Origin: Bacteroidia bacterium
GTDB taxonomy: Bacteria > Bacteroidota > Bacteroidia > M30B66
Direction: 5' to 3'
Length of the DNA stretch: 64,000 nucleotides
Assembly (NCBI GenBank): GCA_018401705.1
Contig: JAGYKL010000016.1
Coordinates: 1 to 64,000 of the forward strand
In this document: positions 1 through 64,000 of the stretch, piece by piece
Layout: every line of letters begins with the position of its first letter
Position numbering within the stretch: position 1 is the first letter of the stretch
The notes under the pieces: generated by a model
The model's input: the letters and a program-made list of their open reading frames with translations, nothing else
The model's database searches: none
Told to the model about the DNA's origin: nothing
Made by a program: the position numbers and the translations under genes

Positions 1-771
1 CCATACCCGAGGCTGAACAAGGTTTTATTAGCTCCGTTTAGTTCAGCTATCGATGCTTGCTCGGCAGTTTCAGCAATATTTAGAGCCGGCATAATACCTT
101 CGGCACTCGAGTTCATGGAAAGAGATGCCATCGATTGGACATTGAAATTCAGAGATGATATTGCATTGAGTATTGGTGATTCAGAACAAGCTCATTTACT
201 TATAGAAGTTGATGGTAATGATGAAGAAACAATCTTAAAGGAAATCGAAAAGATTGTTCCAGTGCTGGAAGAACACAATTGTATGGACATTCTCTTTGCA
301 GAGTCTGAAGCTCAAAAGGCAGATGTTTGGAAATTGCGCCGTAGTGTTGCCGAAGCTGTAAAATCGAACTCGGTTTATAAGGAGGAGGATACCGTAGTGC
401 CTCGAGCAGAATTGCCCCTCCTCCTGAAAGGAGTGAAAGAAATAGGTGAGAAATACGGGTTTACATCTGTCTGCTATGGTCATGCCGGCGATGGTAATCT
501 TCATGTGAACATTATCAAAGGCAATTTGAGTGATGAAGCCTGGAAAAATGAAATTCCGAAAGGCATTCGGGAGATTTTCACTTTGGTTGTGTCATTAGGC
601 GGGACTTTAAGCGGTGAACATGGAATTGGTTTGGTGCAGCAGCCTTACATGGATATTGCTTTTTCAGAAGTTCAACTTGATTTAATGCGCAACATCAAGT
701 CTGTTTTCGACCCTAAAAACATCCTCAACCCGGGGAAGATATTCACGGGCATATCTCGTGAAATGACCTGA
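1..771 (+). CDS. FAD-linked oxidase (GlcD / D-lactate dehydrogenase type), C-terminal part
   Basis: The frame is open from the window edge, so the N-terminal FAD-binding half lies outside. About 256 residues are visible. They match the C-terminal substrate domain of GlcD-type flavoproteins, which oxidise 2-hydroxy acids such as glycolate or D-lactate. Visible motifs are APFSSAIDAC near the edge, YGHAGDGNLHVN in the middle (a metal/substrate-binding His pair in the family), SGEHGIG, and the closing FDPKNILNPGK. The first in-frame ATG at 115 is internal and not the true start. The gene ends five bases before a LuxR-type regulator on the same strand. Substrate specificity cannot be read from this fragment. 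Confidence 0.9.
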   Translation, partial: PYPRLNKVLLAPFSSAIDACSAVSAIFRAGIIPSALEFMERDAIDWTLKFRDDIALSIGDSEQAHLLIEVDGNDEETILKEIEKIVPVLEEHNCMDILFAESEAQKADVWKLRRSVAEAVKSNSVYKEEDTVVPRAELPLLLKGVKEIGEKYGFTSVCYGHAGDGNLHVNIIKGNLSDEAWKNEIPKGIREIFTLVVSLGGTLSGEHGIGLVQQPYMDIAFSEVQLDLMRNIKSVFDPKNILNPGKIFTGISREMT

Positions 772-776
772 TTAAT

Positions 777-1241
777 ATGAAGTTAAAGTCGATTTTTCTT
801 TATGCCCTGGCTATGGCATTGATGACATTTCTGCTGAATTTAGCCGACTACCAATTCTATATCCGTGATTTAAAGATTGAGGCATATTTGGTTCTTGTAG
901 CATTGGTTTTTGCAGGTTTGGGAGCTTGGATTGCTTTTTCTTTCGTTGGTCTCAAGTCTGACAAGAATAAAGTTTCTTCAAAGCAAATTAAGCATAACAT
1001 TGTATCACAAAGCCCTGTAGAATTGTCAGAGCGCGAATTGGATGTTTTAATGGGAATTGCAGAAGGCCTGTCGAATCAAGAGATTGCAGAGAAGCTCCAT
1101 CTTTCATTAAGCACAATAAAAACGCATAACTCTAATTTGTTTGCCAAATTGGATGTAAAAAGGAGAACTCAGGCACTAAACAAGGCAAAAGAGCTTGGGA
1201 TACTCAATCACTCGATAGAAGAAAGTCCTTTAGTACCATAA
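777..1241 (+). CDS. Membrane-anchored LuxR-type HTH regulator
   Basis: A 154-residue protein with two hydrophobic helices at about residues 5-22 and 37-58, then a GerE/LuxR helix-turn-helix at about 83-140 (LSERELDVLMGIAEG, NQEIAEKLHLS, STIKTHNSNLFAKL). It lacks a receiver domain, so the DNA-binding domain hangs directly from the membrane. That suggests control through membrane state or a partner protein; this is inference. It starts five bases after the upstream oxidase and is probably co-transcribed with it. Small membrane LuxR proteins of this layout occur in Bacteroidota next to DUF4199 or membrane genes, as here. The targets are unknown. Confidence 0.8.
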   Translation: MKLKSIFLYALAMALMTFLLNLADYQFYIRDLKIEAYLVLVALVFAGLGAWIAFSFVGLKSDKNKVSSKQIKHNIVSQSPVELSERELDVLMGIAEGLSNQEIAEKLHLSLSTIKTHNSNLFAKLDVKRRTQALNKAKELGILNHSIEESPLVP

Positions 1242-1318
1242 GTTTATACCGTTTTCATACTTTAGTATGAGATTAATTGCGCAATGTTTCTTCTAATTGC
1301 AGCTTCAAAATTTTAACT

Positions 1319-1843
1319 ATGAAAAGAATCGTACTAATTTATGGCATCGTAGCAGGACTTATTGTGTCTATGTTTATGCTGTTAACTATGCCCTTTGGGC
1401 AGGAGAATCCCGATTTTGAGAATTCTGAGATTATAGGATATCTCGGAATGTTTGTTTCGCTATCAATGATTTTTGTTGCAGTATACCAGCATCGGAAGCA
1501 AAATGGCGGAACTATCAGTTTCGGAAAAGCATTCTTAACAGGACTATTTGTTACTTTAATCGCAGGAGTTATTTATGCTTTATCCTGGGAAGCTTATTTG
1601 AGCAGTTCCGATTTTGACTTTATGAAGGAGTATGCCAGTCAAATTGCACTTCAAATGGAAAAAGATGGATTACCTCAGGAATCGATTGATGCAAAAATGG
1701 AGGAGATGAAGGTTATGGCAGAATACTATAAAAACCCATTGATTAGATTTGGAATGACCTTGATGGAAATTTTGCCGGTTGGAATAGTATTATCTCTAAT
1801 TGCTGGTATTGTTTTTAGAAGAAACCAAGTATCAAACACTTAA
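1319..1843 (+). CDS. DUF4199-type membrane protein
   Basis: A 174-residue protein starting MKRIVLIYGIVAG. I chose the ATG at 1319; an in-frame TTG 42 bases upstream would add a polar stretch that is not signal-like. There are four likely transmembrane helices: near the N terminus, around residue 40, around 72-92, and at the C terminus (GIVLSLIAGIVFRRN). A charged segment rich in Met and Glu sits between helices 3 and 4. This layout fits the DUF4199 family, common in Bacteroidota and of unknown function. It lies between a LuxR regulator and a VOC gene on the same strand. Confidence 0.7.
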   Translation: MKRIVLIYGIVAGLIVSMFMLLTMPFGQENPDFENSEIIGYLGMFVSLSMIFVAVYQHRKQNGGTISFGKAFLTGLFVTLIAGVIYALSWEAYLSSSDFDFMKEYASQIALQMEKDGLPQESIDAKMEEMKVMAEYYKNPLIRFGMTLMEILPVGIVLSLIAGIVFRRNQVSNT

Positions 1844-1853
1844 ATAAAAGAAA

Positions 1854-2222
1854 ATGGGCAATGTGGGAAAAATTGAATGGCATGACTTAACAGTGATGAA
1901 TGCTGATGATGTAAAATCATTTTACGAAGCAGTCGTGGGTTGGAAACCTCAGGCATTGAGCATGGGCGATTACGATGATTATGTGATGATGCAGGATGAA
2001 GAGAATGCAGCAGGAGGGGTTTGCCACGCACGTGGCGGAAATGCAGATTTACCACCACAGTGGTTGATGTATGTGAATGTTGAAAATCTGGACGCTTCAC
2101 TACAAGCTTGTGTAAATGCCGGAGGGAAGATTATCGGCGCGAAGCGCAAAATGGGCAATGATGGAAGGCATTACTGCCTGATTCAAGATCCGGCTGGTGC
2201 TCACATGATGATTTGTGGGTGA
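1854..2222 (+). CDS. VOC-family (glyoxalase/bleomycin-resistance fold) protein
   Basis: A 122-residue single-domain protein of vicinal oxygen chelate type. The N terminus (KIEWHDLTVMNADDVKSFYE, a paired motif with VVGWK) and the C terminus (CLIQDPAGAHMMI) are the two halves of a betaalphabetabetabeta fold. His near residue 9 and the late Asp/Pro region are where metal ligands usually sit. Members act as glyoxalases, dioxygenases or bleomycin-type resistance proteins; the sequence does not say which. It begins ten bases after the DUF4199 gene and ends back-to-back with the opposing gene at 2223. Confidence 0.8.
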   Translation: MGNVGKIEWHDLTVMNADDVKSFYEAVVGWKPQALSMGDYDDYVMMQDEENAAGGVCHARGGNADLPPQWLMYVNVENLDASLQACVNAGGKIIGAKRKMGNDGRHYCLIQDPAGAHMMICG

Positions 2223-3953
2223 TTACTTTAGCACCACCACAGGCGTAAGTTGTCTGCTATTGTTCGTTTGAAAATCAAAATAATAAATCCCCTCAGACAA
2301 GTCTGAGGTGGAAATGATTCCTGATTCTGACTGGATTTGAATTGTTCTGATTAACCTTCCTGATATATCAAGAATATTCAATTGCCCTTTTGAACTTCCG
2401 CTGTAGAAAAATTGTCCCTTGCCGGGATTAGGGAATACTTTCAAATATGAAGTATCTGTTTCATCCACTCCCACTGTCGAATAAAAATAAGGCTCTGATA
2501 CATTACTACATCCGTTAGAATAACTTGTCTGAACAACATAAGTGCCTTCAATGGTTGGTGTAATTACCTGGGTACTTAATCCCGGGAAAATTCCTCCATC
2601 CACCGACCAGGTGTAATTACTCGCCTCAACATCAACGCCAAGCGTATTACTTACCGGGTAATATGTTAGCACCGGAACAGGGTTTGGAAGGAAGTTATAG
2701 TCAAGATTCAGGGAAGTTTCTTCATAGCTTGGACAAACTTCTGTAGCTGCTGTTACAGAATATGTTCCTGATTCGAAGATTATTAAACTGCCGGAGTTTT
2801 CTCCTTCTATCAAGTTTCCATCCCGCGACCAGCGGATATTCTCCGAAAAAGTAGAACTCACTGTTAAAGTAAGCGTATCGCCTTCGCAAAGTGAGCCGGA
2901 GCCTAATCCCTCTGTAATAACAAAAATTGGAAGAAAAGCCCAGCCATCAACTAAAACTTCGGGCGACATCTCTGTGCAACCACCTAAAGTAGTTTCTACC
3001 GAAAACTCAGAGCCGGCATCCAAACTTGAAATAACTAAGAAACTATCATTCTCATTTATTAAAGCATTGCCGTCTTTAAACCATTGGTGAGCATCTCCCG
3101 CTTGTGTAAAAAGTGTATCGCTTGCATTCGGACAAAGAATTAAGTCGTTTGGTGTAATAATCGGGTCATGATCGCAATTGGCTGTAAACGATGAGTAAGA
3201 ATAAGGTAACGAGAATCTTGAGCAGCCCTCATTATAAATTGCTTCTACAGTAACTTCCCCGTTCTGCTGAGGCAAAAACGTTTGAGAGTTTGAGTCAATT
3301 ATTAAGTTGCCATCAATATACCAAGCGTAAGATGATGCAGGTGTAGGAGTGCTTAATGTTAAAGTTCCACTGTTAAAAATAATAGAAGGTGTTGTTGCAT
3401 TGCTAAATGTGATTTGAAGAGCTGAAGCGGTTTGGCTGTAGCTAGGGCAGTTTTCGGCAAATGCAATACTTGAATATAAGCCAGTTTGGCTCACTGTTAA
3501 TGTGTCATTTGATTGACCGCCTAACTGCACCCCATCTCTAAACCAAAGGATATTATTATTGTAAGGCTCGTTAAGTACAAGGCTTCTTAAATCGCCCTGG
3601 CAAGCATTAGAACTAAGGCTATCAGCTACTGAGATTACCAAAGGAGGAAGCGCCGCATTGCTCACCAAAACAGAAGGTGAAGGTTCGCTGCAACCGCCAA
3701 TAGTTGCTACAACCAAAAAGTTTGAACCAGCATCCTGGGCCTGATTTACAACAAGAAACTGATTAGTAGCATCAAGTATTGGATTGTTATTCTTATACCA
3801 TAAATAAGAGTTAGCTGGTGTTGACCAAAGCGTATCGCTTGAATTTGGACATAAACTTAAGCTTGATGGGCTAACCAAAGGATCGAATGAACATTGACCA
3901 AAAGCGGGATTTAAGCCAAGTATAACTGTAATTATTACAAGTAAACTTTTCAT
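2223..3953 (-). CDS. Secreted Ig-like repeat protein with T9SS C-terminal sorting domain
   Basis: A 576-residue protein. Residues 1-19 form a signal peptide ending in GQ. The C-terminal 80 residues are a type A T9SS sorting domain (LKVFPNPGKGQF, ISGRLIRT, LSEGIYYFDF), so the protein should be exported across the outer membrane and anchored or released. Between them lie two long tandem repeats of about 235 residues, beginning at about residues 21 and 259. Each has paired motifs SLCPNSSDTL/ILCPNASDTL and WYKN/WFKDG. Each repeat contains two Ig-like or PKD-like beta-sandwich units with Cys pairs. An adhesin or matrix role is plausible, but no catalytic domain is visible. Confidence 0.85.
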   Translation of the reverse strand: MKSLLVIITVILGLNPAFGQCSFDPLVSPSSLSLCPNSSDTLWSTPANSYLWYKNNNPILDATNQFLVVNQAQDAGSNFLVVATIGGCSEPSPSVLVSNAALPPLVISVADSLSSNACQGDLRSLVLNEPYNNNILWFRDGVQLGGQSNDTLTVSQTGLYSSIAFAENCPSYSQTASALQITFSNATTPSIIFNSGTLTLSTPTPASSYAWYIDGNLIIDSNSQTFLPQQNGEVTVEAIYNEGCSRFSLPYSYSSFTANCDHDPIITPNDLILCPNASDTLFTQAGDAHQWFKDGNALINENDSFLVISSLDAGSEFSVETTLGGCTEMSPEVLVDGWAFLPIFVITEGLGSGSLCEGDTLTLTVSSTFSENIRWSRDGNLIEGENSGSLIIFESGTYSVTAATEVCPSYEETSLNLDYNFLPNPVPVLTYYPVSNTLGVDVEASNYTWSVDGGIFPGLSTQVITPTIEGTYVVQTSYSNGCSNVSEPYFYSTVGVDETDTSYLKVFPNPGKGQFFYSGSSKGQLNILDISGRLIRTIQIQSESGIISTSDLSEGIYYFDFQTNNSRQLTPVVVLK

Positions 3954-4067
3954 AGATAGATTTAAGGAAAGGCAATAAAGATTGAATATACAAAATTGCT
4001 TTCAATTTGTTGAACTATCAATGAGCTGCTCCCTCTATTTTTAAGAAGTTTCATTCAAAGGATTGAT

Positions 4068-4832
4068 CTACAAGTCTTGTTTCTTAAGCAAACTGGCACT
4101 TCCAAGTATGAAAATAATTGGATATATCAAGCCTGTAATTGTAATAGCCAAAGGTGTTTCGGCTTTGCCGAAACGTATATTCTCAAATTGTAGAGGTGAG
4201 CTTATAAACTCATCTAAACTATTTAATGGAAAGTAAGCATAGATTTCTTTCATCCAGATTCTGCCCACCAAAGGTTCTAAAATCCAAAGTATGGCAATGA
4301 AAACCAAAATTGAAAGTGCCGATTTTTTTACAAAAAGCGTTATAAGTAAGGCTGCCATCATCATGCCGAAGCTTACCCACATAGCTCTTAATACAAATTG
4401 CATATCTAAAAAGAAATTTCCTGCATTAGGAATTCCTCCTTTTGTAAGACCAAAAAGAGAACCTGAAATTAGCACCACAAGGCCGGTAACTATACTCAAA
4501 CCGACAGCAAGTATGATTTTCCCTTGCAAAAACTCCATTCTCGACATTCCATCAGTAATTTGTTGCCTCATTGTTCGGAAACCAATTTCGTTACTTACCA
4601 AATTAATCATCAACAATCCCGGAATTGCCGCAAACCATGTAGAAACATAGGCTGCATAATACCATACATCCGGAAATTTGTACACGACCGATAAATCTAT
4701 TGGGCCTTGCTGTACAAATCTGTCAAAACCATAATACATTAATAATATCAAGAGCACATAAATCCCTAAAAAAATATGGAACGTCCTATATGATTTAACC
4801 TTAAGCCATTCAATCTTTATGAGTTGTTTCAT
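4068..4832 (-). CDS. ABC transporter permease (ABC-2 type)
   Basis: A 254-residue integral membrane protein with about six hydrophobic segments; the first starts near residue 18 and the last lies just before the terminal basic tail (SLLKKQDL). It is the ABC-2 permease partner of the ATPase encoded immediately upstream, whose stop overlaps this start by four bases. It has no large periplasmic domain. Such pairs export lipids, antibiotics or peptides, or act in bacteriocin immunity; the substrate is not evident. A short intergenic stretch separates it from the convergently unrelated adhesin-like gene. Confidence 0.85.
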   Translation of the reverse strand: MKQLIKIEWLKVKSYRTFHIFLGIYVLLILLMYYGFDRFVQQGPIDLSVVYKFPDVWYYAAYVSTWFAAIPGLLMINLVSNEIGFRTMRQQITDGMSRMEFLQGKIILAVGLSIVTGLVVLISGSLFGLTKGGIPNAGNFFLDMQFVLRAMWVSFGMMMAALLITLFVKKSALSILVFIAILWILEPLVGRIWMKEIYAYFPLNSLDEFISSPLQFENIRFGKAETPLAITITGLIYPIIFILGSASLLKKQDL

Positions 4833-5719
4833 TGCTGTACCAATTTTAAGAACTCGCTTTCAAGATCAGATTTTACCTGACTAAAGTGAATCACGTCAAC
4901 ACCCGAATCTACAAGTTGTTTGTTAAGCTTAGCCAAAGATGTCCCGTCTTTTAACTCAGCCATTATAAATGTGTCTTTTTGATAAGAAGCTTCTACAGCC
5001 TCAATCTTAGCAAGTTGAGCCATTAAATTGCTCATGTTTTCTGCAGCAATTGAAACTTTAAGTTTTCCAGAGAGCAAGTCTTCCACCTTACCTTGCTTCA
5101 TCACTTTTCCCTTTCTGAGAATCACAACATCAGAGCAAACTTTTTCCACCTCGTTTAAGAGGTGACTTGCTAAAATAACAGTTTTGCCAGCTTGTTGCTG
5201 TCGCAGGATTAGCGCTCTAATTTCATTAATACCCTGAGGGTCTAAACCATTGGTAGGTTCATCAAGTATCAAGATTTCCGGGTCGCTTAACAGAGCTGAT
5301 GCAATTGCAAGCCTTTGCTTCATTCCAAGTGAGAATGCCTTGAAGGAATCGTTTCTTCTGTCAAATAAATCAACTTCCTTCAAAACAATGTTGATTCTTT
5401 CCTCAGGGCAGGATTTCACAGCTGCAACTATTCGCAGATTTTCAAAAGCACTCAGGTAGGGAAAGAAATTCGGGGTCTCAATAAGAGCACCAATTCTCTT
5501 TCTTGCATCATTAAAGTTATTTCCTTCAAACCACTTAAATTCTCCTCCGCTTTGATTCAGAATTCCAGTTATACAACCAAGTAGCGTGGTTTTTCCTGAG
5601 CCATTTGGACCAAGAAGCCCGAAAACCTGACCTTTTTGAACGTTAAAATGAATGTCATTCAAGGCTAACAATCTGCCGTAGGCTTTCTTCAAACCTTTAA
5701 CTTCAAGGATTGTACTCAT
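4829..5719 (-). CDS. ABC transporter ATP-binding protein
   Basis: A 296-residue ATPase. Walker A is GPNGSGKTT at about residues 37-45, the signature FSLGMKQR at about 129-136, Walker B ILILDEPTNGLDP at about 149-161, and the H-loop His is near 186. The last 80 residues form the accessory domain typical of ABC-2 exporters. I take the ATG at 5719 as start, since an in-frame TTG one codon upstream is less likely. The start overlaps the E1 stop (TGATG), and its own stop overlaps the permease start. The three genes therefore look translationally coupled, although E1 metabolism and export have no obvious shared function. Confidence 0.92.
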   Translation of the reverse strand: MSTILEVKGLKKAYGRLLALNDIHFNVQKGQVFGLLGPNGSGKTTLLGCITGILNQSGGEFKWFEGNNFNDARKRIGALIETPNFFPYLSAFENLRIVAAVKSCPEERINIVLKEVDLFDRRNDSFKAFSLGMKQRLAIASALLSDPEILILDEPTNGLDPQGINEIRALILRQQQAGKTVILASHLLNEVEKVCSDVVILRKGKVMKQGKVEDLLSGKLKVSIAAENMSNLMAQLAKIEAVEASYQKDTFIMAELKDGTSLAKLNKQLVDSGVDVIHFSQVKSDLESEFLKLVQQ

Positions 5720-7701
5720 CAATAGTTGTATAATTCGAGAAGTTTATCCTCAAAACGTTTCTTAGGTAAAAATTGCTTTTCTAGAATTGCTGAAAAAGGT
5801 ACTGGGGTGTCTAAACTTCCAATTCTCATAACAGGTGCATCCAGCAATTGAAAGCAATGTTCTGTGATTCTGGCACTAAGTTCTGCCCCAAATCCACCGG
5901 TTAAACAATCTTCATGAAGAACAAGCACTTTTCCTGTCTTATTTACACTTGCAAAAATAGCCTCTTCATCTAAAGGAACTAAGGTTCGCAAATCAATAAG
6001 GTCAGCATTAATTTCAGGGTGTTTATTTAGCACATCTATTGCCCAATGAACTCCCATTCCATATGTGATTATACTTAAATCACTACCAGACCTTAACTTC
6101 TTCGCTTTTCCAATTTCTATGGTGTAATAACTATCTGGAACATCCTCAGTAACACTTCTGTAAAGAGCTTTGTGCTCGAAAAACATAACAGGGTTAGGAT
6201 CTTCAAAAGAGGCGAGGAGCAAGCCTTTGGCATCTTCTGGGAAAGCTGGGTAAACAACTTTAAGTCCAGGTGTATGCGTAAACCAAGCTTCGTTGCTCTG
6301 ACTGTGAAATGGTCCGGCAGCCACACCCGCACCTGTTGGCATTCTAACTACTACATCGGCATTTTGTCCCCAGCGGTAATGACTCTTAGCTAGGTTATTT
6401 ACAATCTGGTTAAATCCTTCGGTTACGAAGTCAGCAAATTGCATTTCAACCATAGCTTTTTTGCCGGCAATAGAGAGCCCGAGCGCACTTCCTAGAATCG
6501 CAGCTTCACAAAGAGGGGTGTTTCTGACTCTGTCTTTGCCAAATTTTTGGTGAAAGTTCTCGGTAACTTTAAAAACTCCTCCGTATTCGGCAATATCCTG
6601 TCCCATCAAAATCAGGTTAGGATGTTTTTCCATGGCTAGCGCTAAACCATCAGAAATTGCGTCAACCAGTCGTTTATTCGTTTTTGTCCCTTCGGGGGAA
6701 GTTATTTTAATCTCGAAAGGAGCGTAAACATCATCAATTTCAGTTTGCAAATCAGGATTAATCTCAGCTTCGTTAAAGGTTTCCTGAACACCCTCATTAA
6801 TGATTTGCTTTAGTTCTTCTTTTATAGAATCTCTTGAAGCTTCAGTTAAAACGCCTTCGCTTATCAGATAATCTTCGAAATTACTTACTGGGTCTTTTTG
6901 TGCCCAAATTTCAAAAAGTTCCTGAGGGACATATTTTGTACCCGAAGCTTCTTCGTGCCCTCTCATTCTAAATGTCATGCACTCAAGCAACCAAGGCCTT
7001 GAATTTGCCTTAATATCATTGCTTATTTCTATGATTGCATCATAAACTTCGAGCACATTATTTCCATCAACTTGCTTAGTTGGGATTCCATATCCTGGAC
7101 CTTTTTGTGTGAAAGATTCGAAGCGAAATTGTTCTGAAGATGGAGTTGAAAGTCCATACCCATTATTTTCAATAATGAAAATTACAGGTAAATCCCAAAC
7201 AGCAGCAGTGTTAACTGATTCGTGAAAATCTCCTTGTGACGCTCCGCCATCTCCGGTGAAGACGGCAGTTATTTTGTTTGCTCTATTAAGTTTTTGAGCT
7301 AGAGCAATTCCATCGGCTACGCCCATCTGTGGACCTAAATGCGAAATCATCCCAACAATATGGTATTCGTTGGTACCGAAGTGAAAAGAGCGCTCACGAC
7401 CCTTTGAGAATCCATTCATTTTACCCTGCCACTGGCTGAATAATCTGGCAAAAGGAATACCTCTTCCTGTAAATATTCCGAGGTTGCGGTGCATAGGTAG
7501 AATGTATTCATCAGGCTTCATGGCCAGGACAGTTCCTACCGAAATAGCTTCTTGTCCTATACCTGAGAACCATTTAGAGATTTTACCCTGACGAAGAAGA
7601 TTAAGCATTTTTTCTTCAATCATTCTGGGATAAATAAGCTCTCTGTAAATAGCGAGGAGTTGTTCGTTAGACTTGTCTTTCCTGTTAAATTTAAGCTGCA
7701 T
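5719..7701 (-). CDS. 2-oxoacid dehydrogenase E1, fused alpha and beta subunits
   Basis: A 660-residue thiamine-diphosphate enzyme with alpha and beta subunits in one chain. The alpha half (about 1-330) has the TPP motif GDGGASQGDF...IIENN at about 150-180. The beta half (about 345-660) starts LVDAISDGLALAMEK, contains GQDIAEYGGVFKVTE, and ends in the transketolase C-terminal domain. Fused E1 proteins of this length are common in Bacteroidota and are usually annotated as branched-chain 2-oxoacid or pyruvate dehydrogenase E1. I chose the ATG at 7701 (MQLKFNRK); a TTG 33 bases upstream adds a non-conserved tail. E2 and E3 genes are not in this window. Confidence 0.93.
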   Translation of the reverse strand: MQLKFNRKDKSNEQLLAIYRELIYPRMIEEKMLNLLRQGKISKWFSGIGQEAISVGTVLAMKPDEYILPMHRNLGIFTGRGIPFARLFSQWQGKMNGFSKGRERSFHFGTNEYHIVGMISHLGPQMGVADGIALAQKLNRANKITAVFTGDGGASQGDFHESVNTAAVWDLPVIFIIENNGYGLSTPSSEQFRFESFTQKGPGYGIPTKQVDGNNVLEVYDAIIEISNDIKANSRPWLLECMTFRMRGHEEASGTKYVPQELFEIWAQKDPVSNFEDYLISEGVLTEASRDSIKEELKQIINEGVQETFNEAEINPDLQTEIDDVYAPFEIKITSPEGTKTNKRLVDAISDGLALAMEKHPNLILMGQDIAEYGGVFKVTENFHQKFGKDRVRNTPLCEAAILGSALGLSIAGKKAMVEMQFADFVTEGFNQIVNNLAKSHYRWGQNADVVVRMPTGAGVAAGPFHSQSNEAWFTHTPGLKVVYPAFPEDAKGLLLASFEDPNPVMFFEHKALYRSVTEDVPDSYYTIEIGKAKKLRSGSDLSIITYGMGVHWAIDVLNKHPEINADLIDLRTLVPLDEEAIFASVNKTGKVLVLHEDCLTGGFGAELSARITEHCFQLLDAPVMRIGSLDTPVPFSAILEKQFLPKKRFEDKLLELYNY

Positions 7702-7751
7702 AAGGCTTGTTTTGGAGGGGCAAAAGTAGAGCAATTTTGTACATTTGCAGA

Positions 7752-7871
7752 ATGCAAGATGTTTTGGTGATTATACTTATTACCGCTTCTGCGGGATGGT
7801 TGTTTGTGCGTTTGTACAGAAATCTTGCTTCAAAGCAAGGCCACAGCGATGGATGTGATAAATGCGGGTAA
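7752..7871 (+). CDS. FeoB-associated Cys-rich membrane protein-like small protein
   Basis: A 39-residue ORF starting ATG at 7752: one transmembrane helix (VLVIILITASAGWLFVRLY), then a polar tail ending GCDKCG. The single helix plus C-terminal Cys-x-x-Cys is the pattern of the short FeoB-associated Cys-rich membrane proteins of Bacteroidota. No feoB is in the window, so the name rests on form only. It is divergent from the E1 gene 50 bases away and ends directly at a strong hairpin terminator. Codon use and the clean terminator support a real gene. Confidence 0.65.
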   Translation: MQDVLVIILITASAGWLFVRLYRNLASKQGHSDGCDKCG

Positions 7872-7873
7872 AA

Positions 7874-7899
7874 AAAAATCCCGCCGAAGCGGGATTTTT
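7874..7899. terminator. Bidirectional rho-independent terminator
   Basis: A hairpin with arms AAAAATCCCGC / GCGGGATTTTT and loop CGAA, with an A-run on one side and a T-run on the other. It can terminate both the 39-residue plus-strand gene and the convergent minus-strand lipoprotein gene at 7918. Confidence 0.9.
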
Positions 7900-7917
7900 A
7901 AAATAGTTTACTAAAAA

Positions 7918-8133
7918 TTAGTTAGCCATTTCTTCTACTGGAGCAGCAGTGCTGTCCATTGCAGTAGTGTCAGCCATAGCAGCAGCTTCAGCTTCAGCAG
8001 CAGCGATTGAGTCAGCTTTAGCAGCAGCAGCAATTGAGTCAGCAGCAGCTGTGTTAGCTTCTTCATGACTTCCACCACAAGATGCGAACATTCCAGCGCT
8101 AGCGAAAAGAACAGCGAATAATACTTTTTTCAT
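7918..8133 (-). CDS. Small Ala-rich lipoprotein with ADSIAAA repeats
   Basis: A 71-residue protein. A signal peptide ends in a lipobox (MFASC), so it should be a lipoprotein of about 53 mature residues. The rest is low complexity: repeats of ADSIAAA with added Glu and Met, and an acidic end (APVEEMAN). A longer paralogue with the same signal style and repeats lies 1 kb away (9172-9603). The heptad-like Ala/Ile spacing could form a helix like that of Lpp-type envelope lipoproteins; that is inference. The promoter on the minus strand is TACTTTTG at 8169-8176. Confidence 0.75.
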   Translation of the reverse strand: MKKVLFAVLFASAGMFASCGGSHEEANTAAADSIAAAAKADSIAAAEAEAAAMADTTAMDSTAAPVEEMAN

Positions 8134-8168
8134 TTTTTTGAGTTTTTAAATTGATTGATTCAGCGCCA

Positions 8169-8176
8169 CAAAAGTA
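8169..8176 (-). promoter_or_regulatory. Bacteroidota -7 box (TACTTTTG)
   Basis: Matches the TAnnTTTG consensus of the Bacteroidota primary sigma factor on the minus strand, 36 bases upstream of the small lipoprotein start. No clear -33 TTTG was assigned. Confidence 0.55.
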
Positions 8177-8311
8177 TAAAAAACTAAAAACCAACAAACA
8201 ATTTCAGAAAAAATGTTAAAGATTTTTGTAATTCATTGCTTTTTTGAATGAAAGGAAATAGTCTAAAATGTTATATGTCACATAATCAGCTAATTGTATT
8301 TTGGTCTAAAG

Positions 8312-8342
8312 TTTTGGAGTTTTGATAAATCGTCTATTTTTG
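8312..8342 (+). promoter_or_regulatory. Promoter of the 8369 lipoprotein gene (TTTTG-18-TATTTTTG)
   Basis: A -33 element TTTTG (8312-8316) and a -7 element TATTTTTG (8335-8342) are separated by 18 bases, close to the Bacteroidota consensus TTTG-N19-TAnnTTTG. The start codon follows 26 bases later. Confidence 0.65.
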
Positions 8343-8368
8343 CATCAAACTAAAATAAACCAGCAATC

Positions 8369-8860
8369 ATGAAAAAAATGCAATTAGAATTTGCTAAAAA
8401 TTTACGCTTCATTGGTCTTGCAATTTTAACAAGTGCAATGACTCTTACTTACACTGGTTGTAAGACTGAAGGTTGTACTGATCCAACAGCTACAAATTAC
8501 GATGAAAAAGCTGACGATGATGACGGAAGCTGTACTTACGAAAGAGATGCCTTCATTGGTACATACAACAATTCAACTGACAATTGTATTTCTGGAACAT
8601 CATTTAATATGACTATTGATGAAGGTGCTGGTTCAACGAATCAAATTACTATTAACAATTTTGGTGGATTTGGGTCTTCAATTTCTATAACTGGAACTGT
8701 TTCAGGATCTTCTGTAACTCTTCAGTCAGGAGCACTTGGCGGAGGTATCAGCCTATTAAGTGGTTCAGGTGCTATTTCAGGTAATATTCTTACTATCAAC
8801 TACACTTACGATGAAGGTGGTTTTGAATTTACTTGTACAATCACTGGTACAAAATCTTAA
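8369..8860 (+). CDS. Lipoprotein with CTDP...DDGSC motif
   Basis: A 163-residue protein. The N terminus is a signal peptide of about 30 residues ending in a lipobox-like TYTGC. Directly after comes CTDPTATNYDEKAD...DDGSC, a short Cys-bounded acidic motif recurrent in secreted Bacteroidota proteins and possibly a calcium-binding loop. The remaining 110 residues are beta-rich and Ser/Thr/Gly-rich with one more Cys pair, suggesting a small lipocalin-like or beta-barrel domain. The gene at 10380 carries the same motif at the same place. It has its own promoter and terminator. Function unknown. Confidence 0.75.
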   Translation: MKKMQLEFAKNLRFIGLAILTSAMTLTYTGCKTEGCTDPTATNYDEKADDDDGSCTYERDAFIGTYNNSTDNCISGTSFNMTIDEGAGSTNQITINNFGGFGSSISITGTVSGSSVTLQSGALGGGISLLSGSGAISGNILTINYTYDEGGFEFTCTITGTKS

Positions 8861-8881
8861 TTCTAACAGTATTGAATAAAC

Positions 8882-8909
8882 AAAAAAAGGGGCATAAGCC
8901 CCTTTTTTT
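8882..8909 (+). terminator. Rho-independent terminator
   Basis: Arms AAAAAAAGGGGC / GCCCCTTTTTTT with loop ATAA, 22 bases after the lipoprotein stop. In the 311-base gap between genes (8861-9171), this hairpin and the one at 9068-9101 are the only structures I see. Confidence 0.9.
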
Positions 8910-9067
8910 GTTTATGACTTAATTCAGGTGCTTTCTCTTTCTCACCTTAAATGTACTTTACTATTCAAATCAGTTGATCCGTTTTCCATCGAGTCGAGCT
9001 GCTTGATTTGCATAAAAAAATAGTTATTACAAAGCTTAGAAGCTCAATAGACTAATGGTAAGAATAA

Positions 9068-9101
9068 AAAAAACGAGTTCTGAAATTGAGAACTCGTTTT
9101 A
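9068..9101 (-). terminator. Bidirectional hairpin terminator
   Basis: Arms AAAACGAGTTCT / AGAACTCGTTTT with a 7-base loop, flanked by A-runs and T-runs. It lies 71 bases downstream of the minus-strand lipoprotein gene and most likely ends that transcript. Confidence 0.8.
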
Positions 9102-9171
9102 ATAAAGGAATTAATATTTAGGCAGACAAATAAACATTAGCTGTCTAACTAATATTGAAATCAAAGCTTAA

Positions 9172-9603
9172 TTACTTCGGTGAGTTATTTAATCCACCTC
9201 TCTTGCTAGGATCAGGCTTTGCAGTTCCGGATTTATTATCTCCAGAATTATTTGTTCCTTCTCTCGAAGACGGAGTAGATGAACCACCTTGATTCACACC
9301 TTCGCGTGCTGGCTTAGGTTCTTCTTTTGGAGCAGCAGGTGCTTTTGGCTTGCTTCCTCCTTTAGGAGCATTAGCCATTGCTTCAGCAGCCATCGCCTCA
9401 GCAGCAGCAATTGAATCCATGCGAGCTTGTTCCATAGCTTCAGCAGCAGCAATTGAGTCCATTTTAGCTTGCTCCATAGCTTGAGCAGCAGCGATAGAGT
9501 CAGCACGCATTTTTTCTTTTTCAGCTAGTTCCTCTGCGCTTGGCCCACATGCAGTTAAAGCAGCGATTGCAACAGCAGAAAATACAAAAAGTACTTTTTT
9601 CAT
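9172..9603 (-). CDS. Ala-rich lipoprotein with MDSIAAAEAMEQA repeats
   Basis: A 143-residue lipoprotein: the signal ends AALTAC, followed by GPSAEELAEKEK. Residues about 30-75 hold three near-perfect copies of a 15-residue unit (R/K-M-D-SIAAAEAMEQA) that would form a long helix. The C-terminal half (about 78-143) is Pro/Lys/Gly/Ser/Asn-rich and disordered. It is clearly related to the 71-residue protein at 7918 through the SIAAA unit and the MKKVLF signal. The repeat number looks expandable. An envelope-spacer or peptidoglycan-contact role is speculation. Confidence 0.75.
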   Translation of the reverse strand: MKKVLFVFSAVAIAALTACGPSAEELAEKEKMRADSIAAAQAMEQAKMDSIAAAEAMEQARMDSIAAAEAMAAEAMANAPKGGSKPKAPAAPKEEPKPAREGVNQGGSSTPSSREGTNNSGDNKSGTAKPDPSKRGGLNNSPK

Positions 9604-9631
9604 GATTGTTTGTTGTTTGAATATTCAAGTA

Positions 9632-9639
9632 CAAAAATA
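9632..9639 (-). promoter_or_regulatory. -7 box TATTTTTG for the 9172-9603 gene
   Basis: A TAnnTTTG match on the minus strand, 29 bases upstream of the lipoprotein ATG. Confidence 0.55.
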
Positions 9640-9798
9640 TAAATATTGTTAAAGCCGACACAACCTTTAACTAATCTAATTTACCTGACAATGAATTGTT
9701 TAGTCGGAGATTGCTCTGTAAACAACTGTTTTTTAGCATTTAGCTGAGCTCAAATGAATATATATAACAAGCTATAAAGCATTGATAGTTGCTTTATT

Positions 9799-9806
9799 TA
9801 TATTTG
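9799..9806 (+). promoter_or_regulatory. -7 box TATATTTG for the 9823 gene
   Basis: A perfect TAnnTTTG match 17 bases before the ATG at 9823; no convincing -33 element at the usual distance. Confidence 0.5.
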
Positions 9807-9822
9807 ACCAAATTCTCAAACT

Positions 9823-10365
9823 ATGGGTATCCTTAATAAAGTTCTAAGTCACGTTTTCTTCTTTACTCTGTTTTTGGGTGGATTGGTTCTATCCATCAGC
9901 TCATGTTCTGATGATACGGATGAAAATTTACCAACATGCGAAGAATACCGAGATTCTTTAAGATGTATCTTCCAGCAAAATGCAATAATTGGCACCTATA
10001 TTTGCACAGAAGCATGCAATATTGCACCCGTATTTCAAGATTATCAAATGGTGATAAAAGCTCATCCTGATGGCTGTCCAAAATTGTTAGTATCAAACTT
10101 TGCAGCCTTGAATGAATTCTCGAATCCTTTTAATGGACTTGAAATTAGTGGTGAGTTTACCATACAAAGCACCTTAGATTCGTTAAATGAATACTCATTA
10201 GAATTTCCTGTGAGTACCTTTTATAGCAATAATAATCAGGATACACTTATTATATCAGGCGAAGGTTCTATGATAAGAGACACTTTTACTTTTCAATACC
10301 GCTTCAGCTTAAACAGCGCACCTGAAAAAGTTTGCATCACTCAGGCAATCAAAATAGACCCTTAA
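9823..10365 (+). CDS. Hypothetical lipoprotein
   Basis: A 180-residue protein. The N terminus MGILNKVLSHVFFFTLFLGG runs into a lipobox-like SISSC, giving a lipoprotein signal of about 28 residues. The mature part has six further Cys residues and alternating hydrophobic residues typical of a beta-sandwich (QNAIIGTYICTEAC, the paired GEFTIQS and GEGSMI). Its IIGTY motif after the Cys region resembles the FIGTYNN segment of the 8369 lipoprotein, so the two may share a fold. It is followed on the same strand, 14 bases later, by another lipoprotein gene. Function unknown. Confidence 0.7.
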   Translation: MGILNKVLSHVFFFTLFLGGLVLSISSCSDDTDENLPTCEEYRDSLRCIFQQNAIIGTYICTEACNIAPVFQDYQMVIKAHPDGCPKLLVSNFAALNEFSNPFNGLEISGEFTIQSTLDSLNEYSLEFPVSTFYSNNNQDTLIISGEGSMIRDTFTFQYRFSLNSAPEKVCITQAIKIDP

Positions 10366-10379
10366 TCTTTGATAATTAT

Positions 10380-10859
10380 ATGTTTTTGAAAAGCAGTTTT
10401 ATTTTTATTGGTTTGGGATTTTTGATGGGAATGACTTCTTGTGACAGAACCGGTTGTACCGACCCCAACGCAGCCAATTATGAAGAAAAGGCAGAATCAG
10501 ACGATGGAAATTGCAGGTATGATAGCGATCCTTTCGAAGGGAGATGGGCTATAACTGATTCATTATTGGTTTTTGGAGACTATGTTGCAGAACCTCCCAA
10601 AACTCTTGACATCAGAGTGGAAACTTTAAACAGATCTAAAGTGAAGTTCTTCTTCCGATTTGAAGATGGCACTTATTCAGATACTCTGGAAGCAAATGCA
10701 AAACCTAATACACTTTCAATTCCAGAACAAAGCTATCAGGATACTTTAACCTTTCAAGGTAACTTTACAATAGCTCGCATTGGAGGCATAAAGGTGGATT
10801 ATCGAATCACCAATGAAACAGTTTATAGAGAATATAGAGGAATAGGCTCTGAGCTTTAA
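10380..10859 (+). CDS. Lipoprotein with CTDP...DDGNC motif
   Basis: A 159-residue protein. I chose ATG 10380 (MFLKSSFIFIGLGF) because it begins a proper lipoprotein signal ending GMTSC; the longer in-frame start overlaps the upstream gene. After the lipobox come GCTDPNAANYEEKAE and DDGNC, the same acidic Cys-bounded motif as in the 8369 gene, then a beta-rich domain of about 115 residues (FEGRWAITDSL). It probably forms an operon with the lipoprotein gene ending at 10365. It ends two bases before convergent cinA. Confidence 0.75.
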   Translation: MFLKSSFIFIGLGFLMGMTSCDRTGCTDPNAANYEEKAESDDGNCRYDSDPFEGRWAITDSLLVFGDYVAEPPKTLDIRVETLNRSKVKFFFRFEDGTYSDTLEANAKPNTLSIPEQSYQDTLTFQGNFTIARIGGIKVDYRITNETVYREYRGIGSEL

Positions 10860-10861
10860 TC

Positions 10862-12127
10862 TTAACTTTCATGTATAGCTTTTCTTAGCATTTTGAACGC
10901 GCTTAAGCTTGCCATAGTTATGTTGCGAGATCTGTTTGTGCTAAATCTGTGAAGCTTAGCAATCACACCTCTAGGTGTTCCAATGCCAATCCAAATAGAG
11001 CCTACTGGCATTTCTTCTGAGCCACCATCGGGTCCGGCGATGCCAGTAACTGCAATTGAATAGTCACTTCCGAATTTTAGTCTTGCTCCTTGAGCCATTT
11101 CTGTTACAACTTGTTCGCTAACTACTCCGTATTGCTCTATTGTTTCTTGGGAAACTCCCAGAATACTCTTCTTTAACTCTTCAGAGTAAGTTACAGCACC
11201 TCCTTTGAAATATGCCGAAGAACCTGCTACTTCAGTTAGTAGGTGAGCAATGTTTCCTCCAGTACAACTTTCTGCTAAACTTAAGCTCAAGTTCTTTTCA
11301 AGAAAAAGCTTTTGAATAACTTCAGCAAATGAAATATCCCCTTCACCATAAATGTGTTCCCCAACTAATTCATAAAGACCTTTTGCCTGAGCTTCCAAAT
11401 CAGCCGACAGGCTTAATGCATCATCACCGAAAGCACTTAGTCTAAGTCTCACCAACCCCGGTGATGGCAAATATGCTAGTTTAATGTGATGAGGTAAGTT
11501 GTTTTCCCAGGTTTCAATCCACTCCGAAAGCATACTTTCTCCAACACCTTGAGTTAGAAAGGTTTTATGCTCAATAACAGGCAAGATTAAGCGGCTTTTC
11601 AATGCTGGAATTACCTGCGATTCCATGAGCCATTTCATTTCATAGGGAACTCCTGGCATCGAGATATAAATTGTGTCATCTTTCTCAAACCACATTCCCG
11701 GTGCTGTGCCTCTCGAATTAACCAAGATTCTGCAAGAGCTTGGGACTTCGGCCTGCTTCCTGTTAATAGCGCTTACATCCCTCCCGAAGCTTTTAAAAAG
11801 CTTCTCAACCTCTTCATATTGAGCTTCACTAAAAACTGGTTCACCACCAAAATAATCCATTAAGGTAGCTTTGGTTATATCATCTTTCGTAGGTCCTAGC
11901 CCACCAGTAATTAGAACAACTTTAGCTCTCTTTCCTGCCAAATCTATAGTTGAAAGGATTGCCTCCCTACTATCAGAAATTGACGTGATTTGAACCACAC
12001 TCAGTCCAATAGCATTGAGTTCTTTAGCCATCCATGCAGAATTTGTATCAACGATTTGTCCTATCAGGATTTCATCGCCAATAGTAATAATCTCAACTTG
12101 GGCATTTTTAGTTAACTCAAAACTCAT
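10862..12127 (-). CDS. cinA: CinA-family nicotinamide-nucleotide amidase / competence-damage protein
   Basis: A 421-residue protein with the full CinA layout. The N-terminal molybdopterin-binding-like domain (about 10-175) has IITIGDEILIGQIVDTNSAW and TGGLGPTKDD. The C-terminal PncC amidase domain (about 260-415) has LAESCTGG, the catalytic region YFKGGAVTYS, and VTGIAGPDGG. The family deamidates nicotinamide mononucleotide for NAD recycling, with an ADP-ribose pyrophosphatase activity in the N-domain. It is a single gene on the minus strand starting MSFELTKNAQVEI; length is normal for the family. Confidence 0.95.
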   Translation of the reverse strand: MSFELTKNAQVEIITIGDEILIGQIVDTNSAWMAKELNAIGLSVVQITSISDSREAILSTIDLAGKRAKVVLITGGLGPTKDDITKATLMDYFGGEPVFSEAQYEEVEKLFKSFGRDVSAINRKQAEVPSSCRILVNSRGTAPGMWFEKDDTIYISMPGVPYEMKWLMESQVIPALKSRLILPVIEHKTFLTQGVGESMLSEWIETWENNLPHHIKLAYLPSPGLVRLRLSAFGDDALSLSADLEAQAKGLYELVGEHIYGEGDISFAEVIQKLFLEKNLSLSLAESCTGGNIAHLLTEVAGSSAYFKGGAVTYSEELKKSILGVSQETIEQYGVVSEQVVTEMAQGARLKFGSDYSIAVTGIAGPDGGSEEMPVGSIWIGIGTPRGVIAKLHRFSTNRSRNITMASLSAFKMLRKAIHES

Positions 12128-12217
12128 TGTTTAAGACATTAGGTTTGGGTAAAGAAACGCAGAAATTAGCAAGTGATTTTCTCCATAAATCATATTTTCA
12201 GAGAATTAATATGAGCC

Positions 12218-13171
12218 TTAATTATCTGAATTAAAACTATGCAAATGATTAATAGTCGCAATGCAATCTTCCATCAATTCTGAAACAATATCTGCCGCAG
12301 GCTTGATCTCTTTAATCAAACTACTAACCTGTCCTATTTCTAATTCACCTTCTTCAAGTTCTCCTTCGAACATGCCTTTTTTAGCTCGCCCTCTTCCAAG
12401 CATTTCTGCTAGAACTTCTGCTGACATGCCGGCCGCTTCAGCTTTTTGAATCTCTTCTGCGAAACGGTTTCTCAGAAGTCTAACAGGTGTAAGTGGCTTT
12501 AGACTAAGCTTTGTATCGCCTTCGGCGGAAGAAATTACTCTTTGCTTAAATGCTTCATGGCCAGAGGATTCGGGTGTTGCAACAAACCTGCTTCCAACTT
12601 GCACTGCATCTGCACCCAAAGCCAGACAAGCAGCCATTTGTTGCCCAGTACCAATACCTCCTGCGGCAATAATAGGAATCTGAACAGCCTTCTTAATCAT
12701 TGGGATTAAAACCAAAGTTGTAGTTTCTTCGCGACCATTGTGCCCGCCGGCTTCAAACCCCTCAGCAACGATTGCATCAACACCCGATGCTTGCGCTTTT
12801 AAAGCAAACTTTGTGTTAGCAATAACATGAACTACGGTAATTCCGTGCGATTTAAGAGTTTGTGTCCATGTAGCAGGATTTCCTGCCGACGTGAAAACTA
12901 TTTTAACTCCCTCATCTACAATTGTTTTCATATGTTCCTCAATATTGGGGTAAAGTAGAGGCACATTTACACCAAAAGGTTTCTCAGTATTTTCTTTGCA
13001 TTTTTTAATATGATGTTTCAAGACATCTGGGTACATAGAACCAGCGCCAAGCAAACCTAAACCACCAGCATTACTAACTGCCGTAGCCAACTCCCAGCCG
13101 CTGCACCAAATCATCCCCGCTTGAATAATTGGATACTTAATCCCAAATAGTTCGGTAACTGAGGTTTTCAT
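12218..13171 (-). CDS. NAD(P)H-dependent flavin oxidoreductase (nitronate monooxygenase / FabK-like)
   Basis: A 317-residue TIM-barrel flavoprotein of the 2-nitropropane dioxygenase family. Motifs: YPIIQAGMIWCSG at the start, AGGLGLLGAG, the segment VIANTKFALKAQASGVDAIV, EGFEAGGHNGR (a catalytic His in nitronate monooxygenases), AAGGIGTGQQMAACLALGA and VQVGSRF at the FMN phosphate site. ATG 13171 (MKTSVTELFG) is preferred over a TTG two codons upstream. The same family contains FabK enoyl-ACP reductase, and I cannot choose between the roles. It is divergent from glyA across the heptamer tract. Confidence 0.88.
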   Translation of the reverse strand: MKTSVTELFGIKYPIIQAGMIWCSGWELATAVSNAGGLGLLGAGSMYPDVLKHHIKKCKENTEKPFGVNVPLLYPNIEEHMKTIVDEGVKIVFTSAGNPATWTQTLKSHGITVVHVIANTKFALKAQASGVDAIVAEGFEAGGHNGREETTTLVLIPMIKKAVQIPIIAAGGIGTGQQMAACLALGADAVQVGSRFVATPESSGHEAFKQRVISSAEGDTKLSLKPLTPVRLLRNRFAEEIQKAEAAGMSAEVLAEMLGRGRAKKGMFEGELEEGELEIGQVSSLIKEIKPAADIVSELMEDCIATINHLHSFNSDN

Positions 13172-13218
13172 AAGCAATTAAATTTGTGGCAAATATAGAA
13201 TCTCTGGTTTTAGTAAAT

Positions 13219-13407
13219 CGTATTACGTACAACGTACAACGTATTACGAGAATCGTAAATACCTCGTATATCGTAAATCGTATTTCGCACATCGTACATC
13301 GCACATCGTATTTCGCACATCGTATTTCGTACATCGTAAAACGTACAACGTACAACGTATAGTGGAATCGTAAATCGTAAGTCGTAAATCGAAATTCGAT
13401 TTACGAC
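13219..13407. repeat. Degenerate heptamer tandem array (about 26 units of CGTAnnn)
   Basis: About 190 bases read in strict 7-base steps: units such as CGTACAA, CGTAAAT, CGTATTT and CGCACAT, all beginning CG, with two short interruptions. On the other strand the units read like GTTGTAC and GATGTAC. It lies between two divergent genes and ends in a perfect 27-base inverted repeat (13381-13407, arms GTCGTAAATCGAA around one A). Open frames across it are artefacts of the 7-base period, giving 7-residue protein repeats. Similar heptamer tracts occur at 32.1, 36.0, 38.7, 40.9, 41.7 and 56.6 kb. Confidence 0.9.
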
Positions 13408-13424
13408 TCTCACTCTAAAAAACC

Positions 13425-13432
13425 TATTTTTG
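13425..13432 (+). promoter_or_regulatory. -7 box TATTTTTG of glyA
   Basis: A TAnnTTTG match 22 bases before the glyA start and 18 bases after the inverted repeat that ends the heptamer tract. The repeat therefore occupies the place of the -33 region and upstream sequence. Confidence 0.55.
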
Positions 13433-13454
13433 TCGCTTAGCAGAATTAGCCTAC

Positions 13455-14729
13455 ATGAAAAAAGACAAAGTAGTTTTCGAACTTATTGGAGAAGAACTTC
13501 AACGCCAAACAGAAGGAATTGAACTTATTGCATCTGAGAATTATGTGAGTAATCAAGTGATGAAAGCAGCAGGCTCGGTGCTTACAAATAAATATGCCGA
13601 GGGCCTGCCGGGGAAACGTTATTATGGAGGCTGTCAGTGGGTTGATGAGATTGAGAATATTGCTATTAATCGCCTTAAAGCTTTGTTCAATGCTGAGTGG
13701 GCAAATGTTCAACCTCACTCTGGTGCACAAGCAAATGCGGCAGTTATGTTAGCTTGTCTTAATCCGGGTGATAAGATTTTAGGATTTGATTTAAGCCACG
13801 GAGGTCACCTTACTCATGGTTCTCCAGTGAATTTCTCAGGTAAATTATACCAACCATCATTTTATGGTGTTGAGAAAGAAACAGGCTTAATTGACTGGGA
13901 TAAAGTCGAAAAAACAGCAAAGAAAGAAAAGCCCAAAATGATTATCTGCGGGGCTTCTGCATATAGCCGTGACTGGGATTATGAGCGACTAAGAGCTATT
14001 GCTGATTCAGTAGGTGCATTGCTTTTGGCTGATATTTCACATCCATCAGGCTTGATTGCCAAAGGATTACTAAATGATCCACTTCCACATTGCCATATTG
14101 TTACTTCAACAACGCATAAGACTTTGCGCGGTCCTCGTGGAGGTATCATAATGATGGGTAAAGATTTCGAAAATCCATTCGGATTGAAAACTCCAAAAGG
14201 GGAATTAAGAAAAATGTCGGCACTTTTAGATTCCGGGGTTTTTCCAGGAACTCAGGGTGGTCCCTTGGAACATATCATAGCTGCTAAGGCTGTTGCATTT
14301 CATGAAGCCCTTTCTGATAATTACATGGACTATGTTATTAGAGTGCGACAAAACGCTCAGAAGATGGCTAAAGAGTTTGTGAAAAAGGGTTATCACATTA
14401 TTTCTGGAGGGACTGATAATCATTTGATGCTGATTGATTTACGATCTAAAAATGTCACTGGTAAAGAAGCAGAGATTGCTCTCGGAAAAGCTGATATTAC
14501 TGTGAATAAGAACATGGTTCCATTTGATGACAAATCTCCATTTGTGACTTCTGGAATTCGTATAGGTACAGCTGCTATTACATCACGAGGAATCACCGAA
14601 AAGGAAATTCCACAAATTGCAACTTGGATTGACGAAGTAATTACTAATCACACCGACGATAAGAAGTTGGAAGCAATTAAGAAAAAGGTGAATAAGAAGA
14701 TGGAAGAATTACCGCTATTCGCGGGATGA
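13455..14729 (+). CDS. glyA: Serine hydroxymethyltransferase
   Basis: A 424-residue PLP enzyme that interconverts serine and glycine with tetrahydrofolate, supplying one-carbon units. Motifs: [11 protein letters not shown] near residue 22, [15 protein letters not shown] at 46-60, [11 protein letters not shown] at 84-94, and the PLP-lysine motif [14 protein letters not shown] with Lys222. Length is normal. The ATG at 13455 ([11 protein letters not shown]) matches the family N terminus. It is probably transcribed alone, or with the fumarylacetoacetase gene 67 bases downstream. Confidence 0.97.
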
Positions 14730-14796
14730 TTATAACATATAGATAGAGGCGAGCGATTTTATTGTACTTTTAATTTTACCGAAAATCACATTCACA

Positions 14797-16062
14797 ATGA
14801 TAAGAGCCAACGATCCTAAATTAAAATCCTGGGTGCCTGTTCCAGAGAATTCAGATTTCCCAATTCAGAATTTACCCCTTGGTATCATTAAGGTAAATGA
14901 CAAACACCATGTTGCTAGCAGAATTGGTGATTATGTGATTGATCTGGCAGTATTAAATAGAAGTGGTTTGTTGGGTGTTGACTTTGTTCAACGAGTTTTT
15001 GAAAGTGAGCACATTAACGATTGTATTGGCCTTGGCAAAAGCTTGATGCGTGATTTGCGCTCGAGGCTTAGTCGCTTATTGGATGACAAGCATACTGATT
15101 TAGCTTCTGATGAAGATTTAAGAAAACGATGTTTGATACCTATCAGAGACGTCGAGGTTTGCATGCCATTAGATATTCGTAATTACACAGATTTTTATTC
15201 ATCGATTGAACATGCTACTAATGTAGGAACTATGTTCAGAGATCCTGAAAATGCCTTATTACCCAATTGGAAACATATTCCGATAGGTTATCATGGAAGA
15301 GCTTCTTCGATTATTCTAAGCGGAACTCCTGTAAAGAGACCTAAAGGTCAATTAAAAGGAAAAGACGATGCTGTTCCAGTTTATGGTCCCACGAAACAGC
15401 TGGACTTTGAGTTAGAAATGGCTTTTGTGACATGCAAGTCGAATGACTTAGGTAATACAATTAGCACTGATGAGACTGAAGAATATATTTTCGGAATGGT
15501 GCTTTTCAACGATTGGAGTGCAAGAGATATTCAAAGTTGGGAATATGTTCCACTTGGACCATTTTTGGCTAAAAGCTTTGCTTCCTCCATAAGTGCCTGG
15601 GTGGTTAATTTAGATGCTTTAAAGCCCTTCCGGGTTGAAGGACCAACTCAGGATCCAAAGCCTCTGCCATATCTGCAGTTTACTGGCCAGCACAACTACG
15701 ACATTTGTTTAGATGTTTACATTGAATCTCCGATGTTTATTCCAGCTAAAATTGTTCATTCAAATTACAAATACATGTATTGGAATATGGCTCAGCAATT
15801 GGCTCATCATGCATCCAATGGTTGCAATATTCAAGTAGGAGATTTATATGCTTCGGGAACTATAAGCGGCCCTATACGAGATAGTTTTGGTTCTATGCTC
15901 GAACTTACCTGGAGAGGAACAGATCCAATTAAAATGCCTGATGGCTCTGAGCGTAAGTTCATCCAAGATCGCGACAAAGTCATCATGCATGCTTATGCTA
16001 AAAATGATGATGTTCGGATTGGTTTTGGTGAAGTTATTACCGAAATAAAGCCTGCTGATTAA
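14797..16062 (+). CDS. fahA: Fumarylacetoacetase
   Basis: A 421-residue hydrolase for the last step of tyrosine degradation (fumarylacetoacetate to fumarate and acetoacetate). The N-terminal SH3-like domain spans about 1-115 (SDFPIQNLPLGI), followed by the FAH catalytic domain. Active-site motifs are NYTDFYSSIEHATNVG, PIGYHGRASS, LDFELEMAF, FNDWSARDIQSWEY and GDLYASGTISGP. Length matches the eukaryote-like full-length class. No other tyrosine-degradation gene is adjacent. Confidence 0.96.
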   Translation: MIRANDPKLKSWVPVPENSDFPIQNLPLGIIKVNDKHHVASRIGDYVIDLAVLNRSGLLGVDFVQRVFESEHINDCIGLGKSLMRDLRSRLSRLLDDKHTDLASDEDLRKRCLIPIRDVEVCMPLDIRNYTDFYSSIEHATNVGTMFRDPENALLPNWKHIPIGYHGRASSIILSGTPVKRPKGQLKGKDDAVPVYGPTKQLDFELEMAFVTCKSNDLGNTISTDETEEYIFGMVLFNDWSARDIQSWEYVPLGPFLAKSFASSISAWVVNLDALKPFRVEGPTQDPKPLPYLQFTGQHNYDICLDVYIESPMFIPAKIVHSNYKYMYWNMAQQLAHHASNGCNIQVGDLYASGTISGPIRDSFGSMLELTWRGTDPIKMPDGSERKFIQDRDKVIMHAYAKNDDVRIGFGEVITEIKPAD

Positions 16063-16221
16063 CCTATTTTTGGATTGTTTAGAAAAGCATATCAGCCTTG
16101 TTTTTATCCCGCTTAGATGCTTTTAATTACAGCATCTTTTGAAGACGAATTTTAGTATTTCTTGTAAAAGTTAAATTTTGCTATTTTTCAAATGATTATT
16201 TGGATTTGCTACATCTAGATA

Positions 16222-16260
16222 AATCATTAATGATTGCTTGAAGGCATTATTTATTCAAGC
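16222..16260 (+). promoter_or_regulatory. Tandem palindromes upstream of the trans-sulfuration gene
   Basis: The 306-base gap 16063-16368 holds no gene. It contains a perfect 14-base palindrome AATCATTAATGATT (16222-16235), immediately followed by a second inverted repeat GCTTGAA-N11-TTCAAGC (16236-16260). This could be an operator or leader structure controlling the downstream gene. It lacks the T-run needed for a terminator, and I recognise no riboswitch. Confidence 0.35.
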
Positions 16261-16368
16261 CAAAATCAGCATTGTGAATTCAATAATGAGCTAAACTTCG
16301 TTAAGGCAGTGAGTAAGATTAACTAATTTATTATTTGTTTCTTTGCTTACATCATTGAAATAACATTC

Positions 16369-17514
16369 ATGAAATTAGCAACCAAATTAATACATGCAGG
16401 GCAGGAGCCAGCTCCCGGAAATGGAGCTATCATGACACCTATTTATCAAACTTCAACCTTTGTTCAGGAAGCCCCAGCTACTCACAAAGGATATGAATAT
16501 GCACGTTCTCAGAACCCTACAAGAACTGCGCTTGAAGCATGTTTGGCCGCTATAGAAAATGCAAAATATGGATTGAGTTTTAGTTCTGGTGTCGCAGCTA
16601 CTGATGCAGTAATCAGATTATTACTGCCCGGAGATGAGGTTATTGCTGCCGACGACATGTATGGCGGAACTTATCGTCTTTTTACAAAGGTGTTTGCACC
16701 TATGGGTATTAAATTTCATTTTGTGAATATGTCTGATCCTGAAAGTATTAGAGCATATTTTAATGATAAAACGAAATTAGTTTGGACAGAAACTCCAACT
16801 AATCCATTAATGAGTATTACTGATATTTCTGCTGTTTCTAGGATTTGCAAGGAAAAGAATGTGCTTCTCACAGTTGATAATACTTTTGCTACACCTTGGT
16901 TGCAAAACCCTTTAGATTTGGGAGCAGATGTTGTTTTGCATAGTGCGACAAAGTATCTCGGTGGACATAGTGATGTTATTCATGGTTGTCTTATGATGAA
17001 TAGCGCAGAATTAAGAGAGAAGCTTTATTTTATTCAAAAGAGCTGCGGCGCGGTTCCAGGTCCAATGGATTGTTTTCTGGTGTTAAGGGGCTTGAAAACT
17101 CTTCATGTGCGCATGAAGGCTCATTGCGAGAATGGAGCTATAATTGCCCAGTTTTTGAAAAACCATCCAAAAGTTGAAAAAGTTTATTGGCCAGGATTTG
17201 AAGAGCATCCTAACTACGACATTGCTAAAACTCAGATGCGCAATTTTGGTGGTATGATGAGTTTTGTATTAAAAGATGGAACTCAAGCAGCAGTGAACAG
17301 AATGATGACATCCACTAAATTATTTGCCTTAGCAGAAAGCCTTGGAGGAGTTGAATCGCTTATCAATCATCCTGCAAGTATGACTCATGCCTCCATTCCA
17401 AAAGAGAATCGTGATAGGATTGGAATTGTTGAAGGACTTATCAGACTCTCTGTAGGTATTGAAGATATAGATGATTTATTGGAAGATCTTAAAATTGCAT
17501 TAGATAAAGTATGA
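16369..17514 (+). CDS. Trans-sulfuration PLP enzyme (cystathionine gamma-synthase / gamma-lyase type)
   Basis: A 381-residue Cys/Met-metabolism PLP enzyme. Motifs: YEYARSQNPTRTALEACLA at about 43-61, GLSFSSGVAATDA at 68-80, MYGGTYRLF near 98, VDNTFATPWLQNP at 169-181, and the PLP-lysine motif HSATKYLGGHSD with Lys195, closing RLSVGIEDIDDLLEDL. Cystathionine gamma-synthase (MetB), gamma-lyase and O-acetylhomoserine enzymes share these features, so I give no symbol. Its stop overlaps the SDR start by four bases, indicating co-translation. Confidence 0.92.
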   Translation: MKLATKLIHAGQEPAPGNGAIMTPIYQTSTFVQEAPATHKGYEYARSQNPTRTALEACLAAIENAKYGLSFSSGVAATDAVIRLLLPGDEVIAADDMYGGTYRLFTKVFAPMGIKFHFVNMSDPESIRAYFNDKTKLVWTETPTNPLMSITDISAVSRICKEKNVLLTVDNTFATPWLQNPLDLGADVVLHSATKYLGGHSDVIHGCLMMNSAELREKLYFIQKSCGAVPGPMDCFLVLRGLKTLHVRMKAHCENGAIIAQFLKNHPKVEKVYWPGFEEHPNYDIAKTQMRNFGGMMSFVLKDGTQAAVNRMMTSTKLFALAESLGGVESLINHPASMTHASIPKENRDRIGIVEGLIRLSVGIEDIDDLLEDLKIALDKV

Positions 17515-18236
17515 AACAAGCATTTATAACAGGTACATCACGCGGATTGGGAAAAGCTATGGCCGAATATCTTCTTAATGAAGACTGGACGGTAGTTGGA
17601 ATAGGGAGATCACACAGCATCGAGCATGATAATTACAAGGCTGTTACAGCAGATCTATCACTAGCCGGTGTTGCTGAAAATGTAGCATTAGAAATAGACC
17701 TTCGGGCCGATGAACATTTACTCGTTAATAATGCAGCAGAAGCCGGGGAAATAGGATATTTTGGTAATGTTAGCAATAATCAGTTCCAGCGCGGATTTCA
17801 GTTAAATCTTATTTCTCCGTCAATACTGATGAATCGCTTTATTCAATTAACAAATAAGTCTCTTTCAATTAGAAAGATTATAAACATTAGTTCAGGGGCC
17901 TCAGTAAACCATTACGATGGTTGGGGGATGTATTGTAGCAGTAAAGCTGGCTTAAACGCATTAAGCATGGTTCTTATTGATGAGCTTGAGCAAAGAAATG
18001 ATTACCGAACTCATGTTTATTCAATAGCTCCAGGTGTTATTGATACTGATATGCAACAGGTAATTAGAAATGCGAGTAAAAAAGAATTCTCACAAGTGGA
18101 GAGGTTTATTGCTATGCACAAAAAGCATCATTTAACCTCTGCTAAGATCGCTGCAAGAAAGGTTTTGTCGTATGTAGTTAGTGAACCCCCTCCTCGAAGT
18201 GGAAGAGTTGATGTGAGAGAATTTATTTTAACTTAG
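17511..18236 (+). CDS. Short-chain dehydrogenase/reductase
   Basis: A 241-residue SDR. The dinucleotide-binding motif TGTSRGLGKAMAEYL is at about 7-21, NNAAEAGEIG near 78 replaces the classical NNAG, and the catalytic set is Ser in INISSGAS with Tyr-x-x-x-Lys in MYCSSKAGLNALS. The pattern is closest to the YueD/sepiapterin-reductase-like group; the substrate is unknown. The ATGA overlap with the trans-sulfuration gene shows they form an operon, which ends before the tRNA 11 bases downstream. Confidence 0.88.
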   Translation: MKQAFITGTSRGLGKAMAEYLLNEDWTVVGIGRSHSIEHDNYKAVTADLSLAGVAENVALEIDLRADEHLLVNNAAEAGEIGYFGNVSNNQFQRGFQLNLISPSILMNRFIQLTNKSLSIRKIINISSGASVNHYDGWGMYCSSKAGLNALSMVLIDELEQRNDYRTHVYSIAPGVIDTDMQQVIRNASKKEFSQVERFIAMHKKHHLTSAKIAARKVLSYVVSEPPPRSGRVDVREFILT

Positions 18237-18247
18237 ATTTGCCGTAA

Positions 18248-18322
18248 GGGCTGTTAGCTCAGTTGGTTCAGAGCACTACCTCGACAAGGTAGGGGTCACT
18301 GGTTCGAGCCCAGTACAGCCCA
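18248..18322 (+). tRNA. tRNA-Val (anticodon GAC), with C33
   Basis: Full cloverleaf: acceptor GGGCTGT/ACAGCCC, D arm GCTC...GAGC, anticodon stem CTACC/GGTAG with loop TCGACAA, T arm ACTGG-TTCGAGC-CCAGT, discriminator A, CCA not encoded. Anticodon GAC reads valine codons GTC and GTT. Position 33, almost always U, is C here. A T-run follows at 18324-18329. Confidence 0.95.
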
Positions 18323-18383
18323 CTTTTTATTTTAGTTTTTAGATTAAATAGTTAATTCAAAGTAATAATAAGGTAATCGCTAA

Positions 18384-19700
18384 TTAGTTGATTGGATTAT
18401 CAATCTTCTTTGAGGATAATCTTAAAACGGTATATCCTAGTATACCTGATAATAGCGAACCGATTATAATTCCAACTTTTACTGAATTAATACTTATCAA
18501 GTCTCCATAAAATGCTAAGTTGTCAATAAATATTGACATTGTAAATCCCACTCCTGCAATAAAGGCGATTCCTACAATTTGTTTGAAACTTACTCCATGT
18601 GGTAACTCAGTTATTTTGAGTTTAACTCCTAAATACGAGAATAAAGCAACTCCAATAAATTTACCGGCAAATAAACTAATGGCAATATTTATCATTAAGG
18701 CATAGTTAAAGTCATAGTCTGTGCTAATCACTACGCCTGCGTTGGATAAAGCAAAAACAGGTAAAATAAAATATGCAATCAAGCCATGAAGTTTGTGTTC
18801 GAGGTGTTGCAAAGGCGACCGGACTTCAAACGACAAATCATCTAAATAACTTAAGCTCTTTATCTCATCATCATTAAGTAAATGGCCTTCATCATTATCT
18901 GAAACCTTGCTCATATTAGTGGATATAGCGTTGAGTTTACTTGAAAATGAATTTATATTTAATCGTCTTTTGATTGGAATGGTAAATGCAAGAAGCACTC
19001 CGGCAATTGTTGGGTGTATTCCCGACTTTAAGAATAGAAACCATATAACAACTGCTAAAATAATACCTATCGCGAATGAATATTTTCTTGTGTAATAAAG
19101 AATTCCTAAAAATGCTATTAGAATGAGGCCATAAACTATGTAAATCCAACATATGCTAATGCTATAGAAAACCGCAATAACGAGCACCGCTGCTATGTCA
19201 TCAATTATTGCAAATGCGGTTAGAAATATTTTCAAGCTTAAGGGAACCCGCTTACTTAAAGTACTTAAAATTGCCAATGCAAATGCTATATCAGTAGCCA
19301 TTGGTATACCCCAACCTTTTACGGTTTCAGGATTTTCATTTAGCATCAAATAAAGACCAACAGGAACAATAACTCCTCCTAATGCTGCTACAAACGGAAA
19401 GGCTGCCTTCTTAATGGTATTAATTTCACCTGTTATTAATTCTCTTTTCAGTTCAAGCCCTATCAAAAAGAAAAATATCGACATCAACCCATCATTAATC
19501 CAAAGTATTAATGGTTTTTTTAGTTCAAAATCCTGGAAAGAAATTCCAATTTGATATTGCCATAAGTCTTCATAGTAAGCGGCAAAAGGTGAATTAGCCC
19601 AAATAAGGGCAATAATTGTAGCACCAAAAAGTAATATTCCTGCAAAGCTTTCAATTTTTACAAATTCTTGAAAGGGAGAGAGGAATAGTTTTTTAATCAT
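18384..19700 (-). CDS. nhaA: Na+/H+ antiporter NhaA
   Basis: A 438-residue inner-membrane antiporter with about 12 helices, using the proton gradient to expel sodium. Conserved segments: GILLFGATIIALIWANSP, IFFFLIGLELKREL, GWGIPMATDIAFALAIL and AIIDDIAAVLVIAVFYS. The paired Asp in the last two are the ion-binding residues of the family, in helices IV and V. A charged loop of about 55 residues (about 255-305) is longer than in E. coli NhaA, as often seen in Bacteroidota. It is a single gene. Confidence 0.96.
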   Translation of the reverse strand: MIKKLFLSPFQEFVKIESFAGILLFGATIIALIWANSPFAAYYEDLWQYQIGISFQDFELKKPLILWINDGLMSIFFFLIGLELKRELITGEINTIKKAAFPFVAALGGVIVPVGLYLMLNENPETVKGWGIPMATDIAFALAILSTLSKRVPLSLKIFLTAFAIIDDIAAVLVIAVFYSISICWIYIVYGLILIAFLGILYYTRKYSFAIGIILAVVIWFLFLKSGIHPTIAGVLLAFTIPIKRRLNINSFSSKLNAISTNMSKVSDNDEGHLLNDDEIKSLSYLDDLSFEVRSPLQHLEHKLHGLIAYFILPVFALSNAGVVISTDYDFNYALMINIAISLFAGKFIGVALFSYLGVKLKITELPHGVSFKQIVGIAFIAGVGFTMSIFIDNLAFYGDLISINSVKVGIIIGSLLSGILGYTVLRLSSKKIDNPIN

Positions 19701-19790
19701 CTATTAATATAATTAAAACTTTGGGTTTGCGACATGAAACTAATATTTAAAGTCAATAAATTTCTTTAGTGCGATTGAAGGTTGCTAAAA

Positions 19791-20411
19791 TTATTTAAAT
19801 AAGCCGATTTTTATGCCTGCATAACCTGTAAGACCGGTAAAATCTGATTGGTTAGTGCTTCTATAGTTCATTTGCTCAATAAAACGATATCCAACTCCGA
19901 TGTTGAATCTTACATTTTTTATCAAGTTAATTTCTAATAAAGCAGAAGGTTCGATGAGAAAAAAGTTGGCTTCTCCAAGGTTTATCTCTTCACTCTCACT
20001 ATCCATTTGAACTTCACCATAGCCTAAATAAAGTGGAAAAGTAAGATGAACTAGTTTTTTTGATAGAAGAGTGTATTCCAAGAGCAAACCTGAACTCCAA
20101 TAGTCTAAATAGATATTTGGAACTATTTCATTCTCGGGTCTAATTTGATTTAAAGATACATTATAGAAGGCACCAATTGAAAGTTTATCATTAAATGACA
20201 CCCCTCCTCTAATGCTGAATAGTGCAGCGTCATTCTCTGCCATTTTGGAAAAGCCAATTGCTGGAGCCACAAAAAAACCTACCTTTTCTTTAGCTATTAA
20301 AGACTTATTCCCAAAAAGGGTTTTTGTTTCTGAGCTCTCTTGAGCGTCTAAGCTGTTCTGAATCAATAACAAACATAGTATTGTCAGAATTGAAGTTTTG
20401 AACCTGTTCAT
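19791..20411 (-). CDS. Outer-membrane beta-barrel-like protein
   Basis: A 206-residue protein with a signal peptide of about 24 residues ending DAQ, then alternating hydrophobic strands (VGFFVAPAIGFS, LSIGAFYNVSL, FNIGVGYRFIEQ, GYAGIKIGLF). The final aromatic residue fits an outer-membrane barrel C terminus. It resembles the small PorT/OmpW-like barrels common in Bacteroidota, but I cannot name a family. It is upstream of nhaA on the same strand with 90 bases between. Confidence 0.65.
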   Translation of the reverse strand: MNRFKTSILTILCLLLIQNSLDAQESSETKTLFGNKSLIAKEKVGFFVAPAIGFSKMAENDAALFSIRGGVSFNDKLSIGAFYNVSLNQIRPENEIVPNIYLDYWSSGLLLEYTLLSKKLVHLTFPLYLGYGEVQMDSESEEINLGEANFFLIEPSALLEINLIKNVRFNIGVGYRFIEQMNYRSTNQSDFTGLTGYAGIKIGLFK

Positions 20412-20775
20412 ACTGAATTGTTTTAAAGATTAATTATCTAAATCAATATGAATAAATGCTGTTTTTGTAAATAATGTTTAGAGTTTCAAATAAATATTTT
20501 CATACTTCAAACTCTCACTTATTGAAAGTTTAAGAGAATAGATGACTTAGTGATGAGTATAGATGTGATAGATAGCTTATAATTATATAAGGCTTAATAA
20601 TTTGGATATAACATTTAATCAAGGTGTAATTATGATATTTGTTGTGTTGAACGGTCTAATAAATAAAGAGTAATTTCTTATTGATTTGTAAGCAAGTTAA
20701 AATTAAGAGATTCAAGTTCTATTTAGTTCATCTTTTGACCTTTATACTATTCATTTTATAAACAAACTAAGTACT
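20412..20775. other. AT-rich intergenic region without a visible gene
   Basis: The 364 bases between divergent genes are strongly AT-rich, with no ORF, tRNA or strong hairpin. They must contain the promoters of the 19791 (minus) and 20776 (plus) genes, but I found no clean TAnnTTTG box. Confidence 0.4.
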
Positions 20776-21225
20776 ATGAACACATTAAAAAGAATTGCAT
20801 TGGTGTTTATCATTGGAGGATTCGCTCTTGGTCAAGAATGCATAGCGCAAAATGATTCAAAGGATTCGAAAAAGGATGATATAAATAAACGTGATAATCA
20901 ATCTGAAACTCTTTTAGAGGATAGAGAAAAATTAGATGCCAGATTTGCTGAGTATAGAAAGCAAATTGATAGTGATATAGATAAGAACTATAAAGCTATT
21001 GAAAAACTAAAAGAGAAATCTTTGAAATTAGATAAAAGAGAGAAAAAGGCTTATGATAAATCAATAGAAGATTTGTTAAGTAAAAATGCCGATTTGAAAA
21101 CTAAGGCAGATAAATATAAAAGATCCTCCGGTGAAAATTGGGATGAGTTTCAAAAGGAATTTTCTGAGGATTTAAGCAAGTTTGGCGATGCATTAAGAGA
21201 CTTTACAATCAAGAACAATAATTAA
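20776..21225 (+). CDS. Secreted coiled-coil protein
   Basis: A 149-residue protein. The signal peptide MNTLKRIALVFIIGGFALG is probably cleaved after the following ECIAQ. The rest is highly charged (Lys/Asp/Glu) and should form a long coiled coil (about 45-125), with blocks such as KAIEKLKEKSLKLDKREKKA. It lies three bases upstream of an outer-membrane barrel gene on the same strand, so it may be a periplasmic helper or chaperone-like partner of that barrel (inference). No named family recognised. Confidence 0.65.
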   Translation: MNTLKRIALVFIIGGFALGQECIAQNDSKDSKKDDINKRDNQSETLLEDREKLDARFAEYRKQIDSDIDKNYKAIEKLKEKSLKLDKREKKAYDKSIEDLLSKNADLKTKADKYKRSSGENWDEFQKEFSEDLSKFGDALRDFTIKNNN

Positions 21226-21228
21226 TTT

Positions 21229-21885
21229 ATGAGAGTATTTAAGTTGTTGTTTATGCTAAGTCTGTCATTTATTAGCTTTGTAAATGGCCAGAATGAGGCA
21301 GTTTTAGGAGACAGAGAAACAGATAACCGTGAAAAGTTGCGCTTTGGTGCAAAGGTAGGAGTTAATGGCTCCAATATTTATGATAATTCAGGAGACCCAT
21401 TTACTGCTGATACTAAGTATGGGGGTTTGCTTGGAATCTTTACAGCAGTGCCTATTGGAAAGTATTTTGGTCTGCAACCTGAAGTTCTGATTTCGCAAAA
21501 GGGTTTTAAAGGAGCTGGTCGTTTGTTGGGATATTCCTATGATTTTACTCGAACAACTACATTTCTCGATTTCCCCATTCAAATAGCACTAAAGCCGAGT
21601 GAATTTATAACAATTCTTGGAGGACCTCAGTATTCCTACCTAATAAAGCAAGTTGATAAATTTGGTAGTTCCGCATATAGCTATGAGCAGGAACAAGTAT
21701 TTAGGCAAGATAATACTCGAAAGAATATTTTAGGTGCTGTAATTGGTTTAGACATTAATCTTCGTCATGTTACATTATCAGGGCGACTTGCTTGGGACAT
21801 AATAAAAAACAACAGAAATGGCTCACAATCAACACCTAGATACAAGAACAAAATCTATCAAGTTAGTATAGGATTTAATTTCTAA
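21229..21885 (+). CDS. PorT-family-like outer-membrane beta-barrel protein
   Basis: A 218-residue protein with a signal peptide of about 20 residues ending VNGQ. The body starts LRFGAKVGVNGSNIYD, the usual opening of outer-membrane beta-barrel domain 2 proteins, and contains YGGLLGIFTAVPIGKYFGLQPEVLISQKGFK in segments typical of PorT-like barrels, ending YQVSIGFNF with terminal Phe. Probably an 8-10 strand barrel. It is co-transcribed with the coiled-coil gene three bases upstream. Confidence 0.75.
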   Translation: MRVFKLLFMLSLSFISFVNGQNEAVLGDRETDNREKLRFGAKVGVNGSNIYDNSGDPFTADTKYGGLLGIFTAVPIGKYFGLQPEVLISQKGFKGAGRLLGYSYDFTRTTTFLDFPIQIALKPSEFITILGGPQYSYLIKQVDKFGSSAYSYEQEQVFRQDNTRKNILGAVIGLDINLRHVTLSGRLAWDIIKNNRNGSQSTPRYKNKIYQVSIGFNF

Positions 21886-22124
21886 TACAATAGCGCATCA
21901 AACGATATTCTCTTTTAAGCCTCTATATTTTGAGAAGAACCCCAAGTAATTCGCTAACTTAAATCTTGTTTACAATGTTTGTTTGTCTTAGTATAATAGT
22001 TACTAAATAAATTCACAATGCAGTAAATAAGAAACATTAATTTGCTTTAATCAAATAAATTATTAATATAATGATAGCAGCATTTCAACAAGGAAATTTA
22101 TTAATCACTTTAAAAACAAATCAT

Positions 22125-22406
22125 ATGACAACTATTGAAAAAGTTTTAATTGGAACAGTTACAGGTCTTGTAGTAGGAGCTGTTGCCGGAGTTTTATTTG
22201 CACCTGAAAAAGGCGTAGACACGAGAAAAAAAATATCTAAGAAAGGAAGCGATTCTATCGATGACGTTAAAGAAATGCTCAATGAAATGATGAGTTTTTT
22301 CAATGACAAAGGGAAAATAGCTCAGAATGAAATTAAAGATGCAGCTAATAATATGAAAGCTGAAGGCGAAAATTTAAAGAAGGAAGTTAAAAACGCTATG
22401 AATTAG
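22125..22406 (+). CDS. YtxH domain-containing protein
   Basis: A 93-residue protein. ATG 22125 (MTTIEKVLIGTVTG) is chosen over an upstream ATG that adds an unrelated tail. An N-terminal Gly/Ala-rich transmembrane helix (LVVGAVAGVLFAPEKG) runs into the characteristic PxKG and a Lys/Glu-rich amphipathic helix to the end. This is the YtxH pattern, often linked to general stress. A clean terminator follows at 22465. Confidence 0.85.
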   Translation: MTTIEKVLIGTVTGLVVGAVAGVLFAPEKGVDTRKKISKKGSDSIDDVKEMLNEMMSFFNDKGKIAQNEIKDAANNMKAEGENLKKEVKNAMN

Positions 22407-22464
22407 TTTCAGTAAAAGTATCAGTTGAATTATAGATAACATTTTATTTATTTTTATAATTTAT

Positions 22465-22508
22465 AGCCACAGAGCAGAATTTAAATTTCAAATTGCTCTG
22501 TGGTTTTA
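22465..22508 (+). terminator. Rho-independent terminator
   Basis: Arms CCACAGAGCA / TGCTCTGTGG with a 17-base loop, followed by TTTTATA; 60 bases after the YtxH stop. It may also serve the convergent DUF4249 gene. Confidence 0.75.
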
Positions 22509-22567
22509 TATAAAAAACAGTTCGGAATCTATCTGTAATCATTGAGTAGATATTTAGATAAGTAATT

Positions 22568-23368
22568 TTACTCAGTAACTATAACAGTTCTTTTTGATAC
22601 AGTATGGGCTGAAAAATACCCCATCGCTCCACCTGAAAGATTGGATGTGGGGTTAGCAGGAGCAGCCAACTGGCCCGATGATCCGTCAATTATTGAAGCT
22701 AATGTTTTATAGTATAAATGAACAGCTTCGTCAATACACCATAATTCTAAGCGAATTGTATCTCCCGCCTCTATTTGGTCATTAAATGAAACAATTAATT
22801 GCTCAACCAATTGTCCATCATAGAAAGTATCATCATCGATTAGAATATTTCTGCGTGCATTTTTTTCATTGTCATCATAAATATAACGATAGAAATTGCG
22901 AATACCCGAAATATCCTGAAACTCGAAGTTCGCTGTTAGATTAGTATCAACAAAAAAGACTTCTTCATCCAGATACAAAGTATCTATACTAATTTTCTCA
23001 GGCATCTTACATGTAGCATTATATATGTTTCCATTAGCAAGTACTGACAATTGGTAAGTATGCCCGGGGACGCCTGTTAATAAAGGTAATTCATAAAGTC
23101 CTGGAGCGGCTTCTTCCAGAATATATGAGGTGCCATTATCAATTAAAGTAACATTAGCCCCACTCACTGGATTTGGTGTATTAGCTGCATCATAATTGAC
23201 AACACGACTAATTTTCACTCTACAAGACCCTGGCTCATCAGTTATACTCCCCTCAACTACAATACGTGCATCGGAGTCTCTTAAATCAAGTTCAATGACC
23301 TGCTCACATGAACTCAATAATATAATTCCTGAGACTATGAATAATATTTTATTGATTGAATTTCTCAT
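22568..23368 (-). CDS. DUF4249 lipoprotein partner of a TonB receptor
   Basis: A 266-residue lipoprotein: the signal ends ILLSSC, followed by EQVIELDLRDSDARIVVEGSI in two adjacent segments, the standard DUF4249 opening. The body is beta-rich with VSGANVTLIDNG and YELPLLTGVPG. DUF4249 genes almost always follow a TonB-dependent receptor gene, as here where the two overlap by four bases, so the pair probably forms an outer-membrane uptake complex. The substrate is unknown; iron or another small ligand is more likely than a polysaccharide, as no hydrolase lies nearby. Confidence 0.88.
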   Translation of the reverse strand: MRNSINKILFIVSGIILLSSCEQVIELDLRDSDARIVVEGSITDEPGSCRVKISRVVNYDAANTPNPVSGANVTLIDNGTSYILEEAAPGLYELPLLTGVPGHTYQLSVLANGNIYNATCKMPEKISIDTLYLDEEVFFVDTNLTANFEFQDISGIRNFYRYIYDDNEKNARRNILIDDDTFYDGQLVEQLIVSFNDQIEAGDTIRLELWCIDEAVHLYYKTLASIIDGSSGQLAAPANPTSNLSGGAMGYFSAHTVSKRTVIVTE

Positions 23369-25680
23369 TTGAAATGAAAATTATAGGTTAATGAAGGCAC
23401 AATTCTAAAAAGCGAAAGCTTTACAGCTTCAGTAGTTCCGGGATTAGTTTCACTATCTCGGAAATTAATTGTGTAGGCATTCCTTCTTGCATATGCATTG
23501 TAAAAACTAAGGTTCCAATTAGATTCATAGGTCTCAGTATTTTTTCTATACCAAGTCAAGCCTAAATCTAATCTGTGATAAGCAGGCATTCTGTAACCAT
23601 TTCTTTCTGTATAATAGTTAATTGTTTGACCTTCAATTTCATATTTGCCACTTGGAAATGTAACCGCATTACCTGTATAATAAACCCAGTTTGCTGATAA
23701 AGCAATTTTGGGACTTAAAGTATACATCGCCACTATGCTTATGTCATGAGTCCTGTCTTGACGAGCCGGATAATATTTCCCTTCATTTATATCATCAAAT
23801 TTTCTTTCTGTTCTGGCAAGGGTGTATCCAATCCATCCCGTTAAACGACCGATTTTTTTTCTAGCCAATAATTCTAAACCATAAGCCCTTCCTGTTCCAT
23901 ATACCAATTCACCTTCTACTAGCTGATTAAAAGCTAAATCGGCACCATTTCTATAGTCTATTTGATTGTAAAGTGATTTGTAATAAGACTCTGCTGACAA
24001 TTCATATTTATTATTCTCAAGGTTTCGGAAGTATCCAATAGAGTATTGATCACCTAATTCAGGTTTCACATTATTAGAACTTGGTATCCAAATATCAGTT
24101 GGATTGCCTGAAGTCGTATTAGAAAGAAGGTGGAGATTTTGCACTGTTCGGGCATATCCGGCCTTTACACTTTGAAGTTCATCAATTCTATAGCTTGCAT
24201 TAATTCTTGGCTCAGGGTTGAAATAAGTTTTTACAAATTCTCCATTCCCGGCTGTTCTCTCGGTGTTTACCTCTCCTTCAGGTGTGTAGGTGTATATAGT
24301 TCCGGGACCTATATAACTGAAGCTTGTTAAGCGCAGGCCATATCCCACAGTGAGCTGTGGATTAACTTTCCACTCATCAGAACCATAAATTGAATTCTCC
24401 CATGCGTATCTCTTTTCATTTGAGATGGCATTTTCTAAAAATCCATTTCCAGAAATCTGTCCAGGAATAAAAATATGATATATCGAATTCCAACCAAACT
24501 TAAGGGTGTGGTTATTGCTCAAAAACCATTGGTAATCCTGCTTGAAATTATAATCTCTAATTGTTGAAGATATGTTTACTTCTTGTCCACCAGCATTTAC
24601 TGAAATCTGGTAATCATAATTACTCACTATTGCTGAAGTATTCGAGAACAACCTATCAGAAAATAAATGATTCCACCTTAATGTTCCTGTAGCATTACCC
24701 CAGTCGAATTTAAATACATCTGAAAAACCAAAATTATCGCGGCCAAAATAACCGCTCACAAAAATTCTATTCTTCTCATTTATCTTATAATTAAATTTGG
24801 TGTTTAAATCATAAAAATAAAGTCTCGATTGTCTCAATCCGCTATCTTGAGAAAGCTTTAAAAACACATCGGCATAAGTTCTTCTTCCTGAAATGATAAA
24901 TGAACTTCTGTCCTTAACAATTGGAGCTTCAAGCGTTAACCTAGATGAAATTAAACCAATTCCGCCTTTGGCGTTAAAACGATTCTGATTTCCATCATTC
25001 ATTTTAACATCAAGAACCGAAGAAATTCTACCTCCAAACTCAGCCGGCATTGTTCCTTTATACAGCGTTACATCCTTAATAGCATCAGAATTAAACACTG
25101 AGAAAAAACCCAATAAATGCGACGCATTATAAACTGGAGCCTCATCAAGCAGTATCAAATTTTGGTCTGCGCTTCCTCCGCGAACAAAAAAACCGGCATT
25201 CCCTTCACCAGCTCCCTGAACTCCGGGAAGCAATTGAATAGTTTTGAGAACATCCTGTTCACCAAATAAGACGGGTATTTGCTTAATTTCTCTAGGGCTT
25301 AGTTTTTCTACACCCATTTGGGTGCGACTTAAGTTCTCGTCGGCCCTTTCTGCTTTGATTTCAACAGTTTTTAATGTTTGCTCTGCATAAACAAGATTCA
25401 TATTTAGCTTAATGTCTGCTTTCAAATCCACTTGCTTTTCAACCGATTCATATCCAACGTATGAATAATTAAGAGTGTATTTCCCGGGTTTTAGGATTAG
25501 CGAATAATACCCATATGCATTTGCAGCCACGCCCGTTCCGGGCAATTCTTTTACAGATATTATTGCTCCAATTAGCTCTTCACCTGTTTTGGAGTCTTTA
25601 ATTGTGCCGCTTACACTGAAGTTTTGAGAATAGATTGATAAACTATATATCAGTAAAAACAGAGATAAAAAGTATTTCAT
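23365..25680 (-). CDS. TonB-dependent receptor with carboxypeptidase-like plug extension
   Basis: A 771-residue outer-membrane receptor. I chose ATG 25680 (MKYFLSLFLLIYSLS), which starts a good signal peptide; a start 42 bases upstream adds a basic tail. Residues about 22-105 are a carboxypeptidase-regulatory-like domain (SGTIKDSKTGEELIGAIISV). The plug follows, with VEKLSPREIKQIPVLFGEQD and FFVRGGSADQNLILLDEAPV, then a 22-strand-type barrel ending SLTYNFHFK. No SusD partner; the downstream partner is DUF4249. Import is powered by TonB-ExbBD encoded elsewhere. Confidence 0.92.
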   Translation of the reverse strand: MKYFLSLFLLIYSLSIYSQNFSVSGTIKDSKTGEELIGAIISVKELPGTGVAANAYGYYSLILKPGKYTLNYSYVGYESVEKQVDLKADIKLNMNLVYAEQTLKTVEIKAERADENLSRTQMGVEKLSPREIKQIPVLFGEQDVLKTIQLLPGVQGAGEGNAGFFVRGGSADQNLILLDEAPVYNASHLLGFFSVFNSDAIKDVTLYKGTMPAEFGGRISSVLDVKMNDGNQNRFNAKGGIGLISSRLTLEAPIVKDRSSFIISGRRTYADVFLKLSQDSGLRQSRLYFYDLNTKFNYKINEKNRIFVSGYFGRDNFGFSDVFKFDWGNATGTLRWNHLFSDRLFSNTSAIVSNYDYQISVNAGGQEVNISSTIRDYNFKQDYQWFLSNNHTLKFGWNSIYHIFIPGQISGNGFLENAISNEKRYAWENSIYGSDEWKVNPQLTVGYGLRLTSFSYIGPGTIYTYTPEGEVNTERTAGNGEFVKTYFNPEPRINASYRIDELQSVKAGYARTVQNLHLLSNTTSGNPTDIWIPSSNNVKPELGDQYSIGYFRNLENNKYELSAESYYKSLYNQIDYRNGADLAFNQLVEGELVYGTGRAYGLELLARKKIGRLTGWIGYTLARTERKFDDINEGKYYPARQDRTHDISIVAMYTLSPKIALSANWVYYTGNAVTFPSGKYEIEGQTINYYTERNGYRMPAYHRLDLGLTWYRKNTETYESNWNLSFYNAYARRNAYTINFRDSETNPGTTEAVKLSLFRIVPSLTYNFHFK

Positions 25681-25891
25681 GGATTTTTTTTGCATGAATT
25701 TTAGTTGTGCAAGTTTGGTCATTCTTTTCCGAACTAAACAGCAGAAAATGTTGAGGCTACATTTTTTGCAGCTGAAAACGAATAATTTAACATTGAATTG
25801 TAGACATGGTTTTTATATACTCAGTTTTTTAGTGGTTTAACTTGATTAAAAGTTACATCACGAAGAAAAAAAATTCCGTTCTTCGCAATAC

Positions 25892-27064
25892 ATGACGGCA
25901 AAGAAGAAAAAACATATCACAATTCTCGGCTCTACCGGCTCAATTGGAACCCAGGCATTGGATGTAATTAGGAGTAATAGAGAGTTATTTGAGATTGATT
26001 GTCTTACGGCACAATCAAATTCCAAGTTATTGATTGAGCAGGCTATGGAATTTCTGCCCGGCACCGTGGTTATTGGAAACGAGGAGAAGTATCCTGAAGT
26101 AAGAGATGCCTTGATGAATTTTCCTGTGAAAGTTTTTGCAGGAGTTGAAGCTATTTCTCAAATGATGGAGCAGGAGAGCACCGAAATTGTCCTCACTGCT
26201 TGTGTCGGCTACGCCGGATTAAAACCTACGCTAACTGCAATTGCGGCAGGAAAACATATAGCACTTGCTAATAAAGAAACTTTAGTCGTTGCCGGAGAAT
26301 TGGTAACGGCCTTAGCTAAACAGAAAGGGGTTAATATTTATCCTGTTGATTCTGAGCATTCAGCCATATTTCAATGCCTTGCGGGCGAATGGGAAAATCC
26401 TATTGAGAAAATTTATTTAACTGCTTCTGGTGGCCCCTTTCGGGGGAAGGATATAGAATTTCTTAAGAATGCTACAAAAGCTCAAGCACTCAAACACCCA
26501 AATTGGGATATGGGTGCAAAAATTACCATTGATTCGGCTAGCCTTATGAATAAAGGGCTTGAAGTAATTGAGGCTAAGTGGCTTTTTAATTTGAGGCCTG
26601 AGCAAATTGATGTGATAGTTCATCCTCAGTCGATAATTCACTCAATTGTTCAGTTTAAAGATGGCTCCATGAAAGCTCAAATGGGCCTGCCTGATATGAA
26701 ATTGCCAATTCAATATGCTATTGCTTATCCTACAAGGCTCCAAAGCGATTTTCCAAGATTTAATTTCATGGATCATTCTTCGCTAACCTTTGAGCAACCC
26801 GACCGAACCACTTTTAAGAATCTGGACCTTGCTTTTAGAGCTATGGAAAAGGGTGGAAATATGCCTTGCATTTTAAATGCTGCAAATGAAGTTGCTGTTG
26901 CAGCATTTTTGAAGGATGAAATTAGCTTCTTAGAAATGAGTAGTCTTATTGAAGATTGTATGATTTCTGCTGAGTTTATTGCCAGGCCAAACTATGAGGA
27001 TTATGTAAATACCGATGCTAGTACACGCATAAAGGCAAGGCAATTGGCAGGGATTAAATCCTAA
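25892..27064 (+). CDS. dxr: 1-deoxy-D-xylulose-5-phosphate reductoisomerase
   Basis: A 390-residue enzyme for the first committed step of the MEP isoprenoid pathway (DXP to MEP, NADPH). Motifs: the nucleotide-binding ITILGSTGSIGTQALDVI at about 8-25, ALANKETLVVAG near 126, VDSEHSAIFQCL near 153, SGGPFRG, KITIDSASLMNKGLEVIEA, and a C-terminal domain with ILNAANEVAVAAFL. Normal length; ATG 25892 begins MTAKKKKHITILG. Followed six bases later by a Crp-type regulator. Confidence 0.97.
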   Translation: MTAKKKKHITILGSTGSIGTQALDVIRSNRELFEIDCLTAQSNSKLLIEQAMEFLPGTVVIGNEEKYPEVRDALMNFPVKVFAGVEAISQMMEQESTEIVLTACVGYAGLKPTLTAIAAGKHIALANKETLVVAGELVTALAKQKGVNIYPVDSEHSAIFQCLAGEWENPIEKIYLTASGGPFRGKDIEFLKNATKAQALKHPNWDMGAKITIDSASLMNKGLEVIEAKWLFNLRPEQIDVIVHPQSIIHSIVQFKDGSMKAQMGLPDMKLPIQYAIAYPTRLQSDFPRFNFMDHSSLTFEQPDRTTFKNLDLAFRAMEKGGNMPCILNAANEVAVAAFLKDEISFLEMSSLIEDCMISAEFIARPNYEDYVNTDASTRIKARQLAGIKS

Positions 27065-27070
27065 TGAGTT

Positions 27071-27646
27071 ATGTATAATCGTTTAAAAGGGGCCATAGAA
27101 AGTGTGCAAAAGATGGAAGCGCATGAATGGGCTTTGGCTTTACCTTTTTTCGAATATCAGGAATTTAAAAAAGGGGAACATTTGCTCCAAACCGGCAAAG
27201 TGTGTAATAAAGTACACTTTATTGTTGAAGGTTGCGCTAGAATATATTTTAGTCACGAATCGCGAGATGTAAGCCGTCAATTTTTCTTTGAAGATTCTTT
27301 TGTTACAGAATTCGGGAGTTTAATTTCTAAGCAACCAAGCTTATATGCAATTGATGCTGTTGAAGATTGTAAGCTCCTAAGCATTAATGCAGAGAATCTT
27401 GATATACTTTATGATAACAGCATCAATTTCTTGAAATTTGGAAAACGCATTGCTGAATATACTTGCATTTTTGTTGTGAACCGTAATGTTGAAATGGTTG
27501 TGCGTTCAGCTCCAGAGAGGTATTTGAGGCTAGTTAAAGAAAGACCTAAGGTGATGAACCGTGTGCCTTTGCATATGATTGCTTCATACTTAGGGATTAC
27601 TCCTGAAGCTTTAAGTAGAATTAGAAAAGACGTTTCTAAGTCCTGA
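27071..27646 (+). CDS. Crp/Fnr-family transcriptional regulator
   Basis: A 191-residue regulator. The cyclic-nucleotide-binding beta-roll spans about 20-115 (FKKGEHLLQTGKVCNKVHFIVEG, SRQFFFEDSFVTEF). A short C-terminal HTH lies at about 165-188 (PLHMIASYLGITPEALSRIRK). The canonical cAMP-phosphate Arg-Ser signature is absent, so the ligand is uncertain. This form is common in Bacteroidota. It starts six bases after dxr. Confidence 0.88.
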   Translation: MYNRLKGAIESVQKMEAHEWALALPFFEYQEFKKGEHLLQTGKVCNKVHFIVEGCARIYFSHESRDVSRQFFFEDSFVTEFGSLISKQPSLYAIDAVEDCKLLSINAENLDILYDNSINFLKFGKRIAEYTCIFVVNRNVEMVVRSAPERYLRLVKERPKVMNRVPLHMIASYLGITPEALSRIRKDVSKS

Positions 27647-27770
27647 AAATAATGAGTTTTTGAGATTCGAATTGATCTACATCAAGGCGCTTACTATTTT
27701 ATTTAATCTAGTTCAAGTAGAATAAAATTATCCTAGCTCAATTTTGCGCTGTTCAATTAATAGCAGCTAA

Positions 27771-28406
27771 ATGAGAAATTACATTCAATTATTTACAATT
27801 TGTTTTAATTTATTTTTTATCACTGCTCAATCGCAGGATGTAGTCAGTACAGATGCTTCGATCACTTACGGGGAATTCAAATTTGGCTATGGAATTACTC
27901 AATTTGGAAGGGGATTAAAGGAAGATTTTGAAGCGGGTAATTTTTCGAATTCTTCAGGCGGTGTTGGCACAATTGCGGCCTATCATAAGTTTAAAAATCT
28001 TCCATATTTAAATTTTGGAGTGAAATTCAAAGCTTTGGGAGCAGCTCCTTCTTCAGGTAATGATGGCTATGAGATGTTTTTTAATTACTGGAGCACAGGT
28101 TTTGGAATTAAATGTTTTCCATTTCAGCGTGATGCAAAATCAGGTGTTTTTGTAGGAGCCGATTATTATTACACTAGCCAGTTTACACAAAAGTACAGAA
28201 ACACCTCTCAAAAAGTATTTAATCATCAGTTTGCCATTGGGAATGCATTTGCCGGATTGGTTGGCTACGACATTTCTTATAAGAATATGGGTTTTATACT
28301 TGGAATGGAATACGAAATAGCCAATAGACAAGGTGAAGTGGATGGGATAGGGGATAAAAGTTTCAGTAATTCAAACCTTGCTTTTATGGCAGGTATAAGA
28401 TTTTAA
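27771..28406 (+). CDS. Putative outer-membrane protein
   Basis: A 211-residue protein with a signal peptide of about 21 residues (MRNYIQLFTICFNLFFITAQ) and alternating beta-strand segments (YGEFKFGYGITQFG, FNYWSTGFGIKCF, FAGLVGYDISYKN), ending FMAGIRF with a terminal Phe, as in outer-membrane barrels. It lies 41 bases before a second secreted protein gene on the same strand, probably one transcript. No named family. Confidence 0.65.
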   Translation: MRNYIQLFTICFNLFFITAQSQDVVSTDASITYGEFKFGYGITQFGRGLKEDFEAGNFSNSSGGVGTIAAYHKFKNLPYLNFGVKFKALGAAPSSGNDGYEMFFNYWSTGFGIKCFPFQRDAKSGVFVGADYYYTSQFTQKYRNTSQKVFNHQFAIGNAFAGLVGYDISYKNMGFILGMEYEIANRQGEVDGIGDKSFSNSNLAFMAGIRF

Positions 28407-28446
28407 ATTCAGAAGTAACATGTTAAAGCAATCAAAACAGAAAATC

Positions 28447-29013
28447 ATGAATAAATTAATTATCGTATTAATTACCTTCTTTTTTGTTGGTAATTCACAA
28501 GGTCAGGGTGTAATCGAAAACAAGCGCTGGGGCGCAGAGATAAATCTGCTTTGGCCAATTTTCCCCGGTAATATTTACAAAGGGCAGGTAACATATGAGG
28601 CATGGAGAAGAAATCAATTAGCAGGTGACGTTTATTTAGGTTTTCACATCAAGCCTTTTGAGTATAGAGATACAGAGGGTGATTTTTCTAATATGGCTTT
28701 GACCTTTGGTTATCGTCAATTTTTATGGAAGGGCCTTCACCTTGAAGTATATCAGGCTTTTGGCCCTGGTTTTAACAGGAACAATGTAATTGATGGCAAA
28801 GACTACGACAGCTGGGATTATGAAGTAGGCGGTTTAGTAGGCTATCGTTGGGAGTTTCTTAAAAACAGGGACGAAAAGAAAGTGAGTCCGTACATTAGTA
28901 CTCAGCATGGGTTTTATTATTTAGCTGCACAAAGTAATCCACACCCGATAAAAGATTTTACCGGTGAGAAGCCTTTTTACGTGGGAACATTAAATTTTGG
29001 GATAAAGTTTTAG
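28447..29013 (+). CDS. Putative secreted or outer-membrane protein
   Basis: A 188-residue protein from ATG 28447 (MNKLIIVLITFFFVG), with signal peptide ending GQ; an upstream ATG adds nine polar residues and is less likely. The body has beta-strand and aromatic patterning (WGAEINLLWPIFPGN, AGDVYLGFHIKPFEY, GLVGYRWEF) and ends LNFGIKF with terminal Phe, suggesting a barrel. I recognise no family. The gene is followed by a structured RNA candidate. Confidence 0.6.
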   Translation: MNKLIIVLITFFFVGNSQGQGVIENKRWGAEINLLWPIFPGNIYKGQVTYEAWRRNQLAGDVYLGFHIKPFEYRDTEGDFSNMALTFGYRQFLWKGLHLEVYQAFGPGFNRNNVIDGKDYDSWDYEVGGLVGYRWEFLKNRDEKKVSPYISTQHGFYYLAAQSNPHPIKDFTGEKPFYVGTLNFGIKF

Positions 29014-29054
29014 GGTGTAATTAATTCAATACAAGCCTGATAGATAAGATTAAA

Positions 29055-29258
29055 ATGCGTTAGGGATATGCAGGGCTTGGTGCCTGATGAGGCTTTAGCT
29101 GAAGCAGCACGGAACCCCGGAATAGCCCGACCGCTGCAAAAGATTTTGCTCATTCAGAGGTTTGTGCTTCGAACCTCGAAACAGGTTTTGATATTTCTGA
29201 GGAACAGCGGTAACGCCCAAATCAATTATTCCTAGGTGCATTATGTAATTGAGTTTTT
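29055..29258 (+). ncRNA. Candidate structured noncoding RNA upstream of polA
   Basis: About 160 bases fold into a consistent three-way junction. The closing stem is GCGTTA/TAACGC (29057-29062 with 29211-29216). Arm 1 has nested stems GGGCT/AGCCC (29073-29077, 29124-29128), GTGC/GCAC and GCTT/AAGC. Arm 2 is CCGCTG/CAGCGG (29131-29136, 29205-29210), ending in hairpin GAGGTT/AACCTC (29157-29162, 29172-29177). A terminator-like hairpin CAATTA/TAATTG plus T-run follows (29223-29258). GC is clearly higher than the flanks and there is no ORF. I do not recognise RNase P, SRP, tmRNA or a known riboswitch. A 6S-type or lineage-specific sRNA is possible. Confidence 0.55.
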
Positions 29259-29288
29259 AGCCCAAGGTCAATTCCTTATCTTGGCTGC

Positions 29289-32107
29289 ATGAAATCAAAT
29301 CCTCAAGACGACAAACGACTTTTTCTCTTAGATGCGTATGCATTGATTTATAGAGCGTATTTTGCATTTAGCCGCAACCCTTTGATGAATTCAAAAGGCA
29401 TGAATGTAAGTGCTATAAGTGGCTTTACATCTACCCTTATCGATTTGATTTTACGAGAGAAGCCCACGCATTTAGCTGTTGTTTTTGATTCGGCTGAAGA
29501 AACCACACGAGCAGCTGAGTTTAGCTTTTATAAGGCAAATCGTGAGGCAATGCCCGAGGATATTCAGTTAAGCATTCCGTGGATTAAGCAGATTATTGAA
29601 GCATTTAAAATTCCAATGCTTGAATTAGCCGGTTATGAGGCTGATGATATTATTGGCACAATTGCCAAGGAGAAAGCTGCTGAAGGTCACGTAGTTTACA
29701 TGGTAACTCCCGATAAAGATTATGGTCAATTAGTGCAGGAAAATATTTTTATGTACAAACCTGGCCGCCAAGGAAGTGATGTTGAAATTCTTGGAATTCC
29801 CGAAATCCAAGCTAAATGGGAGGTTGAAAGTCCCTTGCAGGTGATTGATATTTTAGGAATGTGGGGTGATGCTGTTGATAATATCCCTGGAATTCCGGGA
29901 GTAGGAGAGAAGACTGCTAAGAAATTAATTAAAGAATTTGGTTCGATGGAGGAGGTTATTGCCCGATCTTCAGAACTAAAAGGAAAGCTAAGAGAAAACG
30001 TCGAAGCTAATGTTGAGAAAGCATTAATTTCAAAAATGCTTGCTACAATTATTTTGGATGTGCCTATTTCAGTGGAGGATGATGACTTGATAATTTCTGA
30101 GCCGGATAAGGAAAAATTAAAAGCACTATTTGCAGAACTTGAATTTAGAAGCCTTGGCAGGCGGATTTTGGGTGATGAATTTTCAGTAAATCAACACGTA
30201 AATAATACGACAGTCGAGAAAACTGTAAAAGCGACTAATCAAGCTCAATTATCGATGTTTAGTGATGTGGAAGCACCGCCTCCGGCTCATGAACCTGCAG
30301 AAAAAGGTAAAACAATAGAAAATACAGAGCATCATTATGTCGCAGTTGTTGGCAACGAGCAATTAGCCGAATTGGCTTCTAAATTAGCTTCTGTAAAGGA
30401 ATTTTGTTTTGATACAGAAACATCTTCTTTAGATTATTTTAGTTTGGAGCTTGTTGGACTTTCTTTTAGCATCAAAGCCGGTGAAGCTTGGTACGTGCCA
30501 ACTCCGCCTGACAAAGTTGAAACGATGAAGATTTTGTCGCACTTTAAACCTTTATTGGAAAGTACGACAATTGTAAAAATTGGACAGAACATTAAGTTCG
30601 ATATGTTAGTCCTGAAGCAATACGACATTCATGTTCAATTGCCATTGTTTGATACAATGCTGGCGCATTATTTATCTGAGCCAGACCGCAAGCATAACAT
30701 GGATTATCTAGCTGAAACGTATTTAGGTTATTCACCAGTTTCAATTACTGAACTAATTGGGAAGCGCGGGAAGAATCAGGGTTCTATGCGAGATGTCGCA
30801 CTTGAGGAAATTACAGAATATGCAAGTGAAGATGCTGATATTACTTTTCAATTAAAGCAAATTCTTGAGCCAATGCTTAAGGAAAGAGAGGTAGAATCGG
30901 TGTTAGAGAATATTGAAGAGCCTTTGATTCCTGTATTAGCAGCTATGGAATATGAGGGTGTAAAAGTTGATGAGGATTTTCTCAAGAATTATTCAGAAGA
31001 ATTGGGTAAAGATCTACTCGCTTTGCGCGATGAGATTTGGACTATGGCAGGTCAGGAATTTAATATAGATTCACCTAAACAGTTGGGAGAAATTTTATTT
31101 GACAAATTAAAACTTCCCGGTGCGACAAAAACTAAAACCGGTCAATATGCTACCGGTGAGGAGATATTGAGTAAACTGGAGAATGAGCATCCAATTGCTG
31201 CGAAGCTTTTAGATTATCGCGAAATCACTAAACTTATGTTGATTCTCTTCCTCAGTTGATAAACGAAAAAACGGGAAGAATTCACACAACATTTAATCAA
31301 ACTATAGCATCAACAGGGAGGTTGAGGTTCGGTAAGTCCGAATCTTCAGAATATTCCAATCAGAACAGAGGCAGGCATATTCGAAAAGCATTTATTGCAA
31401 GAGATTCAGACCATTTATTATTAATGGCTGCAGATTACAGTCAGATTGAACTTACGACTTGTAGCTGAAATTGCCAAGGAAGAAGCAATACTTGAAGCGT
31501 TTAGAAGCGGAATAGATATTCATCAAGCAAACAGCTGCTAAAGTATACGGTGTAGCACTTGATGACAACACACGCAGATGAGAAGTAAAGCCAAGATGGT
31601 GAATTTGGAATTATTTATTCTATAAGTGCCTTTGGTTTGTCACTTGACGATTAGAATTCCTAGAAAAGAAGCTGCTGAATTAATTGAGAATTATTTTATT
31701 CAATATCCTGGAATTAAATCATTACATGAACGACACCCTTGAATTTGCACGAGCACATGGATATGTAAAGACCATGATGGGGCGCAGGCGCTATTTAAAA
31801 GGATATCAATAGCCGCAATTTTACAGTAGAGGGTTTGCAGAACGGGAAGCAATTAATAAAGTCCTGTGCAAGGCTCTGCTGCAGATTTAATAAAGTACCA
31901 TGATAAATATTCATGCAGAAATGAAGAGGCTTAACTTAAAGAGTAAAATGACGCTTCAAGTGCATGATGAATTGATTTTTGATACTCACAGATGAGCTGG
32001 ATCAACTTAAAGCTCTAGTGATGGATAAAATGAAAAATGCTATTAAAACTACCGTTCCAATTGAAGTTGAAGTTGGGGTAGGTGAGAATTGGTTGGAAGC
32101 GCATTAG
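29289..32107 (+). pseudogene. polA: DNA polymerase I, reading frame broken by indels in the 3' third
   Basis: Intact for 650 codons: 5'-3' exonuclease domain (about 1-290, LFLLDAYALIYRAYFAF, AGYEADDIIGT), 3'-5' exonuclease domain (about 345-530, FDTETSSLDYFS) and the start of the polymerase domain. From about 31240 the frame shifts repeatedly, yet conserved polymerase motifs continue in changing frames: AADYSQIEL, KSKAKMVNFGII, SAFGLS, MTLQVHDELIFD and the end VGVGENWLEAH, stop 32105-32107. Residues are preserved and only single bases are missing or added, so sequence error is more likely than decay. The intact protein would have about 940 residues. Confidence 0.9.
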
Positions 32108-32110
32108 TTT

Positions 32111-32169
32111 TAGTAGGTAGTAAGTAGTAGGTAGTAGGTAGTAAGTATTAAGTAATTGGTAGTTGTGCG
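32111..32169. repeat. Heptamer tract at the left edge of the cassette array
   Basis: About eight 7-base units such as GTAGTAA, GTAGTAG and GTATTAA start four bases after the polA stop and end in TAATTGGTAGTTGTGC. The same ending follows the palindrome at 35.8 kb. The unit resembles the GTTRRRY core of integron recombination sites. Confidence 0.85.
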
Positions 32170-32208
32170 TCATGCTATTAACGACAGTGCAGCTTTGAAA
32201 CTCATGTA

Positions 32209-32243
32209 TTTTGACTAAAACAACCTCGAAAATAGTATCTTTG
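32209..32243 (+). promoter_or_regulatory. Promoter of the XRE-ImmA/DUF4411 cassette
   Basis: TTTTG (32209-32213) and TATCTTTG (32236-32243) with 22 bases between, near the Bacteroidota consensus; nine bases before the ATG. The spacing may be altered by an indel. The cassette appears to carry its own promoter, as toxin-antitoxin cassettes usually do. Confidence 0.45.
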
Positions 32244-32251
32244 AGACCGCA

Positions 32252-33424
32252 ATGGCAGACAAAGCTTTCATAACACCAAAGGTGCTCAAATGGGCAAGAG
32301 AATCAGCAAGAATGACCGAAGAAACTGCTGCTGCCAAAATACCAAAGTTAACAGTTGAAAGTTAAAAGAGTGGAAGATGGCACTAGTCAGCCAACAATCA
32401 GACAAGCACAAATACTTGCAAAAGCTTACAAAAAGACCATTCGCTTTGTTTTTTTTACCTGAAGTCCCAGAGATTTTCAACCACTTCAGGATTTTGAAAA
32501 TCTGGTTCAAAGAGCTAACAACTTCTTCAATTTTTCCATAATTAGAAATCCAACAAAAACAGGCTTGGATAAGTGATGTATATTCAGAGAACAATGAAGA
32601 AAACTTCCATTTGTAGGCAGGTTTTCACTTAATAACATCGAAGGATGTAGCAGACAACATTTTAGCTACTCTAGATATTAATCCGTCTAAGTATAAGACT
32701 GATAATCCAATACGAGAGTGGATTAATGCAGCAGAAAGCAATGGATTTTGTATCTCGAACTAGTTTCATTCCTCTAAATGAAATTAGATTCAAGATTTAA
32801 AGGTTTTGCTATTGCTGACCAATTTGCTCCATTCGTTTTTGTCAACTCTGATGATTGGAATGCACCACAGTTATTTACATTGGTTCATGAACTTGCACAC
32901 ATTTGGATTGCCACCCAACAGGTATATCCAATGAAATTGAGCCAGAGATAGCTAATCGTGATAAATTCAATCCAATAGAACTTTTTGCAACGAAGTTGCA
33001 ATAATGCGCTTATACCAAGTGAAATAATTTTAAGTATTGACAGAGAGTTTTAAGAACTCTCAAGACATTTTAAAACAGCAGAAAACCTTGGTGTTAGTTC
33101 ATTTGCATTTTTAGTTAGAGCATTAAATTTACAACTAGTAACTAATTCAGAATATAAAGTTCTCAAAGACAGAAGCAGAAATTGACTATCAGGCATTTCT
33201 AAAAGAAAAGCAGAAAAAAAGGCTGCCTTAAAATTAAAACAGAAAGAAAAGCCAGGAGGACCGAATCCATACCTATTAAGTTAAACAAAAACAGCAGACT
33301 ATTTACACAAGTTGTTCTTGATGCTTTAAGAAGTGGTTTTGTTCAACCAACTTGCCTAAGCAAGTTTCCTATTAGGACACCTTCTAATAACTTTCATAAA
33401 CTTGAAGCACAAATATACAAATGA
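32252..33424 (+). pseudogene. XRE-HTH plus ImmA/IrrE metallopeptidase (frame broken)
   Basis: Reading across frameshifts gives about 390 residues. The N-terminal helix-turn-helix is ITPKVLKWARESARMTEETA. A linker of the XRE-ImmA type follows (QAQILAKAYKKTIRFVFF, then PEVP-like). The zinc-protease motif LVHELAHIW is at about 32886-32912, and the end is FTQVVLDALRSG...LGTPSNNFHKLEAQIYK. Proteins of this layout are regulators or antitoxins cleaved by or acting with a partner toxin. Its TGA overlaps the DUF4411 ATG by four bases. The frames are broken at least six times, probably by sequence error. Confidence 0.8.
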
Positions 33425-33930
33425 GTTCTTCGGCACATATTTATTGTTTAGATGCCAACGTCCTCATTCAAACTTGGCAAAAATGGCCACACCTGAAATT
33501 TGTCCCGACTATTGGAATTCTTGAATTAGGCAAACAAGGACGAATTTTCATAGCAGAAAGAGTGAAAAATGAAATTGTTGTTACAGACGACAAGGGAAAA
33601 AAGAAGACGACCTTTCAGAAATGGTTAAAACGCAGTTCCATACCTGTTCATAAACCGACAGAAAATGTAATAAAGTGTTGGCAAAATACTATTCAAGCAA
33701 ATCCTTTTACATAAACTACTTGTGGACAATGTTAAAGGCAGATCACTTGACCCTTGGGTTTATTTCACGCATTAGACAAAGCAACAGTCGTGACCAAGAA
33801 AGTCCGATCATTTCACTGAATGCAGAAAAGCCTGTGACTATACCAAACGTTTGTGACAATGGGAGTTCGTTGGATTGACGACTTCTCATTCGTTAAAGAG
33901 CTAGGTCTTAAATTTTCATGCAGACTGTAA
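33421..33930 (+). pseudogene. DUF4411 PIN-like toxin candidate (frame broken)
   Basis: Starts HIYCLDANVLIQTW (an acidic PIN-type active-site strand) and continues GRIFIAERVKNEI, WVISHALDKATVVTKE after frame correction, IPNVCDN, GVRWIDDF, ending LGLKFSCRL; about 165 residues. DUF4411 proteins are PIN-fold, probable RNases, and typically follow an XRE-ImmA gene as a toxin-antitoxin pair, as here with an ATGA overlap. Two or more indels after codon 97 break the frame. Confidence 0.8.
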
Positions 33931-33942
33931 AGAAGCACGAAC

Positions 33943-34073
33943 GCACAACAGCGGTTTGCCAAAATTGCCGGGTAAGTTGCAAGTTTGAGCCTGGTTGCAT
34001 AAATTTGACTTTGGTTGCAAGTTGATAGAAGTTTACTAAAGCCGGCACTTCGGCAAGCCGCGAACCGTTATGC
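33943..34073 (+). other. attC-like recombination site 1 (131 bp)
   Basis: An imperfect palindrome starting 13 bases after the DUF4411 stop. The left outer box is GCACAAC (33943-33949), the right GTTATGC (34067-34073). Inner arms pair as AGCGGTTTGCC / GGCAAGCCGCG and TTGCCGG / CCGGCAC. The right arm has extra bases (AACC) next to its core, the asymmetry expected of attC sites. The central region contains GCAAGTTTGAG, shared with site 3. Confidence 0.65.
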
Positions 34074-34212
34074 ACAATCCTCATATTTCGTCCCAAAAAT
34101 GACTTACATGGCTAACTTTTTCATTTTGTATATTATTCAATATCATTGCATTACAAAAACGTTAGTCAGAATACCTGTTGGACTATCTTAAAAAACAAGT
34201 AACTTTACAGTC

Positions 34213-34512
34213 ATGAACTTGATAGAGATAATATAGATAGAATTAGAAACCTTTTATTGCGAAGCATAAAGTCAATAAACTTTTTCGTATTTGGTTCTGT
34301 TCTTGGAATACATTCAATAAAGAAAGCGATATAGATTTAGTTGTTGACTTTGCAGGAGTTGACCTATATGAATATGCAGATAATTATTTCGACTTGAAGG
34401 ATCAGTTGGAGTCTATATTCAATCCTTGATTGATTTATGAACAGCAAGCTATCAAGAATCCGTATTTAAAAAGCAGATTGATAGCGAAAGCAGCTTATTT
34501 ATGGTCAAATAG
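34213..34512 (+). pseudogene. MNT-type nucleotidyltransferase antitoxin (frame broken)
   Basis: Reconstructed protein of about 98 residues: KLFVFGSVL (the GS of the nucleotidyltransferase motif), SDIDLVVDFAGVDLYEYADNYF, LKDQLESIF. This is the minimal nucleotidyltransferase fold that acts as antitoxin to HEPN toxins by AMPylating them. It has two or three indels. It is followed at once by the HEPN gene. Confidence 0.75.
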
Positions 34513-34820
34513 ATTAAATGCGTCTCTCTATGATATCCTAAATTCTATTGAAGAAATTGAATCATTTTGAAAGTAAGCCAGTATTTTTCAATGACCTTAA
34601 AACAAAGAGAGCAGTTGAAAGAAATATAGAAATAATTTGCGAGCTGTAAATCGAATTCTAAAGATGACCCTAATTACCAAATTGAAAATGCGAGAAATAT
34701 TATTGGTACAAGGAATCGGATTATACATAGCTACGACAATATCGCGGATGATATGATTTGGTCGATTGTAATTAAGAATCTACAAAACTTAAGGTTGAAA
34801 TTAAAAGCAAACTAAAATAG
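34501..34820 (+). pseudogene. HEPN-domain (DUF86-type) toxin (frame broken)
   Basis: The reconstructed protein contains LYDILNSIEEIESF, LKTKRAVERNIEII and IENARNIIGTRNRIIHSYD, then IWSIVIKNL. The RNxxIH arrangement is the R-x4-6-H catalytic motif of HEPN RNases. Together with the MNT gene upstream it forms a HEPN-MNT toxin-antitoxin cassette. The exact start is unclear because of indels; the end TAG is at 34818-34820. Confidence 0.75.
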
Positions 34821-34827
34821 GGCACAG

Positions 34828-34961
34828 TGCTAACAGGCGCTTAGCAGCATTCGGGCATTGGAAGTCCTAATAAAGATCAAGTTGTTTGGAACTTTGCGTT
34901 TCCAAATGTACATTTGAGACAGCTTATTCCCGAACGCCGCTAAGTGCCGGACCGATTAGTG
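34828..34961 (+). other. attC-like recombination site 2 (134 bp)
   Basis: Left core TGCTAAC (34828-34834), right core GATTAGTG (probably GTTAGTG with an error, 34954-34961). Arms pair well: GCGCTTAGCAGCATTCGGG against CCCGAACGCCGCTAAGTGC, with a few mismatches and extra bases (GACC) on the right. Starts eight bases after the HEPN stop. Shares TTTGGAACTTTGCGTTTC with site 3. Confidence 0.65.
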
Positions 34962-35055
34962 GTAATTTTGAATCAACGCTTAGGCATTACCTTGATTCAT
35001 TATTTAATTAGTCTTGCCTAAGCCTCAGGCAATCAAAATACATTGATCAAAACAA

Positions 35056-35653
35056 TTAATTTCTATTAATAATTTCAAATATACTAAATATGTGCTTGAA
35101 TATTAGAATCAGCATTTGTTCTTTTTTGAATATAATCAATATGTCGAGCTCTTCTAAAATTACTTTTTCAAAAGACTTATTATTCTCAGGAATTGCAATT
35201 ATTCTATTGCCTTTTTTGAAGTAAAGGCGATATATGTTTACTTGAGATAATATGATCCAAAAGAACAACCAAGCCGCCATTTCCCCCATATAAAGATTGC
35301 ATTGAAGCATTATCAAGAAAAGAACAAAGAATGATCGCCTGAAATAATTCTTTCCATAAAATATGATGCATCTTTTCGAGATATGTAGTATGATTCCATA
35401 AATCTCTTATTCTCTAGATCTCAAAGCCTTTGATTTTCGCTGCAGTATAAGTTTTCTTTTTTTTCCATGTTGATTCATGAATTTAATATAAAGTATATCA
35501 TTATAATTCACATGACCAAATAAAGTGTCTCCTTGATTATTAATAATAAAACCACTCTTAAACCGACTTGGAATCTTAGTGGCTTTTGCCCAATAACTGG
35601 AAAAGAGACACCAAAAAGTATCAAAGGAATAAACAATAATCCCGCTTTAACAT
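35056..35653 (-). pseudogene. Orphan secreted/membrane protein cassette gene (frame broken)
   Basis: The reconstructed N terminus is a signal (LLFIPLILFGVSFPVIGQ), then FIINNQGDTLFGHVNYND and KFMNQHGKKRKL. This is the opening of a Bacteroidota secreted family built on QGDTLxGxVxY motifs. The C-terminal part includes NRIIAIPENNKSFEKVILEE. I cannot name a function. It lies between palindromes 2 and 3 but is on the opposite strand to the neighbouring cassettes. Confidence 0.5.
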
Positions 35654-35833
35654 ATGTTTTATTTAACAATTTATAGTTTTAGCCTAAACAAACAATGCAA
35701 TAGTAGAAATTTATCTTCTCAAATAAAAGTTCTTTGTTATGTATAAAACCTTTAACATTCAATTACAATTGAATATCATAGAAACAGCGTGAAGTGACCC
35801 CGAAATTATGACAAGCGATAAAGAATAAACTAT

Positions 35834-35965
35834 CACTAACAGCGCACAGCCGCCAATTGGGGTTTTATATTAGTTTGGAGCTTTACGTTTCTTTCTTAAT
35901 TTAGTGCAAGTTTGAGCTTCAGCCTTCGAAATCCCAACCGTCGGCTGTTCGCGAGAACGTAGTAA
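35834..35965 (+). other. attC-like recombination site 3 (132 bp)
   Basis: Left core CACTAAC (35834-35840), then AGCGCACAGCCG...CAATTGGGGTTT pairing with AAATCCCAACCGTCGGCTGT and TTCGCGAGAAC before the right core GTAGTAA (probably GTTAGTAA with a lost T). The right core is also the first unit of a heptamer tract. Central segment TTTGGAGCTTTACGTTTC matches site 2 and GCAAGTTTGAG matches site 1. Confidence 0.65.
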
Positions 35966-36010
35966 GTACTAAGTAGTAAGTAATTGGTAGTAAGTAATTG
36001 GTAGTTGTGC
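35959..36010. repeat. Heptamer tract fused to attC-like site 3
   Basis: Seven to eight units (GTAGTAA, GTACTAA, GTAATTG) in uninterrupted 7-base register, beginning in the right core box of site 3 and ending TAATTGGTAGTTGTGC, the same end as the tract after polA. Confidence 0.85.
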
Positions 36011-36082
36011 ACAATACAAAAACAATAACAATTAACATTAGCTGATTAATTTAAGATATAATATTTATTTCTTTTTTTTAAT

Positions 36083-36815
36083 TTATTGGCGAAGTTGCAA
36101 AATATTCTCAACATTTAAATTTACAGCAAATTCTTGATATTCTTTTGTGCCAAATATTGGTGTTGCCGCAGATTGGAATTTATCCACATTTTCCCAAACA
36201 ATTATAACAGCTTAGTGTTCTCAGCAAGAGTTGAGTAATTCCTTGTTCATTCAATTTATAGACTTTAAATTCTCTTGCAAACTTGTATCCATCGTATTCA
36301 TTCAATGAATTAAAAAGGTTTCACGTTTTTTCGCCAAAAGCATTCTCGGTCTTACCTTTACGAATAGCAAACTCGACTACTGAACCTTCTTTTTAATTGT
36401 TTCTAAGTCGAAGATTTCACCATCAACTGTTTCTAAGAAGAGCGTAGGCTAAGAGTTGAAGCTTGAAAAATAATTTGTGCAACATCTTGTGGCATCAATC
36501 TGGCAACCGCTTCACCAAATCCTTCAAGAAATTCCAGTGTGTCATCCCAATAAGAATATTATCAGATTTAATTCAGGAATAACTGTAAAAAAGGCTTCCA
36601 TTTTCCTTCATTCAGAGTAGCCTCTTCCTTTCAAGTACCTCTACAAACTTTCTCTAGAGTCGAAAAATGTTTCACTTGACCTTGTTTTGCTTCATTAATC
36701 GCTATTTCAAACATATTCTTTATTTTTGAGTTTTTGAATTATCCGTTTGTGCGTTTGCATAAATAGTTCCAAATATTAAACCTGCAATCGCTGCATAAAT
36801 TCGTTTCACATTATT
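36083..36815 (-). pseudogene. Secreted monooxygenase-like protein (frame broken)
   Basis: Corrected reading: signal KRIYAAIAGLIFGTIYANAQ, then EIAINEAKQGQVKHF, later FEGFGEAVARLMPQDVAQ, VVEFAIRKGKTENAF and AVIIVWENVDKFQSAA. The two ferredoxin-like repeats with WE motifs suggest an antibiotic-biosynthesis-monooxygenase/NIPSNAP-like dimeric fold. The call is tentative. It is divergent from an HxlR regulator 155 bases away, which probably controls it. Many indels. Confidence 0.45.
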
Positions 36816-36969
36816 TTGATTTCAAAAATTCAGTTGCAAATATTTATATTGGTATATACATTTGCAAGTAGTTACATCAATAGCTCATAGTCACATATAT
36901 GTTACAACACTGTTGTTCAAACATTTATGAAATGGAAAAAGTGAAATAAATTCAGAACGTTTCGTTAAC

Positions 36970-37301
36970 ATGGTCGAAAACATCCAAAAAGTATGGTGGA
37001 TGTCCTGTTAGTGCAACCTTAAAAATCATTGGAGGTAAGTGGAAACCTTTGATTTTGTATTTTATTTCTGTGGATGTAAATCGATTTGGGCAACTTCAAC
37101 GAATGATGCCGAACACGATGAGAGAATGATGACAACTCAATTGCGGGAATTAGAAGATGACGGATTAGTTCACCGTGGTTTGCTGAAGTCCCTCAGGGAC
37201 ATTTATACACTCACTGAAAAAGGAGAAAGTCTAAGACCACTGTTCGGCGAATTAAGTAAATGGGGGAATTAAGCATGTTCTACAAATTAAATAGAAAATA
37301 A
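36970..37301 (+). pseudogene. HxlR-family transcriptional regulator (frame broken)
   Basis: Corrected protein of about 110 residues: KYGGCPVSATLKIIGGKWKP, then LILYFISVDVNRFGQLQRMM, TMRKMMTTQLRELEDDGLVH, EVPP and LTEKGESLRPLFGELSKWG. These are the complete winged-helix motifs of HxlR, including the redox-sensitive N-terminal Cys. HxlR proteins usually repress a divergent oxidoreductase gene and respond to aldehydes or thiol stress; here the divergent gene at 36083-36815 is the natural target. One ORF of 77 codons survives; indels break the rest. Confidence 0.8.
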
Positions 37302-37419
37302 ATACTGTTCGCAGAAACAAATCCAGTTACCTGCCGGAAGTGGTATTTATTAAAGCAAATTATTTTTCAATAACTGGATTATTTATCATTTAAAATATAG
37401 ACAAAGGTTCAAATCGAAA

Positions 37420-38177
37420 ATGATGAATATTCTTCTTTCGCAAATCTCACATTCATGCAGACGGTATCCATCATTTGGTGATTGTTTTATTGTTTCTTGG
37501 GTTCAAATATTTAGAAACCTTTTGGTCATATAAGATAAGTAAGCCATATGCTTGGAAACTTATCGGTATCGAAAGTTGATTTCGAAAGAGCTTATTAAGA
37601 AATGAGGGCTTTCAGAGATAAATCCCGGTTTTACAATTTATGGTTTCAGGTAGAGCAATTAAAAAGAATAGAATTAATGGAGCTTTTGCCGAGCTTGGAG
37701 TTCACAAAAGGTAGAGCACTAAGGCTATACATTTCATGGATCAGGACAGGCTCTTTTATCTTTTTGATACACGTTTGAAGGATTTAAAAAAGAGGACTTG
37801 GCTTTAGAGCAACAGAGTGACAATAGATTTACTGAAGAAATGTTTTCTGATACGAGTTTAGAAAAAGTTCGGGGTTACATCAAAGGGAATAAAATCTGAT
37901 TTTTAAATCAGGATACTTCCCTGAAACAACTGCAGGTTTGGAGTCTGAAAATTTGCCTTCGTTCATATTGATGCAGATTTATATTTACCAACCATAGAAG
38001 CGTTAAAATTTTTCTACCCTCGATTAAATCCAGAGTGTGATTGTGCATGATTACAATCATAATTTGGGACGGAATTCCGAAGGCAATCCCGATGAGTTTA
38101 TTGGCACAATTCCCGAATCGCTTGTTAGGCTCTCTCTGACTGGCAGGGAAGTGCTATGATAATTAAAAACTTGTAAG
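37420..38177 (+). pseudogene. TylF/MycF-type SAM methyltransferase (frame broken)
   Basis: Corrected reading gives FAELGVHKG (SAM-binding loop), IHFMDQDRLFYLFDTFEGF, KKEDLALEQQSDNRFTEEMF, KSGYFPETTAGLESENF, HIDADLYLPTIEALKFFYPR, then VHDYNH and a final MIIKNL. This matches the TylF/macrocin O-methyltransferase family, in which the Asp/His residues near HIDAD and HDYN bind the metal. The substrate is likely a sugar hydroxyl, uncertain. The N-terminal part (37420-37660) is poorly readable. Confidence 0.7.
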
Positions 38178-38709
38178 CAGTTTTTAAACTATTCTAAGCT
38201 TATTGACTAAATTGAATAGTAATTGGAAGTATGTGAAAAATAAATTGAGCATACGTAAACACCACAAAATGAGAATTGCTTTTGTTGATTTTGTATTGAT
38301 TCAAAATCAGAAATTGAAGAATTGTGATTGGTATGCGAAATTTTCGGGTGTTATTGTTTTTATTTTTCCTATCACTAATTTCAAAACTGGAATTTTTATA
38401 CTCAAGACTAAGTGCTAGATTAACAGGCAAGGGGATGGAGAATGAAGTGGGATCTTTCTATTTCTAGAATACCTCATTATTTTCAATGATTCTATCTATG
38501 GCTCGAGCCTGCTCAGCCCAACTATGTGGAAGTTTCAAAGGGAGTTTAGTATGCCCAGTATAACTGCTTACTTTTGTGATGGATTTAAATAATCAGCTGT
38601 CTGGTTTATTGAACACCCCCTTTAGAATAAAAATCTCTTCTTGATTACTCCTGCTGTTAGCTATCAGGTGCCAAATCCCACAATGCATAATCAACGATTC
38701 ACCGCCAAC
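38178..38709. other. Unresolved cassette interval with a heptamer remnant
   Basis: This 530-base stretch has no clear gene. On the minus strand a fragment reads KLPLKLPHSWAEQARAIDRI followed by ENNEVF, which looks protein-coding but unassigned. The 76- and 71-codon ORFs here overlap each other on opposite strands and are not convincing. At 38692-38716 a heptamer pattern (ACCGCCA, ACTGCCA) leads into palindrome 4. Confidence 0.4.
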
Positions 38710-38846
38710 TGCCAACGTTTGCATCTGCCCGAAGGACGGCACTTTTACCACAAAACCCAATTTGAAATCGCCTGAGGCGGATGATTAACTCCATAAAACT
38801 GTCTTTGGGCCACGAAACCCCGGATTTTGGGTAGCTGCTGTTACGG
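38710..38846 (-). other. attC-like recombination site 4 (137 bp, inverted)
   Basis: On the minus strand: left core CCGTAAC (38840-38846), then AGCAGCTACCC; right arm GGGCAGATGCAAAC and right core GTTGGCA (38710-38716). Arms pair GCAGCTACCC / GGGCAGATGC with few mismatches. Sites 4 and 5 share the minus-strand order GTAACAG...GTTGG, opposite to sites 1-3. Pairing is weaker than in the others. Confidence 0.45.
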
Positions 38847-38894
38847 TACGTTTTTTTGTCTGGTTGCCAGTCTAAGTTTGTTTTTAAGTCAAGT

Positions 38895-40808
38895 TCATTT
38901 CTTCTTCTTCTTTATTCTGGTCTTTTTATGTTTCTCTTCAGAAATTTCTATTAACTTTCCTCCACAAGTCATTACATACTTCTTCTTTTTTGAACAACCT
39001 TTTCCTTTTAGGAGAAAGGGTTTCACCAGTTTGGGATCTATTTTAAAAATTATCTGTCAATTTAATTGACCTGGATGGCTATCATAGATTATTTCAGATT
39101 TAACAACTGCTCCTTCGGCATAAGTATCAACCGTACTAATATGCGGACCTCGTCCTGAAGCTGATCCTCCTCTGTAGTTGTGTGCTCCCTACTAAAAATG
39201 TTCCCGACCAGAATCTCAGTTGTTTTTGTACTTTCCGTTGGTATGATATATTGTATCTTGAAATACCATTCGAAGGCGACCTGAACTATCACTCAACACC
39301 TGATGTTATGTTTTTTCTTGTATAATCTTGCCATCTAAAGTTCACCATTTTCCAATTTTGCAAGGAAAGTTTTCTCCGTCAGTATCATAGTAAATTTGAA
39401 ATCCGTACAACGACCTTATGTTTTCGTCATCAATGCAACGATTGGACAATAATTTTGGATAGGTCCAGCTGGATGAAACCTCATTATAAATGGAATTCTG
39501 TAATACGTATAATTATTCTTTGATTTGATGCCGAAATCAATTCTTGCGGGTATATTTCCACCCACTCGCCAAATACGTCTATTGTTAAGGTACGAACCTT
39601 TTAGGTGCACATGACCAGTTGGATAGGTAGTAATAATGACCACTTTTAGCATTGTTGGTATAATGTGCATAGTGTATCAAACTCCCATTGGTTGGGTGTA
39701 AATGGCAAATGCACCATGCGCTTGTCCTTGTTCATTAAAGTTCTTTTCGTAATAAAATTCGTCCGTAAAGTAATGTAACGACCTGTAAATTGGCCGTTTG
39801 TGAGCCGAGCGATTAAGAATCCTGAGGACTTCATGTAAAATGAAAGACTCCAGCAGTTTTTCATATTGCGGGAGAGCAATTTGTGGAAAATCGAGAATTC
39901 CCAACTGGAACATGACATTATCGAAATAATAATCATAAATTGATGTGTTGAAAGTGTTCGGAAAGGATAGAAACCATAGTTGTTTAAAATCACTGATGTT
40001 TCCTCCTGTTTTAAAGGAGCGTCAGGCACGAAGGGTGTATACCAAGCGAAAACTATCTATCAATGGGTCAAAAAGAAGTAGGCGTAGTCACTTACTACTT
40101 TGCCAGTAGAATCTAAGCTTTGAAAGCGAGTGAAAAGACGGTTTGTTTTATCAGATTGATCTATAAATGGAGTGGAAAATGAAGGATTATTGGCAGCGAT
40201 TAAACTATCTTTTTAATTGCTAAATCGTGCCAAAAACCAAAATCAATGGCGTAGTGAAACACTCAAAATAATCCCATTCTTTGAACAAATGTGCCAAAAA
40301 GCATTGTTCGACAAGTCGCGCTTAAATTTTCCTCACTCACCTTTAGCGTAAGCTTGCCCAAATTTTCGGAATGATGTATCGAACGGGTCTCAGTTGGATG
40401 AATAATTAGATCCGGCATATATGAGTTTTAAACCTTCTGCAAACTCTTTGGGACTGATTGAAACAAATGACATCCGACTTTTAAAGATCAACATATAATC
40501 ATCCTTTTTTACCAAAAACACGTTCTACACGCCAACTATTGTTTCGTAACACAATGCCAAAACAACTACTTTCTTCATTTAACTCATATTGATAGTTATA
40601 ATATGGAATGGATAATTTAGACCCTTTTTCAAGTCCTCTGCGCCATTCAAGATAATCATTATCTATTATTTCTAATTCAAAGAACCCTTCTGGAAGACAT
40701 AGAAACTTTACCATAAACCAAAGTTTTATAGTCGTTTAAAAAGATGGGTGAAAATCTGTAGCAAACGCTTGTAAAAGCAAGCAAAATAGTACGGCCAATG
40801 TTTTTCAT
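38895..40808 (-). pseudogene. Orphan secreted cassette protein(s) with YwqK/MORN-like segment (frame broken)
   Basis: From ATG 40808 (MKNIGRTILLAFTSV, signal-like) the corrected chain runs DYLEWRRGLEKGSKLSIPYY, RMSFVSISPKEFAEGLKLIY, SLDSTGKVVSDYAYFF, LLESFILHEVLRILNR, NEQGQAHGAFAIYHPNGSLI (a YwqK/MORN-type repeat) and a Lys-rich end near 38895. It may be one protein of about 630 residues or two. I recognise no named family. It precedes palindrome 4 in minus orientation, as a cassette gene should. Confidence 0.4.
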
Positions 40809-40872
40809 AATGGACAATATAGTAGATTTCAAAAATATATATGATTGTCTCATGTTTTTGTTTTAAAATGTA

Positions 40873-40907
40873 CCATAACTAACAACTACCCACCATCAAC
40901 CACCAAC
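40873..40907. repeat. Heptamer tract fused to attC-like site 5
   Basis: Exactly five 7-base units on the minus strand, starting with the core GTTGGTG of site 5 and continuing GTTGATG, GTGGGTA, GTTGTTA and GTTATGG. A near copy of this 35-base block lies at 41741-41767. Confidence 0.85.
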
Positions 40908-41033
40908 GGTTCGCTTGTCAGCCGTCAGTTTGGGTTTTGGAAAACTATAGCCTCACACGAAACGAATTTACCAAAAGTACCACAAGGTTTCACTTAACTG
41001 TAAATCCCAAATTGAGGCTGCACTCTGTTACAT
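40901..41033 (-). other. attC-like recombination site 5 (133 bp, inverted)
   Basis: On the minus strand: left core ATGTAAC (41027-41033), arm CAGCCTCAATTTGGGATTT pairing with AAACCCAAACTGACGGCTG, then AAGCGAACC and the right core GTTGGTG (40901-40907). The GCGAACCGTT end is the same as in site 1. It lies 49 bases after the HigA stop. Confidence 0.65.
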
Positions 41034-41081
41034 GACAGTGAAATAATTCAACAATTAACATACCAGTTTCACCGTGAACAT

Positions 41082-41485
41082 TCAGCTACCGAATAGTTTT
41101 TTCTTAGAAAAGCTGTTTAAATTGCTAGTGAAATATTCTTTCAATAATACATCAGTTGGAATTCCTAAGCTGACATGAAGTTTTTCTTATCATATCCAAA
41201 GTGAGCTTCCTCTTTCTATTCAAATTTCACTTACTCTGCTTTTAAGCCAATAGCCGCTGCTAAATCCTTTGCTTATAACCAAGTTGTTCCATTCTGAATT
41301 TAATCCTTCTATCGGATCTGGTAAAATCAATTTGGATCCTTTTCCGTTTCATATTTTTCGATAAGTAAGGAAAGCAATTCCAACTCATCTGCTGTCTTTG
41401 AACCTTTCTTTGAATCAAAGATTTCTTCAAGTCGGTTTATGGCCGCCTGATATTCATGTTTTGTTTTGATTACTTTAAGTTCCAT
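41082..41485 (-). pseudogene. HigA-type XRE antitoxin (frame broken)
   Basis: Corrected protein of about 130 residues: MELKVIKTKHEYQAAINRLE, FDSKKGSKTADELELLSLLI, then AKDLAAAIGLKAE (helix-turn-helix) and LGIPTDVLLKEYF. This is the standard HigA antitoxin of Bacteroidota HigB-HigA pairs. It starts five bases after the HigB stop. Several indels break the second half. Confidence 0.78.
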
Positions 41486-41489
41486 CGTT

Positions 41490-41720
41490 TCAAATTGTTG
41501 CAGCGTTTATTTTATAGTATTCGCTGTGAGTTCCTATAAATCGAATCCAAAAAATAGCAAAATCATAGTTTATTTTAACTATCAGTCGATAGCTGTTTTC
41601 TTTTATATTGAAAACAACTCGATTATCTTGAAGGAAACTAGAGGAAGGATAATCATTTTTAATATGCTGTGGCGTTTGCCACATCGATTTCACAATATAA
41701 ATTTCAGCTTGTTAACTCGC
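41490..41720 (-). pseudogene. HigB-type RelE-fold toxin (N terminus broken)
   Basis: The readable part, KSMWQTPQHIKNDYPSSSFL, RVVFNIKENSYRLIVKINYD and WIRFIGTHSEYYKINAATI, is the C-terminal two thirds of HigB, a ribosome-dependent mRNA interferase. The family N terminus (about 25 residues) is not readable, through an indel or loss at the cassette border. It is directly upstream of HigA on the minus strand. Confidence 0.78.
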
Positions 41721-41740
41721 GATCATTCAGTGTCACGTAA

Positions 41741-41767
41741 CTAACAAAACCCACCATCAACTACCAA
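41741..41767. repeat. Heptamer tract at the right edge of the cassette array
   Basis: On the minus strand it reads GTTGGTA, GTTGATG, GTGGGTT and a shortened TTGTTA, near-identical in order to the tract of site 5 but without an adjacent palindrome. It marks the array border 40 bases before the universal stress gene. Confidence 0.75.
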
Positions 41768-41806
41768 CTTCCCCCTTTCTCCTTCATCCTTTTTCCTTTC
41801 CCCTAA

Positions 41807-42694
41807 TCAATGCGATCCTAAAATTCCAGTTGCACCGGCAGAGAAAAGCATTGGGTCGAATGAATTTAGTACCATTACTGGAATCCCTTTTCCATTGGCA
41901 ACAATCTTTTGCTCATAAGGACCTCCATTTAGCCATGCGGTGAAAGTCGTTTCGAGAGAAACCATAACCATGATCATGTCGACCTTATTATCTAAGGCAT
42001 ATTGAATTGTAGCATCTGTAAAATCAGCTGAAGCATCTACATCATGAACTTTATAATCAACACCTTCTGATTTTAATTCTCTTTCCAGGTATCTAAGGTT
42101 ATTGACTACATTCTTATCGAATTCATTTTTTTCATGCTTAACAAGCAAATGACAAACAGAATCAAATCTTTTTGCCAATTCAAGTGCCCAAGCTATTTTC
42201 TGTTTCGACTCAAACGCATAGTCAACAGGAAGAAGGATATTCTTATATTCATCGCAAACAGCAGCAGTTTTATCCATTACTACAAATGGTCTATCGGCAC
42301 TGGTAATTACTTTTAATGCCTTGCTGCCCATAAGTTTTTGCATACCTGTTACTCCATGAGTTCCCATTACTATGAGAGAAGCGTTTAATGTTTTTGCAAC
42401 ATCAGCAATTGTCTCATAAATGCTTCCTTCACGAATAGAATACTCGATTTCTACCTTCTCAACAGCAATGTATTTTTCGGCAAGCCTTTTTAATTCATTA
42501 GTGCGCTCATCAATGCTATTGAATTTACTTGTTGATTTACCACCTTTCTCATAAATATTAACGAGATGCACTTTCTTCTGAAACAGTGATGCAAGTTTTG
42601 CAGCATGTGAAAGGGTAACATCTGAAAGGTCGGTTAAATCTAAAGCAACAAGAATAACGTCAGATTCAATAGGTTTAATGATATTTCTTTTCAT
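41807..42694 (-). CDS. Universal stress protein, two-domain
   Basis: A 295-residue protein with two UspA domains (about 10-145 and 150-285). The first contains DVILVALDLTDLSDVTLSHA and the nucleotide-binding-like GTHGVTGMQKLMGSKALKVI; the second is more diverged (NILLPVDYAFESKQK, DMIMVMVSLETTF). Tandem USPs bind ATP or act in stress survival; the mechanism is unspecified. This is the first intact gene after the indel-rich block; it is followed on the plus side by an HD-domain gene 19 bases upstream on the same strand. Confidence 0.92.
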   Translation of the reverse strand: MKRNIIKPIESDVILVALDLTDLSDVTLSHAAKLASLFQKKVHLVNIYEKGGKSTSKFNSIDERTNELKRLAEKYIAVEKVEIEYSIREGSIYETIADVAKTLNASLIVMGTHGVTGMQKLMGSKALKVITSADRPFVVMDKTAAVCDEYKNILLPVDYAFESKQKIAWALELAKRFDSVCHLLVKHEKNEFDKNVVNNLRYLERELKSEGVDYKVHDVDASADFTDATIQYALDNKVDMIMVMVSLETTFTAWLNGGPYEQKIVANGKGIPVMVLNSFDPMLFSAGATGILGSH

Positions 42695-42713
42695 TTTACT
42701 AGTTAATGCTAGG

Positions 42714-43301
42714 TTATTGTTTAGTAAGCCAGTCTTTGATTTCCTGTAAATATTGTTTTTTCCTAGGAGACCGGTTCAATTTACTGTAATTTGTAAAATA
42801 CTCGTGATTACTGAGGAATTTTACCTGCAAATTGTTCCATTCTTCTCTGTTCTTTAGAATGTTTTGATTGCTTAATTCTTCGAATAATGTTTCTCCTATA
42901 GTATAAAAATCATCCCTGCCTAAATAATCCAAATCGGCATCACATAATACCTGCTCCATTTTTGATTTGGGGCTTTGAGGTATTTTAGTTGCCATGATTG
43001 CTGATTGAATAATTTCCAGCTGTTGAGAAGAAACATTGTAAGGTTTAAGCATATCAGCTGCAATGCGACAACTGTTTTCTTCATGATTTTGAAGTGAAAT
43101 CGCAAAGCCTGTATCATGAAATAATGCGGCAAGCTTAAGTGATTCTATTTCACCTGAATTTAAGCCTTCTTGCTCAGCAATAAAAATGGCTGATTCAAGT
43201 ACATCGAGGGTGTGGTTTGGACTATGATATGCACACACAGAGGGTAAATTGTTATTCAATAACTCAAATACTTCATTTTGAATAGATTCCCAATTTATCA
43301 T
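42714..43301 (-). CDS. HD-domain hydrolase
   Basis: A 195-residue protein. The metal-binding set is visible: YHSPNHTLDVLESA (first His), LAALFHDTGF (the HD pair), HEENSCRIA, and a later Asp in CDADLDYLGRDDF. This resembles the small predicted metal-dependent phosphohydrolases. The substrate, perhaps a nucleotide, is unknown. It is transcribed together with the universal stress gene. Confidence 0.85.
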   Translation of the reverse strand: MINWESIQNEVFELLNNNLPSVCAYHSPNHTLDVLESAIFIAEQEGLNSGEIESLKLAALFHDTGFAISLQNHEENSCRIAADMLKPYNVSSQQLEIIQSAIMATKIPQSPKSKMEQVLCDADLDYLGRDDFYTIGETLFEELSNQNILKNREEWNNLQVKFLSNHEYFTNYSKLNRSPRKKQYLQEIKDWLTKQ

Positions 43302-43447
43302 GTGTTTCTTAGCCCAAATTTAGAGTTCAAAGTTATTCGATTATTTTAATTTGTAAGTCGGCATAGGTAAATTGAACCTGTACTTGAACTGTTTGTTGTA
43401 ACGCTGCAGCAAGGTTTATTAGAAGTATGATATGATAAAAAACAAAG

Positions 43448-43479
43448 AAACGCCATGATGAAGTTTCATCATGACGTTT
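43448..43479 (-). terminator. Hairpin terminator after the C10 peptidase gene
   Basis: Arms AACGCCATGATGAA / TTCATCATGACGTT with a GT loop and A/T runs on both sides, 18 bases beyond the stop of the minus-strand protease gene. It lies in a 195-base gap with nothing else visible. Confidence 0.8.
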
Positions 43480-43496
43480 TGCAGGGTTAGGGTTAC

Positions 43497-46070
43497 TTAT
43501 TTTATTATGAAGGGTTTTGTCACAGAATGATTGGAATTACTCAGTCTTACATAGTAAACTCCAGGCACTAGTACGTCAGTTGCCACTTTAATGTTACCAG
43601 AAATTTTATTTTCCGACCGAGTGATTACAGTTTGTCCGATTGAATTAATTATTTCAAGACTACTCACTTCAAAATCATTAGGATAGTCAACAAAAACGAA
43701 TTCTCTTGCAGGATTTGGATATATCCTAAATGTTTCTTTTTCTAAATCATTTCCAACTGAAAGAGCAGTACGCGAAATTTGAATCTCAAACTGATACGTT
43801 CCTGTATTTCCAGAGAAGTATGGAGATACCTTAAAAATCACTTCGCCTCCGTTACCTAAGGCAATAGGTTCGGGCGCAACATCGTCAATTGCAGGAGATA
43901 ATCCCGATCCACTATCGTAAGTGAAAACACCATCCACCGTATAGGTGTTACCATTACCTGAATTATATGAATCGTGTAATCTAGGTGTAATCAAGTAGCT
44001 GAATCCTGTAGGTAATGAAACTTTATAATAGTCGATGTCTGTTCCCACATGAAGGTTAGAGCCGTTTGTAGTTATTGTAAGTGAATTGCCACTAAAGTTG
44101 GCTGCAAATGAATATGCTGAACCTGCTGTTTCATTCGACTCGTAAGAGTCGGGATTAATGGGAGGCTCAGTTACTGTTATTGTAATAGGATTGGTAAACA
44201 AACTTCCTCCAAGCAAATAAGCATCAGAAAAGCCGCTTTCTTGACCAAGCATTGCCAGAATGTATGTTCCCGGGTTAACATTTAAGTTGCTTGTAGAAAA
44301 TGTTAAATACGGCGGATTGTAAACAAATCCGGGCGGTAGCCCTTGAGTTTCATTAATCTCAGCAATTGTAGTTACGTATTGTCCTTCAAGGTCGTATAAA
44401 GCAGCATAATATGTTCCGTACCAATCGAAAAAGCCATCATTAAGTAGATTCACATTTACAGAAGCAGCCTGTCCAGAAACAAACTGACTTGGGCTCAACA
44501 CCATATCAGAATAAAGCTGAATAGTATTGTAAGGACCTAAAATAGTGAGTGGGACAGGGTTGGAAATGCCATTCCCCGGCTGAATTAGTTGCCAGTTGCC
44601 ACTTCCTTGTTTGAAAATAATTGCCACATAATAATTCCCTGGAGTAGCAAGTAAACCTTCAGTGCTAAAAGTTGCCGAAGAAGTTGAATTGCCATTAACA
44701 GTTTGGTTGTTAAATGTTTGAATAAAATCTACAACATAACCTTCTGCGTTTAAAAGAACAGCGGCGAAATCGGCAGTAAGATTAGTGCTTCCGGTATTGC
44801 TTATTTCGCAATAAACATCAAAAGCCGAAGCGAAGTCAATTGTATTGCCGGGGAAAATGCTAACGAAACTTGAAACTGTTACACTAGCTGGTGCCGGCGG
44901 ATTGTTACCTCCCGGAGGTTTGATACCAATAATTACCTGTTGATTTGCATTAAAACCACCTGCACCACCGCCTGTTCCCAGGTTTGAAGGGTTTAAGGAA
45001 TTTAAATTAAAATAACCATCATTCTGGTTGCTCCAACCCCAATTCATGTGAAACATATCATTGTTGTCGTAGCCATCGCATACCCAGGTGTGTCCACCAC
45101 CACTGCCAATTCCTGCATATTGCATCGGGCGACCTTCATCTAACTCGGTTTTCATGATGTTAATCCACTGCGCATCGGCATAATTTGCTCTTAGAATTCC
45201 TGAAACACTGCTTGCATCATAACCGAAATAAGTTTTGTAAGCATATTCAGAGCAATGTAAAATAGGGGAGGCTGCATTTACTACATATGCTGCGCTTCCC
45301 CCGGTTTGGCCAACTCCGTAACTCATTTCAACACTTACTCCACACTGATACATTAATTTCGCAACCTCAGCATTAGCAGATGTTAATTGAGCGGGCATTG
45401 CACTCCAGTTGTAGCTTGTGCTACCAAAATTTGCAGTAAGGGTGCCGTAGTTTTGTGAATTGAATGAATGAAATCCACTTCCTTGTGCCGGATAATCCCA
45501 GTATTTCATAATCATTGCCATTGCTGTTGCAACGCAACCGGTAACTGTAAGTTGATTGTATTGAGGGTCGAATGGACAATCGGCATTATAATTTGGCGAT
45601 TGGTCCCAACCCAAATTCACAAGTGGATTTACACTTGATCTTAATGCGTGGTTTATAGTTTCTTGATTAGAAAATTTAGCCCAAGCCTCTTCAATTTCAA
45701 CAGTAGCAGGTAAATCAGCATTTACTATATATACCATCTCATTGTAGTATTTATCAATCCATGAACTGAATTGGGAAGCTTGATTTTCATAAACGTAGCT
45801 TCCTTTTAATGAATATCCCAAAACCGGAAAAGCTTGATCATCGCCAGAAACAATTACATAACCATCCTGCTCATTCACCTGAAAAGTATAAATAACAGCT
45901 CTGCCCTGATAGGTCTTTTCTTCGACAAGAGTTAGATTTTCAGGAGCAAAACCATTTTGAATTCGGTAGAAGTTTGAAGCCAGGTTTTGAGCTTGAATAG
46001 GGTTTACTTCATCCGCTGAAAGCGCAGAATAAAATAAACTGAATACCAAAAAGAGTAAAAGGTTTTTCAT
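43497..46070 (-). CDS. Secreted C10 (streptopain-type) cysteine peptidase with T9SS domain
   Basis: An 857-residue protein. ATG 46070 (MKNLLLFLVFSLFYSALS) gives a good signal; an upstream ATG adds 20 non-signal residues. Residues about 20-120 are a Spi-like propeptide (ENLTLVEEKTYQGRAVIYTF). The C10 domain follows: catalytic Cys179 in TVTGCVATAMAM, catalytic His327 in GGGHTWVCDGYD, then FHMNWGW. Ig-like and pre-peptidase-type beta domains fill 400-770, and a T9SS sorting domain ends the protein (FRIYPNPAREFVFVDYPND, VPGVYYVRLSN). Likely an exported protein-degrading enzyme. Divergent from an M36 protease. Confidence 0.93.
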   Translation of the reverse strand: MKNLLLFLVFSLFYSALSADEVNPIQAQNLASNFYRIQNGFAPENLTLVEEKTYQGRAVIYTFQVNEQDGYVIVSGDDQAFPVLGYSLKGSYVYENQASQFSSWIDKYYNEMVYIVNADLPATVEIEEAWAKFSNQETINHALRSSVNPLVNLGWDQSPNYNADCPFDPQYNQLTVTGCVATAMAMIMKYWDYPAQGSGFHSFNSQNYGTLTANFGSTSYNWSAMPAQLTSANAEVAKLMYQCGVSVEMSYGVGQTGGSAAYVVNAASPILHCSEYAYKTYFGYDASSVSGILRANYADAQWINIMKTELDEGRPMQYAGIGSGGGHTWVCDGYDNNDMFHMNWGWSNQNDGYFNLNSLNPSNLGTGGGAGGFNANQQVIIGIKPPGGNNPPAPASVTVSSFVSIFPGNTIDFASAFDVYCEISNTGSTNLTADFAAVLLNAEGYVVDFIQTFNNQTVNGNSTSSATFSTEGLLATPGNYYVAIIFKQGSGNWQLIQPGNGISNPVPLTILGPYNTIQLYSDMVLSPSQFVSGQAASVNVNLLNDGFFDWYGTYYAALYDLEGQYVTTIAEINETQGLPPGFVYNPPYLTFSTSNLNVNPGTYILAMLGQESGFSDAYLLGGSLFTNPITITVTEPPINPDSYESNETAGSAYSFAANFSGNSLTITTNGSNLHVGTDIDYYKVSLPTGFSYLITPRLHDSYNSGNGNTYTVDGVFTYDSGSGLSPAIDDVAPEPIALGNGGEVIFKVSPYFSGNTGTYQFEIQISRTALSVGNDLEKETFRIYPNPAREFVFVDYPNDFEVSSLEIINSIGQTVITRSENKISGNIKVATDVLVPGVYYVRLSNSNHSVTKPFIIK

Positions 46071-46296
46071 GGTTAGGTTAGTTTTAATAAGGTAAAAATG
46101 ATAAGTGCTAAATTCATTAAACACCAGCATTTACAACATCCCCATTATTGGGGATATTCAATTTACAGTTCGCTAAACAGAACATTTGTGTTCGATAAGC
46201 AATGAATATTGTACTTAAGTAGACTTGTATTTTATTCTATATTCGTAAACCTAAACACATTTAAAGTGTTGATTCCTTTTTCGTTAAGCTTATTTC

Positions 46297-49200
46297 ATGG
46301 TTAAAAATCTACTTCCTTTTATACTGTTTTTTCAATTGGTATCGCTTAGAGCGCAAGAATCAATAACTACAGAGCCTTCTATTGTTTCAGATGCTTTACT
46401 TCAATGCAGTCTTGTTTTAAGTGATGTCTCAGAGGCTCAAATTGTTTCTGATTATACTGCCAGAAATAAAAGGATGAGGTCGGTTTGGCTGCATCAATAT
46501 ATTCAGGGAGTTCCCATTGATAAAGCGAGCTTGCAACTTGTTTACGATGCTGAAGGAAAAGTCATAAACTCTCAATGTAATTTTATTAGCAATCTAAATG
46601 CTATTCAGTTTTCTGGACAAACTTGGTTGAGTAATCAAGAGATTCTTCAGAAGGCATTAATGCCTTACGGCGGATTTGATTCAAAGAATTTGATTAGAAC
46701 CAGGGAAGTAAATTCGTTTAAGTCGGCTTTAAGAATAAAGAATTTCGAAGGTGAAGTTTTTATCGAGAGGCTTTATCAGTTCGAGGAGAATCAATTGAGA
46801 CCAATTGTGAAGGTGAGATTGTCGAATGAAGAAGAAGATTTACTTAAAGAATATGTGCTGGATGGAGCAAATGCTGAACTTTTGAAGATTAATAATTTAA
46901 CGGTTAATTGTGCTTCTCATTTGCATAATGCAAAGGATACTCACACTGGATGTAGCCCTACGCCAGGGCAGGATGAAGTTGTGCAGGTAACTGCAGATGG
47001 AGCTGCATATCGAGTTTTCCCATTTCCATATGAGAGTCCGCTAAACGGACCAAGAATTTTGGTCACTAACCCTGCTGATAGTGAAGCATCTCCATATGGC
47101 TGGCACGATTTAGATGGAAGCGATGGTCCAGACGATACGCAATCGATAGGTAACAATGTTTTTGCATATGATGATCAGAACGATGATGATTTTCCGGATA
47201 ATTATGTTGATGGCGAAATAGACCTTCAGTTTGATTTTCCTTTCGCACCTGCGCCTGAAGCTGATCCACAATCGAATAGAGATGCAGCAATTACAAATTT
47301 ATTTTTTGCTAATAACAGGCTACATGATGTGCTTTACTATTATGGTTTTGATGAGAATTCGGGGAATTTTCAATTGACGAATTACGGAAATGCTTCAGGC
47401 GATAATGATGCGGTAAATGCAGAGGGTTTTGACGGAAGTGGAATTAATAATGCAAATTTTGGCACTCCTCCAGATGGAGAAGCTCCAAGAATGCAAATGT
47501 ATTTGTGGCAATTGGGAGGAGGCGATCAGAATTTTATTGTGAATGCACCGGGAACTATTCAAGGGGCTTATTATTCGATTACGGCTGTTTTTGGAGCTCA
47601 GTTTTTAGATGAGCCGATAACGGCGGATGTGGTTTTGGTGGATGATCCTGGTACTTCATTGAGTATAGGTTGTGATCCTCCAACAAATAATGTGTCAGGC
47701 AAAATAGCTTTGATTGACAGAGGCACATGCAATTTCACTGTTAAAGTGCTCAATGCACAGAATGCAGGTGCTTTAGCTGTGGTTATGATTAATAATGTTG
47801 ATGGTGCACCCATAACAATGGGTGGACAAGACGGTGCTATCACAATTCCATCAATCATGATTTCAATTGATAATGGTAATCTTCTTAAAGAAGCGCTTAC
47901 CCAGGGTACAGTTAACGCAACTATTACATTGAGTGCAGTGGAGTCGTTTTTTGATTCTAATTTCGAGAATGGAGTTATTGCTCATGAGTTTGGGCATGGT
48001 GTCTCTAACAGACTCACTGCAGGTCCCAATAATGTTTCGTGCTTATTTAATGAAGAACAACCTGGAGAAGGGTGGAGTGATTTCATTGCATTAGCTATGA
48101 CAACAACGGCATCAAATTTTGCTGAAGAGCCAAGAGGTGTTGGTAATTATTTATTGGGAAGTAGTCTTGTTGGCCCTGGAATCAGACCGTTTCAATACAC
48201 AAGAGATATGGATGTTAACCCAATGACTTACAATGATATTCAGGTTTTTAGCATACCTCACGGATTAGGAAGTGTATGGTGCACAATGCTTTGGGATTTA
48301 TATTGGAATTTGGTTGATGTTTATGGCTTTGATTCGAATATCACCACCGGTACCGGTGGGAATAACAAAGCTATTCAACTTGTTATGGATGGCTTGAGGC
48401 TTCAACCTTGTGGACCGGGTTTTGTGGATGCAAGAGATGCCATTTTACTTGCCGATGAAATAAACTATGGTGGCGAAAATGCTTGTCTAATTTGGGAAAC
48501 ATTCGCAAGAAGAGGTTTAGGATATTTGGCTGATCAAGGCAGCAGTGACGATGCATTTGATGGCACAGAATCTTATGAACTTCCGCCGACTTGCGGCGAA
48601 GGTAATTTTGCTGATTTTACAAGATCATCTAATGCTATTTGCTTTCAAGAGAGCATTGTTTACACTGATATTTCTGATGCAACTAATGTTACATCCAGAG
48701 AATGGGTTTTTGAAGGAGGAGAGCCGGCTACAAGCTCAGAAGAGTCGGTTGAAGTAGTTTACCCCAATCCGGGAGTCTATTCGGTTACTCTAACAGTTAC
48801 TTCTGATGAAGGTGTTGATGATAAAGTAATTTCTGTAACTATTTCTTCTCCACCTGCAGTTACAATTAGCAGTACAGAAGCATCTGTTGGGGAGAGCGAT
48901 GGTTCAGCTACAATTTCCGCATCTGGAGGATTGTCTCCATATCAAATATCATGGTCAGAATTTCCGGGGCTAAATCAATTCGCATTAGCAGATGTGCCAG
49001 CGGGTGAATATTCTTTTACAATTACAGATGCAGCCGGTTGTAAGAAAGATTCAAGTGTTGTAATAGGCACATTTTCGTCAATTTATGATGTTTCGCAAGG
49101 CGACTTTAATATCTACCCAAATCCCTTTGCGCAATCAATCACAATAAGCTCTGCGACTGAATTTATAAGTTCTGTTTCTATTCTTGATTACAGTGGAAGG

Positions 49201-49338
49201 GTGATTTTGAGGAAGTCATTTCAGAATTCTAACAAAAAGCAAGAGCTGGTAGCTAGTCAACTTTCAGCGGGCATCTATCTGATTGAGATTACCACCGAAT
49301 CAGGAAATGTTTTAAGAAAAAGACTTGTAAAGAATTAA
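46297..49338 (+). CDS. Secreted M36 (fungalysin) metallopeptidase with PA, PKD and T9SS domains
   Basis: A 1013-residue protein: signal ending LRAQ, propeptide about 20-200 (HQYIQGVPIDKASLQLVYD), and a catalytic domain with zinc motif HEFGH at 563-567 (IAHEFGHGVSNRLT) and a downstream glutamate in EQPGEGWSDF. A protease-associated insert is at about 430-540 (GKIALIDRGTCNFTVKVLNA). A PKD domain lies near 770-850 (REWVFEGG, TVTSDEG), then a second beta domain and a T9SS C-terminal domain (FNIYPNPFAQSITI). It should be an extracellular protease that works with the divergent C10 enzyme in protein breakdown. Confidence 0.94.
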   Translation: MVKNLLPFILFFQLVSLRAQESITTEPSIVSDALLQCSLVLSDVSEAQIVSDYTARNKRMRSVWLHQYIQGVPIDKASLQLVYDAEGKVINSQCNFISNLNAIQFSGQTWLSNQEILQKALMPYGGFDSKNLIRTREVNSFKSALRIKNFEGEVFIERLYQFEENQLRPIVKVRLSNEEEDLLKEYVLDGANAELLKINNLTVNCASHLHNAKDTHTGCSPTPGQDEVVQVTADGAAYRVFPFPYESPLNGPRILVTNPADSEASPYGWHDLDGSDGPDDTQSIGNNVFAYDDQNDDDFPDNYVDGEIDLQFDFPFAPAPEADPQSNRDAAITNLFFANNRLHDVLYYYGFDENSGNFQLTNYGNASGDNDAVNAEGFDGSGINNANFGTPPDGEAPRMQMYLWQLGGGDQNFIVNAPGTIQGAYYSITAVFGAQFLDEPITADVVLVDDPGTSLSIGCDPPTNNVSGKIALIDRGTCNFTVKVLNAQNAGALAVVMINNVDGAPITMGGQDGAITIPSIMISIDNGNLLKEALTQGTVNATITLSAVESFFDSNFENGVIAHEFGHGVSNRLTAGPNNVSCLFNEEQPGEGWSDFIALAMTTTASNFAEEPRGVGNYLLGSSLVGPGIRPFQYTRDMDVNPMTYNDIQVFSIPHGLGSVWCTMLWDLYWNLVDVYGFDSNITTGTGGNNKAIQLVMDGLRLQPCGPGFVDARDAILLADEINYGGENACLIWETFARRGLGYLADQGSSDDAFDGTESYELPPTCGEGNFADFTRSSNAICFQESIVYTDISDATNVTSREWVFEGGEPATSSEESVEVVYPNPGVYSVTLTVTSDEGVDDKVISVTISSPPAVTISSTEASVGESDGSATISASGGLSPYQISWSEFPGLNQFALADVPAGEYSFTITDAAGCKKDSSVVIGTFSSIYDVSQGDFNIYPNPFAQSITISSATEFISSVSILDYSGRVILRKSFQNSNKKQELVASQLSAGIYLIEITTESGNVLRKRLVKN

Positions 49339-49505
49339 GACCGGTTTAAGTAGCGGATAATCATTACAACAATGGCGAACAAAAACATGAAAATGCTGAT
49401 TCTGTTCATGCCATTCATGAATTTAACGCTCGAGTTATTTTTTTTCTCACTTGGTTTAAAGAGCGTCCTGATATCGAGGTAGTATAGAATCTTCTTAAGA
49501 AACAT
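49335..49505 (-). CDS. Small membrane protein (DUF6728-like)
   Basis: A 56-residue protein from ATG 49505: MFLKKILYYLDIRTLFKPSE, then NSSVKFMNGMNRISIFMFLF and a C-terminal transmembrane helix ending RYLNRS. The order (short amphipathic start, basic linker, helix beginning NRISI) matches a small Bacteroidota family, which I call DUF6728-like from memory. Its end overlaps the M36 stop by four bases in convergent orientation. It lies downstream of ferritin on the same strand. Confidence 0.7.
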   Translation of the reverse strand: MFLKKILYYLDIRTLFKPSEKKNNSSVKFMNGMNRISIFMFLFAIVVMIIRYLNRS

Positions 49506-49554
49506 AACAAGGAATTTGAAAAAGAAACAAGGAAGCTCTTTTAATGTTTAGGCA

Positions 49555-50073
49555 TTAAGCCAGACCTTCGGTCTTAATTTTTTGCTTTGCAAGGGCTTCA
49601 AGTTCTTTGTCTATATAATATAAACCTTGTCCCTCCATGCCAATAAGCTCAATTCTATCAAGGATATTGCCGAACAAAACCTCCTCTTCTCTTTGTTCTA
49701 CAACATAAAACTGAAGGAAATTTAATGTGCCAAAGTCTTGCACTTCTCTTGCTAATTCGCATAGGTGGTGCACTGACGAAGTTACCGTCTTTTCACTTTC
49801 AAGAGATCGTTCTACTACTTCTTTAATGCTTGAAAATTCTGCTTCAACAGGGTTAACAGATGGGACTTTGGCATGGCCACCCATTTCGTTAATATACTTG
49901 AAGACTTTTAGCATATGTTGTCTTTCCTCATCGCTTTGAGCATAATAAAAGGATGCGGCACCATTCAACCTTTTCTTCTCACACCAGGATGCCATTGATA
50001 AATATAAAGCTGAGGCTTTGGATTCTAGACTAACCTGGTGATTTAACTGTTCTTCTAATTTTGATGAAAACAT
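49555..50073 (-). CDS. ftnA: Ferritin
   Basis: A 172-residue four-helix-bundle iron storage protein. The ferroxidase ligands are visible: Glu17 in VSLESKASALYLSMA, Glu and His in SDEERQHMLKVF (about 48-53), Glu94 in LESEKTV, and a late Gln/Glu pair in FLQFYVVEQREEE. No haem-binding Met of bacterioferritin. It starts MFSSKLEEQLNHQ, typical for FtnA. Followed 49 bases later by a small membrane protein gene on the same strand. Confidence 0.95.
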   Translation of the reverse strand: MFSSKLEEQLNHQVSLESKASALYLSMASWCEKKRLNGAASFYYAQSDEERQHMLKVFKYINEMGGHAKVPSVNPVEAEFSSIKEVVERSLESEKTVTSSVHHLCELAREVQDFGTLNFLQFYVVEQREEEVLFGNILDRIELIGMEGQGLYYIDKELEALAKQKIKTEGLA

Positions 50074-50194
50074 ATTGGTTCAATTATATGCTGCGAATAT
50101 ACGCACAAGCTGTAAAATATGCTCGTTTATGTATTTGAGATGACTTTGACAAAAAATATTTTACTTGATTCGAGTTTTGTATTATTCAATATGA

Positions 50195-50202
50195 TATATT
50201 TG
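50195..50202 (+). promoter_or_regulatory. -7 box TATATTTG of the SPFH operon
   Basis: A perfect TAnnTTTG box. Transcription would start near 50209, leaving almost no leader for the ATG at 50213 but about 16 bases for the ATG at 50225, supporting the later start. Confidence 0.6.
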
Positions 50203-50224
50203 TGATATCAAAATGATATTAATT

Positions 50225-51076
50225 ATGAAAGAGAAAATTATTAAGCCGGCATCCGGCCTTGGAATGTTTGTTTTGTTGATTACGGTTTTAGCACTGTCTG
50301 TGTTTTTGCTAACACGGGGAATGATTTTTTTATCTGTTCCGCTTGCTTTAATTTCTTTGCTGTTTATGATAGGGCTTACAATTGTGAATCCTAATGAATC
50401 GGTTGTTTGTGTGCTTTTTGGCTCATATATAGGAACAATACGGGCGAATGGTTTTTTCTGGGTTAATCCTTTGTATTCAAAAAAGAAATTCTCATTAAGA
50501 GCTCGCAATATGGATAGTCAGGCAATTAAGGTGAATGATAAATTGGGTAATCCAATTTTAATTGGGATAGTTTTAGTTTGGCGGGTTGAGGAGACTTTTA
50601 AGGCTGCTTTTGAGGTAGATCATTATGAGGCCTTTGTGAAAATACAAAGTGAATCGGCTGTTAGGAAGCTTGCAGGTTTATATCCTTATGATAGTTTTGA
50701 TGATGATTCGGCTGATATGTCGCTTCGCTCGGGCGGTGATGAAATTAATCATGAATTAGAAGAGGAATTGCGTGCTCGTTTGGCAATAGCCGGAATTAAT
50801 GTCATTGAAGCAAGAATTAGTAATCTGGCATATTCATCTGAAATAGCAGGTGCTATGCTTCAAAGGCAGCAAGCTACGGCTGTGGTTGCTGCAAGAACTA
50901 AAATTGTTGAAGGTGCTGTTGGTATGGTTGATATGGCGCTCAAGGAATTATCATCAAAATCTATTGTCGATTTAGATGATGATAAAAAGGCGGCAATGGT
51001 TAGTAATTTAATGGTGGTATTATGCTCAGATAAATCTGCATCGCCGGTAATAAATACGGGTACTTTGAATCAATAA
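50225..51076 (+). CDS. SPFH/band-7 (stomatin-like) membrane protein
   Basis: A 283-residue protein starting MKEKIIKPASGLGMFVL. Two hydrophobic helices come first (about 10-60), then the SPFH domain (VNPNESVVCVLFGSYIGTIR, AIKVNDKLGNPILIGIVLVW, VKIQSESAVRKLAGLYPYD) and a C-terminal coiled coil (GAMLQRQQATAVVAARTKIV). SPFH proteins form membrane rings that organise microdomains or regulate proteases. It is followed by genes for a PH-like membrane protein, an Arc-like DNA-binding protein and a 175-residue protein, a typical Bacteroidota order. Confidence 0.9.
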   Translation: MKEKIIKPASGLGMFVLLITVLALSVFLLTRGMIFLSVPLALISLLFMIGLTIVNPNESVVCVLFGSYIGTIRANGFFWVNPLYSKKKFSLRARNMDSQAIKVNDKLGNPILIGIVLVWRVEETFKAAFEVDHYEAFVKIQSESAVRKLAGLYPYDSFDDDSADMSLRSGGDEINHELEEELRARLAIAGINVIEARISNLAYSSEIAGAMLQRQQATAVVAARTKIVEGAVGMVDMALKELSSKSIVDLDDDKKAAMVSNLMVVLCSDKSASPVINTGTLNQ

Positions 51077-51085
51077 TTTGGACTT

Positions 51086-51589
51086 ATGACTGAGTATTCT
51101 GAGCGGATATTTGTGAGAAAGACCTGGATAATGACCATGGTTGCAACTTCGATTTTGATAAGTTTACTCATTGTTGGAACGGTTCTTCTGGGCACATCCG
51201 ATGAGGCTGACGTTAAATCCGGCATTCTAACAGTTGTTATTACAGAGGTCGTTCTTCTAATTTTTGTTCTAATCTCTAATTTAAGTTTTAAGCTTAATAA
51301 AGCCGGAATTTATTACAGGTGGTTTCCGTTTCATAGAGGTGAGCGATTTATCCAATGGGAAGAGGTTTCAAAGGCTTACGTTAGAAAGTATAATGCTTTA
51401 TCAGAATACGGAGGATGGGGTATAAAAGGAAGAAAGAAAAATCGGGCTTTTAATGTTTCCGGAAGTATGGGTTTGCAGCTAGAGCTGCTCTCAGGAAATA
51501 AAGTGTTAATTGAAACACAAAAACCTGAAGAATTAAAAAGTGTTTTGGCAGCGCTAAAGGCTGCCGGATTGCAGAATAAGATTGAATAA
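51086..51589 (+). CDS. PH-domain-like membrane protein
   Basis: A 167-residue protein with two transmembrane helices (about 16-36 and 48-68), then a beta-rich cytoplasmic part (AGIYYRWFPFHRGERFIQWE, VSKAYVRKYN) resembling the bacterial PH-like fold of small membrane proteins. It starts ten bases after the SPFH stop and ends six bases before the Arc-like gene. Function unknown; a partner of the SPFH protein is likely by position. Confidence 0.65.
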   Translation: MTEYSERIFVRKTWIMTMVATSILISLLIVGTVLLGTSDEADVKSGILTVVITEVVLLIFVLISNLSFKLNKAGIYYRWFPFHRGERFIQWEEVSKAYVRKYNALSEYGGWGIKGRKKNRAFNVSGSMGLQLELLSGNKVLIETQKPEELKSVLAALKAAGLQNKIE

Positions 51590-51594
51590 GCTTT

Positions 51595-51786
51595 ATGAGC
51601 AAGAAAAAAGCTTTTGTAGTAAGATTAGAAGAGGCTATATTGAAAGATATAGAGAAATGGGCTGCAGATGAGTTTAGGAGCAGTAACGGGCAAATTGAAT
51701 GGATTCTAAGCGAAGCTTTACGAAAAAGTGGAAGGAAAAGTAAGTCAAAGAACAAACCTGCTGAAGATGAGCCTCAAGCTGAATGA
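51595..51786 (+). CDS. Arc-family ribbon-helix-helix protein
   Basis: A 63-residue protein: SKKKAFVVRLEEAILKDIEK, WAADEFRSSNGQIEWILSEA, then a Lys/Arg/Glu-rich tail. The strand KAFVVRL and the two helices fit the Arc/MetJ ribbon-helix-helix fold, with NGQIEWIL being the conserved second helix. Small Arc-like proteins of this exact type sit beside SPFH genes in many genomes. It overlaps the next gene by 20 bases. Confidence 0.85.
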   Translation: MSKKKAFVVRLEEAILKDIEKWAADEFRSSNGQIEWILSEALRKSGRKSKSKNKPAEDEPQAE

Positions 51787-52294
51787 TTTAAAGAAAGACT
51801 TGGCTGGAATGCCACAGCCTGAGTTGATAGAACTCATTCTGAGGTTAGCCAAGTTGAAGGTTGAGAATAAAGAGCTTTTACATTACTTATTGTATTATGC
51901 TCATGATTCTGCCGCTTATGCGCAGCATATTCTGCCCGAAGTTCTCGAGCCTTTTGAGCAGGAGTTTTTACACCCTTATGCACTGTCAAAAAGACTCCGG
52001 AAATCTATGCGTATTATTGCTAAGTATTTAAGATTTACAAAAGATAGGGCAGGAGAGAGCGAGTTGCTACTTTTTTTAGTAAATAAATTTCTTGAAACCT
52101 ATCGATACGAGTACAGACATTCTAGTCTATCTAAAGTAATAGTGAGATGCTTAAAAAAGGCGCACGACAATTTTGATAAGATTCACGAAGATTTTAGGGC
52201 CGACTATATTGATTCATATAACACTGCTCTAAAGTTAGTAAGAGCCAAACTTGGTCTTGAGGCTACTTCTGCACTTCAATTTAAAGAGTATTGA
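51767..52294 (+). CDS. Hypothetical helical protein
   Basis: A 175-residue, all-helical, charged protein with no signal. ATG 51767 (MSLKLNDLKKDLAGMPQPEL) starts inside the Arc-like gene; a longer start at 51728 is possible but overlaps more. LAGMPQPELIELILRLAKLK and the following YLLYYAHDS are conserved-looking. I do not recognise a family. It closes the SPFH operon and may use the same partner proteins. Confidence 0.65.
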   Translation: MSLKLNDLKKDLAGMPQPELIELILRLAKLKVENKELLHYLLYYAHDSAAYAQHILPEVLEPFEQEFLHPYALSKRLRKSMRIIAKYLRFTKDRAGESELLLFLVNKFLETYRYEYRHSSLSKVIVRCLKKAHDNFDKIHEDFRADYIDSYNTALKLVRAKLGLEATSALQFKEY

Positions 52295-52354
52295 TTTCTG
52301 CTTACTTTCACAGCTTGTAAATAGAAACCCAATAGCGTGAATGAGGTACTTTCA

Positions 52355-53809
52355 ATGAGATTAGAGCCAAAGCAAGCAAGCGTTTTGGCTTTTGCATTCG
52401 TGGCTTTGAGCTTTGCATTAAGGCTTATTTGTTTGAATTGTAACGACATAGCTCTTGACGAGCCCTTTACTTTATACTGGGCTAATAAATCTGTTGGTGA
52501 AATTTCTGCTTTAGCAATGGATGAAAACAATCCTCCATTGTATTTTCTTATCCAGCATTATTGGATGCAGTTTTTCGGAAAAGATGCAAATGTTCTACGC
52601 TGGCCTTCGCTGATATTTGGCTTATTAACTGTTTTCTTTTTAATTAAAATTGCGGCAAGGAGGATTTCTGTTTTTGGAGCTTTAATAACTGGAATATTTA
52701 TTAGCTTAAATACGGAACATCTGTACTATAGTCAGGAAGTGAGAGCTTATACTTTGTTGTGTTTGCTAACTGCAATAGCTCTTGATTTTTTGCTGAAAAT
52801 TATTGAGAGTCCACAAGAAAAATCGAATTACTACAAGCTTGCAATTGTTTCTCTCTTGCTTGCATACACGCACTATTTGAGTGTTTGGGTTTTTATTGCT
52901 ATTGCAATTTGCTGGCTGTTTCTAACTAAACCTTCTCTTTACTTATCAAAAATTCTCATACCCGTCTTTGTCTTTTTTATCGGATTACTCCCTTTAGCTT
53001 GGGCAGCAATTTTTAGGTTAAAGCATATGACGCAAACAGGTACTTGGGTTCCTGAACCAGAGTTGAGTCAGTTATATGGCCATATAAACATCATGTTAAA
53101 CGGTAAGTACACAACAGCCGTAGTCATAGTTGTTCTGTTGGTTTTGGCGATATTATTAATGTTTAATAATGCTCTGAAAGAGGTTCTGAAAAAACAAATA
53201 CAATCGAAAGACAATAAGATTCTTTTGATATGGTTTATGTGCCTTTATTTTGGACTTTACTTTCAGTCTGTTGTATTTCAGCCCGTATTTATTCCTCGAT
53301 ATCTAATTTTTAGCTCAATTCCTTTATTTCTGTTGATTTCGGTATTGCTGAGCGCATTCGCTAGAAACGGTATTCAAAAGCTAATTGTGATTGTGCTTTT
53401 AGCAATTACATTGATTTTTAGTTTTGACATTAATCCGCCAAACAATAGAAACATGAAGGATTTGGTTTCTGCGGTAAATTCTTTTTCTGAGGAACATTCG
53501 AGTTTAATTATTTGTCCTGCTAGTTTTGATATGGCCTTTGCATATCATGCACATCCTGATTTATTTTATGGAAGTAGGAACCTAAGTAAGGCATTAGCAG
53601 AAAGAAAAGTATATGCAGTGAACAGCTTTACTGAGATTCCTGAATCAGTTCTTAGGTACAGTAGTGATGTCGTTTTTCTTGATGCAGATGCGGCATTTAC
53701 CCTCCCGGGGAATGCTATTTTAGAAAATCTAGAGAACTTATTTACTCAGGAGAAAGCCACTGAGGTTCCGGGGATTTTCAAGGTTTATAAGTTTGGTTCC
53801 GGCAACTAG
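52355..53809 (+). CDS. GT-C fold glycosyltransferase (family 39/ArnT-like)
   Basis: A 484-residue integral membrane protein with about 11 helices. The first periplasmic loop carries the acidic motif LDEPFTLYWANKSVGEI and NNPPLYFLIQHYW, as in GT39/ArnT-type transferases that take sugars from polyprenyl phosphates. ATG 52355 is chosen; a GTG six codons upstream is possible. The last 100 residues form a soluble domain. It transfers a sugar to protein or lipid on the periplasmic side; donor and acceptor unknown. Convergent with the enoyl-CoA hydratase, overlapping by four bases. Confidence 0.82.
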   Translation: MRLEPKQASVLAFAFVALSFALRLICLNCNDIALDEPFTLYWANKSVGEISALAMDENNPPLYFLIQHYWMQFFGKDANVLRWPSLIFGLLTVFFLIKIAARRISVFGALITGIFISLNTEHLYYSQEVRAYTLLCLLTAIALDFLLKIIESPQEKSNYYKLAIVSLLLAYTHYLSVWVFIAIAICWLFLTKPSLYLSKILIPVFVFFIGLLPLAWAAIFRLKHMTQTGTWVPEPELSQLYGHINIMLNGKYTTAVVIVVLLVLAILLMFNNALKEVLKKQIQSKDNKILLIWFMCLYFGLYFQSVVFQPVFIPRYLIFSSIPLFLLISVLLSAFARNGIQKLIVIVLLAITLIFSFDINPPNNRNMKDLVSAVNSFSEEHSSLIICPASFDMAFAYHAHPDLFYGSRNLSKALAERKVYAVNSFTEIPESVLRYSSDVVFLDADAAFTLPGNAILENLENLFTQEKATEVPGIFKVYKFGSGN

Positions 53810-54570
53810 CTTTTTTTCTTCAAAGAAGAAATGATATGTTCAAGAAGAGCTCTGTTTTCTGGAGTCCACCATTGTTTTAATGTTGGTTCAAATGTAGATT
53901 CAAAATCGGCATTCAGTTCATTCAACAGGTCGTTTCTGAAGTTCATTTTACTTTGGGTCCAAACTTTTGAGTTAAGTTTAAGATAAACTTGTAATTGCTG
54001 AATTGCTTTTTGTTCTACCTCTTCGAGGGATATGATTTCGTCTACTAATCCGCACTTGAGAGCTTCTTCAGGTGTATGTAATTTCCCTTCAAGTAGAAAT
54101 TTGTAGGCATTGCTTTTTCCAACTGTAAATCCATATAAGTTGTAGATTGTATTCGGAACGACTATTCCAAATGGAATTTCATTGAGGCCTATTCTGTAAT
54201 TGCCAGTAGCCATAACCCGGTAATCACAGCCTAATGCGAGCACACATCCGCCAGCAGGCGAATGACCTGTAATTGCTGCAATAAGTGGCTTCGGAAAAGC
54301 TACCAGTCGCCTTGCAAGACGTGAGAAAAGCTTCCAAAAGTCGCTCATTTGATTCTCATTGTATTTATACAACTCAATAACATCTAATCCAGCCGAAAAG
54401 AATTCTCCATGACCAGTTAGAATAACTCCTTTAACTTGTTCATTAGTCTTTAACTCCAAAAGAGCATCAAGAATTTCGTTTGCCATTTCGGCATTAATAG
54501 TATTTGCCTTTCCATTACTGAGCCGTAGAACAGCATAATTGCTTTGATATTCAATTCTGATAGTATTCAT
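53806..54570 (-). CDS. Enoyl-CoA hydratase/isomerase family protein
   Basis: A 254-residue crotonase-fold protein. Motifs: VKGVILTGHGEFFSAGLDVIE in two adjacent parts (first oxyanion-hole region, with SAGLD), then KPLIAAITGHSPAGGCVLAL (second oxyanion region) and GLNEIPFGIVVP. Catalytic Glu positions of true hydratases are not clearly both present, so an isomerase or hydrolase role is possible. Single gene. Confidence 0.88.
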   Translation of the reverse strand: MNTIRIEYQSNYAVLRLSNGKANTINAEMANEILDALLELKTNEQVKGVILTGHGEFFSAGLDVIELYKYNENQMSDFWKLFSRLARRLVAFPKPLIAAITGHSPAGGCVLALGCDYRVMATGNYRIGLNEIPFGIVVPNTIYNLYGFTVGKSNAYKFLLEGKLHTPEEALKCGLVDEIISLEEVEQKAIQQLQVYLKLNSKVWTQSKMNFRNDLLNELNADFESTFEPTLKQWWTPENRALLEHIISSLKKKS

Positions 54571-54722
54571 ATTTGCTAGAATAGAGTTATTTTTGCTTTG
54601 TTAATTAAACAGAATGTTACGCTTTCATTGTTAATAAGTGTTTATCAAATACAATAATTCTTAACGTATCACTGTTAAATTTGTAAAAGATACGCAGGGA
54701 ATTAACTGCAAAATTTAATTGT

Positions 54723-54956
54723 ATGTCATTAAGCAGCGAACAAAAAAAGGAATTAGACCGTCTTAATAAGCTTTTTAAGCCTTATAACCATTTGGCAGAA
54801 GTAAATGACGAAGCTGGAGAATTAGCTGTGCATGAGAATATGGTAGAGCAATTTCCCATTGGAGATTACGATCGTGACAGAATGAATGAATTGTCTGACA
54901 AACGTCGTGCTTTGCTTCAAAATCAAGAACAAGCTTCTAAGCTCAGAGTCAAATAA
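54723..54956 (+). CDS. Small hypothetical protein
   Basis: A 77-residue, highly charged, helical protein starting MSLSSEQKKELDRLNKLFKP, with AEVNDEAGELAVHENMVEQF and NELSDKRRALLQNQEQ. No signal or transmembrane segment. I recognise no family. It is a single gene between minus-strand genes, with 152 bases of AT-rich upstream sequence. Codon use looks normal for the window. Confidence 0.6.
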   Translation: MSLSSEQKKELDRLNKLFKPYNHLAEVNDEAGELAVHENMVEQFPIGDYDRDRMNELSDKRRALLQNQEQASKLRVK

Positions 54957-54968
54957 TTAACCAGTTTA

Positions 54969-56345
54969 TTAAGGCTGCTGCTTAGGTAAACCGTATTTAT
55001 CTAATAAATAAATCATTGCTGCAATTGAAGCAGCGCCCAATTCCAATTCTCTTTTATTTACTGCATCAAAGGTGTCACTGCTGGCATGGTGGTAGTCAAA
55101 ATACCTTTGAGAATCAGGTATATATCCTAAACAAACAGTTCCTTTATCTTTTAGAGGACTAATGTCGGCGCCACCGCCACCTTGCTTAAAGTCATGAAGT
55201 CCGTATGGTTCAAGAAGCTTTCTGTACTTTGCAATAGCAGAAATCAACTTCGCATCTTCAGTATCAATATAAAACCCACGAGGTGTGAAACCCCCTCTAT
55301 CTGATTCTATAGCAACAATATGTTGTTCCAGGTTTTTTTCTGCGAGTTCAGCATATTTCTTTCCTCCACGTAATCCATTTTCTTCATTCATGAACATCAC
55401 AGCCCTAAGTGAATTCTTAGGCTTATAGCCAAGGTTTTTGAGAATTCTCAATGCTTCCATGCTTTGAACACATCCGGCTCCATCATCATGAGCGCCTTGT
55501 CCATTATCCCAAGCATCAAGATGCCCGCCGGCTATGATGAAATTGTTGGGATTTTCATTTCCTTTGGTTTCTGCCACAACATTATGAGAAAGCGTATCAG
55601 GAAGCATTGCACAATTTCCTTTCATATAGATTTCTAAATCAGGCTTTTCATTTAGCATCTTATCAAGCCTGGTAGCTGCTGCAGTTGAAATTGCAAAAGC
55701 GGGTATTTTAGGAAATAATGTGTCATATGACATAGACCCGGTATGAGGAAATTCATCCTCGCGAAGCGACATGCTCCTAACCAAAGTTCCTAATGCTCCA
55801 TATTTAGATGCTTTAGAAGGGCCCGCCCAGCGCTGATCCACACATCCGCCGTAGGCTTCAAAAGTGTGAATATGGCGGGGTTCCATAGGACGAGTAAAGA
55901 ATACAATCTTTCCTCTAATGTTTGCTTCACCTAAGCTATCGAGTTGCTCTAAATGACTAACCCGAATGACTTTTGCCTTCACTTCACCGCCAACACTGCC
56001 TCCGAGGGCGCAAGCTGAGAACGTTGTTTCTTTATTGGCGGTTTTTACTTCACAGATGTTGCCCCTCTCCCAATGCGGAACCATTACTTCTTGAAGTATA
56101 GTCTTATCGAAACCTTCTTTTTTGGATGTTTCTGACATGAAATCAACAGCTTTAGCTGCGCCTTGAGAACCACTTAATCGCGGACCAATTTGAGTGCATA
56201 GGTGTTCAAGAACCTCATAGCATTTGCTGTTGGTAAGGGCTTCGTCGAAAATTGCCCTGATAAAAAGGGAGTCTTCTATTGAGTTTTGAGACTGAACTTG
56301 TGTGAATGCCGACAAACTAATCAACAAGCAAAATAATTTACGCAT
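54969..56345 (-). CDS. Secreted M28-family metallopeptidase (carboxypeptidase Q-like)
   Basis: A 458-residue protein with a signal peptide of about 19 residues (MRKLFCLLISLSAFTQVQS). A PA-like insert spans about 110-240. The M28 zinc site is visible: GGHLDAWDNGQGAHDDGAG (first His and bridging Asp), FMNEENGLRGGK (catalytic Glu pair) and later ESDRGG and HASSD. Family members are exported amino- or carboxypeptidases. There is no T9SS domain, so it is probably periplasmic. Confidence 0.92.
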   Translation of the reverse strand: MRKLFCLLISLSAFTQVQSQNSIEDSLFIRAIFDEALTNSKCYEVLEHLCTQIGPRLSGSQGAAKAVDFMSETSKKEGFDKTILQEVMVPHWERGNICEVKTANKETTFSACALGGSVGGEVKAKVIRVSHLEQLDSLGEANIRGKIVFFTRPMEPRHIHTFEAYGGCVDQRWAGPSKASKYGALGTLVRSMSLREDEFPHTGSMSYDTLFPKIPAFAISTAAATRLDKMLNEKPDLEIYMKGNCAMLPDTLSHNVVAETKGNENPNNFIIAGGHLDAWDNGQGAHDDGAGCVQSMEALRILKNLGYKPKNSLRAVMFMNEENGLRGGKKYAELAEKNLEQHIVAIESDRGGFTPRGFYIDTEDAKLISAIAKYRKLLEPYGLHDFKQGGGGADISPLKDKGTVCLGYIPDSQRYFDYHHASSDTFDAVNKRELELGAASIAAMIYLLDKYGLPKQQP

Positions 56346-56566
56346 AGCGCAAATATATTTATTATGTGTCTTTGTGTGATATTGCCCAGAAGCCTTTAAC
56401 TGATTATGAACTTATCAGAATGCAATAATGAGGTGAATTTCTTTCGCCTTCTTTCTTTTTCACTCTTCCTGGGGCTGCTTTAATAATCTGCAAATCTTTT
56501 TACTGGCTTATATCTTATTAACATATGAATGCATTTTCTGTTGCTGCCTTTTTTTCTATAAGCTTC

Positions 56567-56680
56567 TAGGTACTAAGTATTATGTACCAAGTATTAAGTA
56601 AAATATAGTTATGTATAATTTACTGATCAGTATCTACTAAGTACTGTCAACTAAGCACTAACTTCTACCCAACATCCACC
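56567..56680. repeat. Degenerate heptamer tract in the intergenic region
   Basis: Two runs in 7-base steps, 56567-56602 (units such as AAGTATT, AGGTACT) and 56632-56680 (ACTAAGC, ACTAACT), separated by about 30 bases. They lie in the 795-base gap 56346-57140. That gap also contains a tRNA-like RNA (56761-56912) and its terminator; the rest shows nothing else. Confidence 0.75.
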
Positions 56681-56706
56681 TTTCCAATAACCTTATATAG
56701 AATAAA

Positions 56707-56742
56707 AAAATCCCTGCCGAACCATCACAAACGACAGGGATT
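56707..56742 (-). terminator. Terminator of the tRNA-like RNA
   Basis: On the minus strand AAATCCCTG...CAGGGATTTTTTT, an inner CG-rich loop and a T-run, 19 bases after the 3' end of the tRNA-like gene. Confidence 0.8.
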
Positions 56743-56760
56743 TAGGTATTAGGGAATTAG

Positions 56761-56912
56761 CTGTAGAGGAAGGATTCGAACCTTCACGAGGAGGTTAGCC
56801 AATATTCAAGAAAACTGCAAGCAGTTTGAGTGGTCAACCCGTTAAATATCGTTTATCCCAGATTCCTCACCCCCGAGACAAGAGGGCATGTCTGCCGTTT
56901 CAACACCCTACA
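56761..56912 (-). ncRNA. tRNA-like RNA with long insertion (no assignable anticodon)
   Basis: Ends form a 7-bp acceptor TGTAGGG / CTCTACA plus G73 (one G-U pair). The 3' part is a perfect T arm, GAAGG-TTCGAAT-CCTTC. The 5' part has TGTTGAAACGGCAGAC, like the D arm of tRNA-Leu. Between lie about 100 bases, not the usual 40. A stem CCCTC/GGGGG gives loop TTGTCTC (GUC, but pyrimidine at 37), alternative stem AGACA/TGTCT is equally good, then GTGAGGA/TCCTCGT and hairpin AACTGC-TT-GCAGTT. It could be an unusual type II tRNA, a tRNA with an insertion, or another tRNA-mimic RNA. Confidence 0.5.
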
Positions 56913-57140
56913 GTATATAAGAACTATTGATGCAAATAACGTCAAAACAAGCAATATGATGCAAATAAATCATTCAAAATGTTCAATTATTGACAATGTG
57001 ATAATTTTAATTTCGATTTATTGCATTTGGCGCAAATACTTACTATTGTATCTAACTAAAATTGCTATTTCTTGAATGAGTGCCAACACCTATGTTTCAA
57101 AAATAGGGCTTAAGCCTAGAGTTACATGCATTAAATAGTC

Positions 57141-57593
57141 TTATTCCTTCGACTTAGTGTCGATTATTATGGTAACTGGTCCATCATTGACTAATTGAAT
57201 AACCATATGAGCTGCGAAAATTCCCGTTTTAGCCGGGCGACTCATTTCGGAACTTATTTGTTTGCAAAAAATCTCATACATTTTTGAAGCATATTCGGGT
57301 TTTCCGGCTCTTATGTAAGATGGTCGATTTCCTTTCTTTGTAGATGCGTATAAAGTAAACTGACTAATAACAAGAGCTTCGCCATGGATATCGCAAACAG
57401 ATTTATTCATAAGTCCGTTTTCATCATTGAAAATTCGCATGTTGGCAATCTTAGCTGCCAGCCACTGGCCATCGTCAATAGTATCAGAGTCTTCAATTCC
57501 AACCAGAACAAGAACACCTTCTCTTATTGAAGCAAATACTTCACCTTCAATAGTTACAGATGCCGAATTCACACGTTGAATAACTGCTCTCAT
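57141..57593 (-). CDS. dtd: D-aminoacyl-tRNA deacylase
   Basis: A 150-residue enzyme that hydrolyses D-amino acids from tRNA. Motifs: MRAVIQRVNSASVTIEGEVF, LVLVGIEDSD, the catalytic SQFTLYAS near residue 80, and the Gly-cisPro region DGPVTIIID near the end. Normal length. Its ATG overlaps the rsgA stop by four bases, so it is the last gene of the tsaB-rsgA-dtd run. Confidence 0.96.
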   Translation of the reverse strand: MRAVIQRVNSASVTIEGEVFASIREGVLVLVGIEDSDTIDDGQWLAAKIANMRIFNDENGLMNKSVCDIHGEALVISQFTLYASTKKGNRPSYIRAGKPEYASKMYEIFCKQISSEMSRPAKTGIFAAHMVIQLVNDGPVTIIIDTKSKE

Positions 57594-58525
57594 TTCTTTG
57601 AACCTGAAATTTCTTCTGAATGCATGAGTCCAAGATAAGAGGAATACCTTTCAGGTGGAATATCTCCGTTTTGAGCAGCCAATTTTATAGCACATCCGGG
57701 TTCTTCGAGATGCATGCAGTTTTTGAATTTACAGTCTGATGCCAAGTCGAAAAACTCGGGGAAATAGTTCTTTATTTCCTGCCTTTCCATATCGATAATA
57801 CCAAATTCTTTCACTCCCGGAGTGTCTACAATCCAAGTGTTTTTATCAAGCGGATGTAATTCGGCGAAGGTGGTTGTGTGTTTTCCTTTGCTGTGAGCTT
57901 CGGATATTTCTCCGGTTTTTAGTTTTAGTCCGGGCTGTATTGCATTTACTAAAGACGATTTTCCACTTCCCGAATGCCCAACGAAAAGGCAGATTTTGCC
58001 TTGCATATGTTCTCTTAGCTCTTGAGTATTCATCCCGCTTAATGCGGAAATAACAAAAACTTCATAGCCTATCTTGGTGTAAACATCTATATAATCTGCA
58101 AGTAAATCAAGGTCTTTATCGTTATGCTCATATAAATCAGCTTTGTTAATTACAAGAGCTGCCTGAATGTGGTAAGCTTCGCAAGTAATAAGCAATCTAT
58201 CTATAAAACCCATTGAAGTCCTTGGTGAATGAAGAGTTGCAACGATGTAAGCCTGATCGATATTTGCAGCAAGAACATGAGCTTCTTTACTAAGGTTGAT
58301 AGATTTACGGATGATGTAATTCTCCCTTTCTTCAATATCTGTTATAATCGCAATGTCACCGTCTTTTGATTCGTCAATTTCTACCTTGTCTCCAACAGCA
58401 ATTGGGTTTGTAGTTCTGAGAGCGCTTTTTCTGAAAATTCCTTTTACCCGGCATTCTACTTGCCTGCCATCCTCGGTCATGACCGAAGCAAAACTTCCAG
58501 TTGATCTAATTACCAAAGCTTTCAT
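57590..58525 (-). CDS. rsgA: Ribosome small subunit-dependent GTPase A
   Basis: A 311-residue circularly permuted GTPase for 30S maturation. An N-terminal OB fold (about 1-70) precedes the permuted G motifs: NKADLYE (G4) at about 125, GHSGSGKSSLVNAI (G1) at about 180, and DTPGVKEFG (G3) near 220. The C-terminal zinc site contains C-x4-CMHLEEPGC. Both ends overlap neighbouring genes by four bases (ATGA), tsaB upstream and dtd downstream, indicating tight co-translation. Confidence 0.96.
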   Translation of the reverse strand: MKALVIRSTGSFASVMTEDGRQVECRVKGIFRKSALRTTNPIAVGDKVEIDESKDGDIAIITDIEERENYIIRKSINLSKEAHVLAANIDQAYIVATLHSPRTSMGFIDRLLITCEAYHIQAALVINKADLYEHNDKDLDLLADYIDVYTKIGYEVFVISALSGMNTQELREHMQGKICLFVGHSGSGKSSLVNAIQPGLKLKTGEISEAHSKGKHTTTFAELHPLDKNTWIVDTPGVKEFGIIDMERQEIKNYFPEFFDLASDCKFKNCMHLEEPGCAIKLAAQNGDIPPERYSSYLGLMHSEEISGSKK

Positions 58526-59229
58526 ACTTGCTTGCCGGCATTTATTCCCGCCGGAGGCGGTGTTCCTTGATAAGGTTTTAAATACTCAGGTTCAAAGTAA
58601 GCCAAATCGGCAAAATCCTGTTTGCTAAATGCTTCATAAGCATAATCAGTCATTCCCTTCGCTTCAAGTTGCACCTCAAAAGAAAAATCGGCATTCGGAT
58701 GAATCCCAATTATTTCAGCACATTTTGAAGCTCCATCACCAATAAAAGCTAGTTTGTGTTCACTTAAATATTCTTGATAGGCGGTTTCGTCAATCACCAA
58801 AGGTGAGGCATTCATCAAAGCTTTTAGATTTGAATCAAAAACATTGGTGTAAACTTCCATGCGTCTGGCATCAATCATTGGAGCAATGTAACCATCGAAA
58901 GCAGGATGCTCGGCTTTAAAAACGCGAGCAAGAATTTCTAAGGTTGGAACTGTTATCAATGGAATATCTAATCCATAGCAAATTCCTTTAGCAGTTGAAA
59001 CTCCGATTCTTAACCCGGTGTAGGAGCCTGGTCCGGCCGAAACTGCAACAGCAACTAAATCATCAAATGTTATTTTAGCTTCAGCCAAGACTTTCTCGCA
59101 TAATGGAAGCAAGTTTTCGGCATGCTTATATCCTTCGGATATGGAAACCGAGGCTAATAATTTTCCATCAGCAGCAACCGCTGCAGAGCATACAGAAGTT
59201 GCAGTTTCGAGATGAAGAATATAATTCAA
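58522..59229 (-). CDS. tsaB: tRNA t6A biosynthesis protein TsaB
   Basis: A 235-residue protein of the ASKHA fold; with TsaD, TsaC and TsaE it makes the t6A37 modification in ANN-decoding tRNAs. Motifs: LHLETATSVCSAAV, the segment VSAGPGSYTGLRIGVSTAKGICY at about 66-88 (split here), and PMIDARRMEVYTNVF. TsaB lacks the metal-binding His pair of TsaD, consistent here. It starts five bases after the efflux adaptor gene. Confidence 0.95.
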   Translation of the reverse strand: MNYILHLETATSVCSAAVAADGKLLASVSISEGYKHAENLLPLCEKVLAEAKITFDDLVAVAVSAGPGSYTGLRIGVSTAKGICYGLDIPLITVPTLEILARVFKAEHPAFDGYIAPMIDARRMEVYTNVFDSNLKALMNASPLVIDETAYQEYLSEHKLAFIGDGASKCAEIIGIHPNADFSFEVQLEAKGMTDYAYEAFSKQDFADLAYFEPEYLKPYQGTPPPAGINAGKQV

Positions 59230-59233
59230 TGTA

Positions 59234-60574
59234 TTATTGATTAGGGCTGGATTTTTCTGATTGTTCTACAGTTACTTCAGTTCCTTCTTTGAGGAGTTTA
59301 GAAATTGCTGAGTATGGCGCAGAAACTACTTCCTGAGTTGCGTCTAAACCAGAAACTATTTCAATGTAGTTATTGTCTTGAATCCCCGTCTTTACTTCTT
59401 TGATGGTAGCTTTTCCTTCAGAAACAACAAACACGATTTCTTTGATTTCCTCTTCCTCGGTTTCTTTGATTGATTCGTCTTTCTTGTTATCTGAACCTTC
59501 TGCCATTTCTTTAGCAGTTCTGGTAGTTACCGACATAATTGGAACAGTTAGCACATTATTCTTGAATTGAGTTCTAATTTCAACCGTAGCCGACATTCCC
59601 GGGCGGAATGGACTAAGGTGAGGCGTTTCCGGATCGAGCAAATCGGTGTAAGAATCTCTTAAAATTCTTATTTTAACTGTGAAATTTGTTACCTGGTCGG
59701 CATTGTTTCCACCTAAAGCTGAGCTATTTGCCGAATTAGCAATTTCTGTTACAACACCTTTGAACTCTCTTTCGTCGTAAGCGTCAACTTCAATGATTGT
59801 GGTATCGTTGAGGTGAATTCTAACGATATCGTTCTCGTTTACATCAACACTTACTTCCATTTCATTGAGGTTTGCAATTCTAAGTAGCTCTGTTCCGCTC
59901 ATTTGGGCAGTACCAACAACTCGTTCACCAAGCTCTACGTTAAGCTTAGAAACTGTTCCGTCGTTTGGAGCGTAAATTCTGGTTCTCGCCAAATTGTCAT
60001 TAGCTTCTTTCAAAGATGCTTCGGCACTTCTTACAGAAAACTCTGCGGCAATAACCGTTTGTTTAGCGGCTTCGAGATCAGCTTTAGCACCTTCGTACTG
60101 AGCATTTGCAGCATCAAATTCGGCTTCCGAAACAGCTTTTTTATCGTGTAAGCTTTTAGTTCTGTTGAAAGTGATTTCGGTATTTACAAATGCTGCTTTC
60201 ACCTGAGATTCGCGAGCTCTTGAATTTGCCAGATTTGCTTTAGCCTGATTTAAGGCTGCGGCCACTCGGTCGGCAGCTGCTCTAATAAGGTCTGGGTTTA
60301 TAGTTAAAAGATGGTCGCCTTTACTCACTTTCTGGCCTTCGGTAACGAAAAGTTCAACTATTTCACCTGAAACATCGGCACTTATCTTAACTTCAACCTC
60401 CGGTTGAATTTTACCATTTGCAGAAACCGTTTCAATGATAGTTCTCTTGGTGGCCTTCTCTGTAGAAACTTCAAATGCCGTTGACTTTCCAATCCAGCCG
60501 GCTTTTTTAGCAATGATTCCTCCAACAATAATAATAATTGCAAGTGCAATTAGGGATTTTATAGCTTTTTTCAT
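59234..60574 (-). CDS. HlyD/MacA-type periplasmic adaptor
   Basis: A 446-residue membrane-fusion protein. N-terminal anchor helix (LIALAIIIIVGGIIAKK), lipoyl half-motifs PEVEVKISADVSGEIVELFV and IYAPNDGTVSKLNVE, a coiled-coil hairpin at about 90-205 rich in Ala/Lys/Glu, and beta-barrel and membrane-proximal domains with an acidic insert (residues near 370). It joins an inner-membrane pump to TolC; the pump is not in this window. The gene follows tolC by one base. Confidence 0.93.
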   Translation of the reverse strand: MKKAIKSLIALAIIIIVGGIIAKKAGWIGKSTAFEVSTEKATKRTIIETVSANGKIQPEVEVKISADVSGEIVELFVTEGQKVSKGDHLLTINPDLIRAAADRVAAALNQAKANLANSRARESQVKAAFVNTEITFNRTKSLHDKKAVSEAEFDAANAQYEGAKADLEAAKQTVIAAEFSVRSAEASLKEANDNLARTRIYAPNDGTVSKLNVELGERVVGTAQMSGTELLRIANLNEMEVSVDVNENDIVRIHLNDTTIIEVDAYDEREFKGVVTEIANSANSSALGGNNADQVTNFTVKIRILRDSYTDLLDPETPHLSPFRPGMSATVEIRTQFKNNVLTVPIMSVTTRTAKEMAEGSDNKKDESIKETEEEEIKEIVFVVSEGKATIKEVKTGIQDNNYIEIVSGLDATQEVVSAPYSAISKLLKEGTEVTVEQSEKSSPNQ

Positions 60575-60575
60575 G

Positions 60576-61988
60576 TTATAACTCTATAGCATTGCCTTGA
60601 TAGAAATCAAGAACTTTAACTCTTAAAATAAATTCATATCGGGCTTGTGCCAAATTGCTTTTGCTGCAAAAAGTTGATTTTTTGCCGTATTAAATTCAAG
60701 CATGTTTATCATTCTACATCAAATCTATCTTGCATGTAACCGAACGACTCTTCCAAGGCAGTGACTGATTTTTGGGTGGCTTTATATCTTTCAAACGCCG
60801 AGCGGGCATCCAAAAATGCAGTTTGAATATCTCTTCGCAGTTGATTTTTAGTGATTTTTCTGAAGTTGAGCATTTTCAAGGGTGATTTTCTGAAGCGAAA
60901 CCTGATTTCTAGGTTCTCAAATTATTGAAAATGGGAACATTTAATGAAAGTCCAAAAGTTCTGTTAAAGTTTTGGTTCCATTGATCAGAGAAAGGAGTTA
61001 ATTCTGTTACCGGAACTTCAACATCAATTTCAATGGGCTGGCCCATAAACGTTCCAAGGTTTTGGGTTTGGGTTGTGGTTCCAACGATAGATCTTGCCAA
61101 TTCAGAATATCCGGTTCCAATTCCGCCGAAGGCGCTCAAAGATGGATAATATGCTCCGCGGGCTGCCTGTAAGCTTTTTTCTGCACTTCTCACTTGGTAT
61201 TCGCTACCTAAAATGCCGGGTTGATTGGTAAAAGCAACTGTTATCAATTCTCTTTCATTGTATGGAGGAAGCTCCATTTTAAGACTACTGAAATCTGGTC
61301 TTATGACATCAAATCCACTTGCATCTTCTAGTCCGATTAATTGAGCAAGAGTAAGTTTGGCTAAGTCGAGACGATTACGAGCATTCAAAACATTAAGTTC
61401 TTCATTTGCAAGCTGAGCTTCGGTTTGAAGAAAATCGCCCTTGGCTGTGCGGCCCGCCTCATAAAGTAGTTTGCCCTGATCTCTCTGAATTCGGGTATTG
61501 TTAAGTTGACTTTCGGCAATACTCAAAAGCTCATCAGAAAGTATAATTTGCAAGAAAGCATTTGTGATTTGAAGTGAAATATCATTTTTTAACTGATCAT
61601 TTTGATATTTCGAAGCAATCACAGCTAGCTGATTTGCGAAAATTGTTTGAGTATTACTGAAGCCTGAAAACAGGTTTACCCCGCTGCTAAGACTAAAGTT
61701 ATCAGACTGAACCCGGTTGGTCGCAAATTGGTTGGTAAAGGGGTCAATTCTTCTACCAAAATTGTAGGTATGGTTGGCAGAACCACTTAACGTGGGAATG
61801 ACATTCGCTTTTGATTGTAAAACGTTGATTTTACTTTGTTCAACTTGTAAATCGCTTTGGGCTATTTGAAAATTATTTTCAATGGCATAAAGAATACACT
61901 CTTTCAAAGTCCATGTCTTTGCCGATTGTGCTTGAACAAAGAGTGTTGAGAATGAGATAGCTGCAAAAAGAAGGAGATACTTTTTCAT
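60576..61988 (-). pseudogene. TolC-family outer-membrane efflux protein (3' end broken by indels)
   Basis: From ATG 61988 (MKKYLLLFAAISFSTLF) the frame is open for 359 codons: signal, SAKTWTLKECILYAIENNFQ in two parts, and the outer-membrane factor repeats, up to FNNLRT near 60911. Corrected reading continues RNQVSLQKITLENAQLQK, NQLRRDIQTAFLDARSAFER, SFGYMQDRFDV, INMLEFNTAKNQLFAAKSNL, ending ALARYEF-like and FYQGNAIEL at 60576. At least four small indels in 330 bases break it. The upstream half is intact, so error is likely. The stop lies one base before the hlyD start. Confidence 0.85.
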
Positions 61989-62160
61989 GAATTTAAGGCT
62001 TGCAAAGGTAGCGTTTTGAGTAAGAAAGAAATTGTTAAACTTCAAAACAATGCGCATGGGCGAAATGTCTTCATTTTCCTCAAAAATGATAGAATATTAT
62101 CTGTTCTAAGTAATTCTTATTAAATGAGGTAAGCAAAACTCCTAACTTCGCAAAATCATT

Positions 62161-63330
62161 ATGGCTTACCCAATTGTTACATTAAAAAGAGGAAAGGAAC
62201 GTCCGGTTCTGCGCTTTCACCCATGGATTTTTTCTGGTGCAATTGCCGAAATAATAGGCGATGCCGAAGATGGTGCTTTGGTTGAAGTGAGAGATAATTT
62301 CGATAATTTTCTTGCCCGTGGACATTATCAAAAAGGCTCAATTGCTGTAAGAATTTTAAGTTTTGTTGAAGAAAGGCTAGATGCAACTTTTTGGAATTTG
62401 AAATTTCGTGAAGCTTTTGCCCGTCGCCGGGCGATGGGTTTCCCAGATGAAAAAACCAATTGCTTTAGACTTATTCATGGTGAAGGAGATGGTTTGCCGG
62501 GATTAATTGTAGATGTATATGCCGATGTTGCCGTTGTTCAATGTCATTCGATTGGGATGTATAAAACGCGGGAGGTCATTGCTCAAGCTATACTCGAGGA
62601 AGCGGGAGGTTTTTTGAAAGCTGTCTTTGATAAGTCTGCTGAATCTATGGGTAAACAAGGAGGAAATTCTTTTTTACTTGGTTCTTCAGAAAATAGAACA
62701 GTCCTAGAGAATGGTCACCAATTCTTGGTGGATTTTGAAACAGGTCAGAAAACTGGCTTTTTCATAGATCAGCGAGACAATAGAGAGTTGCTGGCAAAGT
62801 ATTGCCAGGGAAAAAAGGTTCTGAATACTTTTTGCTATACCGGAGGTTTTTCAGTTTATGCGCTAAAAGCAGGAGCAAAACTGGTTCATTCGGTTGATGC
62901 AAGTAAAAAAGCCATTGAGCTTACCATTGAAAATGTAGAGTTAAATAAACCGTTTCATGGCGAGCATGAAGCATTGATTGAAGATGTTCCTGAGTGGTTG
63001 CGACAACAGAAATCGGTTTATGATGTAATTGTGCTAGATCCTCCGGCTTTTGCAAAACATCAGGATGCCCGTCATCGCGCCGTGCAGGCGTATAAGCGGC
63101 TTAACAGAACTGCTATTGAGCAAATAGCACCCAATGGAATATTGTTTACATTTTCTTGTTCTCAGGTGGTTGACAGAGAGCTGTTTCGCAATACCGTTAC
63201 TGCTGCTGCTATTGAGGCAGGTAGGAAAGTATCCATTTTGCATCAGCTAACTCAACCAGCCGATCATCCGGTAAGTATTTATCACCCCGAAGGGGAATAT
63301 CTCAAAGGACTTGTTCTTTTGATTCATTAA
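62161..63330 (+). CDS. rlmI: 23S rRNA (cytosine-C5) methyltransferase RlmI-like
   Basis: A 389-residue class I SAM methyltransferase. The N-terminal PUA domain (about 1-75, VTLKRGKERPVLRFHPWIFS) precedes an EEHEE-like middle domain and a Rossmann domain with KVLNTFCYTGGFSVYALKAG, DASKKAIEL, VIVLDPPAFAKH and TFSCSQVVD (the catalytic Cys of m5C enzymes). RlmI makes m5C1962 in 23S rRNA. It starts 173 bases from divergent tolC and is followed by a MATE gene 16 bases later. Confidence 0.93.
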   Translation: MAYPIVTLKRGKERPVLRFHPWIFSGAIAEIIGDAEDGALVEVRDNFDNFLARGHYQKGSIAVRILSFVEERLDATFWNLKFREAFARRRAMGFPDEKTNCFRLIHGEGDGLPGLIVDVYADVAVVQCHSIGMYKTREVIAQAILEEAGGFLKAVFDKSAESMGKQGGNSFLLGSSENRTVLENGHQFLVDFETGQKTGFFIDQRDNRELLAKYCQGKKVLNTFCYTGGFSVYALKAGAKLVHSVDASKKAIELTIENVELNKPFHGEHEALIEDVPEWLRQQKSVYDVIVLDPPAFAKHQDARHRAVQAYKRLNRTAIEQIAPNGILFTFSCSQVVDRELFRNTVTAAAIEAGRKVSILHQLTQPADHPVSIYHPEGEYLKGLVLLIH

Positions 63331-63346
63331 TTTTCTTATCCTGTTT

Positions 63347-64000
63347 ATGACGAATAACTCGGTTAGTTACAGGAGAATAATACAGCTTTCTTTACCAATA
63401 GTATTGGGAGGAATTGCTCAAAATATCATCATGGCCACTGACGCATTTTTCATGGCCAGAGTTGATGAAATTTCTTTGGCTGCTGTGGGACTTGCAGGAT
63501 TGTTCTTTAGCACAGTTTACGTTTGTGGAATGGGCTTTTCAGTTGGTGTTCAGATTCTCATAGCCCGAAGAGATGGAGAAAAGAACCATCAAGCCATAGG
63601 AAGTATTTTTGATACGAGTCTTCTCATTTTGACAGCTATGTCATTGCTTTTGTGGCTTGGAATGGAAGTCTTCGGAAGTGCCATTTTGGAGCGTTTGGTT
63701 CAATCGCCCGAAGTTTATAAAGCTGCAGAACTTTATCTGGATAACCGTGCCTGGGGAATTGTATTTGCTCTTATTAATCTGGCATTCAGGGCTTTTTACA
63801 TCGGAGTTTCTTCAACAGGAGTAATTATCTGGAGCACATTTGCTATGGCTGGAGCCAATGTTTTTCTCAATTATGCGCTCATTTTCGGAAGTTTCGGCTT
63901 CCCTCAAATGGGAATTGCCGGAGCCGCTATTGCATCTTCATTGTCAGAGTTGGTAGCTTTAATTTGGTTCATAATTCACACTTTAGTCACCAAATCGCAT
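63347..64000 (+). CDS. MATE-family efflux transporter, N-terminal part
   Basis: Open to the window edge: 218 codons from ATG 63347 (MTNNSVSYRRIIQLSLPIVL), so roughly the first half of a 440-460-residue MatE protein. Six helices visible. Motifs: GGIAQNIIMATDAFFMARVD, AAVGLAG, GFSVGVQILIARRDGEKNHQ and NYALIFGSFGFPQMGIAGAA, which are the standard MatE half-repeat signatures. Exports cationic drugs or metabolites with H+ or Na+. It follows rlmI on the same strand. Confidence 0.93.
   Translation, partial: MTNNSVSYRRIIQLSLPIVLGGIAQNIIMATDAFFMARVDEISLAAVGLAGLFFSTVYVCGMGFSVGVQILIARRDGEKNHQAIGSIFDTSLLILTAMSLLLWLGMEVFGSAILERLVQSPEVYKAAELYLDNRAWGIVFALINLAFRAFYIGVSSTGVIIWSTFAMAGANVFLNYALIFGSFGFPQMGIAGAAIASSLSELVALIWFIIHTLVTKSH

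Follow-up and report, generated by a model that had tools for sequence, protein, structure and literature searches.

For the Bacteroidetes, one complete integron has been reported, that of Salinibacter ruber (PMC9024848), and a survey of integrons required the IntI additional domain (PMC2426708). Off-target insertion by a distant integrase has been described as one origin of CALINs (PMC8618304), and attG sites are named in PMC12901181, which cites Loot et al. (2024) for them. Intergenic heptamer repeats, often located beside start or stop codons, have been described for Beggiatoaceae, Cyanobacteria and Bacteroidetes (PMC4679880). In the open-licence literature, we found neither a description of cassette insertion into heptamer tracts as targets nor anything on Bacteroidota integrons with an alternative integrase.

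The window analysed here is the whole 64,000-nucleotide stretch of contig JAGYKL010000016.1 from a Bacteroidia bacterium. In it, the genes polA and usp are convergent and the 9.6 kb between them contain a cassette array, and no integrase was matched in the window by profile search. An earlier note had observed that attC-like core boxes in this interval run into tandem 7-base repeats. We consider it probable that two heptamer tracts of an ordinary intergenic kind were split by the insertion of mobile cassettes, the tracts serving as secondary (attG-like) sites.

Layout of the polA–usp interval and its attC sites

The features of the interval are given by window position, a caret marking the crossover.

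29289-32107, + strand: polA (DNA polymerase I), left flank; Pfam polA domains; ends in GCGCATTAG
32111-32162, + strand: T_L, left border heptamer tract of the TAGTAGG/GTAGTAA family, just past the polA stop codon and outside the cassette array; lag-7 score 28; ends in GTAATTGGTAG^
32163-34067, + strand: cassette 1; starts with TTGTGCGTCATGC, the reverse complement of its own R'' (GCACAAC, 33943)
33943-34073, + strand: attC site 1; 53.8 bits with covariance model R1; R and L stems fold on the opposite strand; no tract 3' of the site
34828-34960, + strand: attC-like site 2; long hairpin; R' is GATTAG, with a probable inserted A; no tract; missed by R1
35834-35965, + strand: attC site 3; 27.9 bits with R1; crossover G at 35959, tract next
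35959-36004, + strand: T_M, internal heptamer tract (GTAGTAA/GTAATTG); ends in GTAATTGGTAG^TTGTGC
38695-38716, - strand: T_4, short heptamer tract 3' of site 4; GTTGGCA GTTGGCG GTGAATC G
38710-38847, - strand: attC-like site 4, weak; R'' ACCGTAAC matches its own cassette start GTTATGGT; not recovered by R1
40879-40907, - strand: T_5, heptamer tract; GTTGGTG GTTGATG GTGGGTA GTTGTTA G^TTATGGTAC
40901-41034, - strand: attC-like site 5; R'' CATGTAAC matches its own start GTTACGTG at about 41741 in 7/8 positions; not recovered by R1
41741-41768, - strand: T_U, right border tract, just past the usp stop codon and outside the cassette array; GTTGGTA GTTGATG GTGGGTTTTGTTAG^TTACGTG
41807-42694, - strand: universal stress protein gene usp, right flank, intact; Pfam Usp 1.1e-25

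The polA gene is intact up to 31256 and frameshifted beyond, amounting to 668 aa here versus a single ORF of about 940 aa in relatives. Between 31250 and 41800 the window is rich in frameshifts, which break the final 850 bp of polA and the majority of the cassette genes; the flanking genes are intact. This stretch of 31.25-41.8 kb is probably low-accuracy sequence and, because of the frameshifts, tract unit counts within it are unreliable.

The covariance model R1, which was built from 13 sequences of the same genome, gave 25 matches at E <= 5 in that genome, mostly on contigs C29, C46, C25 and C53, and the genome holds further cassette arrays on small contigs. Matches to R1 were obtained in 95 of 295 genomes of the class, and covarying attC arrays occur in about one in three of the Bacteroidia genomes sampled. 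When 150 matches were aligned, paired cells amounted to 86.5% as compared to 64.6% after shuffling and covariation was 0.525 as compared to 0.143; the alignment had been fitted to R1, which biases the count toward the structure, but slid controls still did not exceed 0.09. Most of the attC sites found class-wide (L239-L298) are 129-135 nt long, near 131 nt, and sites of a shorter class, near 57 nt, come mainly from the genome studied here. In the window, R1 recovered only sites 1 and 3 and not sites 2, 4 and 5. Sites 1 and 3 are imperfect palindromes with R and L stems and the conserved AAC/GTT, and with these two sites and no integrase in the cluster the array qualifies as a CALIN (at least two attC sites, no integrase in the cluster). 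Sites 2, 4 and 5 are read as attC-like from sequence comparison and boundary logic, sites 4 and 5 being weak candidates; the R'' of site 4 is complementary in 9/10 positions to the cassette start at about 40879 and a clear attC fold is absent.

Heptamer tracts within and outside the array

The abutment of tracts on attC cores, as reported in the earlier note, is real in outline at sites 3, 4 and 5, but it is not general and some of the details differ. GTAGTAA at 35959 is the first heptamer unit of the tract 35959-36004. For 35959-36005, TRF returned periods of 7 (score 48) and 14 (score 73), and lag-7 segments as strong as T_M were absent from Markov-shuffled sequence. The repeated heptamers at site 3 had been counted as seven or eight, which is slightly high, as 6-7 were found. 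On the minus strand, the shorter tract reported for site 4 was confirmed, and at site 5 a tract does run from the core, but it consists of four inexact units and not of five exact units from GTTGGTG. Tract units start exactly at the crossover G at site 3 (35959) and at the minus-strand sites 4 and 5. The proposed identity of the unit with the GTTRRRY core is weak: the length of 7 agrees, but the first unit GTAGTAA does not follow GTTRRRY and sibling attC sites read GTTA.

The border tracts T_L and T_U, which had been overlooked, belong to the same two families as the internal tracts, and each internal tract belongs to the family of the border tract on its own side. On the left, T_L and T_M show 84% identity over 57 nt, and joining them leaves the register off by 3 nt. 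On the right, T_5 almost duplicates T_U as far as the crossover, and the two together hold the 7-nt register. An assembly artefact, in which short repeats and noisy sequence linked cassette arrays to polA and usp, would be in line with the longest open frames of 59-136 aa across 32-41 kb, with the break in polA from 31.26 kb and with the other cassette arrays on small contigs. However, border and internal tract families agree on each side separately and the junctions are exact and biologically sensible, which makes such an artefact quite improbable.

Heptamer tracts without attC are common, occurring in the window at 13219-13399, on other contigs of the same genome and at polA loci of other Bacteroidota, as intergenic period-7 repeats independent of attC. 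The tract at 13219-13399 (TCGTANN) lies between divergent genes, with no attC close by.

Cassette boundaries and proposed insertion into tracts

Cassette starts were located by the complementarity between R'' and the cassette's own start, without reference to tracts. Among 88 consecutive cassettes, the variable R'' bases matched perfectly the own start in 64 cases and the next start in 11, and an average of 3.43 out of 4 bases matched the own start, whereas 1.93 ± 0.10 was obtained for a shuffled-start null. Complementarity to the own start is the mark of circles that close at G^TT, and by their G^TT crossover and this complementarity the units are cassettes. Applied to the window, the rule placed cassette 1 at 32163 (perfect match), cassette a at 41740 (7/8) and cassette b at 40878 (9/10). 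The starts of cassettes 1, a and b directly follow the last G of a tract, reading GGTAG^TTGTGC, TTGTTAG^TTACGTG and TTGTTAG^TTATGG, respectively. A cassette in the relative G006 has a start resembling that of cassette 1 (GGTCATGCTAAAAGACGACAGTGC). When site 3 was compared with its sibling attC on contig C25, 118 of 128 columns were identical up to the crossover G, and identity fell to background beyond it. No attC belonging to the piece after T_M was found, though this piece starts like a cassette.

Tracts of the same families outside the array, cassette starts at tract ends and the divergence of site 3 at the crossover G are together better explained by insertion than by a grown core. The main idea of the earlier note, namely that slippage or recurrent recombination multiplied the core box of attC, does agree with tracts that start exactly at the core and with a period equal to the core length. 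Against it, the first unit GTAGTAA differs from the sibling core (GTTA...), sibling identity ends at the crossover G, the same tracts exist outside the array, where the border tracts have no preceding attC, and about 160 other attC cores are unexpanded; we regard core multiplication as very improbable.

For the preferred insertion into tracts, polA and usp would each first have had an ordinary post-stop intergenic heptamer tract, of a kind common in Bacteroidota, and these tracts would be older than the insertions. Excision from arrays of the same organism would have yielded circular cassettes, whose attC sites would then have exchanged strands with G^T steps in the tracts, at GGTAG^T on the left and at TTGTTAG^TT on the right. 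Each insertion would place a tract remnant ending in G before a cassette starting with TT, and the rest of the split tract would become the apparent R' core and its 'expansion' 3' of the attC. Nested insertions would produce several tract pieces per half of the locus, and the enzyme would most likely be the genome's own integrase encoded on contig C45. The anatomy of the tract junctions fits a target that is neither attI nor attC and has a G^T crossover, which makes them candidate attG secondary sites. As heptamer tracts account for 0.37% of the sampled non-ORF bases in the same genome, we estimate the chance of two borders falling in tracts at about 1e-5.

The location of T_M and T_5 between an attC and the next piece would also be obtained if tracts were 5' leaders carried by cassettes and moving with them. 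However, the complementarity between R'' and own start has cassettes 1, a and b starting past the tract and not before it, T_L and T_U have chromosomal genes as neighbours, and no cassette of other arrays has such a leader, so that carried leaders are unlikely. Equally unlikely is that cassette blocks were imported by homologous recombination between like tracts, or by segmental duplication, with no integrase acting at the tract. The likeness of T_L and T_M, which flank the block of cassettes 1-3, and of the near copies T_U and T_5 speaks for such a route, but the pieces join to the base at the integrase crossover G^T, which this route does not require.

Some findings count against tract insertion as well. 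The T_L/T_M pair is out of register, sites 4 and 5 make weak attC sites, the cassette-like piece 3' of T_M lacks a recognised attC, attC abuts a tract in no other genome examined, and the frameshift-rich stretch may hold local sequence errors. On a profile of the attI-like sites described below, tract junctions scored weakly, from -4.3 to 1.4 and with -14.8 for T_4, versus 7 to 21 for the training sites. These low scores indicate that tract junctions share little with attI beyond AG^T, and the window tracts would therefore be secondary sites at best; attI as a sequence model of the tract junctions was rejected for this weak similarity. An empty polA-usp site was not found in close relatives, and the six family members read differ in sequence 3' of polA.

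The coupling between tracts and attC is not general. Most heptamer tracts lie far from any attC, and the refuting condition which the earlier note had set thus holds for core expansion. No tract abuts any of about 160 other attC sites from the same genome, its family and the class Bacteroidia, and at the sites of the genome and family ordinary cassette starts come next. Similarly, none of the lag-7 tracts in 60 other class loci abuts an attC, some of them lying 1.3-2.6 kb upstream of attC and off cassette starts. When 395 class genomes were scanned for attC ends that continue into GTWGNNN heptamers, 2 matches were obtained, versus 1 for the control; the match that was read is not an attC and the other could not be relocated in its locus. 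Tracts are therefore not general landing sites. The suggestion that they serve as landing sites is supported at this locus, where independently found cassette starts lie at tract ends, but not class-wide. Among the leftmost cassettes of about 60 loci, starts adjoin the end of an attC, an attI-like motif or unclassified sequence, and only the start in the window abuts a tract, with a lag-7 score of 27 compared to at most 7 for all other starts. A tract upstream of attC on contig C24 of G006 was discarded as a parallel case because it lies about 680 nt from the cassette start. In L301:7600-9300 (G000:C12, about 71600-73300), a solitary attC cassette follows a gene stop, and the likely start of this cassette lies about 15 nt past the end of a weak heptamer tract.

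Integrases, attI-like sites and comparison with known systems

A canonical IntI, for which we required the TIGR02249 cut-off of 265 and the IntI-specific additional domain, was sought in the class. No protein of the genome studied here exceeded the cut-off, and only one of 296 class genomes held one that did; in that genome (G146), no obvious repeated attC was seen near the IntI. The Bacteroidia integrases scanned reached 181-216 bits on TIGR02249 and left profile positions of about 180-238 unmatched; they lack the IntI-specific segment and are not canonical IntI. The genome's own tyrosine recombinase is encoded at G000:C45:160253-161038 (L164:9888-11042). Relatives of it were found in 8-10 of 60 attC regions versus 0 of 80 polA control regions. 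The family is present in 142 of 295 class genomes, 71 of which also have attC (Fisher p 1.8e-10, odds ratio 5.4). In the 24 same-contig pairs of integrase and attC that were compared, attC lay downstream on the same strand in 19, at a distance of 0.8-2.3 kb in 13 of these. Integrases of the C45 family upstream of attC arrays and reading toward them were seen in L276, L278, L281, L282, L285, L286, L292 and L323-L342. In a tree of 35 proteins, array integrases and IntI were separated from Xer with 100/99 support, the tree having only three Xer rows, one IntI and long branches.

When the complementarity rule was applied to integrase loci, about half of those tested had their first cassette beginning 78-125 nt past the integrase stop codon, at a shared motif near TATAAANNAG^TT, and in the genome studied here an attI-like site lies 140 nt after the C45 integrase. 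By our own count over 198 genomes, the class-wide motif GCGNATATANNNNAGTTR was present 55 times, versus 18 times for the reversed control. A conserved attI-like site of about GCGNATATANNNNAG^TT, often 3' of an inverted repeat, was observed in L324, L325, L326, L328, L338, L341, L276 and others. On contigs C24 and C39 of G006 (L308 and L290), cassettes start at an attI-like GCGGATATATACTAG^TT and no integrase was seen beside them.

There is about an even chance that Bacteroidia hold a widespread integron lineage which the open-licence papers searched do not describe. It would have an IntI-sister integrase without the IntI-specific segment, transcribed toward the array, an attI (about GCGNATATANNNNAG^TT) some 80-140 nt past the stop codon and attC sites mostly of about 131 nt, and its cassettes would also be able to land in GT-rich gene-end heptamer tracts, as at the polA-usp locus. 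If true, a cassette system would be present in about one third of the sampled Bacteroidia genomes, in a phylum with one complete integron according to PMC9024848, and surveys demanding the IntI additional domain would overlook its integrase. It would also raise the question of whether recognition of folded attC needs the IntI extra domain. This wider system is the more interesting outcome compared with the tract coupling, and the tract junctions would provide a specific example of cassette insertion into simple repeats at places other than attI.

Like integrons, the arrays described here have an R''-L''-L'-R' hairpin with strong covariation, a G^TT crossover and an R'' complementary to the own start; unlike integrons, most of the attC sites found are about 131 nt long and only one canonical IntI above the cut-off was obtained from 296 class genomes. 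The heptamer tracts resemble the repeats of PMC4679880 in that period 7 is dominant and in their intergenic location near start or stop codons, whereas the unit sequences differ and the word integron is absent from that paper. Like CALINs and off-target insertions, the polA-usp locus has attC cassettes, no adjoining integrase and a chromosomal place other than attI. In contrast to the CALIN and attG cases, the probable target here is a heptamer tract, which provides G^T steps at intervals of a few bases and would have been used on both sides of the locus.
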